Shown: positions 1 to 64,000 of the stretch, in pieces
Position numbering within the stretch: position 1 is the stretch's first letter
Layout of the letters: each line of letters begins with the position of its first letter
Source: Pycnococcus provasolii
Lineage: Eukaryota; Chlorophyta; Pseudoscourfieldiophyceae; Pseudoscourfieldiales; Pycnococcaceae
Assembly (NCBI GenBank): GCA_938743325.2
Contig: OW568867.1
Span: 774,501-838,500 of the forward strand
DNA: 64,000 nt
Direction of reading: 5' to 3'
Notes under the pieces: generated by a model
Told to the model about the DNA's origin: nothing
The model's database searches: none
The model's input: the letters and a program-made list of their open reading frames with translations, nothing else
Position numbers and translations under genes: made by a program

Positions 1-2
1 TC

Positions 3-245
3 TTCCGCGCGTGGGATCAGAGCCAGAACTCGATGCCGGAGCGTCCGACGTGGAACGTCATGGGCATGCTCAACAACCCGTGGTACCGCGTTCGCGTGCA
101 CAAGGAGGGCAGCATGCTCCGCTTCGAGCATCCGACGCAGGCTGGCCCTGACAAGGACGAGGGCTGGATGGTGAACATGGCGAACAAGGCTGGCGGACAC
201 TTGAACTGGGGATGGGGCGGCAGTGGAACGCCCGCCGTGCCGTGA
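3..245 (+). CDS. Nitrate-reductase-type Moco dimerization domain, C-terminal end (partial)
   Basis: The gene enters from the left edge and ends at a TGA. The 80 visible residues match the end of the molybdenum-cofactor dimerization domain of eukaryotic nitrate reductase: an RAWDQSQN block, then WNVMGMLNNPWYRV, then FEHPTQAG and GWM. Plant sulfite oxidase ends differently (a WNLRG type of motif), so nitrate reductase is the better family match. What is odd is the end: eukaryotic nitrate reductase normally continues into cytochrome b5 and FAD/NADH domains, but here the frame stops about 17 residues after GWM, in a Gly/Trp-rich tail. The DNA beyond belongs to a convergent gene on the other strand, so downstream exons are unlikely. 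It would act in the cytosol in nitrate reduction if it is a split enzyme. The family is clear; the function of this truncated form is inferred. Confidence 0.8.
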   Translation, partial: FRAWDQSQNSMPERPTWNVMGMLNNPWYRVRVHKEGSMLRFEHPTQAGPDKDEGWMVNMANKAGGHLNWGWGGSGTPAVP

Positions 246-335
246 GCACGAGCCTGTGAAATCATAAACAAATTGTTATACACGTGTGATGCAAGAAAAC
301 AAAAATACAGTACAACTCATCGCCTTACGCACCTC

Positions 336-1028
336 CTACGCCGCTTCGCTTCGGTTTCCACCTCTCGTAAGGAAGCACACCGGTCGTCTGAACACGCGAA
401 GGAGTGATCTGAGCCAGCGGCGGTGGTGATGTGTGGAGTCTGTGGTCGAGGAATTCGAGGCTGACTTTTCGTCCGTCGTGGTACTATGGATACCGCCAGC
501 ACGCTCGATCGCCTTTTTGTAGTCTGCTATGTACTCCACCAAGTGCAGAGGCACGGGACTGTTGTAGACCTCCTCGAAGCTATTCCCGTTCGTCGCGACT
601 TGCTGATGCAGCCAGTCAGGTACAGGATGGTCACCGACATCACCCCGCTCCTCCTCTCCCTCCTCTTCCTCCTTCTCCCTGAGCAGTCCAATACGAAACG
701 ACGCGAGCTGTTTCCACATGAACGTGTGCTGGTGAAAGTTGGCAAACTCCTCCGTTGCGTCCGTGCCGAGCGCCATCGCGATCGCTATTGCTGTCGACAC
801 CTTCCCCGCGCCTCCTCCGTGAAATCCGGGATGTGTCTTCGCGAAGGCTGTGATGTCGAAGACGACGCCGTTCACGACAATCCAGCCGTCGTCGACGGAG
901 CAGTGTCTTGCGACTTCCTTCGACGTGAACGCGCCTGCGTCCGTATCGAGTGCGCGAGGCTGCAGAGCCTGCAAGTCGCGCACGGACGACGGCAACGCAA
1001 GCAAGCTCTCCACTGGCGCCATGGCCAA
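336..1028 (-). CDS. Cytochrome b5 domain protein
   Basis: 230 residues from an ATG at 1028. Residues about 33-115 form a cytochrome b5 heme-binding domain: FTSKEVARHCSVDDGWIVVN, then VFDITAF, THPGF with the first axial histidine, and TEEFANFHQH with the likely second histidine, ending FRIGLL. A Gly/Ala-rich insertion lengthens the heme-pocket loop, and the usual HPGG is HPGF. The rest is an acidic linker and a basic, low-complexity C-terminus with no recognised domain. No membrane anchor is obvious, so it is probably a soluble electron carrier. It lies tail-to-tail (91 bp) with a nitrate-reductase-type Moco gene that lacks its own b5 domain, which suggests a functional partnership, although this is not shown. 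Telomere-like TTAGGG motifs lie 31-62 bp upstream of its start. Confidence 0.75.
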   Translation of the reverse strand: MAMAPVESLLALPSSVRDLQALQPRALDTDAGAFTSKEVARHCSVDDGWIVVNGVVFDITAFAKTHPGFHGGGAGKVSTAIAIAMALGTDATEEFANFHQHTFMWKQLASFRIGLLREKEEEEGEEERGDVGDHPVPDWLHQQVATNGNSFEEVYNSPVPLHLVEYIADYKKAIERAGGIHSTTTDEKSASNSSTTDSTHHHRRWLRSLLRVFRRPVCFLTRGGNRSEAA

Positions 1029-1058
1029 CTAGGCCAAGGTTGGTTTGGGCACTGGCGG

Positions 1059-1090
1059 TTAGGGTTTAGGGTCAGGGGGTTAGGGTTAAC
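1059..1090. repeat. Telomere-like TTAGGG/TTTAGGG motifs upstream of the b5 gene
   Basis: TTAGGGTTTAGGG followed after a short gap by GTTAGGGTTAAC. The tract is too short and too internal to be a telomere. It sits 31-62 bp upstream of the cytochrome b5 start codon, the same placement as at several other genes in this window. Confidence 0.7.
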
Positions 1091-2428
1091 CTTAGGAAAG
1101 GGATAAGGTTTTGCTGTGTTGTTTTTCTCTTTTCTCTGGTGCACACCTGAAGGAAATACACACAACACTGTATCCCACCCTTGCCTTACTATGGTACCTG
1201 TTTGCCTGTTTCTGTGCGCGTGTGTTGTGCAGTGATGTGCACCACAAGAGAGCAATCACGAAAATGGCAATTGCACACGAAACGGGTGGAGTTGCACAAA
1301 TGTGCACGGTCCGTTTTAGCTCAGGAATAAGGTTAGGAAAAATATCTGAATATTTGTGCCTTTATTATGTGTGTCCATTTTTCGTTTCTGTGTTCTTTTT
1401 CTTCTGTTAGCTCCAGACGGCAGACTGGAGCAAAACTTCTAAGCTTCTACTTTGATGGAGAGAAATGCGCGAGGTGCGTAAAGTTTTCAACAAAAACAAC
1501 AAAAAAAGAATTTGACCTCAAAAACATAATTTAGAAAAAAAATCGAAACACGAGGCGAGAATTGCACAAATTGTCACGTGCGATGGGCGAAAATTCATTC
1601 CCTTGGAGCGCATTTTTTTTAAACGAAAACAAGGAGCAAAGAAGCCACTTGCGAGTTGACTCCAACGCGCACGAACCAACGCTAGAAGCGCGTGAGAACA
1701 CGAGAAACTCAATTTTAACACACGGCTCTCGCCCTATTTCTCAAGCTGCTGGTGCGCGCATTTCCGCATGAAACCCGTACCTGTTTGCGCCGCCCTTCCA
1801 CGCGCATTTTCCAGGAAATCGCGCATTTCGTCGCGTGCGCCGTGCGATAGAGGATTCTAGAGGATTCTTTCCTTTACACAACATGAAGGGGAGCGACGCA
1901 CCACACTCGTCGTTTTTTTTCTGTAAGGTTACCTCGTCGAGTACAAAGGAAAGAAGAGTCTCGTGAAAGATCAGGCATCAGGTGCAAGTGGTATCCTCAA
2001 AGCTTCTTCAGTCAGTCAGTGGGAGTGTCAGACAGGAAAGGCTTTTTTTTTTCTTTTGTTGCTTGGGCTGTTTGTTTTGACGCGCAGCGCAGCGCAACGC
2101 AACGCAACGCAACGCAGGGAACAAACAACGCACATAAGGCCTCCGGACTTTCTGGCCAGCGAAACCGTGTTCCTGCAAGTGGACACAGGGGGCACACTTG
2201 AGTGGGCACAACCCTACACAGCCTCCAGACAACTCCTCAACGAACTTATCTCACGCGTTCCGTCATCTTCACCTTCATCTTCATCTTCATCTTCACCTTG
2301 AACGTTCCCCTTGAACTTCTTAGAAGGTGATTCTGAAGTGTGGCTCGGCTGTATCTCCATACACACCTCTTGCTGTATCTCTTGTTGACCAGCGTGTCCA
2401 CCTTTTTCTTCGACTTGACTTGATAAAA
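1091..2428. other. Intergenic region between divergent b5 and kinase genes
   Basis: About 1.3 kb with lower GC than its neighbours and no convincing coding frame. It holds two simple tandem repeats near the kinase gene: a CGCAA/CGCAG pentamer array at about 2083-2117 and a CTTCAT/CTTCAC hexamer array at about 2266-2298. It must contain the promoters of both divergent genes, but I see no clear TATA box. Confidence 0.6.
2083..2117. repeat. CGCAA/CGCAG pentanucleotide microsatellite
   Basis: Short tandem array, with CGCAG units followed by CGCAA units, in the upstream region of the kinase gene. Simple-sequence repeat with no coding content. Confidence 0.75.
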
Positions 2429-4651
2429 ATGGACGTTTCGGTCGCACTCCTCACGCACATGGTGCAGCGCGAACGAGGCGTCTCGTGCGGATACTGCGCG
2501 TGCGGAGGAAGTGCCGGAGGCTCGAGTGCCGGCTCGGGCGTGCAAGGAGGAGGGTCGGGCGGGTCGAGCAAGGACTCGCCACCTCTACACGGCGAGTACG
2601 GGGCTTTGCCGCAGCAGAGCGCGACTGGCCAGCAAAGCAGGCTTGGCACGCGCGTTCCTAGCACAAACAACCTCTCGGCTATTCCCGGTGGCGGCAGTGG
2701 TGCAGGTGCAGGTGCCGGCGGCAGTGGCGCAAGCAACAAAAGCAACCTCGTCTTCGACGAGGAAATGCTGATGACGGCGCGCAAGAACGTTGACGCCGCC
2801 GCGCGCGAGTGCGGACGCGAAGTCCCGCACGGAATCTCGGTTCTGCGTGATATCGTCGACTGCGTGCCAAAGTCGGGAAACGTCGCGCGGGCAAGAGCGA
2901 GCCAGTTCTACAGCGTGCTGAGAGGCTACACGTCGGAAATTAAGGTGCTGCTCAACGTGCCGTCGCAGATTAGCGGCGACACGTGGTGGGCATTCGCGCA
3001 GCTCAAGGAAGCCACTGGCTTCGAACGTGCCCTTCTTACGGGAGTGCTGAGCTGCGACGAGGACAGCCTCAGATATCTCCCGACGAACGTTCTCAGCGAC
3101 TTTGTGATGTGCGTTCACCAGCAGCGCACCATGGCCCGCATTCTGGAGCGCTCCAACATGACGGAGGAGCTTCGCAGCGTCATCGCGCCCGCGCTGGCGC
3201 CGCCGATAGAGCTCACCACGCTTCGCGCTCGCCTCGAGGCGTCCTTCAACGTCAGAGATGCGCGCGGCCTGATCACCGCGGATCGGTGGTGGACACTCGT
3301 TACGATGCAGATCGACAAGATGGAAGAGGCGATGGCTGCGGTGACGGCAGCCACGACCCGATCCAAGCCGCACGCGGTGGAAGCTGTGCAGATGCTGCTC
3401 ACCGGAAACGTCTCGTCGACAGCCCCCCGCTCGGTGATCGATCGGTGTAAGCAGCTCGTCGAGTCGACGATGCCCGAAACACTGCGCGCCGAGCTCATCA
3501 AAAGGCTCGCGGAGTATGCCCACGCGCTCGAGCCTCAGGCAAACACCAACGCCGGAGAGTTTGGCGTACCAACCGTGGGACTCTACGAGCTGCGCTTCGA
3601 GCGCAAAATTGGAGACGGTGTCGCCGCACAGGCTTACGAGGCGCGGCTGCGCGGAATGCGCGTGGCAGTTAAGGTGGCGAAAGGCGACGACGGCACGAAC
3701 AGGTGGCAACGCGAGGTGTCCGCGCTCAATAAGCTGCGTCACCCGAATATCGTGCAGTGCTACGGGGTGGTATCGCAGCCACCCGTGCAGTGCCTGGTCC
3801 TCGAGTTCTGCAGCGGCGGCGACATTCGCACTTTGCTCGACAGCGGCCAGCCGCTGCCACAGGGATTCGTGTGCAACATGGCAAGGGGCATCGCGGAGGG
3901 CATGAACCACTTGCACTCGACGGCCAATATCATGCATCGCGACCTGAAGTCAGCGAATGTGCTGCTCAACGACGCGCATGTACCGAAGATCACCGACTTC
4001 GGCGTGTCGAGCGCGGCGAATGCGCGCATGGAACTAACCGCGGAGACTGGTACCTACAGGTGGATGGCACCCGAGGTTGCGCAGCATCAGCCGTACGCGT
4101 TTCCCGCCGACGTGTACAGCTTCGGTATGATTGTGTTCGAGCTCATCACGCACAACATCCCGTTCCAAGATCGAAGCGCTGTTCTTGCGGCTGTCAGTGC
4201 GATCAACGGGGATCGTCCGCCACTTCCACCGGATACGCCACGCATGTTTGTGGATCTGATGCAAGGATGCCTGCACGCTGACGCGGTGCGTCGCCCAACA
4301 TTTCCCTCCATCGCAAACAGCATGGATCGAAATATGAGGGAGCTCACAGTCGCGGAGCTCGCTTGGCTTGACGCGCAGGGAGGACACTCTGTATACGGGC
4401 AGCCGGTCGACGTACCAATGGCTACCGTCGGCGAAGTGCAACGGACAGCACCACCTACCTCCATGGCCCCGGCACCTGCGGCTCCCATTGTTCCCGTTCC
4501 GCCGCCACCACCAGATCACGATCTTGACGACACCAGTTCGCTAAATGCCGTGCCATTTGCGAACGAAGCGCCGGACGTCAACACGCCGTCTGCATTTCCA
4601 GGCACACCAAACGAAGGGTTCTCGCCGTCTGCATTTGATTGGATTACATGA
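2429..4651 (+). CDS. Raf-like (TKL) protein kinase
   Basis: The ATG at 2429 has A at -3 and G at +4 and is the first ATG of the frame, giving 740 residues. A Gly/Ser-rich N-terminus and a helical region of about 330 residues precede a C-terminal kinase domain at about 384-640. Visible kinase motifs are a glycine loop IGDGVAAQAY (third glycine replaced by alanine), VAVKVAK with the ATP lysine, HRDLKSANVLL, DFGVSS, GTYRWMAPEV and the CW-like lobe ending RRPTF. HRDLKSAN with GTYRWMAPE is typical of the tyrosine-kinase-like group, including Raf-like MAPKKKs and plant dual-specificity kinases, so Ser/Thr (possibly dual) specificity is expected. The tail is Pro-rich and disordered. The substrate is unknown. 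Confidence 0.9.
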   Translation: MDVSVALLTHMVQRERGVSCGYCACGGSAGGSSAGSGVQGGGSGGSSKDSPPLHGEYGALPQQSATGQQSRLGTRVPSTNNLSAIPGGGSGAGAGAGGSGASNKSNLVFDEEMLMTARKNVDAAARECGREVPHGISVLRDIVDCVPKSGNVARARASQFYSVLRGYTSEIKVLLNVPSQISGDTWWAFAQLKEATGFERALLTGVLSCDEDSLRYLPTNVLSDFVMCVHQQRTMARILERSNMTEELRSVIAPALAPPIELTTLRARLEASFNVRDARGLITADRWWTLVTMQIDKMEEAMAAVTAATTRSKPHAVEAVQMLLTGNVSSTAPRSVIDRCKQLVESTMPETLRAELIKRLAEYAHALEPQANTNAGEFGVPTVGLYELRFERKIGDGVAAQAYEARLRGMRVAVKVAKGDDGTNRWQREVSALNKLRHPNIVQCYGVVSQPPVQCLVLEFCSGGDIRTLLDSGQPLPQGFVCNMARGIAEGMNHLHSTANIMHRDLKSANVLLNDAHVPKITDFGVSSAANARMELTAETGTYRWMAPEVAQHQPYAFPADVYSFGMIVFELITHNIPFQDRSAVLAAVSAINGDRPPLPPDTPRMFVDLMQGCLHADAVRRPTFPSIANSMDRNMRELTVAELAWLDAQGGHSVYGQPVDVPMATVGEVQRTAPPTSMAPAPAAPIVPVPPPPPDHDLDDTSSLNAVPFANEAPDVNTPSAFPGTPNEGFSPSAFDWIT

Positions 4652-4942
4652 GAAGCTGCTGCAAATTGTACAGTACAATGTTGATATGAGTAAACGTTTG
4701 AGTAAACGAAAAGTATTTAAGTATTAACTAAACAAGCGCAAGTGGAGCTCTCACGCCGGACGCCAAGGAAAAGCGGCCTATAGCAGCTTCGAAACTAGCG
4801 CCATGTACAAAAGCGCGCCGGTGAATGGCGCCGCGTGCTGTAATGGTCAGAATGGCGAACATGAGTGGATTGAATGGACTACCGTTGGACGAAGTGAACT
4901 CGCGATCTTAGTTTAAAAAAAATGAATTCGCAGTAAGTACTG

Positions 4943-6135
4943 TCAACTTCCCCACGGGTTGCCAAAAGGACTTGCGTTTTGTGCAGGCTGCGCCTCCATC
5001 GTCGGCGCCGCGCCGCTCATGCTGTTGCTGTGCGCCGTGTTGGCAGTTGCTTGGCCAAACACGCTCTGGTTCTGATTCCAGACAGAGGATCCACCCTCAA
5101 CATCTGACGCGGGAGCGGCGCCGGAGGCACCTGCATTCACATCCTGACCCTCGGCAAGCGCGTTCTCACGCACCTCGAACGCGTTGCCGGCAACGGGCTT
5201 GCGGCTGTTCGTTCCATATCTCGCACCGGCCGCGAGCTTCGTGCCGTAGAGAACGTCAACGAAGAATATCAGGAATGCGACCACCATGAGGTGCGGGATG
5301 GCTGCGAGAAACCCGAGGACGGCAAGCTCGACGATGCGCTGCGGGTTGAGCTTGTCTTCGTCGCTGAGATGACTCATGCTCTTGTCGAGATTGTCCCACA
5401 GTGGTTTGGTCGTGCTAAGTGCGCAGCACGCGGAGAGCAGCTGCACGGCTGTGCAGTACGCCATACCGAGCCACGCACCGTGCAAGGCACCTCGCCTTGG
5501 CGCTGCGCTTCCAAGGGACGAGGATTCGCTCAGTGGGTTGCCTCTTGCTCTGTTTCGGTGTCGGTCACCGAACATCGAGCGGTACCCAAAGAACGCGATG
5601 AGGATGAGGTAGAGCACGAGCGTCACAAGGGCGAATCCGAGCATGACGAGGTTTCCAATGATGGCGTACTTGTATTCCTGTACATATTATCGACAAAAAA
5701 AAAGGTTGTGTGTGCGTGTATGTGTGGTGAGTGAGCGTGGTACTTCGTTGTGCGCGCCTGCAGTCCTCAAGGCCAGGCCAAGTTGACCCTAACTAGAAGG
5801 TTTCAAACGCGCGTCCGGTGTCCAAGCGTAAGAAGTTGTATTGCGCATAAACTTACCTTAAAATCGTCCGTGAGTATATCTTCTTGAATGTGTTGCATTC
5901 GCTTCATCGTGTACACGGCGTGTGCGAAGAATGCCGCGGACATGCCTAACGAGAAGATGAGGATCCCGTAGAAGAGCGTTCTCATTCGCGCCGTCGGATC
6001 AGAGGCTGGACGCAGAGGCTGCGACCCCCCTGCCAAGGAAGAGCGGCGTCCTCCGCTTGCGTTGTCGCCGCCGCTGCTATTCTCTGCGTTGTTGTTGTCG
6101 CTATTCGACATGCCGAACGCGTCGCGCGACGCCAT
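4943..6135 (-). CDS. Four-helix membrane protein of unknown function (two exons)
   Basis: Exon 1 runs from the ATG at 6135 to 5857 and exon 2 from 5677 to 4943. The 179-nt intron has a GTAAGT donor and a TACAG acceptor; both junctions are in phase 0 and join DDFK to EYKYAIIG, giving 337 residues. The N-terminus is polar and Ser/Asn/Gly-rich. Four hydrophobic helices follow: one begun by MRTLFYGILIFSLGM, one containing NLVMLGFALVTLVLYLIL, one around WLGMAYCTAVQLLSACCAL, and one around VLGFLAAIPHLMVVAFLIFF. The C-terminal tail of about 100 residues is Asn/Gln/Ala-rich and disordered. I do not recognise the family. It is divergent from the NRAMP-like gene, with 336 bp between start codons. Confidence 0.75.
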
Positions 6136-6471
6136 CCTTCCTTGCAAGAGGACGGAGCTTATGTAGCCTCGAGAGCGAGTCCAAGCGAGGGGGAAGAAGG
6201 ATGTGCTAAGCACACATGGTTCGGGTCGCCACCAAGTTCTTGACCACCTTAATGCACGTGATGCAACAACGGCCGGGCTCTTCACAGTTCACTTCCTTAA
6301 AATGCACGTCTTATAAAAACTGCCGCGAAAGGTGGCCGCGAACGTGCATTCGTGCAAGCTCTTGCAAGGAATGCAAGAAACACTCGCGGCCGGTGTGCAA
6401 GACCTCTGTGCCAGGCGGTCATTTTAATAAGAACTATCGTAGTGGTACTTCATATCACGGCTTCGTCAACC

Positions 6472-7980
6472 ATGTCGGCATCCATGGAAGCATCATCATT
6501 CATGTGTGCGCAAGAAGTTCTTGTGCCGACCGGCGCTTCGAGTTCATCATGGAAGAAGTTCCTCGCGTTCCTTGGTCCAGGACTGCTCGTCGCGTCCGTG
6601 TACGTCGACCCAGGACAGCTCGTCGTTGACATGGAAAGCGGATCGTGCTTCCGGTACAAACTGCTGTGGGCGCTGCTGGCGGCCAACTTGACGGGATTCA
6701 TTCTGCAGGCACTCGTGGCAAGACTCACCATCGTCACAGGAAGATCGTTCGCCGAAGAGTGTGCGCTTGAAATGGCACACCCAACACGTCTGCTCGTCTG
6801 GCTGACTGTGGAGGTCGCGTCGATTGCGGCGGACGTCGGATACGTCATCGGAACGGCGACAGCCATCAGCATACTCGCTCCCATCTCGCTCAAAACGGGC
6901 GTGATCATTACCGCGCTAGATACCTTCCTCGCACTCGGCCTGCAGTCATTCGGCGTGCGTCGTGTCGAGGCTTTCGTGGGCATCCTCTTCGGCTTGGTGC
7001 TGTGCGCGTACCTGGTTGAGGTGGCTCTTATCAAGCCAGACTGGCCTGGCGTCGTCGATGGACTCATCCCGCGACTCACGCACTCCAACGACAAGTTCGG
7101 AACCGCCGTGTGGATCGAACTGCTCTGCGCAAACGTAGGTGCAGCTGTCTGCCCCGCAAACCTCATGCTGCAGAGCGCTCTCGTGCGCACGAGAGCGGTG
7201 GTGAGAACCAACCGAGCGGCAACGGATGAGGCTATTTGGTTCAACACCGCTGAAACGGGCATCTGCCTTGCATTCGCAACCGCCGTGAATGCGGCGATGC
7301 TCGTTCTCAGTGCGGCGCACTTTTACCCAGAGCGCGTCGTGAGCCTTGCGCAGGGAGCCGATCTGCTCGGGTCCGTGCTTGGCCAGCTCGCCAGATCAAG
7401 CTTCGCCGTTGCCATGCTCGCGGCTGGCACGAGCGCGTCGTTTACCGGAGTTCTCAGCACACAGTACATCCTCGAAGGATTTTATTCGAGCATTCGGGCG
7501 GCGATTCCGCCATGGCTCCTCCGCCTCGTGACGCGCGGGCTTGCACTTGCTCCCGCTTACTGGGCCGTCTCGCGCTACGGAGACGACATCGCCGCGGAGG
7601 TGGTGGAACAGGCGCAGATCGTCGTCAACGTGTCCATTCCGTTCAGTCTCATCCCGCTGATTGCTTATCTGACTTCGGAGACTAAGGTGGGCACGCACTA
7701 CGCACTAAAAGGCGTCGTCGCCACGGGGCTTTGGTGCATCTGCCTGGGCATAACCGCCCTTAACGTGTACGCCATTTTCAACTTTCTCATTGACGACGAC
7801 GGATTGGACATGAGTCGTTCGGCAGCCGCATTCATCTGTGGCATCTACATGGGCACATGTGCGCATCTCGCCATGCACGTGCCTACCGTGCCGGCGGAGC
7901 AAGGTTGGTGGGAGCGCGATCTTGATGATAAGGCGGCGAACAGAGGGGCAGGAACGACATCATCTCCGATGTCGGTGTAA
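6472..7980 (+). CDS. NRAMP-family metal transporter with altered metal-site residues
   Basis: The ATG at 6472 (AACCATG context) gives 502 residues with about 11-12 hydrophobic helices, a usual length for the family. Helix 1 carries VYVDPGQLVVDMESG, matching the NRAMP signature DPGN with Gln replacing Asn (D46-P-G-Q49). Helix 6 carries NVGAAVCPANLMLQSALV, matching the family's A-x-x-M-P-H-N with Met changed to Cys (C227) and His to Ala (A229). In classic NRAMPs these Asp, Asn and Met residues coordinate Mn2+/Fe2+ during proton-coupled uptake. Relatives with altered sites include Mg2+ (NRMT) and Al3+ (Nrat1-type) transporters, so the substrate here may differ. Family membership is clear; substrate is inference. 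Confidence 0.87.
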   Translation: MSASMEASSFMCAQEVLVPTGASSSSWKKFLAFLGPGLLVASVYVDPGQLVVDMESGSCFRYKLLWALLAANLTGFILQALVARLTIVTGRSFAEECALEMAHPTRLLVWLTVEVASIAADVGYVIGTATAISILAPISLKTGVIITALDTFLALGLQSFGVRRVEAFVGILFGLVLCAYLVEVALIKPDWPGVVDGLIPRLTHSNDKFGTAVWIELLCANVGAAVCPANLMLQSALVRTRAVVRTNRAATDEAIWFNTAETGICLAFATAVNAAMLVLSAAHFYPERVVSLAQGADLLGSVLGQLARSSFAVAMLAAGTSASFTGVLSTQYILEGFYSSIRAAIPPWLLRLVTRGLALAPAYWAVSRYGDDIAAEVVEQAQIVVNVSIPFSLIPLIAYLTSETKVGTHYALKGVVATGLWCICLGITALNVYAIFNFLIDDDGLDMSRSAAAFICGIYMGTCAHLAMHVPTVPAEQGWWERDLDDKAANRGAGTTSSPMSV

Positions 7981-8014
7981 ATTTTGTTTTTATCTCAGTG
8001 TCAACATATCAATT

Positions 8015-11000
8015 TCATTTTTTTACAACGTCACGCGCACATACAAGCGCCTTCCACTTTCCATCGACCACTTCACCGGTCCAACTCACACGAACGTGAT
8101 CGTGGCGGGAGAGCACACCACACACAGGACCAGGGCGCGTCGCCTGGTCATTTAACCTCTCTCCGACACCACCTGCTGCTTTCTGCCTCATCTCTCTGCG
8201 GCTGGCGGCAGCGAGTGCGTCGTCCGACGGATCGAGCGTCGCACTGATGATCGTCGTTGCGTCCTCATCATCGGAAACTCGCAGCAAGAGTGGCAGTCCT
8301 CGTTCGTCTCCACGCTCGCCGAGCGCACCCCATCCCATGCTATACAGCGGTGGTACATCGAATGCGACGCCGACGCCTGCACGCTTGATACGAGCTCGTG
8401 CGATGAAGGCGCGCTTTGCCAAGCGTGCTCGTCTCTCCACCACCTCGCGCATCATTCGACGACGCTCCAGAAGCGCCTCAAGCCGTTCACGGCTACCGGG
8501 CTTACCAGGCAGCTGCTCATCTTCCTGCTCATCGTCGCCGTCGGCGTCGAGCGCGTCGTCAGCCACCTCCGCATCCTCCGCGTCATCGTCAGCCTCCCTC
8601 AGCGCACGGTCGCGAGCCTCTGCGCTCACAGCCGCCTTGCCAAGTAGGGGCACGGCATTTCCCACCGCGCCAAGCGCCGTGCCACGGATCCAAGCCATGT
8701 TCATCATGCGGAAGACGCCGCTACGCGACAGAAGCCGTGCAGCACGCTGCGACGAAGCATTCATGGCTTCGGCCTCCGCGGTGTCTTTGCGCAAGGCAGT
8801 CGGCGACCCAGGTCCCACCTCCTGCGTGAGAGATGCGCTAACGAGTTCAATGCCATCAACCTTGACAAGCTGCCCGAGCTCGTCGTGCCTGAGCAAGACG
8901 TAGGCACGTGGGGTTGATCCCGCCTGTCGCAGTGGTTCTTGAATGGTGGCCGAGCGCGCAGTCTCCATCTCGTCGCAAGAAAGACGTGCCCACTTCAGAT
9001 CTCGGCTGATGGCATCGATGTTGAATCGTTCTCCAGTCTTGCGTGCGCCGAGAATCGCTCCGGATGTGCTGGGAGCCCCACGCGTGGCAATACGCCGCCT
9101 CATGGTTGGAATGCTGTCGTCGTGTTCCGCAAAGACAACGCGACCTTGCAGCTGTCCAACGAGATCAATGAGTTGGGGAAGCGCCGCAATCTTGTCATCA
9201 GCATTCGCATCGCTAGCCTCTGACATTGCGATCTCGCCGCTGTCGTCGCCATCGTCATCGCCATCGTCGCCTATGTCTAGAAGGATCAGGTTTGCCTGGG
9301 AAAGCGAGGCAGACTCGTCTTCCGTAAGTGCCAATTCAGCATTCAGGCCGTAAAATCCAGGTGCGGGTCGCACTATCGTAGCACGCAGCGGCGGCGTACA
9401 AATGACTCCTGCGTTGTGCCATGCAGCGCGCTTTTCTTGCATCATTCGCAGAAGTCGCGTGCACGCGCCGGATGGCGCTCGTGCCGGAAGATCTGGCGCA
9501 TCTGGCGCAGGAAGTAGAACGACCACGACGTTTGCCGTCGTACTCTCGCTCGCCGTCGCGGAGCTAATCACGTCCGTCAGAACGCTGGCTGACACGTCGT
9601 GAGCATCTCCATCACCGCCCCAAAGATGTATGGGTCTCGGTGTTCGAGGAAAGCGTGGCGGTGGACACGTACCATGATTCGATGCAACTGGACATCGTAC
9701 GAAAGCATGACCATCTCGGTGACCTGAATAAGGATCGTCAAGGGAGGGAAGACCCGCGCCCGGGGCGACGGCAAAGCGGTACTGTATGGCTGACGATGCA
9801 GTGGTACCATCGTGCGCGACGATTTGACATGTCTCGTCGAACGCACCGAATGGACCGTCGTCGTCATCATCGTTGTCCATGTCATTTTTGCGGTGCTGCT
9901 TCTGTCGCGCAACATTCAGTGCCCATGCGCGCTTCTCGAGTTCGTCCAGCAAGTCCGGTATGGCGAGCGATCCCCAAGCAACATGACCGAATGCTTCGCG
10001 GTAGAATAGAACATCGCCAACTTCACCAGCAGGTTCCACGTCAAATCGCACGACATGCTTCGCGTCGTTGCAGCCTGCACGATCGTGGCCAGTTCGGATT
10101 TGGTTCATTTCCCCGTGGAGAATCTCGGCAACTGCCGGCGCATGCGCCAAACTTCCCACGTTGAGAAATCCCGCATCGGTTGCAAGTTCCGACGCCGCGA
10201 TGGGGCGCCACATACGCATGTCGTCATCGGCGCTGCGTACAACTGTGACAATGACATCACCCTCCCATCCTTCTTTCCGTGGGTCCGGCTGATGTCCCAG
10301 CCCCTCGAATATGATGGTGGTACCAAATTTCATGCCGCGATTCAACACCACGGAGACGCTGTCCTGTTCCATCGACTCGACGACGCGCGTCGCCGTCGTG
10401 CTCAGCACACGACGTTCAAAGTCGAGAGTTTGCCTCACACCGCCCTCTCGCAGCTGCGCGAGCGTCACCACGAAGGATAGAGGGATAGGCTTGGGTTTCC
10501 GAGCGAGCATATCCGCACGCTTTCGCGCCTCCTCCGCGCGTTTCTTGGCAGCACGCATCATCGCATCGTGGAGCGCCTTTTCGTACGCGCGTTCCTCCGC
10601 CTCGTTCGAAAACTTTGGCTTTTGCCACTTCGGCGATGCTGCACCATTTCCGTTTGCATCATTTCCTTCGTCATCTCTTCGAAAGCCGTTCATCGAGCGA
10701 GCAGCCTTCTCCTCGAATTCTCGTCTGAACTTCTCCTCTCTCTTCTTACGCAGCTCGAGGTCGTACTGCTTTCGCAGTTGATCGTCGCTGAGGATACGGT
10801 ATGCGTCGTGTATGCGCTTGAAGTCTTCTTCAGCGTTTTCGTTGTTGTCGTCGTGTCTTCTTTTGTCTGGGTGAAACACAAGTGCCAATTTCCGATATGC
10901 CTTTCTAACTTCCTTCATCGTCGCCAAGTCGTCGAGTTCCAGGAGCGTGTACAGCGTTTCGTCGTCTAGAAGTTGTGGCCGTCTTCTTTGTCTGTTCGCC

Positions 11001-11368
11001 GACTCTTGTCCCCCGCTTTGTTCGTTTTCTTGTTGTTGTGACGACGACGACGACGATGTCTTGGACCGTTTCCTTCTTTCGTCCGCTTCGTGCTGTTCTC
11101 TTTCTTGTTTCGATCTGAACGGCCGTTCCTCGCGTGCGGCTGCTTCCTCTTCGTATGCGTCGTCCAACTCGACGCGTCTATCTTTTTTCAGGTTTTCGCG
11201 TTTATGCATGGCTTCCACGATTTCCATCTGTTCGGGCGTGAGCGCGGGCGGCGTGTAGTACATTTTGCCAGGCACATATCCGACATGCCTCGCTTGGCGA
11301 GCAGCGAGCTGCTTTTTTTGTTGATTAAGCTCGTCGGGCGTGAGCGTGCCGTAGACACGGAGCGCCAT
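8015..11368 (-). CDS. Giant J-domain (DnaJ/HSP40-like) protein
   Basis: The frame is open further upstream, but the best start is the ATG at 11368; the extra upstream residues read as hydrophobic low complexity. This gives 1117 residues. The N-terminus has charged coiled-coil-like stretches, then a J domain at about 136-205 with DETLYTLLELDDLATMKEV and the HPD motif at 166-168, required to stimulate Hsp70 ATPase. After a basic helix comes a region like a DnaJ C-terminal substrate-binding domain (about 300-400, LSFVVTLAQLREGGVRQTL to GDVIVTVV), with no Gly/Phe or zinc-finger region. The remaining 700 or so residues match nothing I recognise and contain acidic runs. It is probably a specialised Hsp70 co-chaperone; compartment and client are unknown. 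Confidence 0.8.
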   Translation of the reverse strand: MALRVYGTLTPDELNQQKKQLAARQARHVGYVPGKMYYTPPALTPEQMEIVEAMHKRENLKKDRRVELDDAYEEEAAAREERPFRSKQEREQHEADERRKRSKTSSSSSSQQQENEQSGGQESANRQRRRPQLLDDETLYTLLELDDLATMKEVRKAYRKLALVFHPDKRRHDDNNENAEEDFKRIHDAYRILSDDQLRKQYDLELRKKREEKFRREFEEKAARSMNGFRRDDEGNDANGNGAASPKWQKPKFSNEAEERAYEKALHDAMMRAAKKRAEEARKRADMLARKPKPIPLSFVVTLAQLREGGVRQTLDFERRVLSTTATRVVESMEQDSVSVVLNRGMKFGTTIIFEGLGHQPDPRKEGWEGDVIVTVVRSADDDMRMWRPIAASELATDAGFLNVGSLAHAPAVAEILHGEMNQIRTGHDRAGCNDAKHVVRFDVEPAGEVGDVLFYREAFGHVAWGSLAIPDLLDELEKRAWALNVARQKQHRKNDMDNDDDDDGPFGAFDETCQIVAHDGTTASSAIQYRFAVAPGAGLPSLDDPYSGHRDGHAFVRCPVASNHGTCPPPRFPRTPRPIHLWGGDGDAHDVSASVLTDVISSATASESTTANVVVVLLPAPDAPDLPARAPSGACTRLLRMMQEKRAAWHNAGVICTPPLRATIVRPAPGFYGLNAELALTEDESASLSQANLILLDIGDDGDDDGDDSGEIAMSEASDANADDKIAALPQLIDLVGQLQGRVVFAEHDDSIPTMRRRIATRGAPSTSGAILGARKTGERFNIDAISRDLKWARLSCDEMETARSATIQEPLRQAGSTPRAYVLLRHDELGQLVKVDGIELVSASLTQEVGPGSPTALRKDTAEAEAMNASSQRAARLLSRSGVFRMMNMAWIRGTALGAVGNAVPLLGKAAVSAEARDRALREADDDAEDAEVADDALDADGDDEQEDEQLPGKPGSRERLEALLERRRMMREVVERRARLAKRAFIARARIKRAGVGVAFDVPPLYSMGWGALGERGDERGLPLLLRVSDDEDATTIISATLDPSDDALAAASRREMRQKAAGGVGERLNDQATRPGPVCGVLSRHDHVRVSWTGEVVDGKWKALVCARDVVKK

Positions 11369-11863
11369 AGGAGCCAGACCAATACCAATCCAATGAAACC
11401 CAACGAATCCAAAGAAAAACGAACGAGTGAACGAATGAACGAATGAATGAAGATGAACCAGTGAATCAACCACACCACACCACACTACTAAGCAACACAG
11501 TAACACAAGCACAAGAAGAAGTCCAAGGAGATTCAAAAGTCCAAGAAGCACACGCAGACGCAGACGCAGAGGAAGCAGACGCAGACGAGTTGGACATTTC
11601 TCGGAAAACAATCAATCCGAGAAACGAAACTTTAACGTCTCCCCAGGGGGAAACACAAAACGGAATTGGAATAACGGAACGGGTTTATCGGCAACACCAC
11701 ACCACACCATACAAGGAGTTTGGGTTAGATTAGGGGTTGGGCGGTTACCTCCGAGGAGGTTCCTCCGAGGTCCAAGGGGAGCGGTCCGGGGGGTTCGGGT
11801 TCGGGTTTCGGTTTCGGTTCGGGTTCTCCCAAAAAATTACTGAAGAATGGGCAATTCACAGAG
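11369..11863. other. Intergenic, low-complexity GC-rich motifs
   Basis: 495 bp between the J-protein start and the UBX-protein stop. It contains TTCGGG-type hexamers at about 11797-11824, a small inverted repeat around 11750-11780 with CCTCCGAGG copies, and a run of imperfect AGACGC units at about 11549-11585. No coding frame is supported. Confidence 0.55.
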
Positions 11864-13384
11864 CTATGAAGAATGTTCGATAAACAACGCCATCTGACCA
11901 CCAGAGACGGAGTCACCCATCGCCTCCGCGAGTGTGCTATCCAGCACAGTGGCATCAATCACCTTACGGGGATATGAAGTCACGAGACGGAATGATTCTG
12001 GCACCTTCTCGTCAGCCGGAAGCGAGCTCACCCACGCGTACAGTTCACCGACGCGCGCGTCAGCGAAGAAGCGGCGCTCCTTACGCCCACCACCTGGTGT
12101 GCGAACGAGGATGCGTGCCACCTTGGCGCCGGAGGGACTTACCGCGTCCGCCGCAGGCTCGTCTGGTACCTCTGGTAGCTTGGGAGCCGCCGGCTCCTCG
12201 TCGACGCGAGGCGCCTCGGCCTGCGCCACCGATGCCGCGGATGCGATGCGATCAGCTGCCGCTGCAGGCTGCCCCTCCATGCTCGCGGCAATTGCTGCTG
12301 CGAGCTGAGCATCCTCGTCCATGTCGACCACGGAAGGATGCGCCGCCGACGCCGCGGATGCGATGCGATTTGCTGCCGAGTTGCCTGCGATGGACGGCGG
12401 CACCTCACCACTCTTCGGCCCCTTGTGGAGCATGAGCGGCTCGAGCAGAGCGAGCATGCGTTCGGGCGTGGGCATGGACGCCAATCCTGCCTCAGGCGAA
12501 GGCGTCCACATAAATGAGCATGCCATGCCCGTGAGCGGGTCGACGCCGAACACCGTGGGTAGTGTCGTGCACCGATACGATGCGTACAGGCGCGCGCCTT
12601 CGTCCGTGTCGTATGCCACCTGGTAGAAGACGAAGGACGACGATATGGCGCTCTGCACAACTTCGTCAGCCCACACGTCGCGGTTGAGCGCGTGCGAGGC
12701 GAACTCGTCGCCGCTTTGTATGTTGACGATGAGAAACCTGTCAAGTTCAAGCGCGTGCTGCTTCGCGCCCTGAAATCCTCCCGTTCCCTTGTACATGATG
12801 GCGACTGGCGGTTCGAATAGCTTGGCAAGCGCCGACGCCGAGTTGTTTGGTTCTGTGGTTGGGTCTGCTGCTGCGTTGGCCGCGGCAATTCTCGCGCTCG
12901 ATCTCGTCGCGGCGGTGCCTCCGACCGTTTGGTCATCCCAGTTTGCCGTTCCGAACGACGCGGATGCTTGGTTTTGCTGGTTGGAAGCGTTCCACCGCGG
13001 CATGGTTCTTGCCGCAGCGTGCGGATCGCCGTACAGCGTGTCGTACGTCTGCGGCAGTGCAGCGCGCACTGCGTCGTCGTCCATTGTGTCGTTGTCGTTG
13101 ACCGCCGCGGCACGCATGGCGTCTTCTCGTTCGAGCCTCTGCGCCATTTCCAAATCCGACTCCTGAAAGCTTTGTTGATTGTGCGCGTGGGCAGTTGGCC
13201 CGGGTTGTGCCTCCGAGCGCGCGCCCCCTGCGCCGTATCCGTCCGCCTTCATGGCAAGGTACAGCGCCGCCGCTTCTTCGAGGTTGTTCCCGCACGTGTC
13301 GAGTACTTGCGACGCCTCTTGGGTGGTGCACTGGAACATCGCGACGAGTGACGCGACGTTCATGTTCATGTTCAAGGGCTCCAT
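11864..13384 (-). CDS. UBA-UAS-UBX domain protein (UBXD7-like p97/Cdc48 adaptor)
   Basis: The ATG at 13384 gives 506 residues. Residues about 9-50 look like a UBA domain (LVAMFQCTTQEASQVLDTCG, EEAAALYLAM). A thioredoxin-like UAS domain follows at about 160-300, with FLIVNIQSGDEFASHALNRD and VFYQVAYD. DEDAQLAAAIAASM near 335 is a ubiquitin-interacting-motif-like helix. The C-terminal 85 residues form a UBX domain (ARILVRTPGGGRKERRFF to QMALFIEHSS). This order is that of UBXD7/Ubx5-type adaptors, which recruit Cdc48/p97 to ubiquitylated substrates in cytosol or nucleus. The C-terminus, Ala-rich linkers and UAS domain are all uninterrupted. The gene is divergent from a GDT1-type transporter. Confidence 0.87.
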   Translation of the reverse strand: MEPLNMNMNVASLVAMFQCTTQEASQVLDTCGNNLEEAAALYLAMKADGYGAGGARSEAQPGPTAHAHNQQSFQESDLEMAQRLEREDAMRAAAVNDNDTMDDDAVRAALPQTYDTLYGDPHAAARTMPRWNASNQQNQASASFGTANWDDQTVGGTAATRSSARIAAANAAADPTTEPNNSASALAKLFEPPVAIMYKGTGGFQGAKQHALELDRFLIVNIQSGDEFASHALNRDVWADEVVQSAISSSFVFYQVAYDTDEGARLYASYRCTTLPTVFGVDPLTGMACSFMWTPSPEAGLASMPTPERMLALLEPLMLHKGPKSGEVPPSIAGNSAANRIASAASAAHPSVVDMDEDAQLAAAIAASMEGQPAAAADRIASAASVAQAEAPRVDEEPAAPKLPEVPDEPAADAVSPSGAKVARILVRTPGGGRKERRFFADARVGELYAWVSSLPADEKVPESFRLVTSYPRKVIDATVLDSTLAEAMGDSVSGGQMALFIEHSS

Positions 13385-13790
13385 GATGATGCCAAAAGCG
13401 AAGGGGGAAAAGGGGGAAGGGGGGAGGGGGGACGCGCGAAACACAAAGACAAAAGAAGACAAAGACGCGTGTGCGTGTGTGTGTTTGTGGTCTCCAGCGA
13501 GAGGGGCAGAATGGAAACCCGAACCCTAACCCTAACCCTAACCCTAACCCTAACCTGAGGGGTAGGGTTTGTCCCCCATACTTGTTTTCTCTTTTGTTTT
13601 TTAGGTTAGGGTTTTCCGTGTTCCTCTCCCGAAATCCGGCTCCTTGGTTTAGCTGGAGCTGTCCGGAGCGTTGAATCTTCTTCTGTCATCTGTGAAATCT
13701 CGGGATCGACCGATCACGCTTTTGTACAAGCACGGTGTATCTGTGTATCTTGGCTTTGGTGTATCTTTGTCTTCTTCATTATTGTCTTTG
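13385..13790. promoter_or_regulatory. Bidirectional promoter region with inverted telomere-like motifs
   Basis: 406 bp separate the start codons of the divergent UBX and GDT1-type genes, so both promoters must be here. The region holds a G-rich run next to the UBX start, the CCCTAA tract and the opposed TTAGG motif. The regulatory role is inferred from position only. Confidence 0.5.
13524..13555. repeat. Five perfect CCCTAA units (interstitial telomere-like tract)
   Basis: Five tandem CCCTAA copies plus a partial unit lie about 140 bp upstream of the UBX start. A second tract in the opposite orientation, TTAGGTTAGGG, lies at 13601-13611 on the side of the divergent transporter gene. Together they flank the shared promoter region. 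Confidence 0.85.
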
Positions 13791-14573
13791 ATGTCCGTGC
13801 AGCAATCAACATCTTTAGCAGATGGGGTAGGGGTAAGCTACCTCGAAGGCACACTAAAGTCTCTCGGCATGATATGCGTGTCCGAACTTGGGGATAAGAC
13901 GTTCTTCATTGCGGCGGTTCTCGCCATGAGACACAGCCGACGTGTCGTCTTTGGAGCGTGCTGGGGGGCACTCGCGCTCATGACCATCTTGTCGGCTTTC
14001 ATGGGATTTCTTGCGCCTTCACTGCTGTCACGCAAGTACACACACATCTTGTCATGTGGCCTTTTCCTATTCTTTGGACTCCGCAGCCTCTACGAGGTGG
14101 CGTCGTCCTCCAGCTCGCTCAAAGGGAAAGCACAAGGGGAACTCAGAGAAGTTGAAGAGGAACTGTCCGCAGGAGAAACGTCGCCGGCGTCCGCGCACGA
14201 AAATGGGGTCGAGAACGGAGGCACGTCGTCGTCTCCAGAAAAACGCAAACTGGAAGGCGACAGAACGGGTGTCGGATATGCAGGACGTACGACACTCCTG
14301 CGCATTTTTTCGCCTTTCTTCCTGCAGGCGTTCACCATGACCTTCTTAGCGGAGTGGGGAGATAAGAGCCAAATCAGCACAGTCGCCATGGCTGCGCAGG
14401 ATGGTCTGCTCGGTGTCGCGCTCGGAGGCGTGCTTGGACATGCGGTGTGCACTGGTATGGCCGTCGTGGGCGGACGCGAGATGGGAACGGTCGTGAGCGA
14501 GCGCACCGTCGAGTTCGTCGCGGGCGTTCTGTTCGTGCTCTTCGGACTACACGCCTGGTTCGAGGGTGCTTAA
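13791..14573 (+). CDS. GDT1/TMEM165 (UPF0016) family cation transporter
   Basis: 260 residues from the first ATG in frame at 13791; the frame is open upstream but without an ATG. Two copies of the family signature E-x-G-D-K-[TS] are present: ELGDKTF in the first half and EWGDKSQ in the second. Each lies in a three-helix repeat, the hallmark of this family of Mn2+/Ca2+ to H+ antiporters. The halves are joined by a polar, acidic loop of about 75 residues. Relatives work in the Golgi (TMEM165/Gdt1), thylakoid (PAM71) or plastid envelope (CMT1). No clear transit peptide is visible from this start, so the compartment is open. Family call strong; substrate inferred. Confidence 0.88.
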   Translation: MSVQQSTSLADGVGVSYLEGTLKSLGMICVSELGDKTFFIAAVLAMRHSRRVVFGACWGALALMTILSAFMGFLAPSLLSRKYTHILSCGLFLFFGLRSLYEVASSSSSLKGKAQGELREVEEELSAGETSPASAHENGVENGGTSSSPEKRKLEGDRTGVGYAGRTTLLRIFSPFFLQAFTMTFLAEWGDKSQISTVAMAAQDGLLGVALGGVLGHAVCTGMAVVGGREMGTVVSERTVEFVAGVLFVLFGLHAWFEGA

Positions 14574-14722
14574 GGAGTGATCGAGAGTCGCTGTGCACAG
14601 CATGTACTTTATCTGGCTGGTAACGAGCCATTCCGAATATTCCCCCTTCGGTTTTCCCCGCCTTTTTTCCCCCGGCAGCACAGGGGAACACCCTTGCATT
14701 TTCCCCCTCCCAGTGGGGGCTC

Positions 14723-15277
14723 ATGTCCACATGGGCAGAAGAGTGCTGCGACGATACGCTCCATGTTGGTGCGGTTGGCGCGGTTGATAATACCTCGTTG
14801 AGTGCCGCGGTTGTGTCCCGTGACCGTGACCTTGCTGACGACTCTCAGCAAGGTCACCGCGCTTGGTGGTCTTTGGGTCCCGCGTGGTCAGAGGCGGTGA
14901 CAACGACGTCAACATCCTCTGCGCAGAGACCGCCATCCTCTCGCAGAGACCACTCTTCTCGCGATCGAGGCGGGCGGAGGGACGGAGGCGGAAGGGGCGG
15001 TGGTTCACGAGGTCGTTCCGGAGGACGTCGCGACGGCACGCGGTCAACTCGTGGCGATCGACCTCCTCACCAAGCAGGACGGGGTCGAGGCCACCACCCT
15101 GAGGGCCACTCCCGAGGAGGTGTTCCCGAGGATACACAGAGGCACGGGAACGCAGGAGGTCAGCATGCGCCTCGTCAACATCGGCAGGCGCCTCGTCAGC
15201 ACGCGCCTCAGAGTCAGCCGCAACCTCAGGTGGCCGCGCGTAACCGTTTCGCGGACTTGCTGGACAGCGACGTCTAA
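14723..15277 (+). CDS. RG/RGG-rich low-complexity protein (putative RNA-binding)
   Basis: ATG at 14723, 184 residues. The N-terminal 70 residues show no domain. Residues about 75-135 are dominated by Arg, Gly, Asp and Ser, including GGRRDGGGRGGGSRGRSGGR, an RGG-box composition common in RNA-binding and stress-granule proteins and often Arg-methylated. The C-terminus RNRFADLLDSDV is acidic and well defined, which supports a real gene end. It precedes the SETD3-like gene on the same strand by 112 bp. A perfect 13-bp inverted repeat lies inside the frame at 14826-14857. The opposite strand has an equally long frame, but it overlaps the next gene. Composition-based call only. Confidence 0.5.
   Translation: MSTWAEECCDDTLHVGAVGAVDNTSLSAAVVSRDRDLADDSQQGHRAWWSLGPAWSEAVTTTSTSSAQRPPSSRRDHSSRDRGGRRDGGGRGGGSRGRSGGRRDGTRSTRGDRPPHQAGRGRGHHPEGHSRGGVPEDTQRHGNAGGQHAPRQHRQAPRQHAPQSQPQPQVAARNRFADLLDSDV
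14826..14857. repeat. Perfect 13-bp inverted repeat, 6-nt loop
   Basis: GTGACCTTGCTGA and its exact reverse complement TCAGCAAGGTCAC, separated by CGACTC. It begins about 100 nt inside the RG-rich frame and could form a stable mRNA hairpin near the translation start. Confidence 0.8.
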
Positions 15278-15388
15278 GAGAATTGTACAAAAAACGGTAA
15301 CCCCGAATTCTTTCTGTTTGGACCCCGTTCTGCGTGGTCGGGGTTGGTTCCAAAAGAGGTTCCAAGAAATCATGCTGTGATACATCGT

Positions 15389-17149
15389 ATGACTGCCTTG
15401 CACGCAGCGGAGGAGGAGTGGTGCTCGCTCGCACTCGACACAGAGCGCCTGTGCGAGCAAGAACTACCCGCCACTCCCGACATCCTCCCGTCATGGCGAC
15501 GTCTACGCGAAGCCTTGCACCGCCTCGAACACGTGGAAAACACCATCAACACTTCGGCGCTTGGGGAGGAGCTTGGGGACTTGTCATCATCCAAAGGGAG
15601 TCCAGTGGCGTCGCGACAAGAACGCCTCGACGATCTCATGACGTGGTTACAGCAGAAGCACGGCGCGTTCGACGACGAGGATAACCACGACAGCAGCAGC
15701 AAGCCGTTGGTGCGTGCAGCCGCAACGGGAACAGAAGGAGGGGGTGGACTCATTGCCGCGCGGAAGTGCGACGCCGGCGACGTCATCGCACGCGTGCCAC
15801 GCAAGGCGATGATCACCGAGGACGACGCGCTCGACGACCCGCTCGTCTCCGCAATCCTAAACGTGGACGCGCTACCGGCACTGGTTCCCGCACTCGCTAT
15901 CACTCTGCACCTTCTCAGGCTGACGGCGGCTGTGGAGAGTGGGGACGACGAGTGCGAGCTGGCACCTTACGTTCGTGCGCTACCGCACTTTGATTGCACA
16001 AACAACGACGGTGTCAGCATACCGGCGAATTGGGACAATGACGCAATCGAGCTGCTGACGGGCGTGCCTGATGCGGCGGTGGCGGCGTACAAGAGCGAGC
16101 GAGACCTCGTGCGGCAGTACTTTCGCATGCATCGCGCACTCGACGCCGCATCGGAGGGTCGACCCAATGCGACGAGCGCAGACACACATAGCGGTTCGGC
16201 CTGGCACAAGAAAGGCTTGCCCAAGTCGCTCGCGTTGGCGCCGGGTACACTGACATGGCGGCAGTTCCGTCGCGTCGCAGGATGCGTCAGTACCCGCGTC
16301 AATGACCTGCCACCAGCGAACGGCGTGTCGAAAGCGAATGCCAGAGCGAAGACGAGGAAGACGACTGCGCAGCCAACGGAGGCGCACAAGCGTGCACGTG
16401 CGTTGGCATCTTCCCGTCCATCACGACTCGCGCTTGTGCCTCTGTTTGACCTCGCCAATCACGACGCTGCGTTGCACCCATCCATCGCACCGCACGCAGC
16501 TGCAGCTGGATTGGCACGCGACGACGGCGCGCTCGTGTTTGCGGCGCCCGCTCCATGCGACGAGGGGGAAGAGCTGCGCATGTTTTACGGCGAGCGCGCT
16601 GCGATTTCCAGTCTCGTGCACAACGGCTTCGTCGCGACGATGCCTGGCACGATCGACCAGCCTCCGTACGTGCTTGGTGACGATACGCTTCTTGCTGGTG
16701 GAGACATTGAGCGTCTGAAGATGGCGCTGGCGGCAAGCGCGGGTGCTGTTCGCCTGCTTGCGTCGGACGGCGTTCACGTGTGCGCTGGAACGTCCGCGTG
16801 GCTGGATGCATGTGTGGCAAGCTTGCAAGCTCAAGAAGACGACGCCGCGTCATTCAAGTCTGCTATACGCAACGTCGTCATGCACGCGGTATCGTCGCGC
16901 AAGGATCCTGACGCCGCTCCAGTGCCGGTGGCGATCATGACGCTCAACGAGAAGCACAAAAGTGCGCTGCGTCGTATCGTGTCGAGCGTCGTGGAGGCAT
17001 GGCACCCGTCTGTTCTATCTCGACTTAGACGTGGTGGTAGTAGTAATAGTGGTGGCATCGGCGGCGGCAGCGTCTGCGATTCGGTGAGCCGACTGGTGAG
17101 CAGTCTTGGGGGCGACGCGGTTGTTAAGCTGTACGATTCGCTACCTTGA
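15389..17149 (+). CDS. SETD3/Rubisco-LSMT-like SET-domain methyltransferase
   Basis: First ATG at 15389; 586 residues. The SET core starts with GGGGLIAARKCDAGDVIARVP at about 108-130, has an inserted iSET-type helical region, then LALVPLFDLANHD at about 346-358 with the Asn-His pair of the pseudoknot and MFYGERA at about 397-403 carrying the catalytic tyrosine region. After it comes a helical domain like the Rubisco LSMT substrate-binding domain (SSLVHNGFVATMPG onward). In this class the enzymes methylate lysine or, for SETD3, actin histidine, so the substrate cannot be read from sequence. The region before SET (about 100 residues) is acidic and helical, without a clear transit peptide. An Arg/Lys-rich insert at about 320-345 separates parts of the SET domain. 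Confidence 0.85.
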   Translation: MTALHAAEEEWCSLALDTERLCEQELPATPDILPSWRRLREALHRLEHVENTINTSALGEELGDLSSSKGSPVASRQERLDDLMTWLQQKHGAFDDEDNHDSSSKPLVRAAATGTEGGGGLIAARKCDAGDVIARVPRKAMITEDDALDDPLVSAILNVDALPALVPALAITLHLLRLTAAVESGDDECELAPYVRALPHFDCTNNDGVSIPANWDNDAIELLTGVPDAAVAAYKSERDLVRQYFRMHRALDAASEGRPNATSADTHSGSAWHKKGLPKSLALAPGTLTWRQFRRVAGCVSTRVNDLPPANGVSKANARAKTRKTTAQPTEAHKRARALASSRPSRLALVPLFDLANHDAALHPSIAPHAAAAGLARDDGALVFAAPAPCDEGEELRMFYGERAAISSLVHNGFVATMPGTIDQPPYVLGDDTLLAGGDIERLKMALAASAGAVRLLASDGVHVCAGTSAWLDACVASLQAQEDDAASFKSAIRNVVMHAVSSRKDPDAAPVPVAIMTLNEKHKSALRRIVSSVVEAWHPSVLSRLRRGGSSNSGGIGGGSVCDSVSRLVSSLGGDAVVKLYDSLP

Positions 17150-18245
17150 TGTATAATATAATGATTATAATGTGTAAATTTTTACTCGACCATGGAATTG
17201 AAACAAGTTCCTCCCTATGTGCTACCGTATGCATACTGCACAAGTCCAGATCTGTCCCCTTGCTTGAAAATTGCATAGCCCACCATGAATGGCAGCTACG
17301 GGGCTTTAGCCCCGAAATTCGAACTGCACGTGAATGGCTGATGAAACCATCTTCTCGCTACCTGCCGTGTTGGCGAGGTGTTGGCCGCGCCCGTGCGTAT
17401 AAAAGGATTCCCCGCAAGGCCAGGCTGGTGCGAGCCTGGTCGTGGGGTAGCCTAGTTTAGCCTGTGTTTGATTGTTTCCTTTTGGGAACCCTGATGCGAA
17501 GAGTGTGGGAGAGATGCAGCTGAGATGCAGGAGATATGAGGAGGTGAGGCTCACCCACTCTGTCAGATGGCGGAAAACAAAAAAGACTAAAAGAGAGCAG
17601 AACAACAGGGCGGGAAATGCCGCCAATGGGAATGTTTGCAAGGCCCTTGGCCCTCCAACCACGGCAATCCAGTCTTGCACAACCACAAACACACCACAAA
17701 CACCACTACCCGTTGGCATTTTGGAGAGCTCGGTGTTGTTTCTGAGTCCACGGGGGTTGCTGCCAACCTCCCGGATGGACGGCTCCGGTTGCCGCAGGCC
17801 TCGATTCGATGCGGCCTCTCTTCCAGTTCCCTTAAGTGTTTGGAGGTCGGAGGGACTGGAGGCTACACACGTTGAGGTGAGCCTGTTCTTGTTTTGCGTA
17901 GGGTTGCGTTGTGAAGTTGTCTCGCACTCGTTCAACGAGCTTCAGCGGTGGGGAGACTCCTGCGAGCTCAGGTCGCCAGGCCCTGTCGAGTTCGGGCCTG
18001 GCCTCGGAGGGCATTGCCCCTCTAAATCTCAAACGCCGGCCTGTGTGGCGAAGCTCGTTGGCTCACAACGCGCGTCGTGCGTAGTAGTGTCATAGTAAGG
18101 GTGGTGGTTGGTTAGCTGCTGTGTTAGCTGTTAGCTCCACCTTTGCGGGTTGAGTAGGCCTTGCTCGCTCTAGGGTCTTTCGTGGCCTCCTGTGTAATAG
18201 CTGGGGCTGTTCTACTCGAGTGTTTGTTTAACGAAGAAGAGAAGG
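17150..18245. other. 1.1-kb leader/intergenic region with TATA-like box and GC hairpins
   Basis: No supported gene. The DNA contains a TATAAAAGG box at 17398-17406 and several GC-rich hairpins: 17299-17314 (CGGGGCT/AGCCCCG), 17410-17447 (core CCAGGCT/AGCCTGG) and 17976-18001 (CCAGGCCC/GGGCCTGG). The open frames here on both strands (up to 209 codons) overlap each other and resemble nothing known. It probably serves as promoter and long 5-prime leader of the giant gene, but a non-coding RNA is possible. Confidence 0.45.
17398..17406 (+). promoter_or_regulatory. Candidate TATA box upstream of the giant surface-protein gene
   Basis: TATAAAAGG in a GC-rich context. Transcription would then begin near 17425-17430, inside the hairpin at 17410-17447, leaving a leader of about 800-960 nt before the giant ORF unless an intron is removed. 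Confidence 0.4.
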
Positions 18246-21200
18246 ATGGTGCGAAGAACAGAGCTCGTGGTGGTCACAGATGAAAGGGGCGCGGATGCGC
18301 CGACCATATCCGGGATGTTATGGGGGAACACAGCAGAGGATGGCGATCGGCCACCTCGCAGCGCATCACAGCGGCGGCGTGTGAGCGCGATGGGCTTCAC
18401 GGCGATGGGCGCGTGCTTGCTCGCTCTGCTTTCGGCGTTGTTCACCACCGCAGAAGCCTACAGCGAGCGAAAGCCGTTCGGGTCTCACGAGAGCCACATG
18501 TGGGCAAAGGACAGCACGCACACGAAGCGCATGCCCGTTGCGAGCGTCTCGCCTCTCGTGGGTCCCGCGAGCGGAGGTACCAAAGTTACGCTACAGCCGA
18601 TCCAGCAGCTGCCGGAAGACCAGAAGTTCTTCTACTGCCAGTTTGGAGATGCAACCGTCATCGCCGACTCGTTCTACACGCTGCGCGGAAGGCCCGCGAT
18701 CGTGTGCACGGCGCCCAAGGGAACGGAGAAGAAGTCCGTGCCGTTGCGCCTTAGCTACGATGGCCTGACGTTCACCGACACCGGCGTGGACTACCACTAC
18801 CACAGCGAGCTGTCCATCGCCCAGGTGAGCCCAGCAGCGGGAACTCTCGCAGGTGGCATCGAGGTGATGCTCAAGGTGAGGGGAAAGCTTGTGCAGAGCA
18901 GCTTCAACGACACGTGGGCGACAACCGCGACGTGCCGTTTCGATGAGACGGAGGTGCCCGCGAAGTTCGAGAACCTCGAAGGCGACGAGCTGTATTCCAA
19001 GTTCAAGTGCGTCGCACCTGCGGTCGTCAACGTGGGCGTGGTTGACCTGCGCGTGTCGCTCGATGGGCAGTCGTACTCGAAGAACCGCGCGACGTACACG
19101 TACCTGTACTCGGCGCAGGCTGATGAGGGCGAGAGTGCCGACCTTGAGATGCACCAGATGCTGCGCAAGTTCGGCGAGCCGACCGAGGTGGCTCCCACCG
19201 TCTTCCAGACGACGTTCTACGACTTCTACGGCTTCTACGGCTTCTACGAGTTCTCGTTCTACGACTTCTACGGACTCGTGCGCTCGGAGTACGCGGCGGA
19301 TGCTGACGAGGGCGAGGGAGTGAACGACGTCTCAGAGCTGCCCGCGGCGTCGACGACGATCAAGATCTCGGAGCTTTGCATGGTGGCGCTGACGCCCGCC
19401 GTGGGCCCTGCGACGGGCGGAACGCGCGTGACGCTGAAGCTGGCGGGCGCGGTCCCGGAGGGACAGCAGCTTTTCTTCTGCAAGTTCGGAAGCACCGTCG
19501 TTCCTGCCGACTCGTTCTACTTCACCGCCGACTCGGCAAGCCCGGCAGTGGTGTGCACGGCGCCCCCAGGCACGGCACGCGAGCACGTCACGCTTCGCTT
19601 CTCGCTCGACGGCGAGCAGTTCACGGCGGCTGGTGCAACGTTCTACTACCACAGTGCTGTCAAGGTGGACATGCTGATGCCGTCCGCCGCGTCAACCGTC
19701 GGAGGAACGAATGTTATGCTGCAGCTCAGCGAGAACCCGCTTGAGAAGGGCTTCAGCTCCGACACCGTGACTGTGCCGACAACGTGCAAGTTCGACGGCA
19801 TCGAGGTGCCGGGCGAGTACCTGCATGCCCTGCACGGCGAAGACGACTCACCTCGTATCGTCTGCCCGACGCCGCCCATGGATGTCGGTGTTGTCGACTT
19901 GTACGTTTCTCTCGACGGCCAGAGCTACAACGCGCGGCCTGCTCCATTCACGGTGCTTCTCGGCATGCCGGAGGAGCCTGACTTTGGCTTCAGCCGCCAG
20001 GATCGTGCTCTACCAGGCATTATGCGCGAGGGCCCCTTCGTTGCGGACGAGGAGTACGAGCGTGGATTCTACGAGTTCTACCACTTCTACTCCACCTTCT
20101 ACAACTTCTTCTACTTCTACCAGGACTTCTACGGCGCGACGGACACGCCCGAGGCCCCTGTGGCTCTGCCAAAGCTGCCAACATACGTCAGCCCCGCGGT
20201 GCCGACGGTGTTCGACTACCTGCCATTTTCGCCCGACTACTGCGCCTTCTTCGACACGGGACCCGATGCCACGCTCGAGGTTCTCAAGCTCTCGGACGGA
20301 GTGCTCAGCCCCGTGTTCAACCCGTCGACGACTGTCTTCTTCGCAGCGGTGCCGAAGGCGGTGGCGTCTATCAACGTTCTCGCCATCTCGGCAGACCCTC
20401 TCGCCACGGTTCGCGTGAACGGCGAGAAGATTCCGCAGGGTGCCGTTGCCGTACGCGGCGGAAAGAAGTCGAACGACATCGACCTCAGCGTGGGTGAGAA
20501 CCTCGTGACGACGACGGTGACGGCGCAGGATGGAAAGACGAAGGAGTACAGCGTGGTTGCGGTGCGCCTCGCCGGAACTGATTCGAGTCTCAGCTACCTC
20601 GCTGTGCACCCGAACACTACCGAGGAGCTTGGATTCGAACCGGAGACGCTCAACTACTTCATGACTGCTCGATTTTTCACGAAGCAGACGTTCGTTGTTG
20701 CCAGACCCGCAGATCGCGACGCCACGATCGTCGTGAAGATCAACGGCCAGGAGGGACAGATCATGACGTCCGAGGTGAGCCCGCTGCTCGACCTCGACGT
20801 CGGCGTCAACACCATCGAGGTGATTGTGTACGCCGAGGATGGTATTGCGATTACCACGTACACGATAACGGTGCGCCGCCTTACTGGCTCCGAGCTTATC
20901 GACCTCGAGGTGTTCGCGCCGGATCTCAGCAACAAGCTTGATGGATTCGCGTTCCAGCCTGCGTTTGCGGCGGAAACGTTCACCTACCAGGTGTACGCTC
21001 CGACGATTGCGACCGTCGCCTTTGTTCGCCCGACGTCGCGCGACGCTGACGCCACGATCACCATGACCACCTCGCACGTGCCTGTGAACACGCGCCGACG
21101 CCGCCTGAGCGCTGCTGGGTGCGATGCCGCCGCAGGACAGAACTCCGGGGACTTTGTGCTGCAGCAGGCAACGGTCAGCGACTCAATTTGCCTTGTGTTT

Positions 21201-24200
21201 GGCACGAACACGTTCGAGGTCACGGTGAAGAATGGCGCGAATCCTGCGTCAACCTACACGCTAATCGTCACGCGCCCTGCCGCGGATGCTCTGCTCACCA
21301 ACCTGTTCGCAATTGACGCGCTTTCCTTCGCGGACCCCAAGCCGTACATCACGGATACGGACTTCACGCCCCCCAAGGAATCGGATGGCACGATCGACAG
21401 CCTTTCGGAAGTGCAGTACGTGCACGTGCCGTACAACTACAACAAGGCTCGCATCGAGTTCCACTCCAGCCCGCTCGCATATCGCATGTGGGTGTACAAG
21501 ATCGGCTCGAACACTGCCGCAATTGACGTAACCACAGGCGTGGGATTCACTGATACGGTACTTGACAAGTGCGGCCTTATCGATGGATTTGGCTACCACG
21601 TGTCCATCCTCGGATCAGATCGGTACACGAGGAAGAACTATACCGTCTACATCAACCGACAGGCAAGGCCAGAACACGGCCAACTTTCCGACTTCGGCGT
21701 GCAGGACGGATACAAGGCGTCGAACAACAGGAATACGCTGAGCTTCGATCCAGCGTTTACGCCGGCAATCACGTCTTACAGTCACATCATTATTCGCAAC
21801 TATCAGGACGGCTCGGTGTCAGCGGTTGGCACGAGTCCCCATTTCTACGCATATGCTGGCTACGCCAACGTGACGCTGAGTGGAATTTCCGGCGAGAATC
21901 TGCTTCCGAATGGAGCTGTCACGTCGTACACGTTGAAGACGGAGATCACGGACCTGTATGGACCGGATGGCAACCCGGATACGAACGACGCCTACCCAAC
22001 CAAATACCAAAGGGATGTTGCCGCCACATCGCTCAACCTGAACGGCGCTTATTCGTCTGGACCTCACCGCACGAAGTACGCTGGTACGTACTCCGCTGGC
22101 GAGATGGTGATTAACCCGATTAAAGTGAAGGTGATTGCGTGCGATAACTTTACGATCAACACGTATGTGTTCAACGCGAAGCGCAGTGACGGGGACAACT
22201 CCAAGCTTTGCGGCATTACGGCGGATCGCGGCGCTGGGATCAACCCGTTCAATGGCGGCGTTGCCGATCAGACGCTGTACATTCCATCGTACGAGGATGG
22301 TCTGGGTGGCAACGCGCAGATCAAGACGACGACGTGCGATCCATACGCGGACGTCTCCTGGACCTACAAGGAGAATGACTACGCAGGCAGCACCTACTAC
22401 GGCTACGGCTCTCAGGATGGATCGGCAACGTTCCCTCTGCCCTTGCCCGCTCACACGGGTACGACGCAGCCTGAGGTGACTGTGTACGTGCACGTTACGG
22501 CACAGAACGGCGCCGCCACGACCACGTACAAGCTCAAGGTGGTTCACGTCATCGGCAAGACGGCAACGCTCGACGGCGTCATCGTTCGCGGATACACGTG
22601 TGCGACGTACCCGTGCACGGGCAACTGTGCAGGATCCTCGTGCTGGTCGTACCCCGGAACGGGATTGACGCGTACGGCGACTGTTCCTGGCATGGAAACG
22701 AAGAGCGCTCGCAGGGCACTCGCTGCCGACGAAGCCTCCACCTACGGCGGAGAGACGTCGAACGCGACTCGGCGCATGCTGCTCGCGACGCCCAGCTGCG
22801 ACGGCAGTGGATGTGAGACGCACGTCAACGTGCGCGCTGAACAGGTCTTTGAGACATTCCTGCCATTCGAGGAAATCGGCGACATTCCTGCTATCACGGC
22901 GCTCGACGAGGATCCGCACTACGGTCGGCGATCTCGTGCACTGCAGGCGGTCACGACAACAACCGTTAGCATGTCTCCTGGTGGTGTTCCGTTGGCGCAA
23001 ACGCAGACGGGCACGCTGCCGTGGCAGTACGGCTTCGTTACGATTACGCCGCTCTGCACAGACACGTCGTGCTCGAGCGTTACTGTCGATGGCAAAGTGT
23101 CAGGTGGCCACAACGTGGAGAGCCCGCTGGTGCCGGTGAGCGGTGAGCTGAACTTCCTCCCTGGAAGCTCGAGCATTGCGGTGTTCGTGAAGCCGCACGA
23201 CAGCACTGCACCCGCGAAGGAGTACTACATGAAGCTGTCTCGCCAGACTGACAATGTTGCGACCATCAAGGAGCTTGGCATCATGGGCATTGACCTTTTG
23301 AGCGGAGCTAAGCTTCCCGGAACGTGCTACATGTCTGGCCAGACGGAGACGCACTTGAACCCAGCTGGCGTTGCGACTGAGGGCGAGGTCATCATGTGCA
23401 ACGTTCCCGCCGAGGCTGGACGTGCCAGCATGATTCCGTACACGGACAACCCGTACGCCGAGTTTACGATTGACCAGTTCCGCACGACGGGCTCGCAAAC
23501 GCCGTTCCTCTACGTCAAGTACGGCGCCGAGGCTGATCCGCCGTACCCTGATGCTCCCAAGGAGCTGGCGTTTGAGGCGAATGGACCAATTCGACTGAAG
23601 GTGACTGCCACGGATCAGGTGGCGAGCAAGCCATACTACCTGTACATCTACCGTGGCATGCTCAGCACATCTGCGCTGAAGAACATCACGGTGGAGTCGT
23701 ACGAGCATGACGCGGCTCCCAAGGTGCCAACGGACACACAGGCTTCGCTGCCATTCGGAGATGAGCCTTGGACGGAAACCTACCATCCAAACAACGACGG
23801 CAACGTGGAACCCGGCAACCTCATTCCGAACTTCAACGAGACTCGTTTCCAGGAATTCCCCGATGCGACCATCAACCGCCTGTATTCGCGTGCATACTAC
23901 GGAGCGCGTATGCCGGTCATGGACAAGTGGGCACGTATTCGTATCATCCCGGAAGATCGCCTCGCGTCCATCACGGTGAACGGCGTGGAGTGCAAGGCGA
24001 ACATTGTCACCAAGCGCAGTGGTCTTCCGGATGGCAACGAGCCGCTGTACTGTAAGCAGCTCCCCGGCGCAGCGGGTCTCGACACTGACGGGCTTAGCGC
24101 GGCTTACACCGCCATTGTGCAGATGCCGTATCCCGATGCGCTCATTCTGAATATCGTGGTGAAGAGCGCGGATAAGAGCACAGAAACTCGGTACCAGCTC

Positions 24201-27200
24201 TCGTTGTATCGCAACAACCCGCACCTCTACAAGATCGAGTTCACGAACACTTCCCGTGTGGACTACTACGATTACGAGTGTTCGAAGTCGGACACGACTT
24301 GCAACTTCCGCTACCCCATGGGCAAGAAGACTGCGCAACCGGTGTTCCCGATGAAGGCGCGCGTCTCAGGCGTGAAGGAGAGCGAGCTGCCTGACTGGGA
24401 GCCCGCGGCGCCTTACGAGGAGGACGAGTTCAACCTGAAGTGCCTGGCACCGAAGGTTGCTACGATGGACGGCACCATGAACGCCTTCGCCCAAGGTTAC
24501 GGCTACGAATCATTCCCCACTAGCTACGCGGAGATGCCACTCGTCACACTGTCCGCGCCGATCATAGACCGATCGGTGCCTACGCCAAAGTTTGATGCAT
24601 CGAGCCCCAACAATTTCGACTACGTCATGGAGCTTGATTCGTACGTCAATGGACTGAAGACGCCGAACACGACGAACATTGACATCTACACGGACCGATA
24701 CGATCCGGAGTACACGCAGGTACGCCTGAATGTCTTGGCTGTGGATGCGGTTCTGAGCAAGATGTACACGGTCGACGTTGCGCGCCAGCGCGGCGACGTC
24801 AGCGACTTCATGAAGATCACGCTCATGGGCGAGGCTTATGTTGCCGTCCGCGTGGATCCCAACGGCGCAAAGCCGGAGGGCTTCGAGGCACTTGACCTGA
24901 CTGATTGCTCGTTCGCGATTAAATTCCCCTCGGTCATGGACGAGGTGGTTGTCACCGCCACGATGTTTGACGCGGATGCCTCGTACTTCTTCTTCGATGG
25001 GTCTGGACAGCGACTCGGCCTCAGCGACACGGCTGGTTTCCCGTCCGGCACGTCGACTCCATCCATCAGCCTGAGGGAAGGCAAGAATGTCTTCGGAATG
25101 GTTGGAATCGCTGAGAATCCCGAATTTGAGACCGAGGCGGACCTGTGCGTATTCAAGCTCGCTAGCGACATCGCACTGCTGAAGGAGATTACCGCAGTCG
25201 ATGCTGTGTTGGATGATGATGGTGCGCTGACGGCTCTCGACCCGCCCTTCACGCCATACCCGGAGTTTGAGGAGAAGCTCATTATGTACGACTACGCCGT
25301 CACGGTGTTCAAGTACGAGGGCATGGAGGAACCGAAGGTTCGCGAGGCGACTTCGTTCATCATCGTACCCTACGAGGAAAAGGCGACCATCGTGGTGAAC
25401 GGACTGACAGTGGCGAACGACCGCACGCCGAAGAGTGTGACTCTCTCGAAGGACGATATCACGAATGTGGTCATCGACGTCACGGCACCTGACGGCGAAG
25501 GCAAGAAGCAGTACAAGGTGATTGTCCGTCGCTCGACGGGCAACTCCACGGCTCTTGAGTTCGTCGCCATCTCGCCTCCTGAGAAGGACGCTATCTCTTC
25601 GGCCATTGAGCTGCTTCCATTCCCCGGCAAGCCGGCGGCGTACTTCATCGACATTCCGGCGGAAGTGCAGGCTGCGAAGCTCTTCTTCCAGCCGTTCGAC
25701 CCGGCCACGACGGTTCTGTTCAACGACGATGTGCCGTCGGAGCTGGTTACTGATCAGGTATCCATCGGCCAGTCGAAGGCGTTCGACCTGAAGGACAACA
25801 GCAATCTCGTCCAGGTGAAGGTGATTTCCGAAAGTGGAAAGTTCGAATCGACGTACGACGTGCATATCTACCGCTCCGCCGCGCCGCGTGACAACCTCAA
25901 GCTTAAGACAATGAGGATCCTCGACGCGTCGAACAAGCCGACGACCGCCCTCGAGCCTGTGTTCGACCCCGAAACTCTCGGATACACGTTGTTTGGTGGA
26001 ACCGACTCGCGCATGACGCTGCGGGTGGAAGCTGAGGGAGACGCAACCGTCAGCGTTCGCTCAACTGCGTGCACGGATGGCAAGGGAGGAGGCTGGGAGA
26101 ATGCCACGTCGTTGAAGATTGACAGCGACGGCAATCCCACGGACCACGACCGCAAGATCGACTCTACGGGCGAGTGCTCTCCGTCTGGTGTGATTGAACT
26201 CAACTATGGCATGTCTGTCATTGAGATCACGGTGAGCGATGGCACATTCTCGACGATGTACCGTATCCTCGCATATCGCACTGTGCCGAATGCCGGTCCG
26301 GTGAACGACAAGTTCAATTACAAAGACGGCGTGGTTCCGAGCTTCCTGCGCACGTATGCCACAACGCAGCTTGCGGAGCTGATGATGCTCGAGGGGCTGA
26401 ATGTCTCTGGTATCAGCGGTTACTATGGACCCGACTTCAGCCCGCAGGCGGTCTTCTACTATGGCGGATCGTCTATCTTCTCGCGCATCGTCACGCTGGC
26501 AGCACGCCCATTCTACAAGGATGCCAGGACATTCATCAATGGCCTTGAGGTGACAGACGGCTCGAAGGTGCAGACAACCAACCACCAAGGACAGAACTTT
26601 GCTCTCGTCCGAACTGAGGGCGACGGCTTCCAGCAGGACGTCGTCGGAATGGTTGACGTTGCCACTGGCCTGGAGATTGACCTCATTCAGGCGACGGACA
26701 ATTCGGGCGCTAGCTACCGCGCAGTCCAGTTTGGCAGCGCGGGAACGTGTATTTCAAGCTTCGACGTTTACACGTACTCGAACGGATGCGACGAGTACCG
26801 CGTCCTGTTGCCCTTCTCCTCGGAGACGTCGAGCGTGACACTTCGCGCCCTCGAGCACACGAGCGAAGTGAAGCTGATGAAGGCGTACTCGGATGCGTTC
26901 CCGGACTTCAGCCTGCCGGAGACTGTTATTCCGTACAATCAGTCGACGACGCAGGTGCAGCTCAGCACCGAAAGTACCACGACGATCGAGTTCGAGCTGA
27001 TGACGATCCCTCCCGCAGGTGTGCCGCAGGAGAAGCGCCGTATTCGCGTGATTCTCGAGCGCCTGACAGCTGACGAGGCTCGTCTTCGCTCGCTTAAGGT
27101 GTTTGCGAAGCAGCGCAGGCAGCCACCGCCGCTTTCGCCAATTGACGTCGATGAGCCTGCGGAGGAGTTCAGGCTCGTGCCCCCCTTCAGCAGCGACGTG

Positions 27201-29270
27201 GAGGTCTACACCGTAACGGTTCCCAAGTCGATGCACAGCTTGGTGGTTCAGCCCACCTCGCTCGACCCCATGGTGCGCAGCATCTTCGTTGCCGATGGGA
27301 ACACGAAAACGGGCTCAGAGTCCCCTCCCCTCGTGCTCACTGGCTCCTCTGCCATTGGCTCCGCTCCGCAGATTGTGACCATCGTCGTGAGCAGCCAAGA
27401 CGGCACGCAGAAGACGTACACGCTTCGACTGGTCCGGCAGCCGTCGAACAACGCTTTCTTGTCCAACCTGAAGGTGTACGCGGCTGACTTCCTGGCTGGC
27501 ACTAGCGCGAAGGATGTTGAGTATCCGCTGAGCCCGACGTTCGTCAACTCACGCAACCCGGACACACCGTACACGTCGAGCGTTCCTCACAACGTCGTGT
27601 TCGTGAAGCTTGAATTCGAGACGGAGATTGATGCCGGCTTCGAGCGTAGCGCCACTGTTGCGGTGGAGGGTGACGTGTCGGACCAGAGCAGCCCGAACGA
27701 GTACAAGTTCTACAAGAGCGGAAGCCGCACGGCGGACGTTGGGCCAATCTACGTGTTCACGGACGCCATTCAGCGCACCCCGGCGCCGAACAACATTCGC
27801 GTTGTGGTTACCGCAGAGGACCAGAAGACTCGCCTGATCTATTCGGTGTCGGTTTCCCGTGCGCCGAGCAAGGAGGCGAGGGTCAAGAATATGGTGTTCC
27901 AGACGGGCCTGAACGAGTGGGACGCGTACAGCTCGATGCTTCGCATCTACCCCGATCCCGCGTTCCTGCCCGGCGTTCGCGAGTGGTGGACGTACCCCAC
28001 AGAGGAGGTGACCTCGGGCACGGTGCTAGTGGAGGCGCTTGCCAACCAGCGTGACCCATGGCCGCCATCCGGAGCATTCGTTAAGGTGGAGGGTGCCGGC
28101 GCACTCGGTGCGAAAGCGCTTAGCGCGCTGTCGAACGTTTCAGGAACGATTGGCACGGACGACGCGAACCGGATATTGGAGGATGGACTGCTCGTCGGCG
28201 CGAATCCAGTCTCCGTCTTCACCACCGCTCAGGATGGCGCGACCCTGGACCAGTACGTCTTGAACGTCACGCGCTTGGGCAAGCCAATCTTCGGAAGGAT
28301 TCGTGTGCCTGGCGTTGGCGTGGACGAGGCGAGGACAAACCCGCGCGTCCAGCGCGCGATCCTCGACGCGATCCTCAAGCTCATTCAAGGCTTCCCATTC
28401 CAGGCGTTCGTCACCAGCATCCAGCCCGGCTCCGTTGTCATCGACTTCAACATCTACATTCTCATCCGCACCGTCCGCGAGCCAAGGCTATCACTCGCTG
28501 AGAAGGCGCAGGTTGAGCAGGATGTGCAGCGGCAGGTTGTCGAGCTGGGTGATCAATACGTTTCAACGCTGCTGGGCGCGGACGGGACGGTGATTGACCT
28601 GGGCATCTACGGAGGCATCGTGGAGCTCGACGTGATCGAGGTGTCGACGCCCCTCGTGGCACGCAGCGGGCCTTGCCCGAAGTGTCCGACGGGCTTCCGC
28701 TCTCTGCGCACGGAGGATCCGAACAACCCTGGCCTTTACTTCTGCAAGTGTATTCGCTTACCAGAGGACGATGCGATCGACGCTGGCGAAATTGTTGCCG
28801 CGGCGATTGTCGCGGTGCTCGTATTCTTCGTTGGTCTCTTCCTCGGATACTACTACTTCCGAAGGGAGAAGACGACGAACGCGATCTTGGCCGCGGTGAT
28901 CGCAAGATCAGGGCAGGACGATCGCATGACAACAACGAATGTTGGCCAGCTGAACCCCGAGTTCAAGGCTGTGGGATCGGTCGTGAAGAGCGAACTTCCC
29001 GCAACGCGCGCACAGTTGGCCAAGGCTGCCTCCTCAACGCCGCCGTCCTCAAAAAGCGGCGTCGGGGGACCGGCGCCAGGCAGAGGCCCCCTGTCCACTG
29101 GCCGCGTTCAGAGCCGCCCCATCTCTCTGGACGACGACGATATCGTCACGGATCCTGACGCGATTCGGCTGCTCACGCAGGAGAGCGAGCAGGGTGAGCT
29201 TCCTACAAGGCAGGCTGCGGACGCACCAGTGTCGGAGGCTAGCTTACGACGAGGCGGCAGCCGTCGATAG
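18246..29270 (+). CDS. Giant membrane-anchored surface protein with TIG and cadherin-like repeats and Phe-Tyr runs
   Basis: A single uninterrupted frame of 3674 residues. The first ATG is at 18246; the ATG at 18390 (residue 49) would place a signal peptide (GACLLALLSALFTTAEA) right at the N-terminus and is a good alternative. Order of parts: four IPT/TIG-like domains in two pairs (about 97-290 and 380-580); each pair followed by an aromatic run, FYDFYGFYGFYEF at about 324-343 and FYEFYHFYSTFYNFFYFYQD at about 608-629; then, to about 3350, many tandem repeats like the cadherin-like beta-sandwich domain, recognisable by phrases such as GVNTIEVIVYAEDG and YTITVRRLTG; a SEA-like region (QPGSVVIDFNIYI, about 3395); a Cys-rich stretch; one transmembrane helix (AAAIVAVLVFFVGLFLGYYY, about 3518-3537); and a 135-residue cytosolic tail. 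It is predicted to be an extracellular adhesion or wall protein; function unknown. Confidence 0.85.
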   Translation: MVRRTELVVVTDERGADAPTISGMLWGNTAEDGDRPPRSASQRRRVSAMGFTAMGACLLALLSALFTTAEAYSERKPFGSHESHMWAKDSTHTKRMPVASVSPLVGPASGGTKVTLQPIQQLPEDQKFFYCQFGDATVIADSFYTLRGRPAIVCTAPKGTEKKSVPLRLSYDGLTFTDTGVDYHYHSELSIAQVSPAAGTLAGGIEVMLKVRGKLVQSSFNDTWATTATCRFDETEVPAKFENLEGDELYSKFKCVAPAVVNVGVVDLRVSLDGQSYSKNRATYTYLYSAQADEGESADLEMHQMLRKFGEPTEVAPTVFQTTFYDFYGFYGFYEFSFYDFYGLVRSEYAADADEGEGVNDVSELPAASTTIKISELCMVALTPAVGPATGGTRVTLKLAGAVPEGQQLFFCKFGSTVVPADSFYFTADSASPAVVCTAPPGTAREHVTLRFSLDGEQFTAAGATFYYHSAVKVDMLMPSAASTVGGTNVMLQLSENPLEKGFSSDTVTVPTTCKFDGIEVPGEYLHALHGEDDSPRIVCPTPPMDVGVVDLYVSLDGQSYNARPAPFTVLLGMPEEPDFGFSRQDRALPGIMREGPFVADEEYERGFYEFYHFYSTFYNFFYFYQDFYGATDTPEAPVALPKLPTYVSPAVPTVFDYLPFSPDYCAFFDTGPDATLEVLKLSDGVLSPVFNPSTTVFFAAVPKAVASINVLAISADPLATVRVNGEKIPQGAVAVRGGKKSNDIDLSVGENLVTTTVTAQDGKTKEYSVVAVRLAGTDSSLSYLAVHPNTTEELGFEPETLNYFMTARFFTKQTFVVARPADRDATIVVKINGQEGQIMTSEVSPLLDLDVGVNTIEVIVYAEDGIAITTYTITVRRLTGSELIDLEVFAPDLSNKLDGFAFQPAFAAETFTYQVYAPTIATVAFVRPTSRDADATITMTTSHVPVNTRRRRLSAAGCDAAAGQNSGDFVLQQATVSDSICLVFGTNTFEVTVKNGANPASTYTLIVTRPAADALLTNLFAIDALSFADPKPYITDTDFTPPKESDGTIDSLSEVQYVHVPYNYNKARIEFHSSPLAYRMWVYKIGSNTAAIDVTTGVGFTDTVLDKCGLIDGFGYHVSILGSDRYTRKNYTVYINRQARPEHGQLSDFGVQDGYKASNNRNTLSFDPAFTPAITSYSHIIIRNYQDGSVSAVGTSPHFYAYAGYANVTLSGISGENLLPNGAVTSYTLKTEITDLYGPDGNPDTNDAYPTKYQRDVAATSLNLNGAYSSGPHRTKYAGTYSAGEMVINPIKVKVIACDNFTINTYVFNAKRSDGDNSKLCGITADRGAGINPFNGGVADQTLYIPSYEDGLGGNAQIKTTTCDPYADVSWTYKENDYAGSTYYGYGSQDGSATFPLPLPAHTGTTQPEVTVYVHVTAQNGAATTTYKLKVVHVIGKTATLDGVIVRGYTCATYPCTGNCAGSSCWSYPGTGLTRTATVPGMETKSARRALAADEASTYGGETSNATRRMLLATPSCDGSGCETHVNVRAEQVFETFLPFEEIGDIPAITALDEDPHYGRRSRALQAVTTTTVSMSPGGVPLAQTQTGTLPWQYGFVTITPLCTDTSCSSVTVDGKVSGGHNVESPLVPVSGELNFLPGSSSIAVFVKPHDSTAPAKEYYMKLSRQTDNVATIKELGIMGIDLLSGAKLPGTCYMSGQTETHLNPAGVATEGEVIMCNVPAEAGRASMIPYTDNPYAEFTIDQFRTTGSQTPFLYVKYGAEADPPYPDAPKELAFEANGPIRLKVTATDQVASKPYYLYIYRGMLSTSALKNITVESYEHDAAPKVPTDTQASLPFGDEPWTETYHPNNDGNVEPGNLIPNFNETRFQEFPDATINRLYSRAYYGARMPVMDKWARIRIIPEDRLASITVNGVECKANIVTKRSGLPDGNEPLYCKQLPGAAGLDTDGLSAAYTAIVQMPYPDALILNIVVKSADKSTETRYQLSLYRNNPHLYKIEFTNTSRVDYYDYECSKSDTTCNFRYPMGKKTAQPVFPMKARVSGVKESELPDWEPAAPYEEDEFNLKCLAPKVATMDGTMNAFAQGYGYESFPTSYAEMPLVTLSAPIIDRSVPTPKFDASSPNNFDYVMELDSYVNGLKTPNTTNIDIYTDRYDPEYTQVRLNVLAVDAVLSKMYTVDVARQRGDVSDFMKITLMGEAYVAVRVDPNGAKPEGFEALDLTDCSFAIKFPSVMDEVVVTATMFDADASYFFFDGSGQRLGLSDTAGFPSGTSTPSISLREGKNVFGMVGIAENPEFETEADLCVFKLASDIALLKEITAVDAVLDDDGALTALDPPFTPYPEFEEKLIMYDYAVTVFKYEGMEEPKVREATSFIIVPYEEKATIVVNGLTVANDRTPKSVTLSKDDITNVVIDVTAPDGEGKKQYKVIVRRSTGNSTALEFVAISPPEKDAISSAIELLPFPGKPAAYFIDIPAEVQAAKLFFQPFDPATTVLFNDDVPSELVTDQVSIGQSKAFDLKDNSNLVQVKVISESGKFESTYDVHIYRSAAPRDNLKLKTMRILDASNKPTTALEPVFDPETLGYTLFGGTDSRMTLRVEAEGDATVSVRSTACTDGKGGGWENATSLKIDSDGNPTDHDRKIDSTGECSPSGVIELNYGMSVIEITVSDGTFSTMYRILAYRTVPNAGPVNDKFNYKDGVVPSFLRTYATTQLAELMMLEGLNVSGISGYYGPDFSPQAVFYYGGSSIFSRIVTLAARPFYKDARTFINGLEVTDGSKVQTTNHQGQNFALVRTEGDGFQQDVVGMVDVATGLEIDLIQATDNSGASYRAVQFGSAGTCISSFDVYTYSNGCDEYRVLLPFSSETSSVTLRALEHTSEVKLMKAYSDAFPDFSLPETVIPYNQSTTQVQLSTESTTTIEFELMTIPPAGVPQEKRRIRVILERLTADEARLRSLKVFAKQRRQPPPLSPIDVDEPAEEFRLVPPFSSDVEVYTVTVPKSMHSLVVQPTSLDPMVRSIFVADGNTKTGSESPPLVLTGSSAIGSAPQIVTIVVSSQDGTQKTYTLRLVRQPSNNAFLSNLKVYAADFLAGTSAKDVEYPLSPTFVNSRNPDTPYTSSVPHNVVFVKLEFETEIDAGFERSATVAVEGDVSDQSSPNEYKFYKSGSRTADVGPIYVFTDAIQRTPAPNNIRVVVTAEDQKTRLIYSVSVSRAPSKEARVKNMVFQTGLNEWDAYSSMLRIYPDPAFLPGVREWWTYPTEEVTSGTVLVEALANQRDPWPPSGAFVKVEGAGALGAKALSALSNVSGTIGTDDANRILEDGLLVGANPVSVFTTAQDGATLDQYVLNVTRLGKPIFGRIRVPGVGVDEARTNPRVQRAILDAILKLIQGFPFQAFVTSIQPGSVVIDFNIYILIRTVREPRLSLAEKAQVEQDVQRQVVELGDQYVSTLLGADGTVIDLGIYGGIVELDVIEVSTPLVARSGPCPKCPTGFRSLRTEDPNNPGLYFCKCIRLPEDDAIDAGEIVAAAIVAVLVFFVGLFLGYYYFRREKTTNAILAAVIARSGQDDRMTTTNVGQLNPEFKAVGSVVKSELPATRAQLAKAASSTPPSSKSGVGGPAPGRGPLSTGRVQSRPISLDDDDIVTDPDAIRLLTQESEQGELPTRQAADAPVSEASLRRGGSRR

Positions 29271-29832
29271 TTTCATTACCACCACCACCACATTTATCAT
29301 CAAGGGTTTTTCATTATCTTCATTAGGGGGAGCTGCAGGATACGGGTGGCGCGTGTTTGATTTGTTATTTGTGTGTCACCGCTGCTCTTCTTTCAAAACT
29401 TTCAACACTCACGCACGCACACACGCACACACGCACACACGCACACACGCGTGTTGGAAAAGGTCCTCCCCGGTTGTCCTACGATAGTTCCTTGATATCT
29501 TGAGAGTAGAGTGCCGTGGGCCGTGGCGCATGTCCAGTCATTGGCTGAAGGCTGCGCTCGTAATAGGACGTTGTGAGCACCTCGATTGGGATGCAACCTC
29601 GCACAAGTGCCGTGAACGCTGCGCCGCGACAGAAGGAACACGCGAATGCTTTGCCAAGCATGGCGAAATGCGTCGCGCGAAAGGGAGGAGATTGAGAGAC
29701 CACTATGGTTGTGCACCACGCACAACCTACGGGAACCAAAAAAATATTTTGTTACCGCCCGCCCAGATTTTTTTGAAATGCTTGTCGATCGTCACTCCGC
29801 GAGCACACCGTCGTACCATAAACTCCCCTGTT
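29271..29832. other. Intergenic, with CA-rich microsatellite
   Basis: 562 bp between convergent giant-protein and ARF genes. A CACACACG-type tandem array occupies about 29412-29452. No coding frame or RNA gene is supported in the rest. Confidence 0.6.
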
Positions 29833-31188
<1,356 letters not shown>

Positions 31189-32925
31189 GTTGGCCACAGC
31201 TACTAAAGGCTAGGCGTGCCACTTATGGAGTGTTGCAGGAGCAGATGAGGCGGGATGGAGGCGAGAAGGGGGAGAAGGGCGATCGGTGCGGAGAGGAGGA
31301 GAGGAGGAGCAGGGGGGAAGGGAGGGGCAGGAGGGGGGAAGCAAAAGCACCAGGGGCCTGCTTTAAGGGTTTTGCCAGCGCCTGAAGAAAGGGGTATCCC
31401 TTTCCCCGGGGACCCTTTGCTTTGCTTTCGGTTTAACAACGAAACTACACCCTTGAGGCCCGGGGCGCGCGCACTCTGGCTTCGTTTCCCTTGCCCTCTC
31501 CTTCTCTCGCCTTTCACTGGCACAGGGGGGGGGGGGGGGTCCGCCGGTCTGTGCGCGTTATGTAAGAACATGCGCATGAGGGCTTGAGGGGGGTGGTACT
31601 GTGCCTTGCGATCGTTCTGCGCGCAGGCCTGACGTCCATACAGGACGCAACGTCTCAAACCAATGGGGGGGGGGTCATCGACCTTTGGTCGTGGAATTGT
31701 TATGACTGCATGTGGGCAATGTTTGTGCGCCACGGATGGTGCGTGCGCTGGTTTTCGCGGAACCATCTGGAGGGCCGAGTGCGTGTTTCAGGTTCAGCAT
31801 CTGCTGGTCCCTCGCAATGCAAACAACTTGTATTCGACCTCGCCCCATGGATGGTTCCCAGCCTGTCGTAAAAAGGAAATGCGAATTTCTTTTTACCGTT
31901 GGCGTGTAGTTGGTTTACTGTAGAGTGCAGACAACTCACTCGCTCACTACATGACTACACTAGGTACTACCGTACCTGTACAGTGCTACCGAGGGTGGTA
32001 GGTTTGGGGTTGCCCTTTGCAGCCCCGACCCCATCTTGAATTTCCGGCGGTTATAGCGGCGGTATGGGCTTCCATTGCTTGGCCATCATCAGCCATTCGA
32101 GTGCTGAATGGCACGTTTGTTTTTGAACCGCAGCTCCAAACCTCGGGACCCCTTTGTCCTTGATTCCTCCTTCCTCTCATCAGTCCGGCGGCACCGTGCA
32201 AGGATTAGGGTAGAGCAGTTGACGAGATGTTGACGCCACCAGGAACGTCGACCGAGCGACCCTCGACAGCTCGCCCTCCTACTGTAGGTAATAAGTGCGA
32301 GTGGCCCAACCCGGTACTCCGGTTCTGTTCCGCCTCGCGTTGTCGATAGAGGTACTGTACATGGGTGGATAGATCTACCGCACCGCACCTGTCCGGTTAC
32401 TTTGACCAGCTGTATTCTTATCGTAGTTCCTTTGACATCTATCGCCGCGGGGAGGGGACCTCCTTGGACCTCCCCTTCCAGTCCAGTCCTCCCAACGCAC
32501 CACCTGCTTTGCCTCACCTTCACCTTCACCTTCACCTTCACCTTCCACTTCAAACGCGACTTCTAATAGTCTATCCTAGAGAGGAGCTCACTCGCTGACG
32601 TAACATATACCCGTACCTTTACAAAGTGCGCGCACAGTTCAGACTCAGTACAGCAACGCCCTGACGTACCGCAGCACGCGACACGGCTTCTTACGTAACA
32701 CCCTTACAGTGGTTTGGGCCGACCACGGTGAGTGAGCTCAAGCACTTCTTTCAAACAGTCTGCTCGAGCAGTCAACGCACAGGGTGGGAGGGTGGCGCAT
32801 TCTCTCCCCGAACACACAAACAGAAACAAATTCTGCGCTACTCTCTCGAAGATTGGCTCCTTGCGAGGGGAGTGCACGACACTGACGCATAATTAGACTG
32901 CTTTTCGGTCAAAAACGGAACAAGA
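31189..32925. other. 1.7-kb intergenic region, low-complexity
   Basis: Lies between the divergent ARF1 and GATA/PHD genes. It has long purine-rich tracts near 31240-31345, a homopolymeric G run of about 14 at 31527-31540, a second G run of about 10 near 31663-31672, and a CTTCAC hexamer array at about 32516-32549. The longest open frame (minus strand, 31203-31766) is Pro-rich translation of the purine tracts, and I do not accept it as a gene. Confidence 0.6.
32516..32549. repeat. CTTCAC hexanucleotide array
   Basis: Five to six tandem CTTCAC units. A related CTTCAT/CTTCAC array lies upstream of the kinase gene at about 2266-2298. Confidence 0.7.
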
Positions 32926-34677
32926 ATGCCGGCGCCTTCGCTGTCCATTCCGCCCGCACCGCCTCCTCCACCACCACCGCCGCCACCGCCGCCTCCACAG
33001 ATGCGGCCACCGCAGGTGGACGATGACGTGTGCACATTCTTCTCAGGAGCGGGCGCCGGAACCGCGGCACTTAGCCGACTCCAACTAGGAGACGCAACGA
33101 CCACCGTCTTAACGACGCAAGACGACGAAAACAACGACGACAACAACGAGGTGGAGGTTGACAGCCCCCGAAAGGAACACGTGCCGTTTGCGTTTTCTGC
33201 GCAAATAAGAGGGCGAACTCACACGGGCAAGCGAGACTTTGCCACTGCGCGATTCGACGCGTCGCCGTCCAGAAGCGATGCAACGGCAATGGTGCACGGT
33301 GTACCGCCACCTCCACCGCCATTGCCACGAGCACGTGGGGCAGCAGCACTTCCTCCACCTCCACCTCCACTGCCAAAAGTGTTTGCCGCTGCTCCTGCTC
33401 CTGCACCACCACCACCACCACCACCACCACCACCACCACCTCCCGCGCTTGTGCTCCCACCTCCACCTCCACCACTCACAGCCGCCACTACTTCGAAAGA
33501 CGCGCTCCCTCCACCACCGCCGCCAAACCCCGTGATGAACCTTGAAATGCGCATGTGCGTGCAGTGCCAAGCGACGGAGACTCCGCTCTGGCGTGGGGGG
33601 CCGCTTGGACCCAAGACGCTGTGCAACGCATGCGGCGTTAAATTTCGCTCGCAGCAAGCCTCTCGACCGGCGGCGGCGACGACGACGACAAATGCAACAA
33701 GAACCACAAGTTCCGGAACCAGCGCTCTTGATGCGCTAGCCGGTCATGCTGCTGCTGTTTTCGAGGCGAGTCAGATGACAATGTCGAGCAGTCGTGGCGG
33801 TGGCGTGACGGCTGCGAGCAACGCGCCAGTTGCGCGCCTTCTGCGTGGTGACCATCTCTGCGACGCATGCGAGAGACCGGGATCGAATCAGCCGCTCGTG
33901 AGGTGTGCAGGGATCTGCCTACGCAGCTTCCACGCCTCATGCTTTCCCGCTACCGAGGAGACTGGTGCACCGCCCATTCTTCCAGCTGAGTGGGTTTCCG
34001 CGGCGTACGCACACGCGCGCGCGAATGGCGATCTTGCGACGTCCGTACAGGACGACGAAATGGGGCCACCTCCACCACCGCCAACTCAGCAGCAGCCTCT
34101 GCCTCCCCCTCCTCTGCCACACCGTCGAATCGGGCGCGGTGCACTACACGATGCGGTGAGTCCACCGTCGGAGGCGTTCACATGCGCCGACTGCCGCGAA
34201 GGTGCGCATCCGTGTTTCATGTGCGGAGGTCGGGCACCCGACGCAGAGCTGCAGCGATGTGCGGGCGTGGCATGTGGCCGCTTCTACCACGCTTCGTGCC
34301 TGAAGAAATCGCCACACACGAAGCGAGATGGCAGTGGGCGTATCTACTGCCCGCTGCACGCATGTCACGCATGCGGCGGGAGTGGGCGAAGTAAGCAGTG
34401 CACACGGTGTCTACACTGCCCCACCGCGCTGCACCTCAAGTGCTTCTCTGCACAAGCCGCGGGTGGGGCAGTCGCTGTGAGCAAGCACCACTTCATTTGC
34501 GCGCAGTGCGTGCAGCGCAAGGCGAACGCGCCGCCGCCACCACTGCCCGCGAAGAAGCCCGCGGCAAAGCGCGGTGGCGACTCGCTGAAGCCGGCGGCGA
34601 AGCGCGTGGCAACGGAGGCCAATGATAGCAAGGAGGAGGAGGAGGACGACAATCGACAATCGACAATTTTCGAGTGA
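32926..34677 (+). CDS. GATA zinc-finger protein with PHD-like fingers and polyproline runs
   Basis: ATG at 32926, 583 residues. The N-terminus has several polyproline tracts (13-14 Pro in places). A GATA finger at about 207-237 has CVQC, 18 residues including [15 protein letters not shown], then CNAC, the C-X2-C-X18-C-X2-C spacing common in plants. After it come Cys/His-rich modules resembling PHD fingers: CDACERPG to FHASC (about 310-342), CFMCGGR to FYHASC (about 425-455) and CHACGG to HLKC (about 475-505), similar in style to the PHD arrays of NSD-type chromatin proteins. The C-terminus is Lys/Ala-rich then acidic. A nuclear transcription or chromatin factor is likely. It is convergent with another GATA gene; the stop codons are 245 bp apart. 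No SET domain is present. Confidence 0.85.
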
Positions 34678-34921
34678 GTGGTTTTTAAAATCGGTAGTGT
34701 AAAACGACCCTCGCGTTTAAGGGCTTTCATTCCTTCGTTGTTTCCTATGAAGTCTGTGCCGTCGCTCGTTACACGCAAGCAACCGCAACCGCTTCGTTCC
34801 CAACGTTCAACGCCGTCACTACGATAAAACAAACATACAATCCAGTCTCGTTGTCTCCCCCCTTTCCTTCTCGACTTGAAGCTAATGTCCTCTATTAGCC
34901 AATACATCCAGCACGAATCGT

Positions 34922-36172
34922 TCACTCAATCTGGTGGATGATGCACAGTAGGCGCGCGACCGCGTCGTCAGGAGGCAAGGTGGCAGCCTTGCGCTGCTTC
35001 GTGATGCACTCCTCGCCATCGTCACGAGCCTCATTCTCGACGCTCGGCTCGTCATCTGCCGTGGCGTCCTCCTCGAGCGACTCCCAGTCGGGGGCCAACT
35101 CCGCCAGTTTTGCGTCGCGCTGAGCGTTGTCGAGCGCCATCTGCTCCTCCTCACGCCGACGCTTGCGCTCGCGCTCTCGTCGACGCCTCGATGCACCGCC
35201 CGCGGCAGCGGCGGCAGCCGCCTCCGCGCGGCGTCGCTGTGCCTCCTGGTATGCCGCAGAGGGTGAGAGTGCACCGGACGGAAGTGGCTGCAGCTTGCCA
35301 AGCTTAAAGCGAACGCCACATGCGTTGCAGAGCGTCTTCGCACCCTTCGGGCCGTTGCGCCATAATGGCGTCTTGTTCGTCCCGCAGTGAAGGCACGTGC
35401 GACCGCAGCCAGCATCTCCGCTCTGCGATGGAGCCGGTCCGCTGATGGGAGTTCCAATCGGCTCGCTACCAGGCAGCGGTGGCGCCGGTGGTGGCAGCGG
35501 TAGCGGACGAGCCTTTTCGGCTCGGCGGCGCTTCGCCGCGGGTGGTGGTGGCGCGGGAACTGTGGGCATGGTGTCGCGAGATGACACGGTCAACACGTCG
35601 CTCTGTTGTTGAGCTACCGTGCTGTTGTGTTGATGGTCATGGGGAGGCTGAGGCTGATTATTTTGCGCAGCCATGGTCGCAGCGGCGGATGCTGCCATCG
35701 CCGCGGCTTGCGGGGACATGGCAAAGAGATAGAGGGGTGCTGCAAGAGCCTGCGGCGGCAAGGCACCGCAAGCTGCCGCGTGTGCGAAAGCCGTCGCGAC
35801 GAATGGGTTTGGTCCCGCGAAAGGATATGACGAAGCTGCTGCTGTTGCTGTGGGCGGCAAGGGTGGTGGAGGTACCTCCGAAGGTGGAGGTGCTGCGGCC
35901 ACCTCCTCCACGGCTGGGGCCACCGGCGGCTCCTCGTGGCAAAGCAAGCGGTCCTCCTCCTCCTCATCCGTGCCTGTCGTTGTTGTGGTGGCTGTGGCTG
36001 TGGCAACGCCATCCACGGGCAGCGAGGAAGCGCGTGGTGGAAGCTCGCCGTCAGCCTGCCGAGACAGTGCGGTGTAGGCGTTACCGCTTCCGCTGTCTGA
36101 GTCGTTGTCGCAGTCGTTTGATAAGCCTGCGACGTTTTTGTTCATGTCCGTGGCGTTGTTTTCAACGAGCAT
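34922..36172 (-). CDS. GATA-type transcription factor
   Basis: ATG at 36172, 416 residues. A single GATA finger (about 257-290) reads CLHC, an 18-residue loop containing KTPLWRNGPKGAKTL, then CNACGVRFKLGKL. The N-terminal half is Ala/Pro-rich with glutamine and histidine stretches; the region after the finger has Ala-rich and Arg-rich helices (RRRRERERKRRREE, a likely nuclear localisation signal), and the end is acidic. In plants and algae such factors bind GATA sites and often respond to light or nitrogen. The opposing neighbour is a second GATA-finger gene with a closely similar finger, which suggests relatedness by old local duplication. Target genes cannot be inferred. Confidence 0.87.
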   Translation of the reverse strand: MLVENNATDMNKNVAGLSNDCDNDSDSGSGNAYTALSRQADGELPPRASSLPVDGVATATATTTTTGTDEEEEDRLLCHEEPPVAPAVEEVAAAPPPSEVPPPPLPPTATAAASSYPFAGPNPFVATAFAHAAACGALPPQALAAPLYLFAMSPQAAAMAASAAATMAAQNNQPQPPHDHQHNSTVAQQQSDVLTVSSRDTMPTVPAPPPPAAKRRRAEKARPLPLPPPAPPLPGSEPIGTPISGPAPSQSGDAGCGRTCLHCGTNKTPLWRNGPKGAKTLCNACGVRFKLGKLQPLPSGALSPSAAYQEAQRRRAEAAAAAAAGGASRRRRERERKRRREEEQMALDNAQRDAKLAELAPDWESLEEDATADDEPSVENEARDDGEECITKQRKAATLPPDDAVARLLCIIHQIE

Positions 36173-37931
36173 GATGAGAGCGAATAGTTTGTGGCAAGTC
36201 TGCAGAGAGGAAGTGGGCGAGCAAGCGAGTGAGTGAGTGAGCGATTGATTGATGTATTGCTGTGTTTGGTTTGTGAAAGGGGTGCACGCAAGCAGACTAC
36301 CCGCACAGAACCGCGCGCACGCACACTACCAAGTGCTTTGGTTGTGAGGTTAGCGTTCGGCAAGGCGAAAGCGCGTGCAATGCGTGCGTGTGTGTATGTT
36401 TGTGTGCGAGTTACCCCCGTATAACGTACGTTCGCACGAAACTCGGCGTGAGCGATTCCCGCCGTCGACCCACCTCAGTGATAAAAATTCAAGCGGATGT
36501 TCGTCTTGACGCGTCGCGCGTAGCCTCACGTGTCTTGCAAGACAGGGGTGAGTGGCGCTGTGCTGTGCGTTAGACTTGTAAGCAAGTCACAATCAGTGCA
36601 CGTCACAAGTCACAAGCAAGCAGTGCTTAGGTGCACACTGCGGTATGGATCCTCGCTATGCGATTGCACGCAAGCAGGCGGTGCAGTGAGCGCGTCGAGG
36701 CGTGCGGACACGTGTGTGCAGTAATGTGCTTGTGCGTGCAGTAGTGTGCTGGTGCCGTGTATGTGTGTGCTTGTTCTTTCTATCTGTCGTTCGTGGCAGT
36801 GGGAAAGGCGTGGTGTTGGGAGTGTGGTTTGGGACCTGCGAGTGCAAGACCTGGGACTGTGCTTGTGTGTGCGTGTCGGAGCACTGCACTTGGGGGGACC
36901 GGGACAACGGGGCCCCCTTCCCTTCCCCCTTCCCCCGACCTAAACGCTGCACCGCATCGCATGCGAATATTCGCCTTCGCCTTCGCCTGTTCGCGTGCGG
37001 AATCCCCACTCTAGGCTACTTCTATGCACACGCACATGCCGCATGCCGGGTGCAGCCACTGGACTTGCATTGGACCTCGACTGGCACGACCGCACGAGGA
37101 CCCTGTCCAACGTGGGATCTGGCACTGCACGCGCGAGTCTCGACCTAACCGCGCGTTGTGGCGAAGGACGGAGGCTCGGAAGGTGGTGCATGCGAAAACC
37201 TTGGCACGGAGTCTTCGTTCCCACAATTTTCGAAGCGCGTTTGGCGGACGCGCTCTGGCATCGAGCAGAGCCCACATGAAAATAACAGGTGTCGGGCAGG
37301 GACAGGCACAGAACGGTCATTTCGCACGTTGCACCCGGTCCTGTTCCTGACGTGGCAACTCTATTTCGGCAAATTGCCGTTAATTGTATCCCTATGTGTT
37401 GTTCTGCCGAAGTATCTACGCTGATATCAGCATCGGATTCAGGCTAATCGGATTCTGTCGACGCGTTTCTGCTGGAAGGATTCCCTTCGCGGATGCTCCG
37501 CTCGCAGAAAGCGAGACTGGCAGTCCGGATTCCGCGGAATTCATTGGGAAGGCTCGTTATTATGCCCCATTTTCGCGTTTAGGGAAAAACACCGCGGCGC
37601 TGCATATTTAATTCTGGGCTCAGGTCGAAGTAAGGAATTTATCCATCGTCTCGATCAAAATGTTCGAGAGAGAAACGATTTCTCTCTGCACATATATTCA
37701 TCGAACTGCCTGGAAAAGCCAACGATGATCCGGTTTGGATATCACGGTGCTACGTCACCATCTGACCTGGTAGGCCTTCCTACCTTTTAGCCTTGCACGG
37801 TCACCCCAACACATGTCCCCCATCCCCTGCGCATCCCCTCCCATCCCCGAAAATTCGCATGCCGAATTCGGGTTTTCTTCTAAGCTCGTTTCCGGCGGGT
37901 TTGAATTTCGGGGTCCCCCAAGATCCTGCGG
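36173..37931. other. 1.76-kb intergenic region with an AT-richer island
   Basis: The first part (36173-37340) is G/T-rich with TGTGTG-like words. The stretch at about 37350-37760 has visibly lower GC and lacks long frames; it includes a 9-bp perfect inverted repeat, AGAGAGAAA-CGA-TTTCTCTCT, near 37669-37689 and a small hairpin GGTAGG-CCTT-CCTACC near 37769-37784. No gene is supported. Confidence 0.5.
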
Positions 37932-39527
37932 ATGGCGCCCGGCGGCCACGAAGCCGCAGCGCCTGGCAGCAGCAGCGGAGGCGCGTCATGGCTCTCCGGC
38001 CTCGCTGCACAGCTTGCGCCAGATATGGACGAGCTCGACGACGACTTGCCTGCACAAAGGCCCAAACACGGCTCTGCGGCCGGCCGCACCCGCACGGCTG
38101 GCGCCAGCGGAGGCACCAAGGTGGTGAACCCGCTCGACGACCTCGCACTTGCTCAGCAGCGTCTAGACGATGTGCTGAGTGGTGCAAGGGCCATCGGCGG
38201 GCTGCTTTCGGGTGCGTCGTCGTCCAAAGCTGCCGCCTCGACGTCGTCCACAACCTCCGCCAAGATGGGTAAGGGGGACGGCGTGTCGTCGGCGTTGTCG
38301 TCCACACAGCAAAGATCGAAGGAAGCTCCGAGAGAGCAGTTGCCAGTGTTTGCTATTGACCACGATGACACTTTAGCGTCAGAACCTGCCAGTGCCCCAC
38401 GTGGGCATCCCGCCCTTCCTCGGCGCCAGCAGCGTTTGCCAAACGCACGTGTGAACGCCTCAGGCAGGGCAACGGACGTGCGCGCGTGGGACGCCAACTG
38501 GGACACGTCTGCGGCCGTACCACGACGCGACGCAGGCGATGTTGCCGCAGTGCTCGGTGCTGATAGCAGCCTGATGCGAGACGACGACGGCACAAGGGAG
38601 GTGGATGCGGAGGAAGGAATCAGGAGAGAGAGGATGGCTCAACTAGAGTCGGAGCTCCTTGAACTGCAGCAGAAGCAAGCGATCGCCGAGTTGGAGGTGT
38701 GGAGCGCGGATGCGCCGGAACCTCCTCCACGAGTTCGTCGAACGCCAGCGAGAAAGACGGAAGATTTTGGTGGACTCGCGGCACCAGCCCCCGAGGCTGC
38801 AGCCGAGGCGGAGCGCGTGCTTGAGGCCCACGGCGTCGCGGTGCCCCCGGCACCTAGCTTGCGCAAGCCATGGGACGTCGTTGCGGCGTGGAAGGCGCAG
38901 GCAGCAGATGCAGACAACCCAGCGGCGCGCGCGGAGGCGGCTTTGGCGAAGTACACTGACGCCGCTCTTGATGAGCTTGAGGCGGGCGCGGCCGCGGTGG
39001 GTGCCGCGGTGCGACACGGCCCTCTGCAGAGCGTCATGGTTGGCGTTGATCGTGTCGCGGCGATGTACTCGTCGCTCGACCGCTCTCGTCGCCTGCTCGT
39101 TGTCGTGGGTGTGATTTTTCTACTCTTTGCTGGCGTTTACACGAATGACTTCCTGCTCGAGCTTCCCACGATGGGAGGGTCACAACCGAGCGATCCTGCA
39201 TTGCAAGGCTTAGGCGTAACGCTTGCCGAGGAGCGGCGCATCGAGGCGGAGACGGAAGAGGCGTCGCAGGAGGTGCTCGAGGCTTCTTCCAACCATACGG
39301 TGAGTGCGCACTCGGGACATGCTCAGGCGCAGGCGGAGCTCGACTATGCGAAGGAATCATCGGGCCAAGACGTCGCAGGCACGCCAGCTGGATCAGAGAG
39401 GACGAAGCAACAACAGTCTGCAGCCACGTCCCACGCGAAGGCGAAGGCGAAGACGAAGGCGAAGGCGAAGGCGAAGGTGAAGAAGGCGACGATGACGACG
39501 ACGAAGAAGGACGACGCGTCGGCATAA
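37932..39527 (+). CDS. Predicted single-pass membrane protein of unknown function
   Basis: ATG at 37932, 531 residues. The first 360 residues are polar and Ala-rich with a short coiled-coil-like stretch (MAQLESELLELQQKQAIAEL, about 236-255). One hydrophobic helix follows the basic SLDRSRR at about 385-405 (LLVVVGVIFLLFAGVYTNDF). After it comes an acidic region and a C-terminal Lys-Ala repeat (AKAKAKTKAKAKAKVKK) encoded by a GCGAAG hexamer array at about 39436-39478. This suggests a type II or tail-proximal anchored protein. I do not recognise the family. Confidence 0.7.
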   Translation: MAPGGHEAAAPGSSSGGASWLSGLAAQLAPDMDELDDDLPAQRPKHGSAAGRTRTAGASGGTKVVNPLDDLALAQQRLDDVLSGARAIGGLLSGASSSKAAASTSSTTSAKMGKGDGVSSALSSTQQRSKEAPREQLPVFAIDHDDTLASEPASAPRGHPALPRRQQRLPNARVNASGRATDVRAWDANWDTSAAVPRRDAGDVAAVLGADSSLMRDDDGTREVDAEEGIRRERMAQLESELLELQQKQAIAELEVWSADAPEPPPRVRRTPARKTEDFGGLAAPAPEAAAEAERVLEAHGVAVPPAPSLRKPWDVVAAWKAQAADADNPAARAEAALAKYTDAALDELEAGAAAVGAAVRHGPLQSVMVGVDRVAAMYSSLDRSRRLLVVVGVIFLLFAGVYTNDFLLELPTMGGSQPSDPALQGLGVTLAEERRIEAETEEASQEVLEASSNHTVSAHSGHAQAQAELDYAKESSGQDVAGTPAGSERTKQQQSAATSHAKAKAKTKAKAKAKVKKATMTTTKKDDASA

Positions 39528-39715
39528 GCCATTCATAACAGCCTTATGGCTTATGCCGGTGACACTTGTTACCGCACCGTGTGTAAACTAAGAGTAGTAC
39601 GTAAGAATCGCACGAACCGTTTGGGGTTGAGTAGTTGGGGTTTGGTAGGGCCGGGCGGGGGAGGAAATAGCGAACTTGTGGTGTCAGGTTGTGCAACGTC
39701 CCTTTGCGGCGCCAC

Positions 39716-40822
39716 ATGTCTCAACGTTGCGCGCGCCGTTGCCAAGTCCGCAGCCTTGGCCGCGTCGAGGCTAGGCGCGCTCGTCGCCGGACTTCCTTGG
39801 TTGCATCGTCCGAACGCGGAGACGATGGTGCGAACCAGGCGAGGCAGGAGCTCGAAGACGAGCTCCTGTCAGACGGCACGGGTGTGAGCATGCTATTCCC
39901 GCGCCAGGTTCGCCGGTTTCTCGCAGGTTCGGGTGCAGTGGGATGCGCGTTGGGTATCGCAAGCACCGCAGCTGCCGCTCCTCAAAGCACAGGCAATATG
40001 GTGGAGAACCTCACCATCAACGGCTTGGGGTTCGCGGCTTGCGCGTTTTGGTTTCTGCAAGAGTCTAACGAGGAGAGGGCGAGAGAAGTTGCAGAGATGC
40101 GACGTGAAAAGATCCAGAGGCAGATTGACCGAGGCGAGCGCGTTGAATTCACGACGGAGACGGGTAGTAGAGCGAGCAAGTGGAAGCAGGTGGATGACGA
40201 GTGGATTCTTCGCCGCCTCGAGCGTTGGGGGAAGCAAGACATGCTTCCTTCCATTGGTCCAGTAAAGGGACGACTGCTGCAGAGTCTTGTACGCGAACAC
40301 AACCCTTCGCTCGTCGTCGAAGTTGGTACATTTTTGGGATACTCAGCCTTGACAATCGCGCAAGCGCTGAGCGAAGGGTCGCGCGTCGTGACGATCGATA
40401 ACGACCTGCGCTTCGTCCTTGCGGCTAAGAGATTTTGCTGGCAGGCGAATCAAGGTACGCGAGCCGACGGCCAGCCGCGTGTCGGACGTCGCGTAAGCAT
40501 CTGGTATGGAGATGCCGAGGCTCACCTCAAGGAGATGCGTGAAAGATATAATGGGGTGCCTCAGATAGAAATGTTGTTTATTGACGGCGACATTCGCCAG
40601 TATGAGCAGTATCTCGTTGCGGCGGAGCCGATGATGAAGCGAGGCTGTATAGTTATCGCGGACAACACGAAGGTGTTCGGGCACGTGCCTGAGATTCAGT
40701 CTTACCTACAGCACGTACGAGAAAGCTCGCGCTATGTGAGCAGTACGGAGCTCCTGACGAAGTACGAGTGGAGAGATGATGTGGACGACGCCTTCGAGGT
40801 TAGCGTCTTCGGAGGTTTGTAA
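39716..40822 (+). CDS. COMT-like O-methyltransferase, possibly plastid-targeted
   Basis: The first ATG is at 39716; 368 residues. The N-terminal 33 residues are rich in Arg, Ser and Ala with no acidic residues before position about 18, consistent with an organellar transit peptide. A hydrophobic segment at about 100-115 (GFAACAFWFL) precedes the enzyme domain. The methyltransferase domain has motif I VVEVGTFLGYSALTIAQAL, then VVTIDND, an FIDGD acid motif and CIVIADN, the layout of catechol-type (class I, Mg2+-dependent) O-methyltransferases. The substrate is unknown. It ends only 35 bp from the convergent DM14-like gene. Confidence 0.82.
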   Translation: MSQRCARRCQVRSLGRVEARRARRRTSLVASSERGDDGANQARQELEDELLSDGTGVSMLFPRQVRRFLAGSGAVGCALGIASTAAAAPQSTGNMVENLTINGLGFAACAFWFLQESNEERAREVAEMRREKIQRQIDRGERVEFTTETGSRASKWKQVDDEWILRRLERWGKQDMLPSIGPVKGRLLQSLVREHNPSLVVEVGTFLGYSALTIAQALSEGSRVVTIDNDLRFVLAAKRFCWQANQGTRADGQPRVGRRVSIWYGDAEAHLKEMRERYNGVPQIEMLFIDGDIRQYEQYLVAAEPMMKRGCIVIADNTKVFGHVPEIQSYLQHVRESSRYVSSTELLTKYEWRDDVDDAFEVSVFGGL

Positions 40823-40857
40823 CAATTCTTTTTTTTTCTATCGTACTTTCTTAACTG

Positions 40858-41886
40858 TTACACACTGCCGTTGCTCTCCGCGAGCTTTGCACGCCTCAGC
40901 CATTCCTTAGCATCCTCGCGGCGGCCTTCACGCAGGCATTGCTTCGCCAACGCGCGAAGGTCCTCTGCTGTTGTTGGAGGAGTTTCTGAGACGATGGTAT
41001 TAGCGGTGTCGTTCTCCTTTGCTGGATGCGGCTCCGGCGCCCGCTCTTGCTGCGCCGCCTCCGCGAGCTGCGCCCTCCTGATCATATCTTTCGCCTCTTC
41101 TCTTTTTCCATCCCTTAAGTATTGTTTCGCGCGTTCGCGGTACTCCTCCGGCGTGACTTGTTCTTGCTTTTCCTCCTCCTGCTGCTCATCGTTTGCCGCA
41201 GCTACTTCACCGCCGCCGCCGCCACTGCCGTCATCGTCGTCGTCGTCACTCATGGCTTCCAGTCTCCTTCTCAGCGCCTCTTCGTCGTCGAGTTTCTCTT
41301 CGTCAACCGGCGCCGCCGCCGCCGCCGCGGCTGCTCGTTCGTTTCGTTTCGCTTCAGCTTTTTTCGCTTTCCTCAGCATATCTTTCGCCTCTTCTCTTTT
41401 TCCTTCCCTTAAGTATTGTTTCGCTCGTTCGCGGTACTCCTCCGGCGTCACATTCGCTTCTTCCTCGTCGTCGTCGTCCATGTCTTCAAGTTGTTTTCTC
41501 AACAGAGTTTCTTCGTCGTCTTCAAGGGAAGCATTTCCCATGGCAGCTAGTGCAGCTCTCAAAGAGGCTTCTTCGTCACACATCGCCGGCTCGGAGTCGC
41601 CCATGGAGTTGAGGAGCGCGAGCAGACTTTGTTCGTCTGCGTCTCCGTGGTCCGAGGAGTTTGGTAGAGCTTGTATAGACTTCAACAAGTTTTCTTCTTC
41701 TCGCTGTTGTGCTTCATCGTGTTGTTTTAGCTGAGATAGTGCTAGCAGGAGTTCCTGTTCTTCTTGGTCGGAAGCGTCTCTGATTCTGCCGACTCTGCCG
41801 GTGCCTGCCATGTGCTTGGTTCGGCGCGCTTCCTCCGAGGAGAGCGCGCCAACGCCAACGCCAACGCCGGCGTCGCGTAACGGCAT
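40858..41886 (-). CDS. DM14-like helical repeat protein
   Basis: The first ATG is at 41886 (342 residues); an ATG at 41811 is possible. The sequence is acidic and helical, with three copies of a helical hairpin: VTPEEYRERAKQYLREGKRE followed by AKDMLRKAKKAEA, a nearly identical second copy, and a diverged third (DLRALAKQCLREGRREDAKE, WLRRAKLAES). The unit resembles the DM14 motif of CC2D1 proteins and MIT-type helices that bind ESCRT-III; the D/E-rich LxxxLExM segments before each copy add to this impression. A role in endosomal sorting is therefore inferred, not shown. The two near-identical copies share 72 of 75 bases. A Ty1/copia element lies 48 bp upstream of the start. Confidence 0.65.
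   Translation of the reverse strand: MPLRDAGVGVGVGALSSEEARRTKHMAGTGRVGRIRDASDQEEQELLLALSQLKQHDEAQQREEENLLKSIQALPNSSDHGDADEQSLLALLNSMGDSEPAMCDEEASLRAALAAMGNASLEDDEETLLRKQLEDMDDDDEEEANVTPEEYRERAKQYLREGKREEAKDMLRKAKKAEAKRNERAAAAAAAAPVDEEKLDDEEALRRRLEAMSDDDDDDGSGGGGGEVAAANDEQQEEEKQEQVTPEEYRERAKQYLRDGKREEAKDMIRRAQLAEAAQQERAPEPHPAKENDTANTIVSETPPTTAEDLRALAKQCLREGRREDAKEWLRRAKLAESNGSV
41084..41158. repeat. 75-bp near-identical repeat, copy 1 (within DM14-like gene)
   Basis: Matches 41377-41451 at 72 of 75 positions by eye, in the same orientation. It encodes the conserved helical hairpin of the protein. Confidence 0.85.
41377..41451. repeat. 75-bp near-identical repeat, copy 2 (within DM14-like gene)
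   Basis: Partner of 41084-41158, 218 bp away. The similarity at silent sites points to recent duplication or gene conversion. Confidence 0.85.
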
Positions 41887-41934
41887 AACGTTTTTGTTGG
41901 TCTGCCCGAGTCCCTGGGGCGCCACGTGTGGGCG

Positions 41935-42143
41935 TGTCGAGATTATACCTTATATGCCTTGTGGGGAACCGTTGTTGAGGACTCGGGATCCCAGAGGGAA
42001 AGGGGACGCAATAGGTCGATTGGTCAAGATGGGCATCCTGACCAACCGACCTAAACTCCCGACTAGGGATAAGGGGGCGCGGCCCCTGGTTGTATAAGTT
42101 GTAAGACTACTCTTTTCTTTTCTTTTTCTACTTATTCTCTTCA
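41935..42143 (+). repeat. 5-prime LTR (copia)
   Basis: 209 bp, TG...CA ends, with a TTATATG motif near the start that may act as a promoter element. Identical by eye to the 3-prime LTR. Confidence 0.95.
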
Positions 42144-42156
42144 GGTTATGAGCCTC
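42144..42156 (+). other. Primer-binding-like site, half-tRNA-iMet type
   Basis: GGTTATGAGCCTC immediately follows the LTR. It is complementary to the CAT anticodon-loop region of a methionine tRNA and resembles the site of Drosophila copia, which is primed by an internal half of initiator tRNA-Met rather than a tRNA 3-prime end. Confidence 0.55.
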
Positions 42157-42690
42157 AAGTTGTGAAACAGCTACGCTACCTTAAGTCAGCCTACGAAACT
42201 TCACAGTCTTTGAGTACACTTACTTGGCCGCCGAATACACTTTACAGCTCACAAATATATTGACTACAGAAAAAACGCGAAAAGAAACTGCGTAGTGAAA
42301 AACAGCTTTCGACCTATTTTCCCGTTGTGGAAGGTGGTCAGACCACTTCGAGAAACCTTATCCTGGCAAGATACGGTTATCCAAACCTAACATCTTGAAG
42401 TGCTGAACATAAAAAAGTTATTCTGCGCAGTTTCCAACCGTTTTTGGCTTGGTCAACCTTGATACTATTTTCAGCCGTCTACTTACGCCTCGCAAGACGC
42501 CATACCTGAACTGGCGGCGCCGGTGGGGACTTTTCAGAATTCGGGGTTCACACATCGCGAGTTTAGGGGTTTGGATTCTCTACTTTTGGAAAAAACACAA
42601 ACCCGATTATCGAGCTCTCCTCATTAGGGTTCCCAGAAACATAACCCTAGTTAGCAACTTCTGAATCACTTTTGGACAAGTTGTGACGTC

Positions 42691-43155
42691 ATGCCTGAAC
42701 TGGACAACTCAAAACCACCGCTATTTGTACCGTCTAAACGCTCTTACAACGATTTCGTTCTGGCTTGGCGCGGTCACTCGCGAAAGCGAAACTACTCGCA
42801 GTTGTTGGAGTGGGCAGAAAATCCGGACAACGCACCGGAAGCACTCACTCAACAGCAGCAGACGTGGAACTCACGATTTTTCTCCGACTTGGTTGACTCC
42901 CTGTATAACGGAGAAACTGATGACGCTGCCACCGCAGCTCTTGCAGCCATGGATGCGGCGGCAGACGACGGAATGCAGCTTTGGACAGCTCTAAACAAAC
43001 GAACCCAACTGCGGCAAGTACATCGTCGACAACGCATCACCATATACACTCACTGGATCCTTGCACCATCTCTACGACGTTCACCAGCTCGAGAAACCGA
43101 AAGAGATCGGCGGCATAAAAAAGGATTCCACCATCAAATGCACGCACGTTGGTAA
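42691..43155 (+). CDS. Gag-like leading frame of the copia element
   Basis: Open frame of 154 codons starting at an ATG, located between the LTR leader and pol. Its first 100 or so residues (helical, acidic) fit a copia gag N-terminus by position; sequence similarity is weak. Part of an old-virus-like element and shorter than a normal gag. Confidence 0.5.
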   Translation: MPELDNSKPPLFVPSKRSYNDFVLAWRGHSRKRNYSQLLEWAENPDNAPEALTQQQQTWNSRFFSDLVDSLYNGETDDAATAALAAMDAAADDGMQLWTALNKRTQLRQVHRRQRITIYTHWILAPSLRRSPARETERDRRHKKGFHHQMHARW

Positions 43156-46129
43156 GATCGACTTTACCACGCACGAAGGCGCGCTAACAGTTTCCAATGC
43201 ATATTATTCGGCAGAACTCGCTGGGTTCGTAAGCATCTTGAGTTACATAGTGATGCGCGATGCTGGCGCTGTGCTTGTCGATAAAAAGACGGATCCGTAC
43301 ATACTCCTGCCAAACAGCGACATTATGTTTCTAAAGGAGATGGACTCCGGTCACCTTTACACCGAGCTCACATCGCTTACGAACGTAGACGAAGCCTACC
43401 CGACGCTGCCTATCAACGCAGGGCAATGGCACGCACGACTGGGACATCTGCACCCACGCCGCATTGAAAATTTTCCCAGCGACGCTGAGCAAATCCCGGC
43501 TGATGCAGAGTGTCCAGCCTGCCAGTTGCACAAGTCCAAACGCACTCGCCGCGAACCGGCGCAATCAGTCACCGAGTACAAGATAGGGGAAGTCTGGAGC
43601 ACGGACGCAATCCGACCTGGCACCATCAGCGTATCGGGCGTCACCACGTTCTTCCCTTTCATCGACTATGGCAGTCGTTTTGTGTTTGATTATTACGCCG
43701 TCTCGAAGGAAATCACAGAGTACATGGCAATACTCAAGCAATGGGTATCTGACATTCACACCGTCCGCAACACAGTTAACCCCGACATAAACTGGCCGAA
43801 GCAATTACGAACGGACCACGAACAACTTTTTATGCATCCGGATTGTGTCGCTTTCTTGAACTACCATGGCATCACTGCAGTCCCGGTACCTCCGTACCAG
43901 CACCACAAAGTCGGGCGCGTCGAGCGCCGATACGGCATTATTCACCAACACGCTCTGATCATGATGGAAACCGCCCAGATCTACGACCGCGTCTGGCCAG
44001 CGGCATACAGCTTCGCAGTCTTCCACACCAACTCTGCGAAACAATACCCATCTGCGATCGTACATGGAGTTAACACTGACTCCCAGGGCATGTACCCATC
44101 ACCAAATTCGATGTTTCTTAAGCGCGAAACCGACTTGAATTTCACGCGAATCCCATTTTGCGTCTCGTACGTCCATTTCGAGCAGCATTCAAAATTCCAG
44201 CAGCGCAGCAATCGTGGCGTCTTCGTCGGCTATAGCAAAGATGTCCCTGGCTCCTACGTAATCTGGCAGCCAGACGAAAATAAAACAAAGCTCTCTGCTC
44301 ACGTTACATGCATGGAAAAACTTAAGGAAGACGGCACGCTGCTGCATCCCGCACACATCTTTTACCCAGAACTGGCACGCACGAAAGTATCTAAATCGGC
44401 ATGTGTTTTCAACATTGGCACAAACATTGGTCCAGGCGGTCGGCGCATCGCCAAAACATCCGTTACACACGTGCCGAGTACGAATCTACTGGAATTGGGC
44501 GGCGAACCAGATACACATTCCCAGAAGACAACGCACTCAGCACTCGATTACGCATTCGCTACCGACGTCAGCGAGACCCCCGGATTCGAACCTCGCACGT
44601 ACGAGGAAGCCATCCACTCGAAAGACCATGAACGATGGATACTTGCCATTGACAGTGAGTTAAACTCGCACCAGCTAAACGGCACATGGATCGTCATAGA
44701 CAACGACGGTACTGTTAAGAATTTAATTGGATGCAAATGGGTTTTCAAAATCAAGCTGAATTCTGATGGATCGATCGCTCGATATAAAGCTAGACTAGTA
44801 GCACAGGGTTTCTCGCAGATTCATGGCGTGGATTACAGCGAGACATACGCCCCGGTGGTTCAGTACCAAACATTACGAACGCTACTGGCGATCTATTCCG
44901 CACGTGGCTTCTACTTCGGACAAATTGACGTGGAGACCGCATACCTTTACGCTTTGGTACAAGAACTAATCTACATGAGGCCGCCGAAAGGAACAAACTA
45001 CGGGCCTAATAAGATCTGCAGATTGCTGAAGTCTCTCTATGGCCTTAAACAGGCTGGGAGAAACTGGTACCTAGATCTGAAGGATTACCTAGTCGAGCTT
45101 GGCTTTAAACCAGGGGAAGTTGACATTGGGATGTACTCAGCTGCTGTCGGAACGGAGAACGAAATTTGGATTTTGGTCTATGTGGATGACATCATCTTCG
45201 CATCCAAGAACGAGCAGACAAAAGACATCTTCGCCGGACACCTCCGCAAGAAGTACAGAATTACCGAACCAGCACAACTGACATGGGCACTCGGAATGAA
45301 GGTATCGTTCGCAGCAGATGGCATCATCCTCACTCAAGATCTTTACGTGAGTAAGATACTTGAAAGGTTTGGTTTCACATCGGCCGCAAAATCAGCGACG
45401 ACTCCGCTGGCCCACGGAACGACACTTACGCGGGCAGATGAAGAAGACGCTGAGGCGCGTCACCTCGCCCAGCAGTTTGTGGGTGCAATCCTCTACGCGG
45501 CAGTCATCAGCAGGCCAGACCTGTCATCGACCGTACGAGCGATGTCACACGTCATGTCTAAACCACCATCGAACTTCGAAGCCTGCAAGAAGCATGTACT
45601 GCGGTACCTTTCTGGAACAATCAACCGAGGAATAAAGTACAACACCAACTCGAACGTACCGCTCAAGCTCATCGGATACTGCGACGCAAGCTGGGGAGAC
45701 AACCACGAGAATCGCCGATCCACATCGGGATACATTTTCTTCTTGAATGGTGGACCGATTTCATGGGCGTCTTACCTGCAGACAACCGTAGCCTTATCAA
45801 CAGTTGAATCTGAAGTCATGGCACTTACGGAAGCTATCAAGGAGGCTATCTACATCCGTCGACTTCTGGAGTCACTTGGCGCAGCGCAAGAAGGTCCGAC
45901 TATCATTTACACGGATTCAACAGGAGCTGAAGCGCTCGTCGATCATCCGACGTCGCACAGGCGAACGAAACACATCGAGATCCGACGCGAGTTCATCAAG
46001 TATCACATCGAACACGAAACGGTCAAAATCGAACGAGTGAGCACAAAGGATCAGCTCGCTGACATCATGACGAAGCCTCTGAGGCAAGACATTCACAATT
46101 ACCTCGTGCAAATGATTCTGCACGGTTAA
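43061..46129 (+). CDS. Copia pol: integrase, reverse transcriptase, RNase H
   Basis: Long frame of about 1020 codons. A pre-integrase segment with WHARLGHLHPRR and a CPAC pair comes first. The integrase core follows (about 43600-44060), then the reverse transcriptase with KARLVAQGFSQIHGVDYSET, LYGLKQAGRNWY and the YVDD catalytic box (about 44690-45330), and finally RNase H with CDASWGD, STVESE and TDSTGA (about 45670-46090). Integrase before reverse transcriptase is the Ty1/copia order. The frame is long and well conserved, in keeping with the young age given by the LTRs. Confidence 0.93.
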   Translation: MHHLYDVHQLEKPKEIGGIKKDSTIKCTHVGKIDFTTHEGALTVSNAYYSAELAGFVSILSYIVMRDAGAVLVDKKTDPYILLPNSDIMFLKEMDSGHLYTELTSLTNVDEAYPTLPINAGQWHARLGHLHPRRIENFPSDAEQIPADAECPACQLHKSKRTRREPAQSVTEYKIGEVWSTDAIRPGTISVSGVTTFFPFIDYGSRFVFDYYAVSKEITEYMAILKQWVSDIHTVRNTVNPDINWPKQLRTDHEQLFMHPDCVAFLNYHGITAVPVPPYQHHKVGRVERRYGIIHQHALIMMETAQIYDRVWPAAYSFAVFHTNSAKQYPSAIVHGVNTDSQGMYPSPNSMFLKRETDLNFTRIPFCVSYVHFEQHSKFQQRSNRGVFVGYSKDVPGSYVIWQPDENKTKLSAHVTCMEKLKEDGTLLHPAHIFYPELARTKVSKSACVFNIGTNIGPGGRRIAKTSVTHVPSTNLLELGGEPDTHSQKTTHSALDYAFATDVSETPGFEPRTYEEAIHSKDHERWILAIDSELNSHQLNGTWIVIDNDGTVKNLIGCKWVFKIKLNSDGSIARYKARLVAQGFSQIHGVDYSETYAPVVQYQTLRTLLAIYSARGFYFGQIDVETAYLYALVQELIYMRPPKGTNYGPNKICRLLKSLYGLKQAGRNWYLDLKDYLVELGFKPGEVDIGMYSAAVGTENEIWILVYVDDIIFASKNEQTKDIFAGHLRKKYRITEPAQLTWALGMKVSFAADGIILTQDLYVSKILERFGFTSAAKSATTPLAHGTTLTRADEEDAEARHLAQQFVGAILYAAVISRPDLSSTVRAMSHVMSKPPSNFEACKKHVLRYLSGTINRGIKYNTNSNVPLKLIGYCDASWGDNHENRRSTSGYIFFLNGGPISWASYLQTTVALSTVESEVMALTEAIKEAIYIRRLLESLGAAQEGPTIIYTDSTGAEALVDHPTSHRRTKHIEIRREFIKYHIEHETVKIERVSTKDQLADIMTKPLRQDIHNYLVQMILHG

Positions 46130-46435
46130 ACGGCCTCCAGTGAACCGACTGGTTGAGGTAACAGGCCACCTCACAATAACACAGACATCTCAGAAGATAA
46201 GGTCAATACACATACCAAAAGAAACAAAAATCAAAACATCACAAAATCAAATACAAATCGAAAACATCACGAAAACGAATACAAATTCAAAACATTACAA
46301 AAACGAATAAAAATTAATCAACCATACAAGACCTTGACAAACCAAATAAGAAGAACGAAGAAATGAAGATACAAACTAAACAACTAAACAACGCTACTTG
46401 CCAGCTTTCATACCAGGCATAGCAGCGAGGGGAAG

Positions 46436-46644
46436 TGTCGAGATTATACCTTATATGCCTTGTGGGGAACCGTTGTTGAGGACTCGGGATCCCAGAGGGA
46501 AAGGGGACGCAATAGGTCGATTGGTCAAGATGGGCATCCTGACCAACCGACCTAAACTCCCGACTAGGGATAAGGGGGCGCGGCCCCTGGTTGTATAAGT
46601 TGTAAGACTACTCTTTTCTTTTCTTTTTCTACTTATTCTCTTCA
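46436..46644 (+). repeat. 3-prime LTR (copia)
   Basis: 209 bp, identical by eye to 41935-42143, preceded by the purine tract AGGGGAAG and followed by the target duplication GGGCG at 46645-46649. Confidence 0.95.
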
Positions 46645-46683
46645 GGGCGCCCCGAGGTGAAACAAAACCCGAACTCGCTCAGG

Positions 46684-46701
46684 CTAACCCTAACCCTAAC
46701 C
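46684..46701. repeat. Telomere-like CTAACCC repeats beside the copia insertion
   Basis: Three CTAACC units. Ignoring the copia element, this tract would lie about 85 bp upstream of the DM14-like start codon, matching the placement of similar tracts at other genes. Confidence 0.75.
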
Positions 46702-46905
46702 GCTCTCCTCCAAAAACGCGCGCTGAATGGCTCCTGGGGAAAGAAAGAAAGGGTATGGCGAATAATAAATAGTTGAGTATGAGTGGTGCGAATGGACGAC
46801 CGTTGGACAAAGCAAAGTGCACGCCATTAGTACTACTGAAGGAGGGATCTCACGATTACACTTGACCAAATCCCAGCCAATACCTTTAGAAAAATGCCAC
46901 CCCAA

Positions 46906-48526
46906 TCAACCTTCTTTTAGCGTCGGCTCCGACACGTCCGACGCGCCGATGTCCTCCGCATGCGCACCTGCACCAACGCCACCAACAACAATGCCATACA
47001 CGCTGTCCGGCCAGACGACGGCGTTCGGGCTCTCGGGCGGTGGTGTGAGACTGGCCAGGTCGCCCAGAGCCTTGATTCCGAGCGCGCTGAGTTTCTCCGT
47101 CACGCCCAGTCCACGAACGAAGGGCAAGGACATGACATCCGCATCCGCCTCAGCTTTTGCGCTTTCGAGACGTGGAGCAAGGAGCGTTCGTCCCGACGAC
47201 GGCATCGCGGGGAAGGCGTGCAGCAACCTTGCCAGCATCGCCGCCTCGTCCGCCGCTCCCTTGACGAGGACAGTCACGGATGCGGACAGGGGTGCAGATG
47301 TGTACGCCGCGGCTGTGCGTCCGACGTGGTGATTGTATCGTTCGACGATGGCGACAACACGCCTCGTGACGTCGCTCATAAAGTACAGCGGCGGTGCGGT
47401 ATCCGAGCAGATTGCCGCCACTTGATTCGACTCCGCGCATGCAAGCCTTGCGAGTCCTTCAAAGTCCCCTCTCGCGACACAGCTTTCGACGGCGTGCAGG
47501 CGTGCGGGAACGACTTTCTCGACTCTATGCGTGAGCAGCGGGCTGGTGGTGACGGATCGTGCCGCGGCGGTTGCGAATCTGTCGAGAGAAGCCTGCGCGA
47601 TTCGTCCTTCGTCCGCGGCGTTTGTTTGGCTTCCTGCAAGCGCTCGCAGCTGCGACGCTTCGGGGGACACGACGACAGTGATGGTTCGCACGTCATTCGC
47701 GAGTCCGGCGTGTGGTTCGCATATGCACGCGGCGACCGAGGTTTCTTCCGGCGCGGTTCTGCGAGCCATGGCCATGTCGTTGTCACCGGCAGGTTCGATT
47801 TCGTCATCTTCTTTCGTGGCTACGGTCGACGCGCTCCACTTGACGAATCCTCCGACAAGGCTGGTGCACGCCAGTCCACCGATCTTACGCGCAAGTTGTG
47901 CAAACTGTCCGTTGTACGCCTCGTCAGCTGCAAGTACCGCTGCGACAGTGACGACGAACGCCGCGGCGGCGGCGGCGCCTGCGTCGGTGACTGACGCGAG
48001 ACCGTTGCGTGCAGGTGTTCTGATGACAACGGACACGGTTGTGGATGCGAGGTTGCCTTTGGCTAGAGATCGCAGCGTGGCGAGGACGGATGCATATCCG
48101 CGCGGCATGTGCTGTCCCCGGCACGTGACGCTATCGATCGTGATGGTGTCCATGTCGTTGCCTCCTGCAGGCGATTGTGCGGACTCTTCTAATAAAGTCG
48201 CTCGCGCCTCTGAGAATGTGCACAAATGATCGCACGACCTGTTTCATATAGCGTGTTAGGTTGTTAGTGAACAGTCGTTTATCAGCGATTAATGGTTAGA
48301 GGTAGACTTACGAGACGAGTGCGACAATGCCGTGCAGCGGGAGTCGGTTTTGCGAGGATGCGTCGCCCCAGTACTTGACGAGATCGAAGCAGTGCGGCGC
48401 GACGGATGTCGCATAGCGAGAAGCACCTGGGAGTAGCGTGGTTGACGCGGGGATGGGTTGCGAGCCGTCCAAAGCCGCGCTCTTGAGGGAGAAGACGCTG
48501 CTCCAGCAATTCAGCAGCGACGACAT
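46906..48526 (-). CDS. Diverged mevalonate-diphosphate-decarboxylase-like protein (two exons)
   Basis: Exon 1 runs 48526-48312 and exon 2 48238-46906. The 73-nt intron has GTAAGT donor and AACAG acceptor and the joined frame is 515 residues. GHMP-superfamily MVD landmarks are recognisable: CFDLVKYWGDASSQNRLPL near the N-terminus (usual KYWGKRD...LP), GGFVKW, ESNQVAAICSDTAPPLYFM (usual SNQFHA-C-DT-PP), and VVAIVERYN. But key residues differ from the decarboxylase: KYWGK is KYWGD; the arginine in the usual GSA-x-RS-x-GG motif is not at the expected place (ACTSLVGG); and the usual YTFDAGPN reads AYTSAPLSA, so the catalytic Asp appears absent. In working enzymes this Asp and Arg act in ATP-dependent decarboxylation to isopentenyl diphosphate. 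It may be a pseudoenzyme or have a changed activity. Confidence 0.78.
48239..48311 (-). other. 73-nt intron of the MVD-like gene
   Basis: GTAAGT at the 5-prime side (48311 downward) and GAAACAG before exon 2. Splicing joins phase-2 ends and puts the KYWG exon in frame with the rest of the MVD-like protein. Confidence 0.8.
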
Positions 48527-49001
48527 CTTACTTGTGGCTGGCTTGTCAGTCGGATGGGCGGGATCGCGGCGACTTGACGCGCTTCGTCAAGGCTTGCTTC
48601 CACGCCTCTCGAGACCTTGGCCTTGGGGGGAGAGGGAGGGAAAACCCTAATTCCTCCCCCCCCATCCGGGGATACGTCGTGGATTCGTCCACGTTTGTTT
48701 GTGTCTCAAGTTTGCTTGCTGTGAGGAGAAAAAGCTGTGAGTTCAGCTGTGAGTTGGCTGCGAGTCCCCGAAGTGAGTCCCCGAACTGTTTGGTAGGGTT
48801 TCGCACTGTTCTCCACTGTTTCGCCCAAAGTCTACTCATAGCTTCTCTCTCCCCCTCCCCCGAGGCTGCGAGAAGAGATCCCCTCACCTCATCTCTCCCC
48901 TTCCCCTTCCCCCTCCCCTTTCCCCTTTCCCCTTTCCCGCGCCCTTCTTGTTTTCCTCCCTCTCGCCCCACCGAACGAGGGTTGTCCACCTCAACTCCTT
49001 C
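48527..49001. promoter_or_regulatory. Shared upstream region of the MVD-like and MinD genes
   Basis: 475 bp between divergent start codons. It contains AAACCCTAA (telo-box form) at 48642-48650, about 116 bp upstream of the MVD-like start, and a pyrimidine-rich C/T tract at about 48846-48960 directly before MinD. Confidence 0.5.
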
Positions 49002-50147
49002 ATGCCCAACCTCGTCAAAAACATGAACTGCGCCAGATCTCAGCCACACGTTCAGGTGGCTACGCACCACGCACGCCGGAGTGGCTACACGACTTGCTTG
49101 GGTGCGCGCTTCCAGAAGCACGCGCCAGCCAGGAGCGCGGCACCATCGCCGATGATGACGACGACGACGGGGATACCATCACAGGCACGAGCACGAGCAG
49201 CATCAGCAAACACACACAGCAACAGCAACACCGCACCTCACTTCGCACAAAGGCATCGGCGTCGGCGCGCAGCAACAAGAACACAAGCGGCGGCGGAGGG
49301 GGAAGACACCGATACGTCGAACAGTGATAGCGGGTCGACCACATCGCGTGTTATCGTCGTCACCAGCGGCAAGGGTGGGGTGGGCAAGACAACCTCATCG
49401 GCCAACCTAGGCATGTGCATGGCGCGGCTCGGATACCGCGTCTGCCTGCTCGACGCAGACATCGGCCTGCGAAACCTCGACCTACTTCTCGGACTCGAAA
49501 ATAGGGTCATGTACACGGCGATGGAAGTGCTTGAGGGAACGTGCCGACTCGACCAGGCGCTGATCCGAGACAAGAAGTACCGCAACCTGTGCATGCTTTC
49601 CGTCAGCAAAAACCGACAGAGGTACAACGTCACGAGGCAGAACATGGAGCTGCTCGTCGAATCCATCCAGGATCGCGGGTACGACTTTATCATCATCGAC
49701 TGCCCCGCGGGCATCGACGTCGGATTCATCAACGCCATCGCGCCCGCGCAGGAGGCTGTGGTGGTCACGACGCCGGAAATCACCGCTATCCGAGACGCCG
49801 ACCGTGTCGCAGGGCTGCTCGAGGCGAACAGCATCTACAACGTCAAGCTGCTCGTGAACCGAGTTCGGCCGGACATGATCAAGCGCAACGACATGATGAG
49901 CGTTCGTGACGTGCAGGAGATGCTAGGAGTTCCCCTGCTTGGTGCCATCCCCGAGGACCCTGAGGTGATTGTCTCGACGAATCGTGGAGAGCCGCTCGTC
50001 GCACGACAGAAGCTCAGCCTGAGCGGTGTGGCTTACGAAAATGCAGCGCGACGACTCGTGGGACAGCAGGATTATCTCGTCGATCTCAGCGACCCGTACA
50101 AAAGTCCAATTCGCAGAATCAAGGATTTCTTCTCCGGTGGAGACTGA
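49002..50147 (+). CDS. minD: Plastid division regulator MinD, nucleus-encoded
   Basis: First ATG at 49002; 381 residues. The first 110 or so residues are Arg/Ser/Thr/Ala-rich and match a plastid transit peptide. The ATPase domain begins VIVVTSGKGGVGKTT with the deviant Walker A lysine pair of the MinD/ParA class. It continues LLDADIGLRNLDLLLGLENR, then DFIIIDCPAGID (Walker B) and LLVNRVRPDM. The end, PIRRIKDFFSGGD, fits the amphipathic membrane-targeting helix. MinD with MinE and MinC or ARC3 positions the FtsZ ring in the chloroplast. Length and motifs are complete. Sequence match is strong; plastid location is inferred from the leader. Confidence 0.94.
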   Translation: MPNLVKNMNCARSQPHVQVATHHARRSGYTTCLGARFQKHAPARSAAPSPMMTTTTGIPSQARARAASANTHSNSNTAPHFAQRHRRRRAATRTQAAAEGEDTDTSNSDSGSTTSRVIVVTSGKGGVGKTTSSANLGMCMARLGYRVCLLDADIGLRNLDLLLGLENRVMYTAMEVLEGTCRLDQALIRDKKYRNLCMLSVSKNRQRYNVTRQNMELLVESIQDRGYDFIIIDCPAGIDVGFINAIAPAQEAVVVTTPEITAIRDADRVAGLLEANSIYNVKLLVNRVRPDMIKRNDMMSVRDVQEMLGVPLLGAIPEDPEVIVSTNRGEPLVARQKLSLSGVAYENAARRLVGQQDYLVDLSDPYKSPIRRIKDFFSGGD

Positions 50148-50391
50148 GCTCAGGACGGTCGCGGTGACGATGACGAGTTGAGTACATTGCCACCCACAAT
50201 AGATTTTCCAAACAAAAAAAATACATAAAGAGAAGGAGCAATTGCGGGCGGGGAATTTGAGTGGTGTTAGAGAACCAAGAGAGGAGATGATTTTTGTTTT
50301 TGATGCGGGGATGCGGGGATGCGTTTTTGTTCTTTGGTTTCCTCTTGAAAATGAAAGTTTATCGTCAACAAAATTCACACAAAGGTCGTCA

Positions 50392-53300
50392 TCATCTCTG
50401 CGCCATGATTAGGTTCACAACGCGAGTACTTAAAAGCAGCTGCGCCACGGCACTTCTCAACTCCGGCACGTTCGTTCGAGAACTCAGCTCGATGATCGCG
50501 GTATAGGTTTTGGATAACACCATCGCAAACGGGCGATCGGCGCACCTCGACGCATCCGCTAACACGTGAAGGGCATATGCCGCCACCTCGGCATGAGGCT
50601 CGTAAGCAGTCTCGTCGCCGCCGCCGTGCTCACGAATCGTCGCCGCGGCACTTGAAACCGCCTCCGAAAGCGCAACCGAGAGAGCGACACCCGCCTCATC
50701 CAGAGTGGTACTCGGGCCACGTCGTGCCTCCGAAACGCTCCACCGCTCTAGGCAACCGATGCGGCTGGTATCCACCTCGTTCAGCACGGTCCTCCACACG
50801 AGCAGAGCGCTGTCACCACCCACCTCCGACGAGGAGCTGCTTGCCATCTGCAGAGCGTCGACGGTCTTGGCACGTGCAGCGTCCAAGCGCTCGAGCAGTG
50901 CTTTCGCCGCGGCAGTGGGCAGGGATGTGCCCGCGGTGGTGTGCACAGCCGTGATCACGCGAGCGCGCCAGAGCTCAGCCTCGGCAGCCGCGGCGTTTGA
51001 AGCACCTCCCGCAGCAAAGCTGCCCGCCACGGACGACGCAGCGGATATCAGCGAATTCCAAAGGCTTTCCGACTTGTCGCCGCACGCTGCGCACGCCTTG
51101 GCGAGGCTCGCGAAGGTAGCGACGCCGCTCTCGGCGTGCCCCACGACGAGATCGCCAACGCGACGCCACGTGTTGGAACCCATATTCGCCTCCGTCGCCT
51201 CCGCGGCTGCGCAGGCAAGACTCGCGGCTGTCGACGAAAGGCGAGGCAGAACGTTCGGGAATGCCGCGGCGGAGGCTGGGCAAATCGCGTACGCACCAAC
51301 GATGCGCGGGAGCAGCACGGCCATGGAGGACGTCTCCGCAAGCGGGACCAAAACGCGCTCGCTCAACCTCTGCCAAGTATCTGCGCCAAGAAGCGTGCCA
51401 TTTTGCTCGAGCAGCTTCAGCAGCATGTCCCCAGCACGTCGGCGGTGAGCCGCGCGAGCAGACGACGCCGGGTCGTCCTCCCGCCCTGGAGACACCGGCG
51501 ACGGTGGTGCGACTCCGCGGGGCGTCTTTTCGGGGGAGGCAGGGGTGGACGGTGCGGACGACTCAGGGATGTCAAGCCGCGCCGGCGCGTCCGTGTCCAT
51601 AGCAACCTCCGCAAGCGAGCCGAGGAGGGGCAGCCAGTGGTGTTCGTTCGACGAAGCTTCGGGGCATGAGCCTAGGCGCATGCCGAGTGTGCCAAAAGCG
51701 GAGATACCGCGCTTTCCCAGATCGTCGTGGCCATTCAGCTCAGCGCTGTGAGCGCAAGCAGAAAGACACGCAAGCACGTCGCCAAAGTACTCCTCGGGCA
51801 CCAAACTCGCACGCCGCTGCCTGCTTGGGCTCGCGTTCACATCCGATGCATCGCGCTGATCGGCTTTGAAGAAGCACTCCACCACCTCTTCTACGCACGT
51901 GAGCGCGGGCGCAGCCACGTGCTCAGAGGTGTCCGCAACGGCTAGGCACATGAACCTGAGCACCGTCTGCCAACCGCGGCGCAGGTTGCTGCCTCGGCTC
52001 GATACGAGCTGGCAAACGCAGCGCACGGTGAGCTCGCGCACGCCTGCGTCCAGCGAGCGAAATTTCATGATTTCGACAAATGGACGGAGAACCTCCGCCT
52101 GAAAGTGGTACCCGCTGAGCGAATCGCGGCTCAGGAGCACCGCAGTGAGCTGCCTAAGGGAGTCCACAGCATACAATGCATGGCTTGCACTTCCGCTCGC
52201 CGTTGCCGCAGCCACGAGATGCTTTCCAACTGGAACCCACATCTTGCTCCACACGAGGCGAATGCGATTCAGATTGTGATGTGCCACCTCAACCAGTCGC
52301 TGCAAAGAGTACGTGCGCGCCTGCGGCACCTGCTTCTCACGTGTGGACTTCGCGGGAGCGTCCCCGTCCGTGCTCTCTGCGAGCTGTAGCTCGGCTACGG
52401 ACACTGCGCAGAGCGCCTTGGCAAATGCGACGATAGCATCGCCGTCGAGTCGGCTGGAACGTTGATATACACGATCCATCTCGACACTCAGCGCGGGACG
52501 CAGCAGCCATGGTGCTATCTTGCTGCGCTCGAGCTGACTCTTCTTCCTCGCGCGCATCTCCTTCGCTGTTGGCGGTGCCCGACGCTGAGGAGTCGGCGCC
52601 GGCGCACTTCGTCCTGTGAAGAAGCGACCAACAGACGCAAGCGCCGCGGCGGCTGGGCTCTCCGTAAGTACGCCGTCCGATAATGCGGAGTGCGCCGGCG
52701 ATGGCACGCCTGGGCGTGTAGTGGCGGGTGTGGACGCCACCGCGGGCGCGGGTGCAGCTGCACCGTCCTGCCCGTTATGGTGGTACTCTGCAACATCCCC
52801 GAGCTCATCCAGTAGCAGCTGCCTGTACATCTCCATCGTACTTAGTGCGCCAAGAACAGCACGCCAAGCCACCACCGAGTCGGCAAGCGCCGTGCCAAGC
52901 TCCGAAGCTAGCGTCAGCACACACTCGCAAGCCGCAATGTTCGACGTCGTCAACGCCTCGGGGGGGACGAGGTGATCTGGATCGAGTCCAGTGCACTTCA
53001 CAAGCCCGACCACCGTCTCATCACGCAGGTAACCCAATCCAAGCGCGGAGGATATGCGCGCAAGCACACAGACTCCGTCGAGGCAAAGAACCATGCTCTG
53101 CTCTTCCTCTGAGATGGAGCTAGATGATACAGTAGTGCTTCCATCCGTGGCATTGCTGACGCCTGTTGCGCTGCCTTCCGCCGACTGCGTGCTACTCGGA
53201 CCCGCATTGCCGGCGCCTGCCCTGCGATCTTCAACGGTCGATAGGAGAGCTTGTGCGAGACTCCTGCCAATGGCGTCGAGCATGGGCCGTGCCAGCGATG

Positions 53301-56300
53301 GGTCTCGCGCGCTTCGGAATGCTCTTCCGCGCGCACCGCCACGCGCAAGCTGGTCACGCGTTCGTTCGATGATACGCATCGACAGCATGCGAGACGCTTC
53401 GAGTGTCTCCGCAGACGAGTCGCTGCCAGTAAACAGATTCTTGATATTGAGCACGTTCAAAAAATTTGTAGATTGCTCCTTAGCACGACCAGCTTGATTC
53501 GCCAGCGCGGCTTCTAGCTTGTCGTCGTCTTTCGTCTTGATCTCGTTCGTCGTAATGCGGTCGTAAATTCCCGAGCACATTTCTTCCGAGGCGCCCGGCG
53601 TGTCTCCATCTCCCTTGTTCATCTTGACGAAAGATTCCTTGGACATCTTATTCTTAATCTGGCTGCTGTGCGCATCGGTGTTGAGCATGATCGTCGCGAA
53701 GGCCAGCACATACGCCGTGTCTGCACTTGGGAAGCTCAGCGGACCTTCGGGATTGCAGTCGCAGTACCGTGCCGCAAACTTTTCCATGAGGCGATCAATC
53801 TTCTGCGCCTCACCTGGCAAGCGGAAGCTACTCAAGAACAGGCGAATCGCCTCGTCAAATACTATGTTGTGGTAATTCATGCCATCCTGGAATTTGTGCA
53901 TCACCTCGATCTCTTCGTCGGTGTGACCGCCGAGGTATTCACCGATAGCGGTTTTTACGAGACCCGGCGTGTCGCGAAGCCAGTGCGCAATCTCCTCTGT
54001 GGTTTCACCACATAGCCCCGAGGCAATCGCTTGCTTCACCGCCTTCTTCGGCTTTTCCTTGAACAAATCCACGATTGCCTGAAGAGCGGTCTTTTGAGCC
54101 TTAAGCTCCTCATATGTAGCGGCTTCCGGTGTGCCCCTGTGTGACGACGACACTTCGTGGTCATCAACACCAACCGCACTCGTCGATCGAACCCGACTAT
54201 TCGTAGAGCGTAGGCGCGTAGCGTTCAGGTCGTCGTCACGAAGCGTAGAGTCGCTCAGCATCGAGGCGTGCGCAAATGCACCCACGCCAGAAGAGCCAAT
54301 ACTAACGCCGCTCGCGGCATCATCCACCTCAACCTCGCGAGCACTTTCGTCGTCGTTGGGTTCGTCGTCGTCGCCAGTTTCTATCTCTTCCACCGTCGGT
54401 GGCTCGCCGAGGCTGCCAGCCCACGCCGAGATGGAGTACAGCAAACTTAGGCAGCACTGCAGGGAAGATCGGCGTAGGGTCGCCACCGCTACTCCAACAC
54501 TAAGCTCCTCCACCACGCCGGCGCTTCCATTGGACATGGGCACCGCGGCTGTCGCCTTGTTTGCCGAAGCCGCCATGCCACCGCCAGTGGAAAATGGCAC
54601 ATCGGTCATGCTGTTGGCCGACCCGCCTATTGCGATCGCGCCGCTTGGCGCGACGAATATACGCCATTCGTAGCCGCGCGCGCAGCTAAGTCTTCCCAGC
54701 GCGACACCCGTGCGCTCAAATAGGTTTGCACCCTCCACGTCGCAGTCGTAGTTCACGAATAGGTCCGCCAGCAGCTGCGGCTCGGCACAAACGCGTTTCG
54801 CGATGCGAAGGCTGCTCGCCACCTGCGCTGCGGACGGCGTCGCAGAGGAATTTTGTGCCGCACCGGCACTCCCCTGGTCCTGTGGCGTCGCCGCCTCGAG
54901 TGATCGCAGCAGCACGAGTGGGTAGAAGGCGCCAACCTCAGGCTTGAGCGCAGCGCGAAAGGCTGGTTGGAGAAGCAGAGATCCTAGCAGCTGGCGCACC
55001 TGCTGGAACACCGCGGGTATTGGCGATAACGCGTTTCGCAGTAGGCAGACGGAAAAGGAGGGTCGCAGGGCATGCACAAGTGGTAGGCGCGCACGAACGC
55101 CCCACGCCTCCGCTCCGTCAAGCACCTCGCGCACAAGCTCGAGCGCGAGGCGCTTTGAGCGAAGTGCAAGAGGATCCACGCCATCGATCACTCCCGCGGA
55201 GCTCTGTGGAGACTGGGCACTCTTGAGCTCTCTTGCGCTCAGCTTGCACAGCGAGCGCAGCACAAGAGCCAAGTCACGCTCCTCGACGAGTAGCTCACGA
55301 GGCGAGTCTGGTGCGCGCTCTGCTGTTGTCGCTGTCACGTTGTGCGAGGAAATCGTCGCGTCGCGCTCCGTGCCATCTCCCTCCGACTCGAGCGTGGCTG
55401 TCAGCGCGGCGCCACCTTCCAGGCTCCGAGCCTGCTCAAGAGCTGCCTCTAGCGCACCCATATCAGCCGACTCCGCCGCTCGGCTCAGCTCGCGCTCGTT
55501 TGCGACGTCCTCTGCACGCAGCTGCTGCGTCGGCGCCGCCGGCTCGACGATGGAAGGCGGTGCAGAGCGGGGTGTAGGAGGTGTGGGAGTTGCGGCTGGC
55601 GGGTCGTTTCCTTCCACTTCCGCGACGACGCGTGCCACCGCATCGGCCACAACCTGCGAAACCACTTCCTCATCACTTGTTGCTGCTGCTGATTCTGCTG
55701 CTGGTGGTGGTTGAGCTGGAGGAGTTGGCTTAGGCTGCTCCTGCTGTGCCGTGATCGCAGCTGGCGCCTCCTCTTGTACCATCGGCGGTGGCGCGGGTTG
55801 CTCGCGCTGCCGTGCACTTGCCATCACCATCGACCTACTCAGCGTTCCAAGAATCATTGAGAGAGCGTTTCTGCTTGCGCTTGTCACCTGCTCGCCCTCC
55901 GCCGCGAGCAAGGTATTGTGCACGAAACGCACCGCCTGCAAGAGCGTCTCACCGTGCAGCACTAGCGTGCGGCTGGTTGCGCATGCGAGCATGGCGCGCA
56001 CGGCAGTGAGCTGAACCACCTCGACGGTCGCCTCGCTTGCCGCCGCGACGACAGCGACACACAAGCACACTGGGTGGGTGCCGCTGATATCCGCCTCCAT
56101 GAGCGGCGCCTCTCCCCTGATCACGGCAGCGCCGACAAGCCATGCCACGCCGTTTAGCGCCGTCTCTGCCAATTTCGGGTGCGCGCTCTTCACAGCCGTG
56201 TTGAGCACTTTTAGAATCGCTATGCTTTGCTTGTCGTTCATAGGGACTCCTTGAGGAGGAACGAGTTCGTCAGGTTTGCTCTTGAGTTGCTGCTGATATG

Positions 56301-56412
56301 CGCGAGCCACACTGTTGACGATTCTGACCTCCCTCGACCGGATCAGGCCATCGCTGTCGCTGACGATCCGCGCGACGGTCGACGCCAACGTCGACGCCAG
56401 ATTTTCCGCCAT
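50392..56412 (-). CDS. BIG-type Sec7-domain ARF guanine nucleotide exchange factor
   Basis: ATG at 56412, one exon, 2006 residues. The N-terminal 700 or so residues are helical (DCB/HUS-like region) with Pro/Gln- and Thr/Pro-rich insertions. The Sec7 domain lies at about 770-970: TPGLVKTAIGEYLGG, FRLPGEAQKIDRLMEKFAAR with the catalytic glutamic finger, and LAFATIMLNTDAHSSQIKNK. A large HEAT/HDS-like helical C-terminus follows (LDAGVRELTVRCVCQLVSSR is typical of BIG HDS1). BIG GEFs load GTP on ARF1 at the trans-Golgi network. ARF1 itself is at 29833-31188. Length matches the family. A TTAGGG tract lies 87-101 bp upstream of the start. Confidence 0.93.
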   Translation of the reverse strand: MAENLASTLASTVARIVSDSDGLIRSREVRIVNSVARAYQQQLKSKPDELVPPQGVPMNDKQSIAILKVLNTAVKSAHPKLAETALNGVAWLVGAAVIRGEAPLMEADISGTHPVCLCVAVVAAASEATVEVVQLTAVRAMLACATSRTLVLHGETLLQAVRFVHNTLLAAEGEQVTSASRNALSMILGTLSRSMVMASARQREQPAPPPMVQEEAPAAITAQQEQPKPTPPAQPPPAAESAAATSDEEVVSQVVADAVARVVAEVEGNDPPAATPTPPTPRSAPPSIVEPAAPTQQLRAEDVANERELSRAAESADMGALEAALEQARSLEGGAALTATLESEGDGTERDATISSHNVTATTAERAPDSPRELLVEERDLALVLRSLCKLSARELKSAQSPQSSAGVIDGVDPLALRSKRLALELVREVLDGAEAWGVRARLPLVHALRPSFSVCLLRNALSPIPAVFQQVRQLLGSLLLQPAFRAALKPEVGAFYPLVLLRSLEAATPQDQGSAGAAQNSSATPSAAQVASSLRIAKRVCAEPQLLADLFVNYDCDVEGANLFERTGVALGRLSCARGYEWRIFVAPSGAIAIGGSANSMTDVPFSTGGGMAASANKATAAVPMSNGSAGVVEELSVGVAVATLRRSSLQCCLSLLYSISAWAGSLGEPPTVEEIETGDDDEPNDDESAREVEVDDAASGVSIGSSGVGAFAHASMLSDSTLRDDDLNATRLRSTNSRVRSTSAVGVDDHEVSSSHRGTPEAATYEELKAQKTALQAIVDLFKEKPKKAVKQAIASGLCGETTEEIAHWLRDTPGLVKTAIGEYLGGHTDEEIEVMHKFQDGMNYHNIVFDEAIRLFLSSFRLPGEAQKIDRLMEKFAARYCDCNPEGPLSFPSADTAYVLAFATIMLNTDAHSSQIKNKMSKESFVKMNKGDGDTPGASEEMCSGIYDRITTNEIKTKDDDKLEAALANQAGRAKEQSTNFLNVLNIKNLFTGSDSSAETLEASRMLSMRIIERTRDQLARGGARGRAFRSARDPSLARPMLDAIGRSLAQALLSTVEDRRAGAGNAGPSSTQSAEGSATGVSNATDGSTTVSSSSISEEEQSMVLCLDGVCVLARISSALGLGYLRDETVVGLVKCTGLDPDHLVPPEALTTSNIAACECVLTLASELGTALADSVVAWRAVLGALSTMEMYRQLLLDELGDVAEYHHNGQDGAAAPAPAVASTPATTRPGVPSPAHSALSDGVLTESPAAAALASVGRFFTGRSAPAPTPQRRAPPTAKEMRARKKSQLERSKIAPWLLRPALSVEMDRVYQRSSRLDGDAIVAFAKALCAVSVAELQLAESTDGDAPAKSTREKQVPQARTYSLQRLVEVAHHNLNRIRLVWSKMWVPVGKHLVAAATASGSASHALYAVDSLRQLTAVLLSRDSLSGYHFQAEVLRPFVEIMKFRSLDAGVRELTVRCVCQLVSSRGSNLRRGWQTVLRFMCLAVADTSEHVAAPALTCVEEVVECFFKADQRDASDVNASPSRQRRASLVPEEYFGDVLACLSACAHSAELNGHDDLGKRGISAFGTLGMRLGSCPEASSNEHHWLPLLGSLAEVAMDTDAPARLDIPESSAPSTPASPEKTPRGVAPPSPVSPGREDDPASSARAAHRRRAGDMLLKLLEQNGTLLGADTWQRLSERVLVPLAETSSMAVLLPRIVGAYAICPASAAAFPNVLPRLSSTAASLACAAAEATEANMGSNTWRRVGDLVVGHAESGVATFASLAKACAACGDKSESLWNSLISAASSVAGSFAAGGASNAAAAEAELWRARVITAVHTTAGTSLPTAAAKALLERLDAARAKTVDALQMASSSSSEVGGDSALLVWRTVLNEVDTSRIGCLERWSVSEARRGPSTTLDEAGVALSVALSEAVSSAAATIREHGGGDETAYEPHAEVAAYALHVLADASRCADRPFAMVLSKTYTAIIELSSRTNVPELRSAVAQLLLSTRVVNLIMAQR

Positions 56413-56498
56413 TATTGGTGGGCGTTTGTTTTTGATGAGGAGAGGGGGGGAGGGAAAGGTGGGGAGGGAGGGACCAAGAATTGGGCGCTGCTGCGTTG

Positions 56499-56513
56499 TT
56501 AGGGTTAGGGTAG
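56499..56513. repeat. Telomere-like TTAGGG motifs upstream of the BIG GEF
   Basis: TTAGGGTTAGGGTAG, 87-101 bp upstream of the GEF start codon (reads CCCTAA on the coding strand). Confidence 0.7.
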
Positions 56514-56560
56514 TAACGTCGTTTTTACACTAGGTAAACTGATCCGTTCGATGGTGATCA

Positions 56561-56592
56561 CATTATCGTATTCTCGAGAGAATACGATAATG
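56561..56592. repeat. Perfect 15-bp inverted repeat downstream of the Fanzor
   Basis: CATTATCGTATTCTC, 2-nt GA spacer, then the exact reverse complement GAGAATACGATAATG. It begins 56 bp after the Fanzor stop codon (minus strand). It may mark the element end, form the scaffold hairpin of a guide RNA, or act as a transcription or processing signal; sequence alone does not decide. Confidence 0.9.
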
Positions 56593-58558
56593 CTTGTAAC
56601 GTGCCAAGGAACGCGGCAACAATCAAGCACTTTCACGAAGCACAAAATCACGGCACAACAAGAGGGGCAGGAGGCAGCAGCAGTAGTAGAGGAGGTGGAG
56701 GAGGAGGCGGTCGGCGAATGTGCTGGGGTCGCACTCCGTTCGTGTACTCACCGTGAAATGCCATCCAGATGTTTCGCGCGGCGTTCACATCACGATTCCA
56801 CGTTCTATAGCAAGTTGTGCACTGGCATAGCTCGTAGACATTCTTGACGTGGAGGCCGACTCCATCCTTCCATGATGCCATTCGCGGGTGTCTCAGCACG
56901 CTTCCGCCTTGAATTTGCGTGCACCATGAGCACTTTTTCGAGGTTTGAAACTCGTCGACGAGTACGACACGCCCCTTCTTCTTGACGATGAGGTGTCGGC
57001 GGATTTTCGATGCTGGTCCCGGCATTTGTCCCTTCATCGACGCAGCGAACCTCGCGTTTCCGAACGCGACGACAGAGTTTGTTCCGTCTGGGCAGAGTCT
57101 ATTCGCAATATCATCAAGGGTTCTTTGCTGCTTCATGGCCGTATGGAATCGGAGCCGTGCCCACCGCCGAGGAGCGGCGCGCACCCTCCACTCCTCGTCG
57201 AGACACTCGAGACGAAGCCTCACGGCGTTCTCGACTCGATCAAGGCTTGGCGTTTTCAAACTTCGATCAACGCTCAGCAATCGGTCTCGTAGGTCATTGT
57301 CGGCCACCAGCTCCTGCATCCACGTCTTTCTCGTTTCTCGTGCTTCAGTAAAACCACATTTGTGGTAGTATTCTTTCTTAGACACATGCCAACTCGTCAC
57401 GCCATTCCACGCTGTCACCACGGAATTGTGCCCGGGATCCGCCGCCGTGACATGGTCGAAATCGACGTTTTCAGGGTAGTCATCATTAGGCGAAGCATCA
57501 TCAGGATTCGCGATGCGTTCTCTCCTCCACTTCTCGACGATGACGTGGACTTGAACGCCATCTGTGCGCACAAATGCGGCGAGCTCGTTGCCCTCCACTC
57601 TCGTAAACTTGTTCAAGAACGAGTTCTTGAACATGTCCTGCCAATTTGCTGTATGAAGCCACGGTTCCAATTCGGCAAGCACTTCGTCATCCCACTCTGC
57701 ACCTTCTATGAAGTTTCGTTCGCGCCTAACATGCCTTACCATGTCCTTCACGCATTTGTCGTCAAGTGCGATGAACAATCGGCGAACGTCGTGCACCGGA
57801 GCATACGGAAATCGAGGGTACAGCAATCGAGCTGGGTCCGCCAGCTCGATGGTGGTCATCATCATCGATCGGTACCGCAACACCGCCTCTTGGCTGCTAT
57901 CCTCCGGCGGAACGAGGGCTCGCTCCGCGTCCACGATGGGGCCAAAACCCGCGGGAGGGTTCATTTGTGCGTTCTCGATCACGCGATTGACTTTGCGCGC
58001 CTCTTTTTTTGACAGCCCCCACTTCGCGCGCATGTACGTCACGCGGTGATGCGGCGTGGCGTACGCAAGGTAGTTTTTAAAGGCGGTAACGTACCCAGCG
58101 CATGCGTACTCGAGCGAGTAGTTGATGAACTCCCTCGACGTCACCACATGATCATGATCATCGACGAGCTGCGCGTACCTTTCGTACGTCTCCATGATGT
58201 CGTCGTGGCCTAACATGGCTCGTGCAGATCCGTGCGACGACACGAGGTTTGCGGCACGACGCACTCGTGTTTGGGTTAGCGTGGGAATGTCATCATGGAG
58301 TGGCGTCCCGTCATCCTCCTCTTGGAGGACACGCGCGTAGTGTAGATTTAGTAGCAGAGACACCTCGTGCATGATTCTAGACACGCGCAGCACGTGCGTT
58401 TCAATGATGTCTCGCCACGCATCGTTCACGAGTGCACTAAGCAACCCATGTCGGTACGTGCGCGTGTTTAGCACCTCTTCCTCTCCTTGCTCGTTCCAAC
58501 GCCACTTCCTCTTCATTCGACTCCGTGCGGCACTGTCGCAATCACGACCAAAGCATTA
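56588..58558 (-). mobile_element. Candidate Fanzor-bearing DNA element (boundaries tentative)
   Basis: The nuclease gene is flanked by short, imperfect terminal inverted repeats: TAATGCTTGTAACGTG at 56588-56603 and, on the opposite strand at the other end, TAATGCTTTGGTCGTG at 58558-58543 (12 of 16 matches). The first lies at the edge of the 32-bp palindrome; the second ends next to the stop codon of the topoisomerase fragment. No second transposase frame is present between them, so movement would need help in trans. The short repeat could be chance. Confidence 0.45.
56648..58516 (-). CDS. Fanzor1-like RNA-guided nuclease (eukaryotic TnpB homologue)
   Basis: ATG at 58516 (in-frame stop just upstream), 622 residues. 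The last 280 form a TnpB-type RuvC nuclease: RuvC-I FDHVTAADPGHNSVVTAWN with Asp360; AFGNARF near 484; RuvC-II VVLVDEFQTSKKCSWC with Glu522; a zinc ribbon with Cys529/532 and Cys566/569; and RuvC-III NRDVNAARNI with Asp576. So the catalytic D-E-D set and all four zinc cysteines are present. The N-terminal 330 residues are helical and charged, as in Fanzor1 proteins of algae, other protists and large DNA viruses. Characterised Fanzors cut DNA guided by a RNA encoded at the gene's 3-prime side. The Pro/Leu-rich tail is read from a GGA-rich repeat and may overlap such an RNA. No TnpA-like transposase is seen. Confidence 0.9.
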   Translation of the reverse strand: MKRKWRWNEQGEEEVLNTRTYRHGLLSALVNDAWRDIIETHVLRVSRIMHEVSLLLNLHYARVLQEEDDGTPLHDDIPTLTQTRVRRAANLVSSHGSARAMLGHDDIMETYERYAQLVDDHDHVVTSREFINYSLEYACAGYVTAFKNYLAYATPHHRVTYMRAKWGLSKKEARKVNRVIENAQMNPPAGFGPIVDAERALVPPEDSSQEAVLRYRSMMMTTIELADPARLLYPRFPYAPVHDVRRLFIALDDKCVKDMVRHVRRERNFIEGAEWDDEVLAELEPWLHTANWQDMFKNSFLNKFTRVEGNELAAFVRTDGVQVHVIVEKWRRERIANPDDASPNDDYPENVDFDHVTAADPGHNSVVTAWNGVTSWHVSKKEYYHKCGFTEARETRKTWMQELVADNDLRDRLLSVDRSLKTPSLDRVENAVRLRLECLDEEWRVRAAPRRWARLRFHTAMKQQRTLDDIANRLCPDGTNSVVAFGNARFAASMKGQMPGPASKIRRHLIVKKKGRVVLVDEFQTSKKCSWCTQIQGGSVLRHPRMASWKDGVGLHVKNVYELCQCTTCYRTWNRDVNAARNIWMAFHGEYTNGVRPQHIRRPPPPPPPLLLLLPPAPLVVP

Positions 58559-59041
58559 CTAAGAAGGGCACGGAACGGGGAAGATGGTCGCCGTTGACTT
58601 TTCGATGGAGCCCACGTACGTGTCCGGTCGGAGTAGGATGTGCTCGAGCTGAGTTTTTTTCTGGTACCTCTCTTCGATGGACATGTCGTCTGAGGGCGTA
58701 GGATCCGCGGCGTTCGCCTTGGCGGATGCAGCGAGAGGTTTCGTAGCAGCAGCTTTTGGTTTCGCGGACGCAGGTCGCGCAACTGCTGAGGACGTTGCTG
58801 AAGCTTTCGCCGACTTGGGAGCAGATGCCGCAGCCGCCGAGTTTTTCTTAGCAGCAGAAGCAGCAGCAGTTGAGTTTTTCTTAGGAGCTGCCGTTTTCTT
58901 CTTCGATGCTGCCTGCTTAGGAGCCGCAGCCGCAACAGGGGGTGCGACATTCTCCTGCGATGCCTCCTCCATCGGGAAGTCAAAACCAGAGCCGCCAGAG
59001 CCACCACCCCCGAGGAGTGCGAGCGCGTCGTCGAGGTCCAC
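58559..59041 (-). CDS. DNA topoisomerase II, 5-prime fragment only
   Basis: ATG at 59041, 160 residues. A Lys/Ala-rich N-terminal extension of 115 or so residues leads into MSIEERYQKKTQLEHILLRP and DTYVGSIEKSTATIF, the unmistakable start of the eukaryotic topoisomerase II ATPase region. Normal topoisomerase II has more than 1200 further residues; here the frame departs after TIF and stops within seven codons. The next sequence downstream on the same strand is the Fanzor gene, 42 bp away, and beyond it the BIG GEF, so the rest of the gene is not in this window on the downstream side. No good splice donor is visible at the end. Either a truncated duplicate or a gene broken by the element or a linked rearrangement. 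Confidence 0.75.
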   Translation of the reverse strand: MDLDDALALLGGGGSGGSGFDFPMEEASQENVAPPVAAAAPKQAASKKKTAAPKKNSTAAASAAKKNSAAAASAPKSAKASATSSAVARPASAKPKAAATKPLAASAKANAADPTPSDDMSIEERYQKKTQLEHILLRPDTYVGSIEKSTATIFPVPCPS

Positions 59042-59601
59042 GATTGCTTACAGTACAAGTGCTGGCGAGCGAGGACGTGAAGAATGAAGAATGAGGGCGG
59101 GAAAGCAGGCAAAGCTGTCTGGGACTGCTTTTGGTTGAGAGAAAAAAAGGCGAGAGAAAAGGGAGAGGGAGAAAATAAGAACAATATTGAGGAATGTTAA
59201 CAATAAGTACCAGTAGGGTAGGTTTTAGGGGGGGCCAGTATTGCCAATGAAGGTCATCTTTTACACAAACCGAAATTAAAACCAAAAGTAGGTCTCCTGC
59301 TCCAGTAACCAACTATAGTCAACAGGGAGGGAGGGTGGGAGGTTGTTTGCGAAGCAAGCAACCAACAGCAAGAGTGGATACGCGCGCGCAGCCCTAAGGG
59401 AGAGGCCACTCGAGGGTCTCGAGAGGGGCCGTGACCCTCCTGGCGGCCGCCCAGAACCAGCAGCGCGAGCGACTCCCCCCAATCAAAAACCCCAATTAAA
59501 CAAGTAGAACTGAAGATTTGGCTCGGTGGGATGATTTACCAAACAGGGTATGACACAGGTGAAAGACACTCGCATAAATAAAGGTGGAGAAAACGATTTT
59601 C
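59042..59601. other. Intergenic between topoisomerase fragment and NPPF methyltransferase
   Basis: 560 bp between divergent genes. A TAGGGTAGGTTTTAGGG telomere-like motif lies at about 59214-59230, and a small palindrome with CTCGAGGGTCTCGAG near 59408-59422. No coding frame is supported. Confidence 0.55.
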
Positions 59602-60720
59602 ATGTCCGGCGGCGTCGGCGCATCCCGTGCTGTTCTGCGCAAGAGGAGGCGGAACGCAAAGAAGGACGATAACCGTGCGGAGAGGAGGAAGGCGCCGCCG
59701 CGACAGCAAGCGGACGACGACGACGGCGAGGGTGACGACAAGCGCAACGCGAATGCGTCAACATCAAGCCCTGCGAACCCATCACCTGTCGTGATGCAAA
59801 AGCGCAAGCGCAAGACAAAAAAGGATAGCGACGACAAACAGAACGCGAAGTCGTCAACGTCAAGCCCTGCTAGCTCTGTCGCACCACCGTCAGTTACCGT
59901 GCTGCCTTGGGAGTGCAGCAGGTCAGACCACTGCGAGACACCACCCGAGGCTGTCAACGACGCGGCTCGTCTGATAGATGCCATGGCGTTGGGAGGTGCC
60001 GTGCCGACGTCGCGCGACAGCGTGCGAGTGTACGACCCTTATTTCTGTCAGGGAGCTAGTCGCCGTCATCTCGTAGCACTTGGATTTTCTTCCGACAATG
60101 TCAAGCACGAGCCGGTTGACTGCTACGCGGAGTGGGCACGACTTGACGGGCTGCCCGCCTGCGATGTTCTGGTGACGAATCCGCCATTCTCTGGCACGCA
60201 CGCCGAGCGTCTTTTTCGACATTTGCACCGCCTGCAGACGAAAGGGCAATGCCCAAGCTTTCTGGTGCTGCTTCCAAACTACGTGTACACCAAGACGTTC
60301 TACAAGGAGCTGTATCTCTTCGACGATGCTGCGATGCGTGCGGCCGACGCAAGGCGTGGAAAGAAGGCGCAGTCAACTGCACGGACTCAAAATACACCCT
60401 CGCCATGCTGCTTGTTCGCGCCAGCGTCACGCTACGCATTCTGGAGTCCTGTACGCAATGCGGGTACGGAAGAGAAGGAGGGTAAGAAGCGCAGGCACAG
60501 CCGTGCGGATCTGGGATATCGCAGCATGCCATATCACTGCTTTTGGTACGCCTACATGCGTCCAAAAGCTGGCGAGGCGAGCAGCGCCGCGCAGGTGCGG
60601 CTGATCGACGCATGGCGAAAGGTGCGCGGCGAGGAGGGTGGGAATCTTGTGGCACATTACGGCCACCTTCCCAACAGCCTGAAAGATGAGTGGGATCCGA
60701 CGCGCGTTTCGCGCATGTAA
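59602..60720 (+). CDS. NPPF-motif SAM-dependent methyltransferase
   Basis: First ATG at 59602; 372 residues. The N-terminal 100 residues are basic and Ser/Asp-rich (RKRRRNAKK, QKRKRKTKK), probable nuclear localisation signals, and include a partial internal duplication (59737-59778 resembles 59834-59875). The catalytic part has VYDPYFCQGASRRHLVALGF as a motif-I equivalent and CDVLVTNPPFSGTHAERLF; NPPF is the (D/N)PP(Y/F) catalytic motif of amino-methyltransferases acting on adenine N6, cytosine N4 or glutamine. The C-terminal region with PYHCFWYAYM has no name I can give. The substrate is unknown; a nucleic-acid target in the nucleus is a reasonable inference from the basic N-terminus. Confidence 0.78.
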   Translation: MSGGVGASRAVLRKRRRNAKKDDNRAERRKAPPRQQADDDDGEGDDKRNANASTSSPANPSPVVMQKRKRKTKKDSDDKQNAKSSTSSPASSVAPPSVTVLPWECSRSDHCETPPEAVNDAARLIDAMALGGAVPTSRDSVRVYDPYFCQGASRRHLVALGFSSDNVKHEPVDCYAEWARLDGLPACDVLVTNPPFSGTHAERLFRHLHRLQTKGQCPSFLVLLPNYVYTKTFYKELYLFDDAAMRAADARRGKKAQSTARTQNTPSPCCLFAPASRYAFWSPVRNAGTEEKEGKKRRHSRADLGYRSMPYHCFWYAYMRPKAGEASSAAQVRLIDAWRKVRGEEGGNLVAHYGHLPNSLKDEWDPTRVSRM

Positions 60721-60811
60721 AATAATGTTTTAATTGAACTGTGCTGAAAATGTGAGAATTCGGTTGTCGTCTATCGTTACACAAGCAGATAACAAAAGAT
60801 GGGCAGTTTGG

Positions 60812-62083
60812 TCAGTCGTACCACTTCGTTTGACTGCCACCCGCTCCAGCCGCACCACCTCTCTTAATCTTGTGCTCCTCAAAGGGAACGTTCTTGAACG
60901 TTGCCTCGTTCGCCTCCAGCTTTCGCTGCTCGCCCGGCGGCAGACGACGTTTGGTGAGAATTTCGTCGCGACGCTCCTTGAGGACGATGATGCTCTGTCT
61001 CTCGTCTAGTCCCATGTCCTGGTCAATCAGTCGCTCTGCGACGCACCCGCGCCTCTCCATCATACTGCAAAGCGGCGTCTCCTCGCTGCGCTCCGAAACG
61101 ACAAGCATTTTGACTCTCCTGTCCTTTAGCAGTTTAAACAACATGTCGCATGCCGCCTCGTGCTGAGGATTTCCAGGAACCTTCGCAAAGTATATGGCAA
61201 CGTAGCTGATCACCACCATGTCAAGCTCGTCCGTGCCCAGCTCGCACACGTCGCACAAGTCCGCGGTGACGTTGTGGATGTCGAAGACGCGGAATCCAAA
61301 TCCTAGCGCCTCGGAGTACTCTCTCCACGTCGGCTGCACGTCCGTGTTGTAGATGTCGACGTCAGGCAGGCTCTTGGTGTCCCGCAGAAAGCACCGCATT
61401 GCCAGAAGCTCGTAGCCGGGTCCACCTCCGAGCGTGGCGATGCGTACCGGCCTGCCGAGCGACGAGGCAAATGCAAAGGCACCTAAACGATCGGCGCGCT
61501 CGAGCAGAGCGTATGTTTCCGTGAATCGTTGCCAGCTTTTCAGCTTGAGGTAGTACAGCTGCAGGCCCGGATGTCCGTACTCGTCGAAGCTCCACGTGAC
61601 GTTGTCATCTCCGCGCAGCGTAGGCTTGTTGACGTACAGCCTCTCTCCCTCGTTGGCGATGCGGTCTGCGGGCACACCCATCTTATCTCCGAGCTGGCGC
61701 ATCAGCGCGAGGTTGCGGTTGCGAAGCGCGGCGTTCGCCTCGACGAGGCTCTTGAGCAGCACGTGTCCTCTGGCGTCCGTGTAGAACGGCCACTTGCGCC
61801 TTCGGTCCTGGAAGTACGTGCACACGTTCGTCCTCTCATCCCACCACAGATGACCCTCGTCATCCTCGCGCACGCCGCGCGGCTGGTGCCTGCTCGCGCC
61901 GTTGCCGTCGTCGCGCTTCCACCTCTTGTTGCCAGCGCCACCGCCACCTCCCCCTCTCCTGTGATGGCCACCTTCATGACGTTGGTGGTTCCACGACGAG
62001 TCGCCACCTGCACCAGCAGCGGACGGTGGTCGTCCCGTCCACGTGAGGCGCGCGCCGCCCCTTTGCCGTTCGTCCCCTTCCAT
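60812..62083 (-). CDS. SAM-dependent methyltransferase-like protein with Gly/Arg-rich N-terminus
   Basis: ATG at 62083, 423 residues. The N-terminal 70 residues are Gly/Arg/His-rich. A short block with HLWWDERTNVCTYFQDRRRK follows, then a class I methyltransferase-like fold: VRIATLGGGPGYELLAMRCF (motif I, about 214-233), VDIYNTDVQPTW as the acidic post-I strand, and LDMVVISYVAIYF as motif IV. The C-terminal 60 residues are basic and glutamate-rich. Substrate unknown; the Arg/Gly-rich head suggests RNA contact. It is divergent from PIG-U, with 254 bp between the start codons, and convergent with the NPPF methyltransferase (91 bp). Confidence 0.7.
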   Translation of the reverse strand: MEGDERQRGGARLTWTGRPPSAAGAGGDSSWNHQRHEGGHHRRGGGGGGAGNKRWKRDDGNGASRHQPRGVREDDEGHLWWDERTNVCTYFQDRRRKWPFYTDARGHVLLKSLVEANAALRNRNLALMRQLGDKMGVPADRIANEGERLYVNKPTLRGDDNVTWSFDEYGHPGLQLYYLKLKSWQRFTETYALLERADRLGAFAFASSLGRPVRIATLGGGPGYELLAMRCFLRDTKSLPDVDIYNTDVQPTWREYSEALGFGFRVFDIHNVTADLCDVCELGTDELDMVVISYVAIYFAKVPGNPQHEAACDMLFKLLKDRRVKMLVVSERSEETPLCSMMERRGCVAERLIDQDMGLDERQSIIVLKERRDEILTKRRLPPGEQRKLEANEATFKNVPFEEHKIKRGGAAGAGGSQTKWYD

Positions 62084-62337
62084 CTCACCGGTAACTTAGT
62101 CTACTGTATAATACTTAAAAACATATATGTGCCACAGCTATGGCGGTCGTGAAGAGTTGAAGGTGAAGAGTACATAGAATGATCGTAGGACTAGGTTGGG
62201 ACCTGAGGATTCGTTGGGGTCTGGTAAAACCCGAATAATCAATTCCATCTCCCCTCTGGGCGTGTCAATCTGGGCTTCTCTCTGGGACTCTCTCTCTTCC
62301 GGCTGTCTGGCGACCACCCCCCCACCTTTTTGAGTCC

Positions 62338-63579
62338 ATGGCCGGTGTGCAGCGGCACATGCGGCCCGCGTTCACGACCGCCGCGGCGTTGCTCTTCCGC
62401 GCAGCGCTCGCATACTTCTTCTCCGATGTGCTGGAGCGCGCACCGCAAATATCCACGCCGTTCCACAGCTCGGCAGCCGCGCGCGAGGCGCGCGCCCTCA
62501 TCAAGCTGGGACTGTCTCCGTACGCCGGCGAAGCCTATCATGGAGGACCGCTGCTGTTGCTCGCGTTGCCTGACGACGTGGCAGCCTTGCCTTTTGTGCT
62601 CGCCGACGCAGTTACGATCTTTGCTGCGACTGCGATCGCCAACGCTTTCGACGCGAAGCAGGTACACACATTCGCGCTCGTGCATGCGTGGAACCCGTGG
62701 GCTATCTTGGCGTGTGCGGCGCGGTCGACAGCGACACTCGACACAGCGCTTTGCGTGGGCGCGCTGGCATGTGCGGCGCACGAGCAAGGGTTGCTCAGTG
62801 GCGTGCTGCTAGCTCTGTGTCTCAACGTACTTCCCGGTTCCGTGCTTCCGATCCTGCTCATGTTGCCCTGCCTTGCGCTGCTCTCCCAGCGACGGCGGAT
62901 CAGCCTTGCCGTGGGCGCGCTTGCCACGACGATTCCTGTTGCCGCCGTCAACTGCCTTCTTTGCACGCATTGGGGGGACACGCCCTTTGCGTGGCTGGAC
63001 GAGACGTTCGGCGCGCAGGCTAGAACAGAGAGCCTTGTACCGAACATGGGACTCAGCTGGTATCTTCAAATACAAACCTTTCCAGAATATCGGAGGACGA
63101 TGCAGTGCGTCATGTACATGCACGTCGGCGCCTTGGCCGTGCCAGCTTGGCTCAGGCTGAGGAGTTCTGTGAGAGATGGCGACGTCATCCGCCACCGTCG
63201 TGTGGCGATGCACGTCGCCGCGCTGGTGGCCACAAGCCACCTCGTATTTCGACCGTACCCATCCGCCGCCGACGTTGCCACGACGGTGCTCATTTCCGCC
63301 GTACCGCTCATGCTCTTCAAGGACGACAGAGGGATCTTGATGATCAGCTACGTGAAAGGCCTTCCGGTGGTGACGCTATTTCTGCTTGTGTTCCCTCTTC
63401 TGTATCCCGTGCTCTACTATTTGTGGGCAGAAACAGACGCGGCGAACGCAAACTTTCTGTGGTGGAGCTGTCTGTTTGTAAATGGCATTTGGATTGCGCA
63501 CGCGCTGGCGCAGCTGGATGCCGCGCTGCGCTTCGAGGAGCCGGATGAGGAGCGAAAGGAACCAGCCTGTACAGGATAG
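62338..63579 (+). CDS. PIGU: GPI transamidase subunit PIG-U
   Basis: ATG at 62338, 413 residues with about nine hydrophobic helices, the expected size. Family landmarks: ISTPFHSSAAAREARALIKL, then LGLSPYAGEAYHGGPLLLLA, LVHAWNPWAILACAARST and SLVPNMGLSWYLQIQTF, the last being the strongly conserved N-x-G-L-x-W-Y block. PIG-U is the ER-membrane subunit of the transamidase that attaches GPI anchors to proteins, and is thought to help recognise the lipid anchor. Its presence means the organism makes GPI-anchored proteins. No oddities. Confidence 0.9.
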   Translation: MAGVQRHMRPAFTTAAALLFRAALAYFFSDVLERAPQISTPFHSSAAAREARALIKLGLSPYAGEAYHGGPLLLLALPDDVAALPFVLADAVTIFAATAIANAFDAKQVHTFALVHAWNPWAILACAARSTATLDTALCVGALACAAHEQGLLSGVLLALCLNVLPGSVLPILLMLPCLALLSQRRRISLAVGALATTIPVAAVNCLLCTHWGDTPFAWLDETFGAQARTESLVPNMGLSWYLQIQTFPEYRRTMQCVMYMHVGALAVPAWLRLRSSVRDGDVIRHRRVAMHVAALVATSHLVFRPYPSAADVATTVLISAVPLMLFKDDRGILMISYVKGLPVVTLFLLVFPLLYPVLYYLWAETDAANANFLWWSCLFVNGIWIAHALAQLDAALRFEEPDEERKEPACTG

Positions 63580-63645
63580 TATGTAATTCAGTTTTATCTA
63601 CGAGTACACCATAGCTGCCGATAGAACTTCGGGGAGAGGGATATG

Positions 63646-63663
63646 TTAGGGTTAGGGTTAGCG
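63646..63663. repeat. Telomere-like TTAGGG repeats in a convergent intergenic gap
   Basis: TTAGGGTTAGGGTTAGCG between the 3-prime ends of PIG-U and the next gene, the one clear copy that is not near a start codon. Confidence 0.7.
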
Positions 63664-63688
63664 CCTGGATAGGGCTGCTCCCGATTCA

Positions 63689-64000
63689 TTATTCCTGCCA
63701 CTTCGCCAACATGTTGCGCTTGCTCAGCCGAACAGCGTCGAGGGCGTGGCTGCGCACCACCCCGTCGCCACCCGTGAAGTGCGTGTCTTCGCAGCGGTGT
63801 GAACGGACTAGCTTGGCGAGGACAGTAGCTTCGTCGGCGCCGGCGCCCTCTCGTCGATTTCCGGACGCGCCGAGAGTGGGCGTCGGCGTGTGCCTACTGC
63901 GAGCCAAACCAACAGAGGAGCATAGCGCGAACATCGTGGACTGCGTCGAAGCGCTGCTCATAAGGCGGTCCAAACCCCCGAACGCCGGCGTCTGGTCTTT
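63689..64000 (-). CDS. Unknown protein, C-terminal end (partial)
   Basis: The frame is open from the right edge (64000) to a stop at 63689, 103 residues. Composition is Ser/Ala/Thr-rich, then basic; readable pieces include TPAFGGLDRLMSSASTQSTM and EATVLAKLVRSHRCEDTHFT. The end, SKRNMLAKWQE, reads as a natural C-terminus. I recognise no domain. It is convergent with PIG-U and continues outside the window. Confidence 0.5.
   Translation of the reverse strand, partial: KDQTPAFGGLDRLMSSASTQSTMFALCSSVGLARSRHTPTPTLGASGNRREGAGADEATVLAKLVRSHRCEDTHFTGGDGVVRSHALDAVRLSKRNMLAKWQE

Follow-up and report, generated by a model that had tools for sequence, protein, structure and literature searches.

An intact Fanzor1-type nuclease gene with truncated and deleted copies in the genome of the green alga Pycnococcus provasolii

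One contig of the chlorophyte Pycnococcus provasolii (OW568867.1 of assembly GCA_938743325.2, here contig C7) carries a long open frame that a preliminary description, made from the letters alone, had named a Fanzor nuclease. The locus raises the question of what kind of nuclease this is, and of how a transposon-type gene comes to stand unbroken, and to be copied, in a genome like this one. We analysed a window of 64,000 nucleotides (positions 774,501 to 838,500 of the contig, forward strand), and positions below are those of the window unless another contig is named. The frame encodes a Fanzor1-type protein with a full catalytic set, it lies in an element of which both ends were defined, and the element has left a set of intact, truncated and deleted copies in the genome. 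We favour, with moderate confidence, the reading that the RNA-directed enzyme of this intact Fanzor1 gene would take its guide RNA from the right end of the 2-kb element that encodes it, and that the element was spread by one-ended, Helitron-like copying through a protein encoded elsewhere.

The gene lies on the minus strand (56648..58516), a point on which the preliminary description was silent, and runs as a single frame of 622 codons without a break, the plus-strand reading of the same bases having 13 stops. The residues listed in that description were all found as it had stated them, on the minus strand: the RuvC-I catalytic aspartate D360 (57437..57439), the RuvC-II glutamate E522 (56951..56953), the RuvC-III aspartate D576 of a WNRD motif (56789..56791) and a C4 zinc ribbon formed by cysteines 529, 532, 566 and 569 (56810..56932), with a fifth cysteine, 564, close by. 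In section 23 of PMC10711439, Fanzors are set apart from TnpBs by DPG in RuvC-I and by a glutamate six residues ahead of the zinc ribbon; the window protein has D360-P361-G362, and its E522, in this alternative position, is followed by six residues and then by C529. The Fanzor signature given in the abstract of PMC3627910, D-X(125,275)-[TS][TS]-XX-[C4 ZF]-X(5,50)-RD, is also present, with 164 residues from D360 to T525, the string TSKKC, and five residues from C569 to R575-D576. For SpuFz1 of Spizellomyces punctatus, an excerpt of PMC10432273 lists D383, N385, E541 and D606 as the metal-binding residues. In the printed alignment, the distance from the glutamate in LLDEYKTS to the aspartate in YWNRD is 65, equal to that from 541 to 606, and therefore E522 and D576 correspond to E541 and D606, while a DPN/DPG column places D360 opposite D383. 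A misalignment of the triad with the catalytic residues was looked for and not found.

By profile searches, the only Pfam domain above its cut-off in the window protein is the Cas12f1-like TNB domain (PF07282; E=1.5e-10, 41.5 bits against a cut-off of 26.3), the NCBIfam TnpB model scores 29 bits, far under its cut-off of 100, and the protein searched alone against the PDB gave no Fanzor at E up to 1. A first search of 5.8 billion proteins (7,998 candidates scored) found one relative, P0001, at E 4e-8, and a search with residues 290-600 found two further metagenome proteins (E 5e-5 and 1.5e-3); two of three such protein searches scored part of their candidates, and the statement that there is no further relative holds among the candidates scored. 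Among viral contigs, a scan with alignment A4 gave 33 candidates, one of them confirmed: L063, a full-length Fanzor1-like protein of 671 aa on a 4-kb putative viral IMG/VR contig. The same kind of scan confirmed none of 56 candidates with alignment A1 and none of 84 with A5, gave no pattern match with P0002 as the query, and with L063 as the query returned, among 4 candidates, only L063 itself. An independent profile of three relatives (the two metagenome proteins and L063), with the window protein left out, scored the window protein and P0001 at 77.8 bits each and a paralogue on contig C4 at 66.3 bits; at E up to 10, it reported none of 200 shuffles, none of 35 other long frames of the window and neither of two Fanzor2-type frames. 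The A6 profile, made of the three relatives, the window protein and the C4 paralogue, matched in the PDB the Fanzor1 of Parasitella (PpFz1, 2.1e-47), SpuFz1 (2.1e-40, profile positions 66-601) and the Fanzor1 of Guillardia (GtFz1, 4.9e-25), and matched the mimivirus Fanzor2 L79 at 6e-4. AlphaFold models of the whole protein and of residues 290-601 had mean pLDDT values of 40.0 and 42.3, too low for use. Foldseek on the second model put two Parasitella Fanzor states, the mimivirus Fanzor2, a Cas12f and LaTranC on top, a ranking that we give little weight because the model is of low confidence, E is 6e-3 or worse and the query TM is at most 0.22.

Multiple alignments bear on the individual residues. 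In alignment A2, E522, D576 and cysteines 529, 532, 566 and 569 are invariant in all five sequences; D360 is not, owing to a misalignment of P0001 and P0002 in its vicinity. P0001 (1,011 aa) was omitted from A3, A6 and A7, since in A1 and A2 its long insert had shifted the RuvC-I column. In A6, where L063 is included, D360 falls in an invariant DP column (its counterpart in L063 being D402-P403), E522 and D576 are likewise invariant in 5 of 5 sequences, and so are three of the four cysteine columns; through the A6 profile, D360 aligns with SpuFz1 D383. P0004 and P0005, two near-identical frames described below, were kept out of A6 and P0005 also out of A7, the near-identical C29 and C8 copies were omitted from all protein alignments, and the Fanzor2-type proteins from A6 and A7. 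The assignment of D360, which draws on the multiple alignments and the DPG motif, is weaker than that of E522 and D576, because the profile-only and hhalign matches span about residues 420 to 605. The DPG motif, the alternative glutamate and the profile matches support a Fanzor1 type for the window protein, nearer to Fanzor1 than to Fanzor2, and its C-terminal half falls inside the TnpB/Fanzor/Cas12 group by the profile searches; the name given in the preliminary description is supported. The protein is predicted to cut DNA under RNA guidance.

The element that holds the gene is 2,044 bp long (56524..58567, minus strand); its left end, starting CCTTCTTAG, lies at 58567 and its right end, closing with CCTAGTGTAAA, at 56524. 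The stretch of the element ahead of the ATG is only 51 nt. Both ends were defined from copies: an internally deleted one on C8 has the pair, and a truncated one on C29 has the right end; three extra bases past it, to 56521, are shared by C7 and C29. Pattern searches with up to 3 mismatches found the left end on C7 and C8 only and the right end on C7 and C29 only; the right end on C8 has a 7-bp insertion. A hairpin with perfectly paired 15-bp arms and a loop of 2 nt (56561..56592, minus strand) lies 37 nt before the right end, and no other perfect hairpin of the window combines arms of this length with a loop of 10 nt or less. Of 42 inverted pairs, the 25 longest include no terminal inverted repeat joining both ends, and an 8-bp match of the ends in inverted orientation is no more than chance gives (107 of 2,000 shuffles). 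Solely by analogy with its location in known Fanzors, the guide-RNA scaffold is predicted to lie between the 3′ end of the ORF and the right end (56524..56760, minus strand). The right-end RNA folds no better than its shuffles (z -0.62), and Rfam gave no match over 56300-58700 at E up to 1. The right flank (56504..56523, minus strand) is the predicted guide.

The window is gene-dense, with 77% of it in frames of at least 250 codons, stop to stop, and a Sec7-domain gene adjoins the Fanzor gene in the 1.0-Mb contig. Other repeats are present as well: a dispersed repeat of about 300 bp (59221-59519) has at least dozens of genome copies, most at 87-100% identity among the matches listed, and a Copia-type polyprotein frame of 1,022 codons with reverse transcriptase (PF07727) occupies 43061-46129. 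About 1 kb to the left of the Fanzor element, a 378-aa frame (59584-60720) has an NPPF motif that we take to be like that of DNA adenine methylases; it gave no Pfam match at E up to 1.

A search for further copies, which the preliminary description had proposed, covered the genome of 32.3 Mb in 46 contigs and found truncated, deleted, paralogous and fragment copies. Family sequence lies at eight places, on C7, C29, C8, C4, C3, C18 (two) and C35; the right end is defined in three of them (C7, C29, C8) and the left end also in two (C7, C8), and C3, C18 (two) and C35 hold four pieces, 92 to 228 bp long, with neither end. Only the window holds a full-length copy, the other copies found being truncated, frameshifted or fragmentary. 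The copy on C29 (124451-125998) is 5′-truncated, cut at residue 150, and keeps the right end; its 99.7% identity over 1,548 bp shows a recent duplication, and its five nucleotide changes (dN 0.0028, dS 0.0061 over 472 codons) are too few to conclude on selection. The copy on C8 (661718-662498) is internally deleted, hence non-autonomous, with both ends kept. The C4 paralogue is a frame of 366 codons in which 49% of 320 aligned codons are identical and DPGH, VDEY and WNRD are kept; dS between C7 and C4 is saturated and not computable. Since the triad is kept at this identity, constraint must have lasted long on the lineage. The preliminary description had read the intact frame as a possible recent arrival, which was not borne out, the paralogue speaking for an older presence of the family. 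Two frames on ENA contigs, P0004 (96% identical; contig of 1,345 bp) and P0005 (98%; 1,191 bp), depart from the window protein by an amino-terminal stretch that differs and by a frameshift; being near-identical and yet truncated or frameshifted, they indicate that similar decayed copies occur in other assemblies.

A second family of Fanzor2 type lives in the same genome. The genome search with PF07282 gave C8:191129, C11:658469 and C22:391623, which score above the window protein, and C32:138192 just below the cut-off (25 against 26.3 bits). The C22 frame has the mimivirus Fanzor2 L79 as its closest solved relative (E 2.1e-24). A right end, closing with GCTTTAAACTGTAA (CTGTAA), is common to C22, C11 and C32; on the left, C11 and C32 break off at different points, and an insertion divides the C32 tail. 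Together with C7, C29 and C8 of the first family this makes six copies with a defined right end, among which neither C4 nor C8:191129 is counted, each standing as a single copy from which no end can be defined.

How, then, could the element have been copied? We consider it likely that it is mobile. In known Fanzors, according to an excerpt of PMC10432273, the RNA comes from the end region of the element, with the flank supplying its last bases as the guide. Here, by analogy, transcription of the right end would give a guide RNA ending in flanking sequence, with the bases from 56523 downward as the guide and the right end and hairpin as the rest of the RNA; the enzyme would cut matching sites that lack the element, and repair would copy the element in. 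A Helitron-type protein might supply the nicking and copying, and copying from the right end, often stopping early, would produce copies with a right end and without a left one. For the Fanzor1 elements of Chlamydomonas, which keep their right ends, lose their left ends and have internal deletions, Bao and Jurka proposed one-ended rolling-circle transposition (PMC3627910, in part). We take the one-ended route as the likeliest because the kept right ends, lost left ends and internal deletion seen here match those elements, the pattern resting on few copies with three defined right ends. For a TnpA of the kind that marks IS200/IS605 or IS607 elements, PF01797 (Y1) and PF00239 (serine recombinase) gave no match in the genome; these models match 5 and 10, respectively, of 14 control genomes. 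One Helitron-type ORF, an open frame of 2,305 codons, stands on C23; a comparison with the Fanzor ends, covering this ORF past its first 0.9 kb and 1.4 kb beyond its stop, found only shared words of 9-13 nt. At C7, C8, C11 and C32, no flank words are shared beyond chance that would indicate target duplications. The copy set offers a small natural test bed for Fanzor copying where no TnpA was found.

The right flanks also contain telomere-type repeats. CCTAACCC begins 13 nt (C29 and C22) or 15 nt (C7) beyond the right end and is absent at C8, C11 and C32, that is, it occurs at three of the six copies with a defined right end, and these three come from two families. The repeats lie at 56499-56510 of the window, where they start from the 14th base of the predicted guide, near 4442 on C29 (L009) and at L056:1881 on C22. 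Such clusters number 19 in 152,335 bases on either strand, the three flanks included; a chance per flank taken as 0.002 to 0.02 gives 1.6e-7 to 1.5e-4 for at least three of six, for a motif chosen after looking, and telomere-type repeats are common in the genome (8,159 dodecamer matches). We find it doubtful that two Fanzor lineages settle by interstitial telomere repeats, with guide RNAs carrying telomeric sequence and a tie to homing or repair; if true, it would be a role or target for Fanzors that we did not meet in the portions of the literature covered. Telomere-wide targeting by the C7 guide was considered and rejected: with 0-2 mismatches the 20-nt flank finds only itself in the genome, and the two further places that have 3 mismatches are no more than the 3 given by the reversed control.

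Pieces of host genes stand at the left of Fanzor copies on C7 and C32 (topoisomerase II) and on C29 (leucine-rich repeat). In the window, a duplicated 5′ fragment of a DNA topoisomerase II gene (58584..59113, minus strand) ends 16 bp left of the element. Such fragments occur at three places (the window on C7, C32 and C37), two of them directly left of Fanzor copies of different families, and the long copy of the gene is on C41. On C32 (L061 1710-2100), the topoisomerase II fragment and the Fanzor2-type tail share one frame across their junction, and farther along the tail is frameshifted. On the minus strand of C29 (L009:4582-7440), a leucine-rich-repeat ORF is joined in frame to Fanzor residues 151-622, giving a frame of 953 codons stop to stop with its first ATG at the 18th codon and the triad kept. 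It may be a new gene in the making; guided cutting by the fusion is doubtful because the first 150 Fanzor residues are missing. A literature search for Fanzors with leucine-rich repeats returned, by title, reviews or unrelated studies only.

These junctions bring in another account, in which the same Fanzor1 gene was spread by host repair, breaks (some perhaps made by the Fanzor) being patched with pieces of the genome, which would also explain the scattered topoisomerase II and Fanzor fragments. We treat it as a tentative alternative that deserves some weight. The topoisomerase II fragments directly beside Fanzor copies at C7 and C32, the 16-bp filler at C7, the four short Fanzor fragments without either end and the lack of target duplications at C7, C8, C11 and C32 all point that way, and the C29 junction is, by eye, compatible with a few bases of microhomology. 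Against this, the right ends are precise and common to three copies in each of two families, and C8 keeps both ends; we disfavour random repair because it is not expected to respect precise element ends.

A dying remnant, with a frame that is intact only through its recent last copying and a protein that is neither expressed nor active, is unlikely in our judgement. It would fit a genome in which one copy is full-length and the rest are truncated, frameshifted or fragments, and an element so short ahead of its ATG; the kept triad of the C4 paralogue, with the long constraint that it implies, argues against it. Nor do we think it at all probable that the gene is a domesticated nuclease used by the host and no longer mobile: the single intact copy, the intact frame and the gene-dense region would agree with such a role, and against it stand the precise ends in common with the non-autonomous copy, the recent truncated copy and the near-identical truncated frames on other contigs. 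An ordinary bacterial TnpB, through contamination or recent bacterial transfer, has next to no chance of being correct, for beyond the zinc ribbon of TnpB type it is contradicted already by the glutamate in the Fanzor position and by the 1.0-Mb contig with its adjoining Sec7-domain gene, and further by the low TnpB score and by Fanzor1 proteins as best solved relatives.

We return to guided cutting with one-ended copying as the preferred reading, and compare the locus with known systems in its light. Here an intact Fanzor1, in an element whose ends are mapped, shares one small genome with a non-autonomous copy, a truncated copy, a paralogue and a Fanzor2-type family. The elements CRe-1, 2 and 3 of Chlamydomonas (Helitron2 group; PMC3627910) resemble the window element in a kept right end, a lost left or middle part, the possibility of extra left sequence and a hairpin near the right end. 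They differ in ends common with verified Helitrons, multiple exons, high copy number and frequent target duplications (most CRe-1 and CRe-2 copies), whereas the window element has one frame and few copies, and the comparisons described above gave it no Helitron ends in common and no target duplications. Of the two-ended hairpins and asymmetric inverted repeats that characterise such Helitron2-borne elements, the window element shows a clear hairpin on the right, and the 8-bp inverted match of its ends is of chance level. Spu-1, the element of SpuFz1 in Spizellomyces punctatus (excerpts of PMC10432273 and PMC3627910), is also a single-ORF element, of about 2.1 kb, encoding 633 aa against 622 aa here, and its DP motif, alternative glutamate, zinc ribbon and WNRD aspartate align with the window protein; it has inverted repeats, unlike the window element as judged from those 25 longest pairs, and its guide RNA and CATA flanking motif are proven, whereas the guide RNA of the window is predicted. 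The Fanzor1 of Parasitella parasitica (PDB 9cf0) is the best solved match of the family profile, ranks first in Foldseek with the low-confidence model (E 6e-3), and is distant in sequence from the window protein. Fanzor2 of Acanthamoeba polyphaga mimivirus (TnpB-like L79, PDB 9b0l) is the closest solved relative of the C22 family, whereas the window protein is much nearer to Fanzor1; it is a further Fanzor1 of a known family, not a new kind of system.
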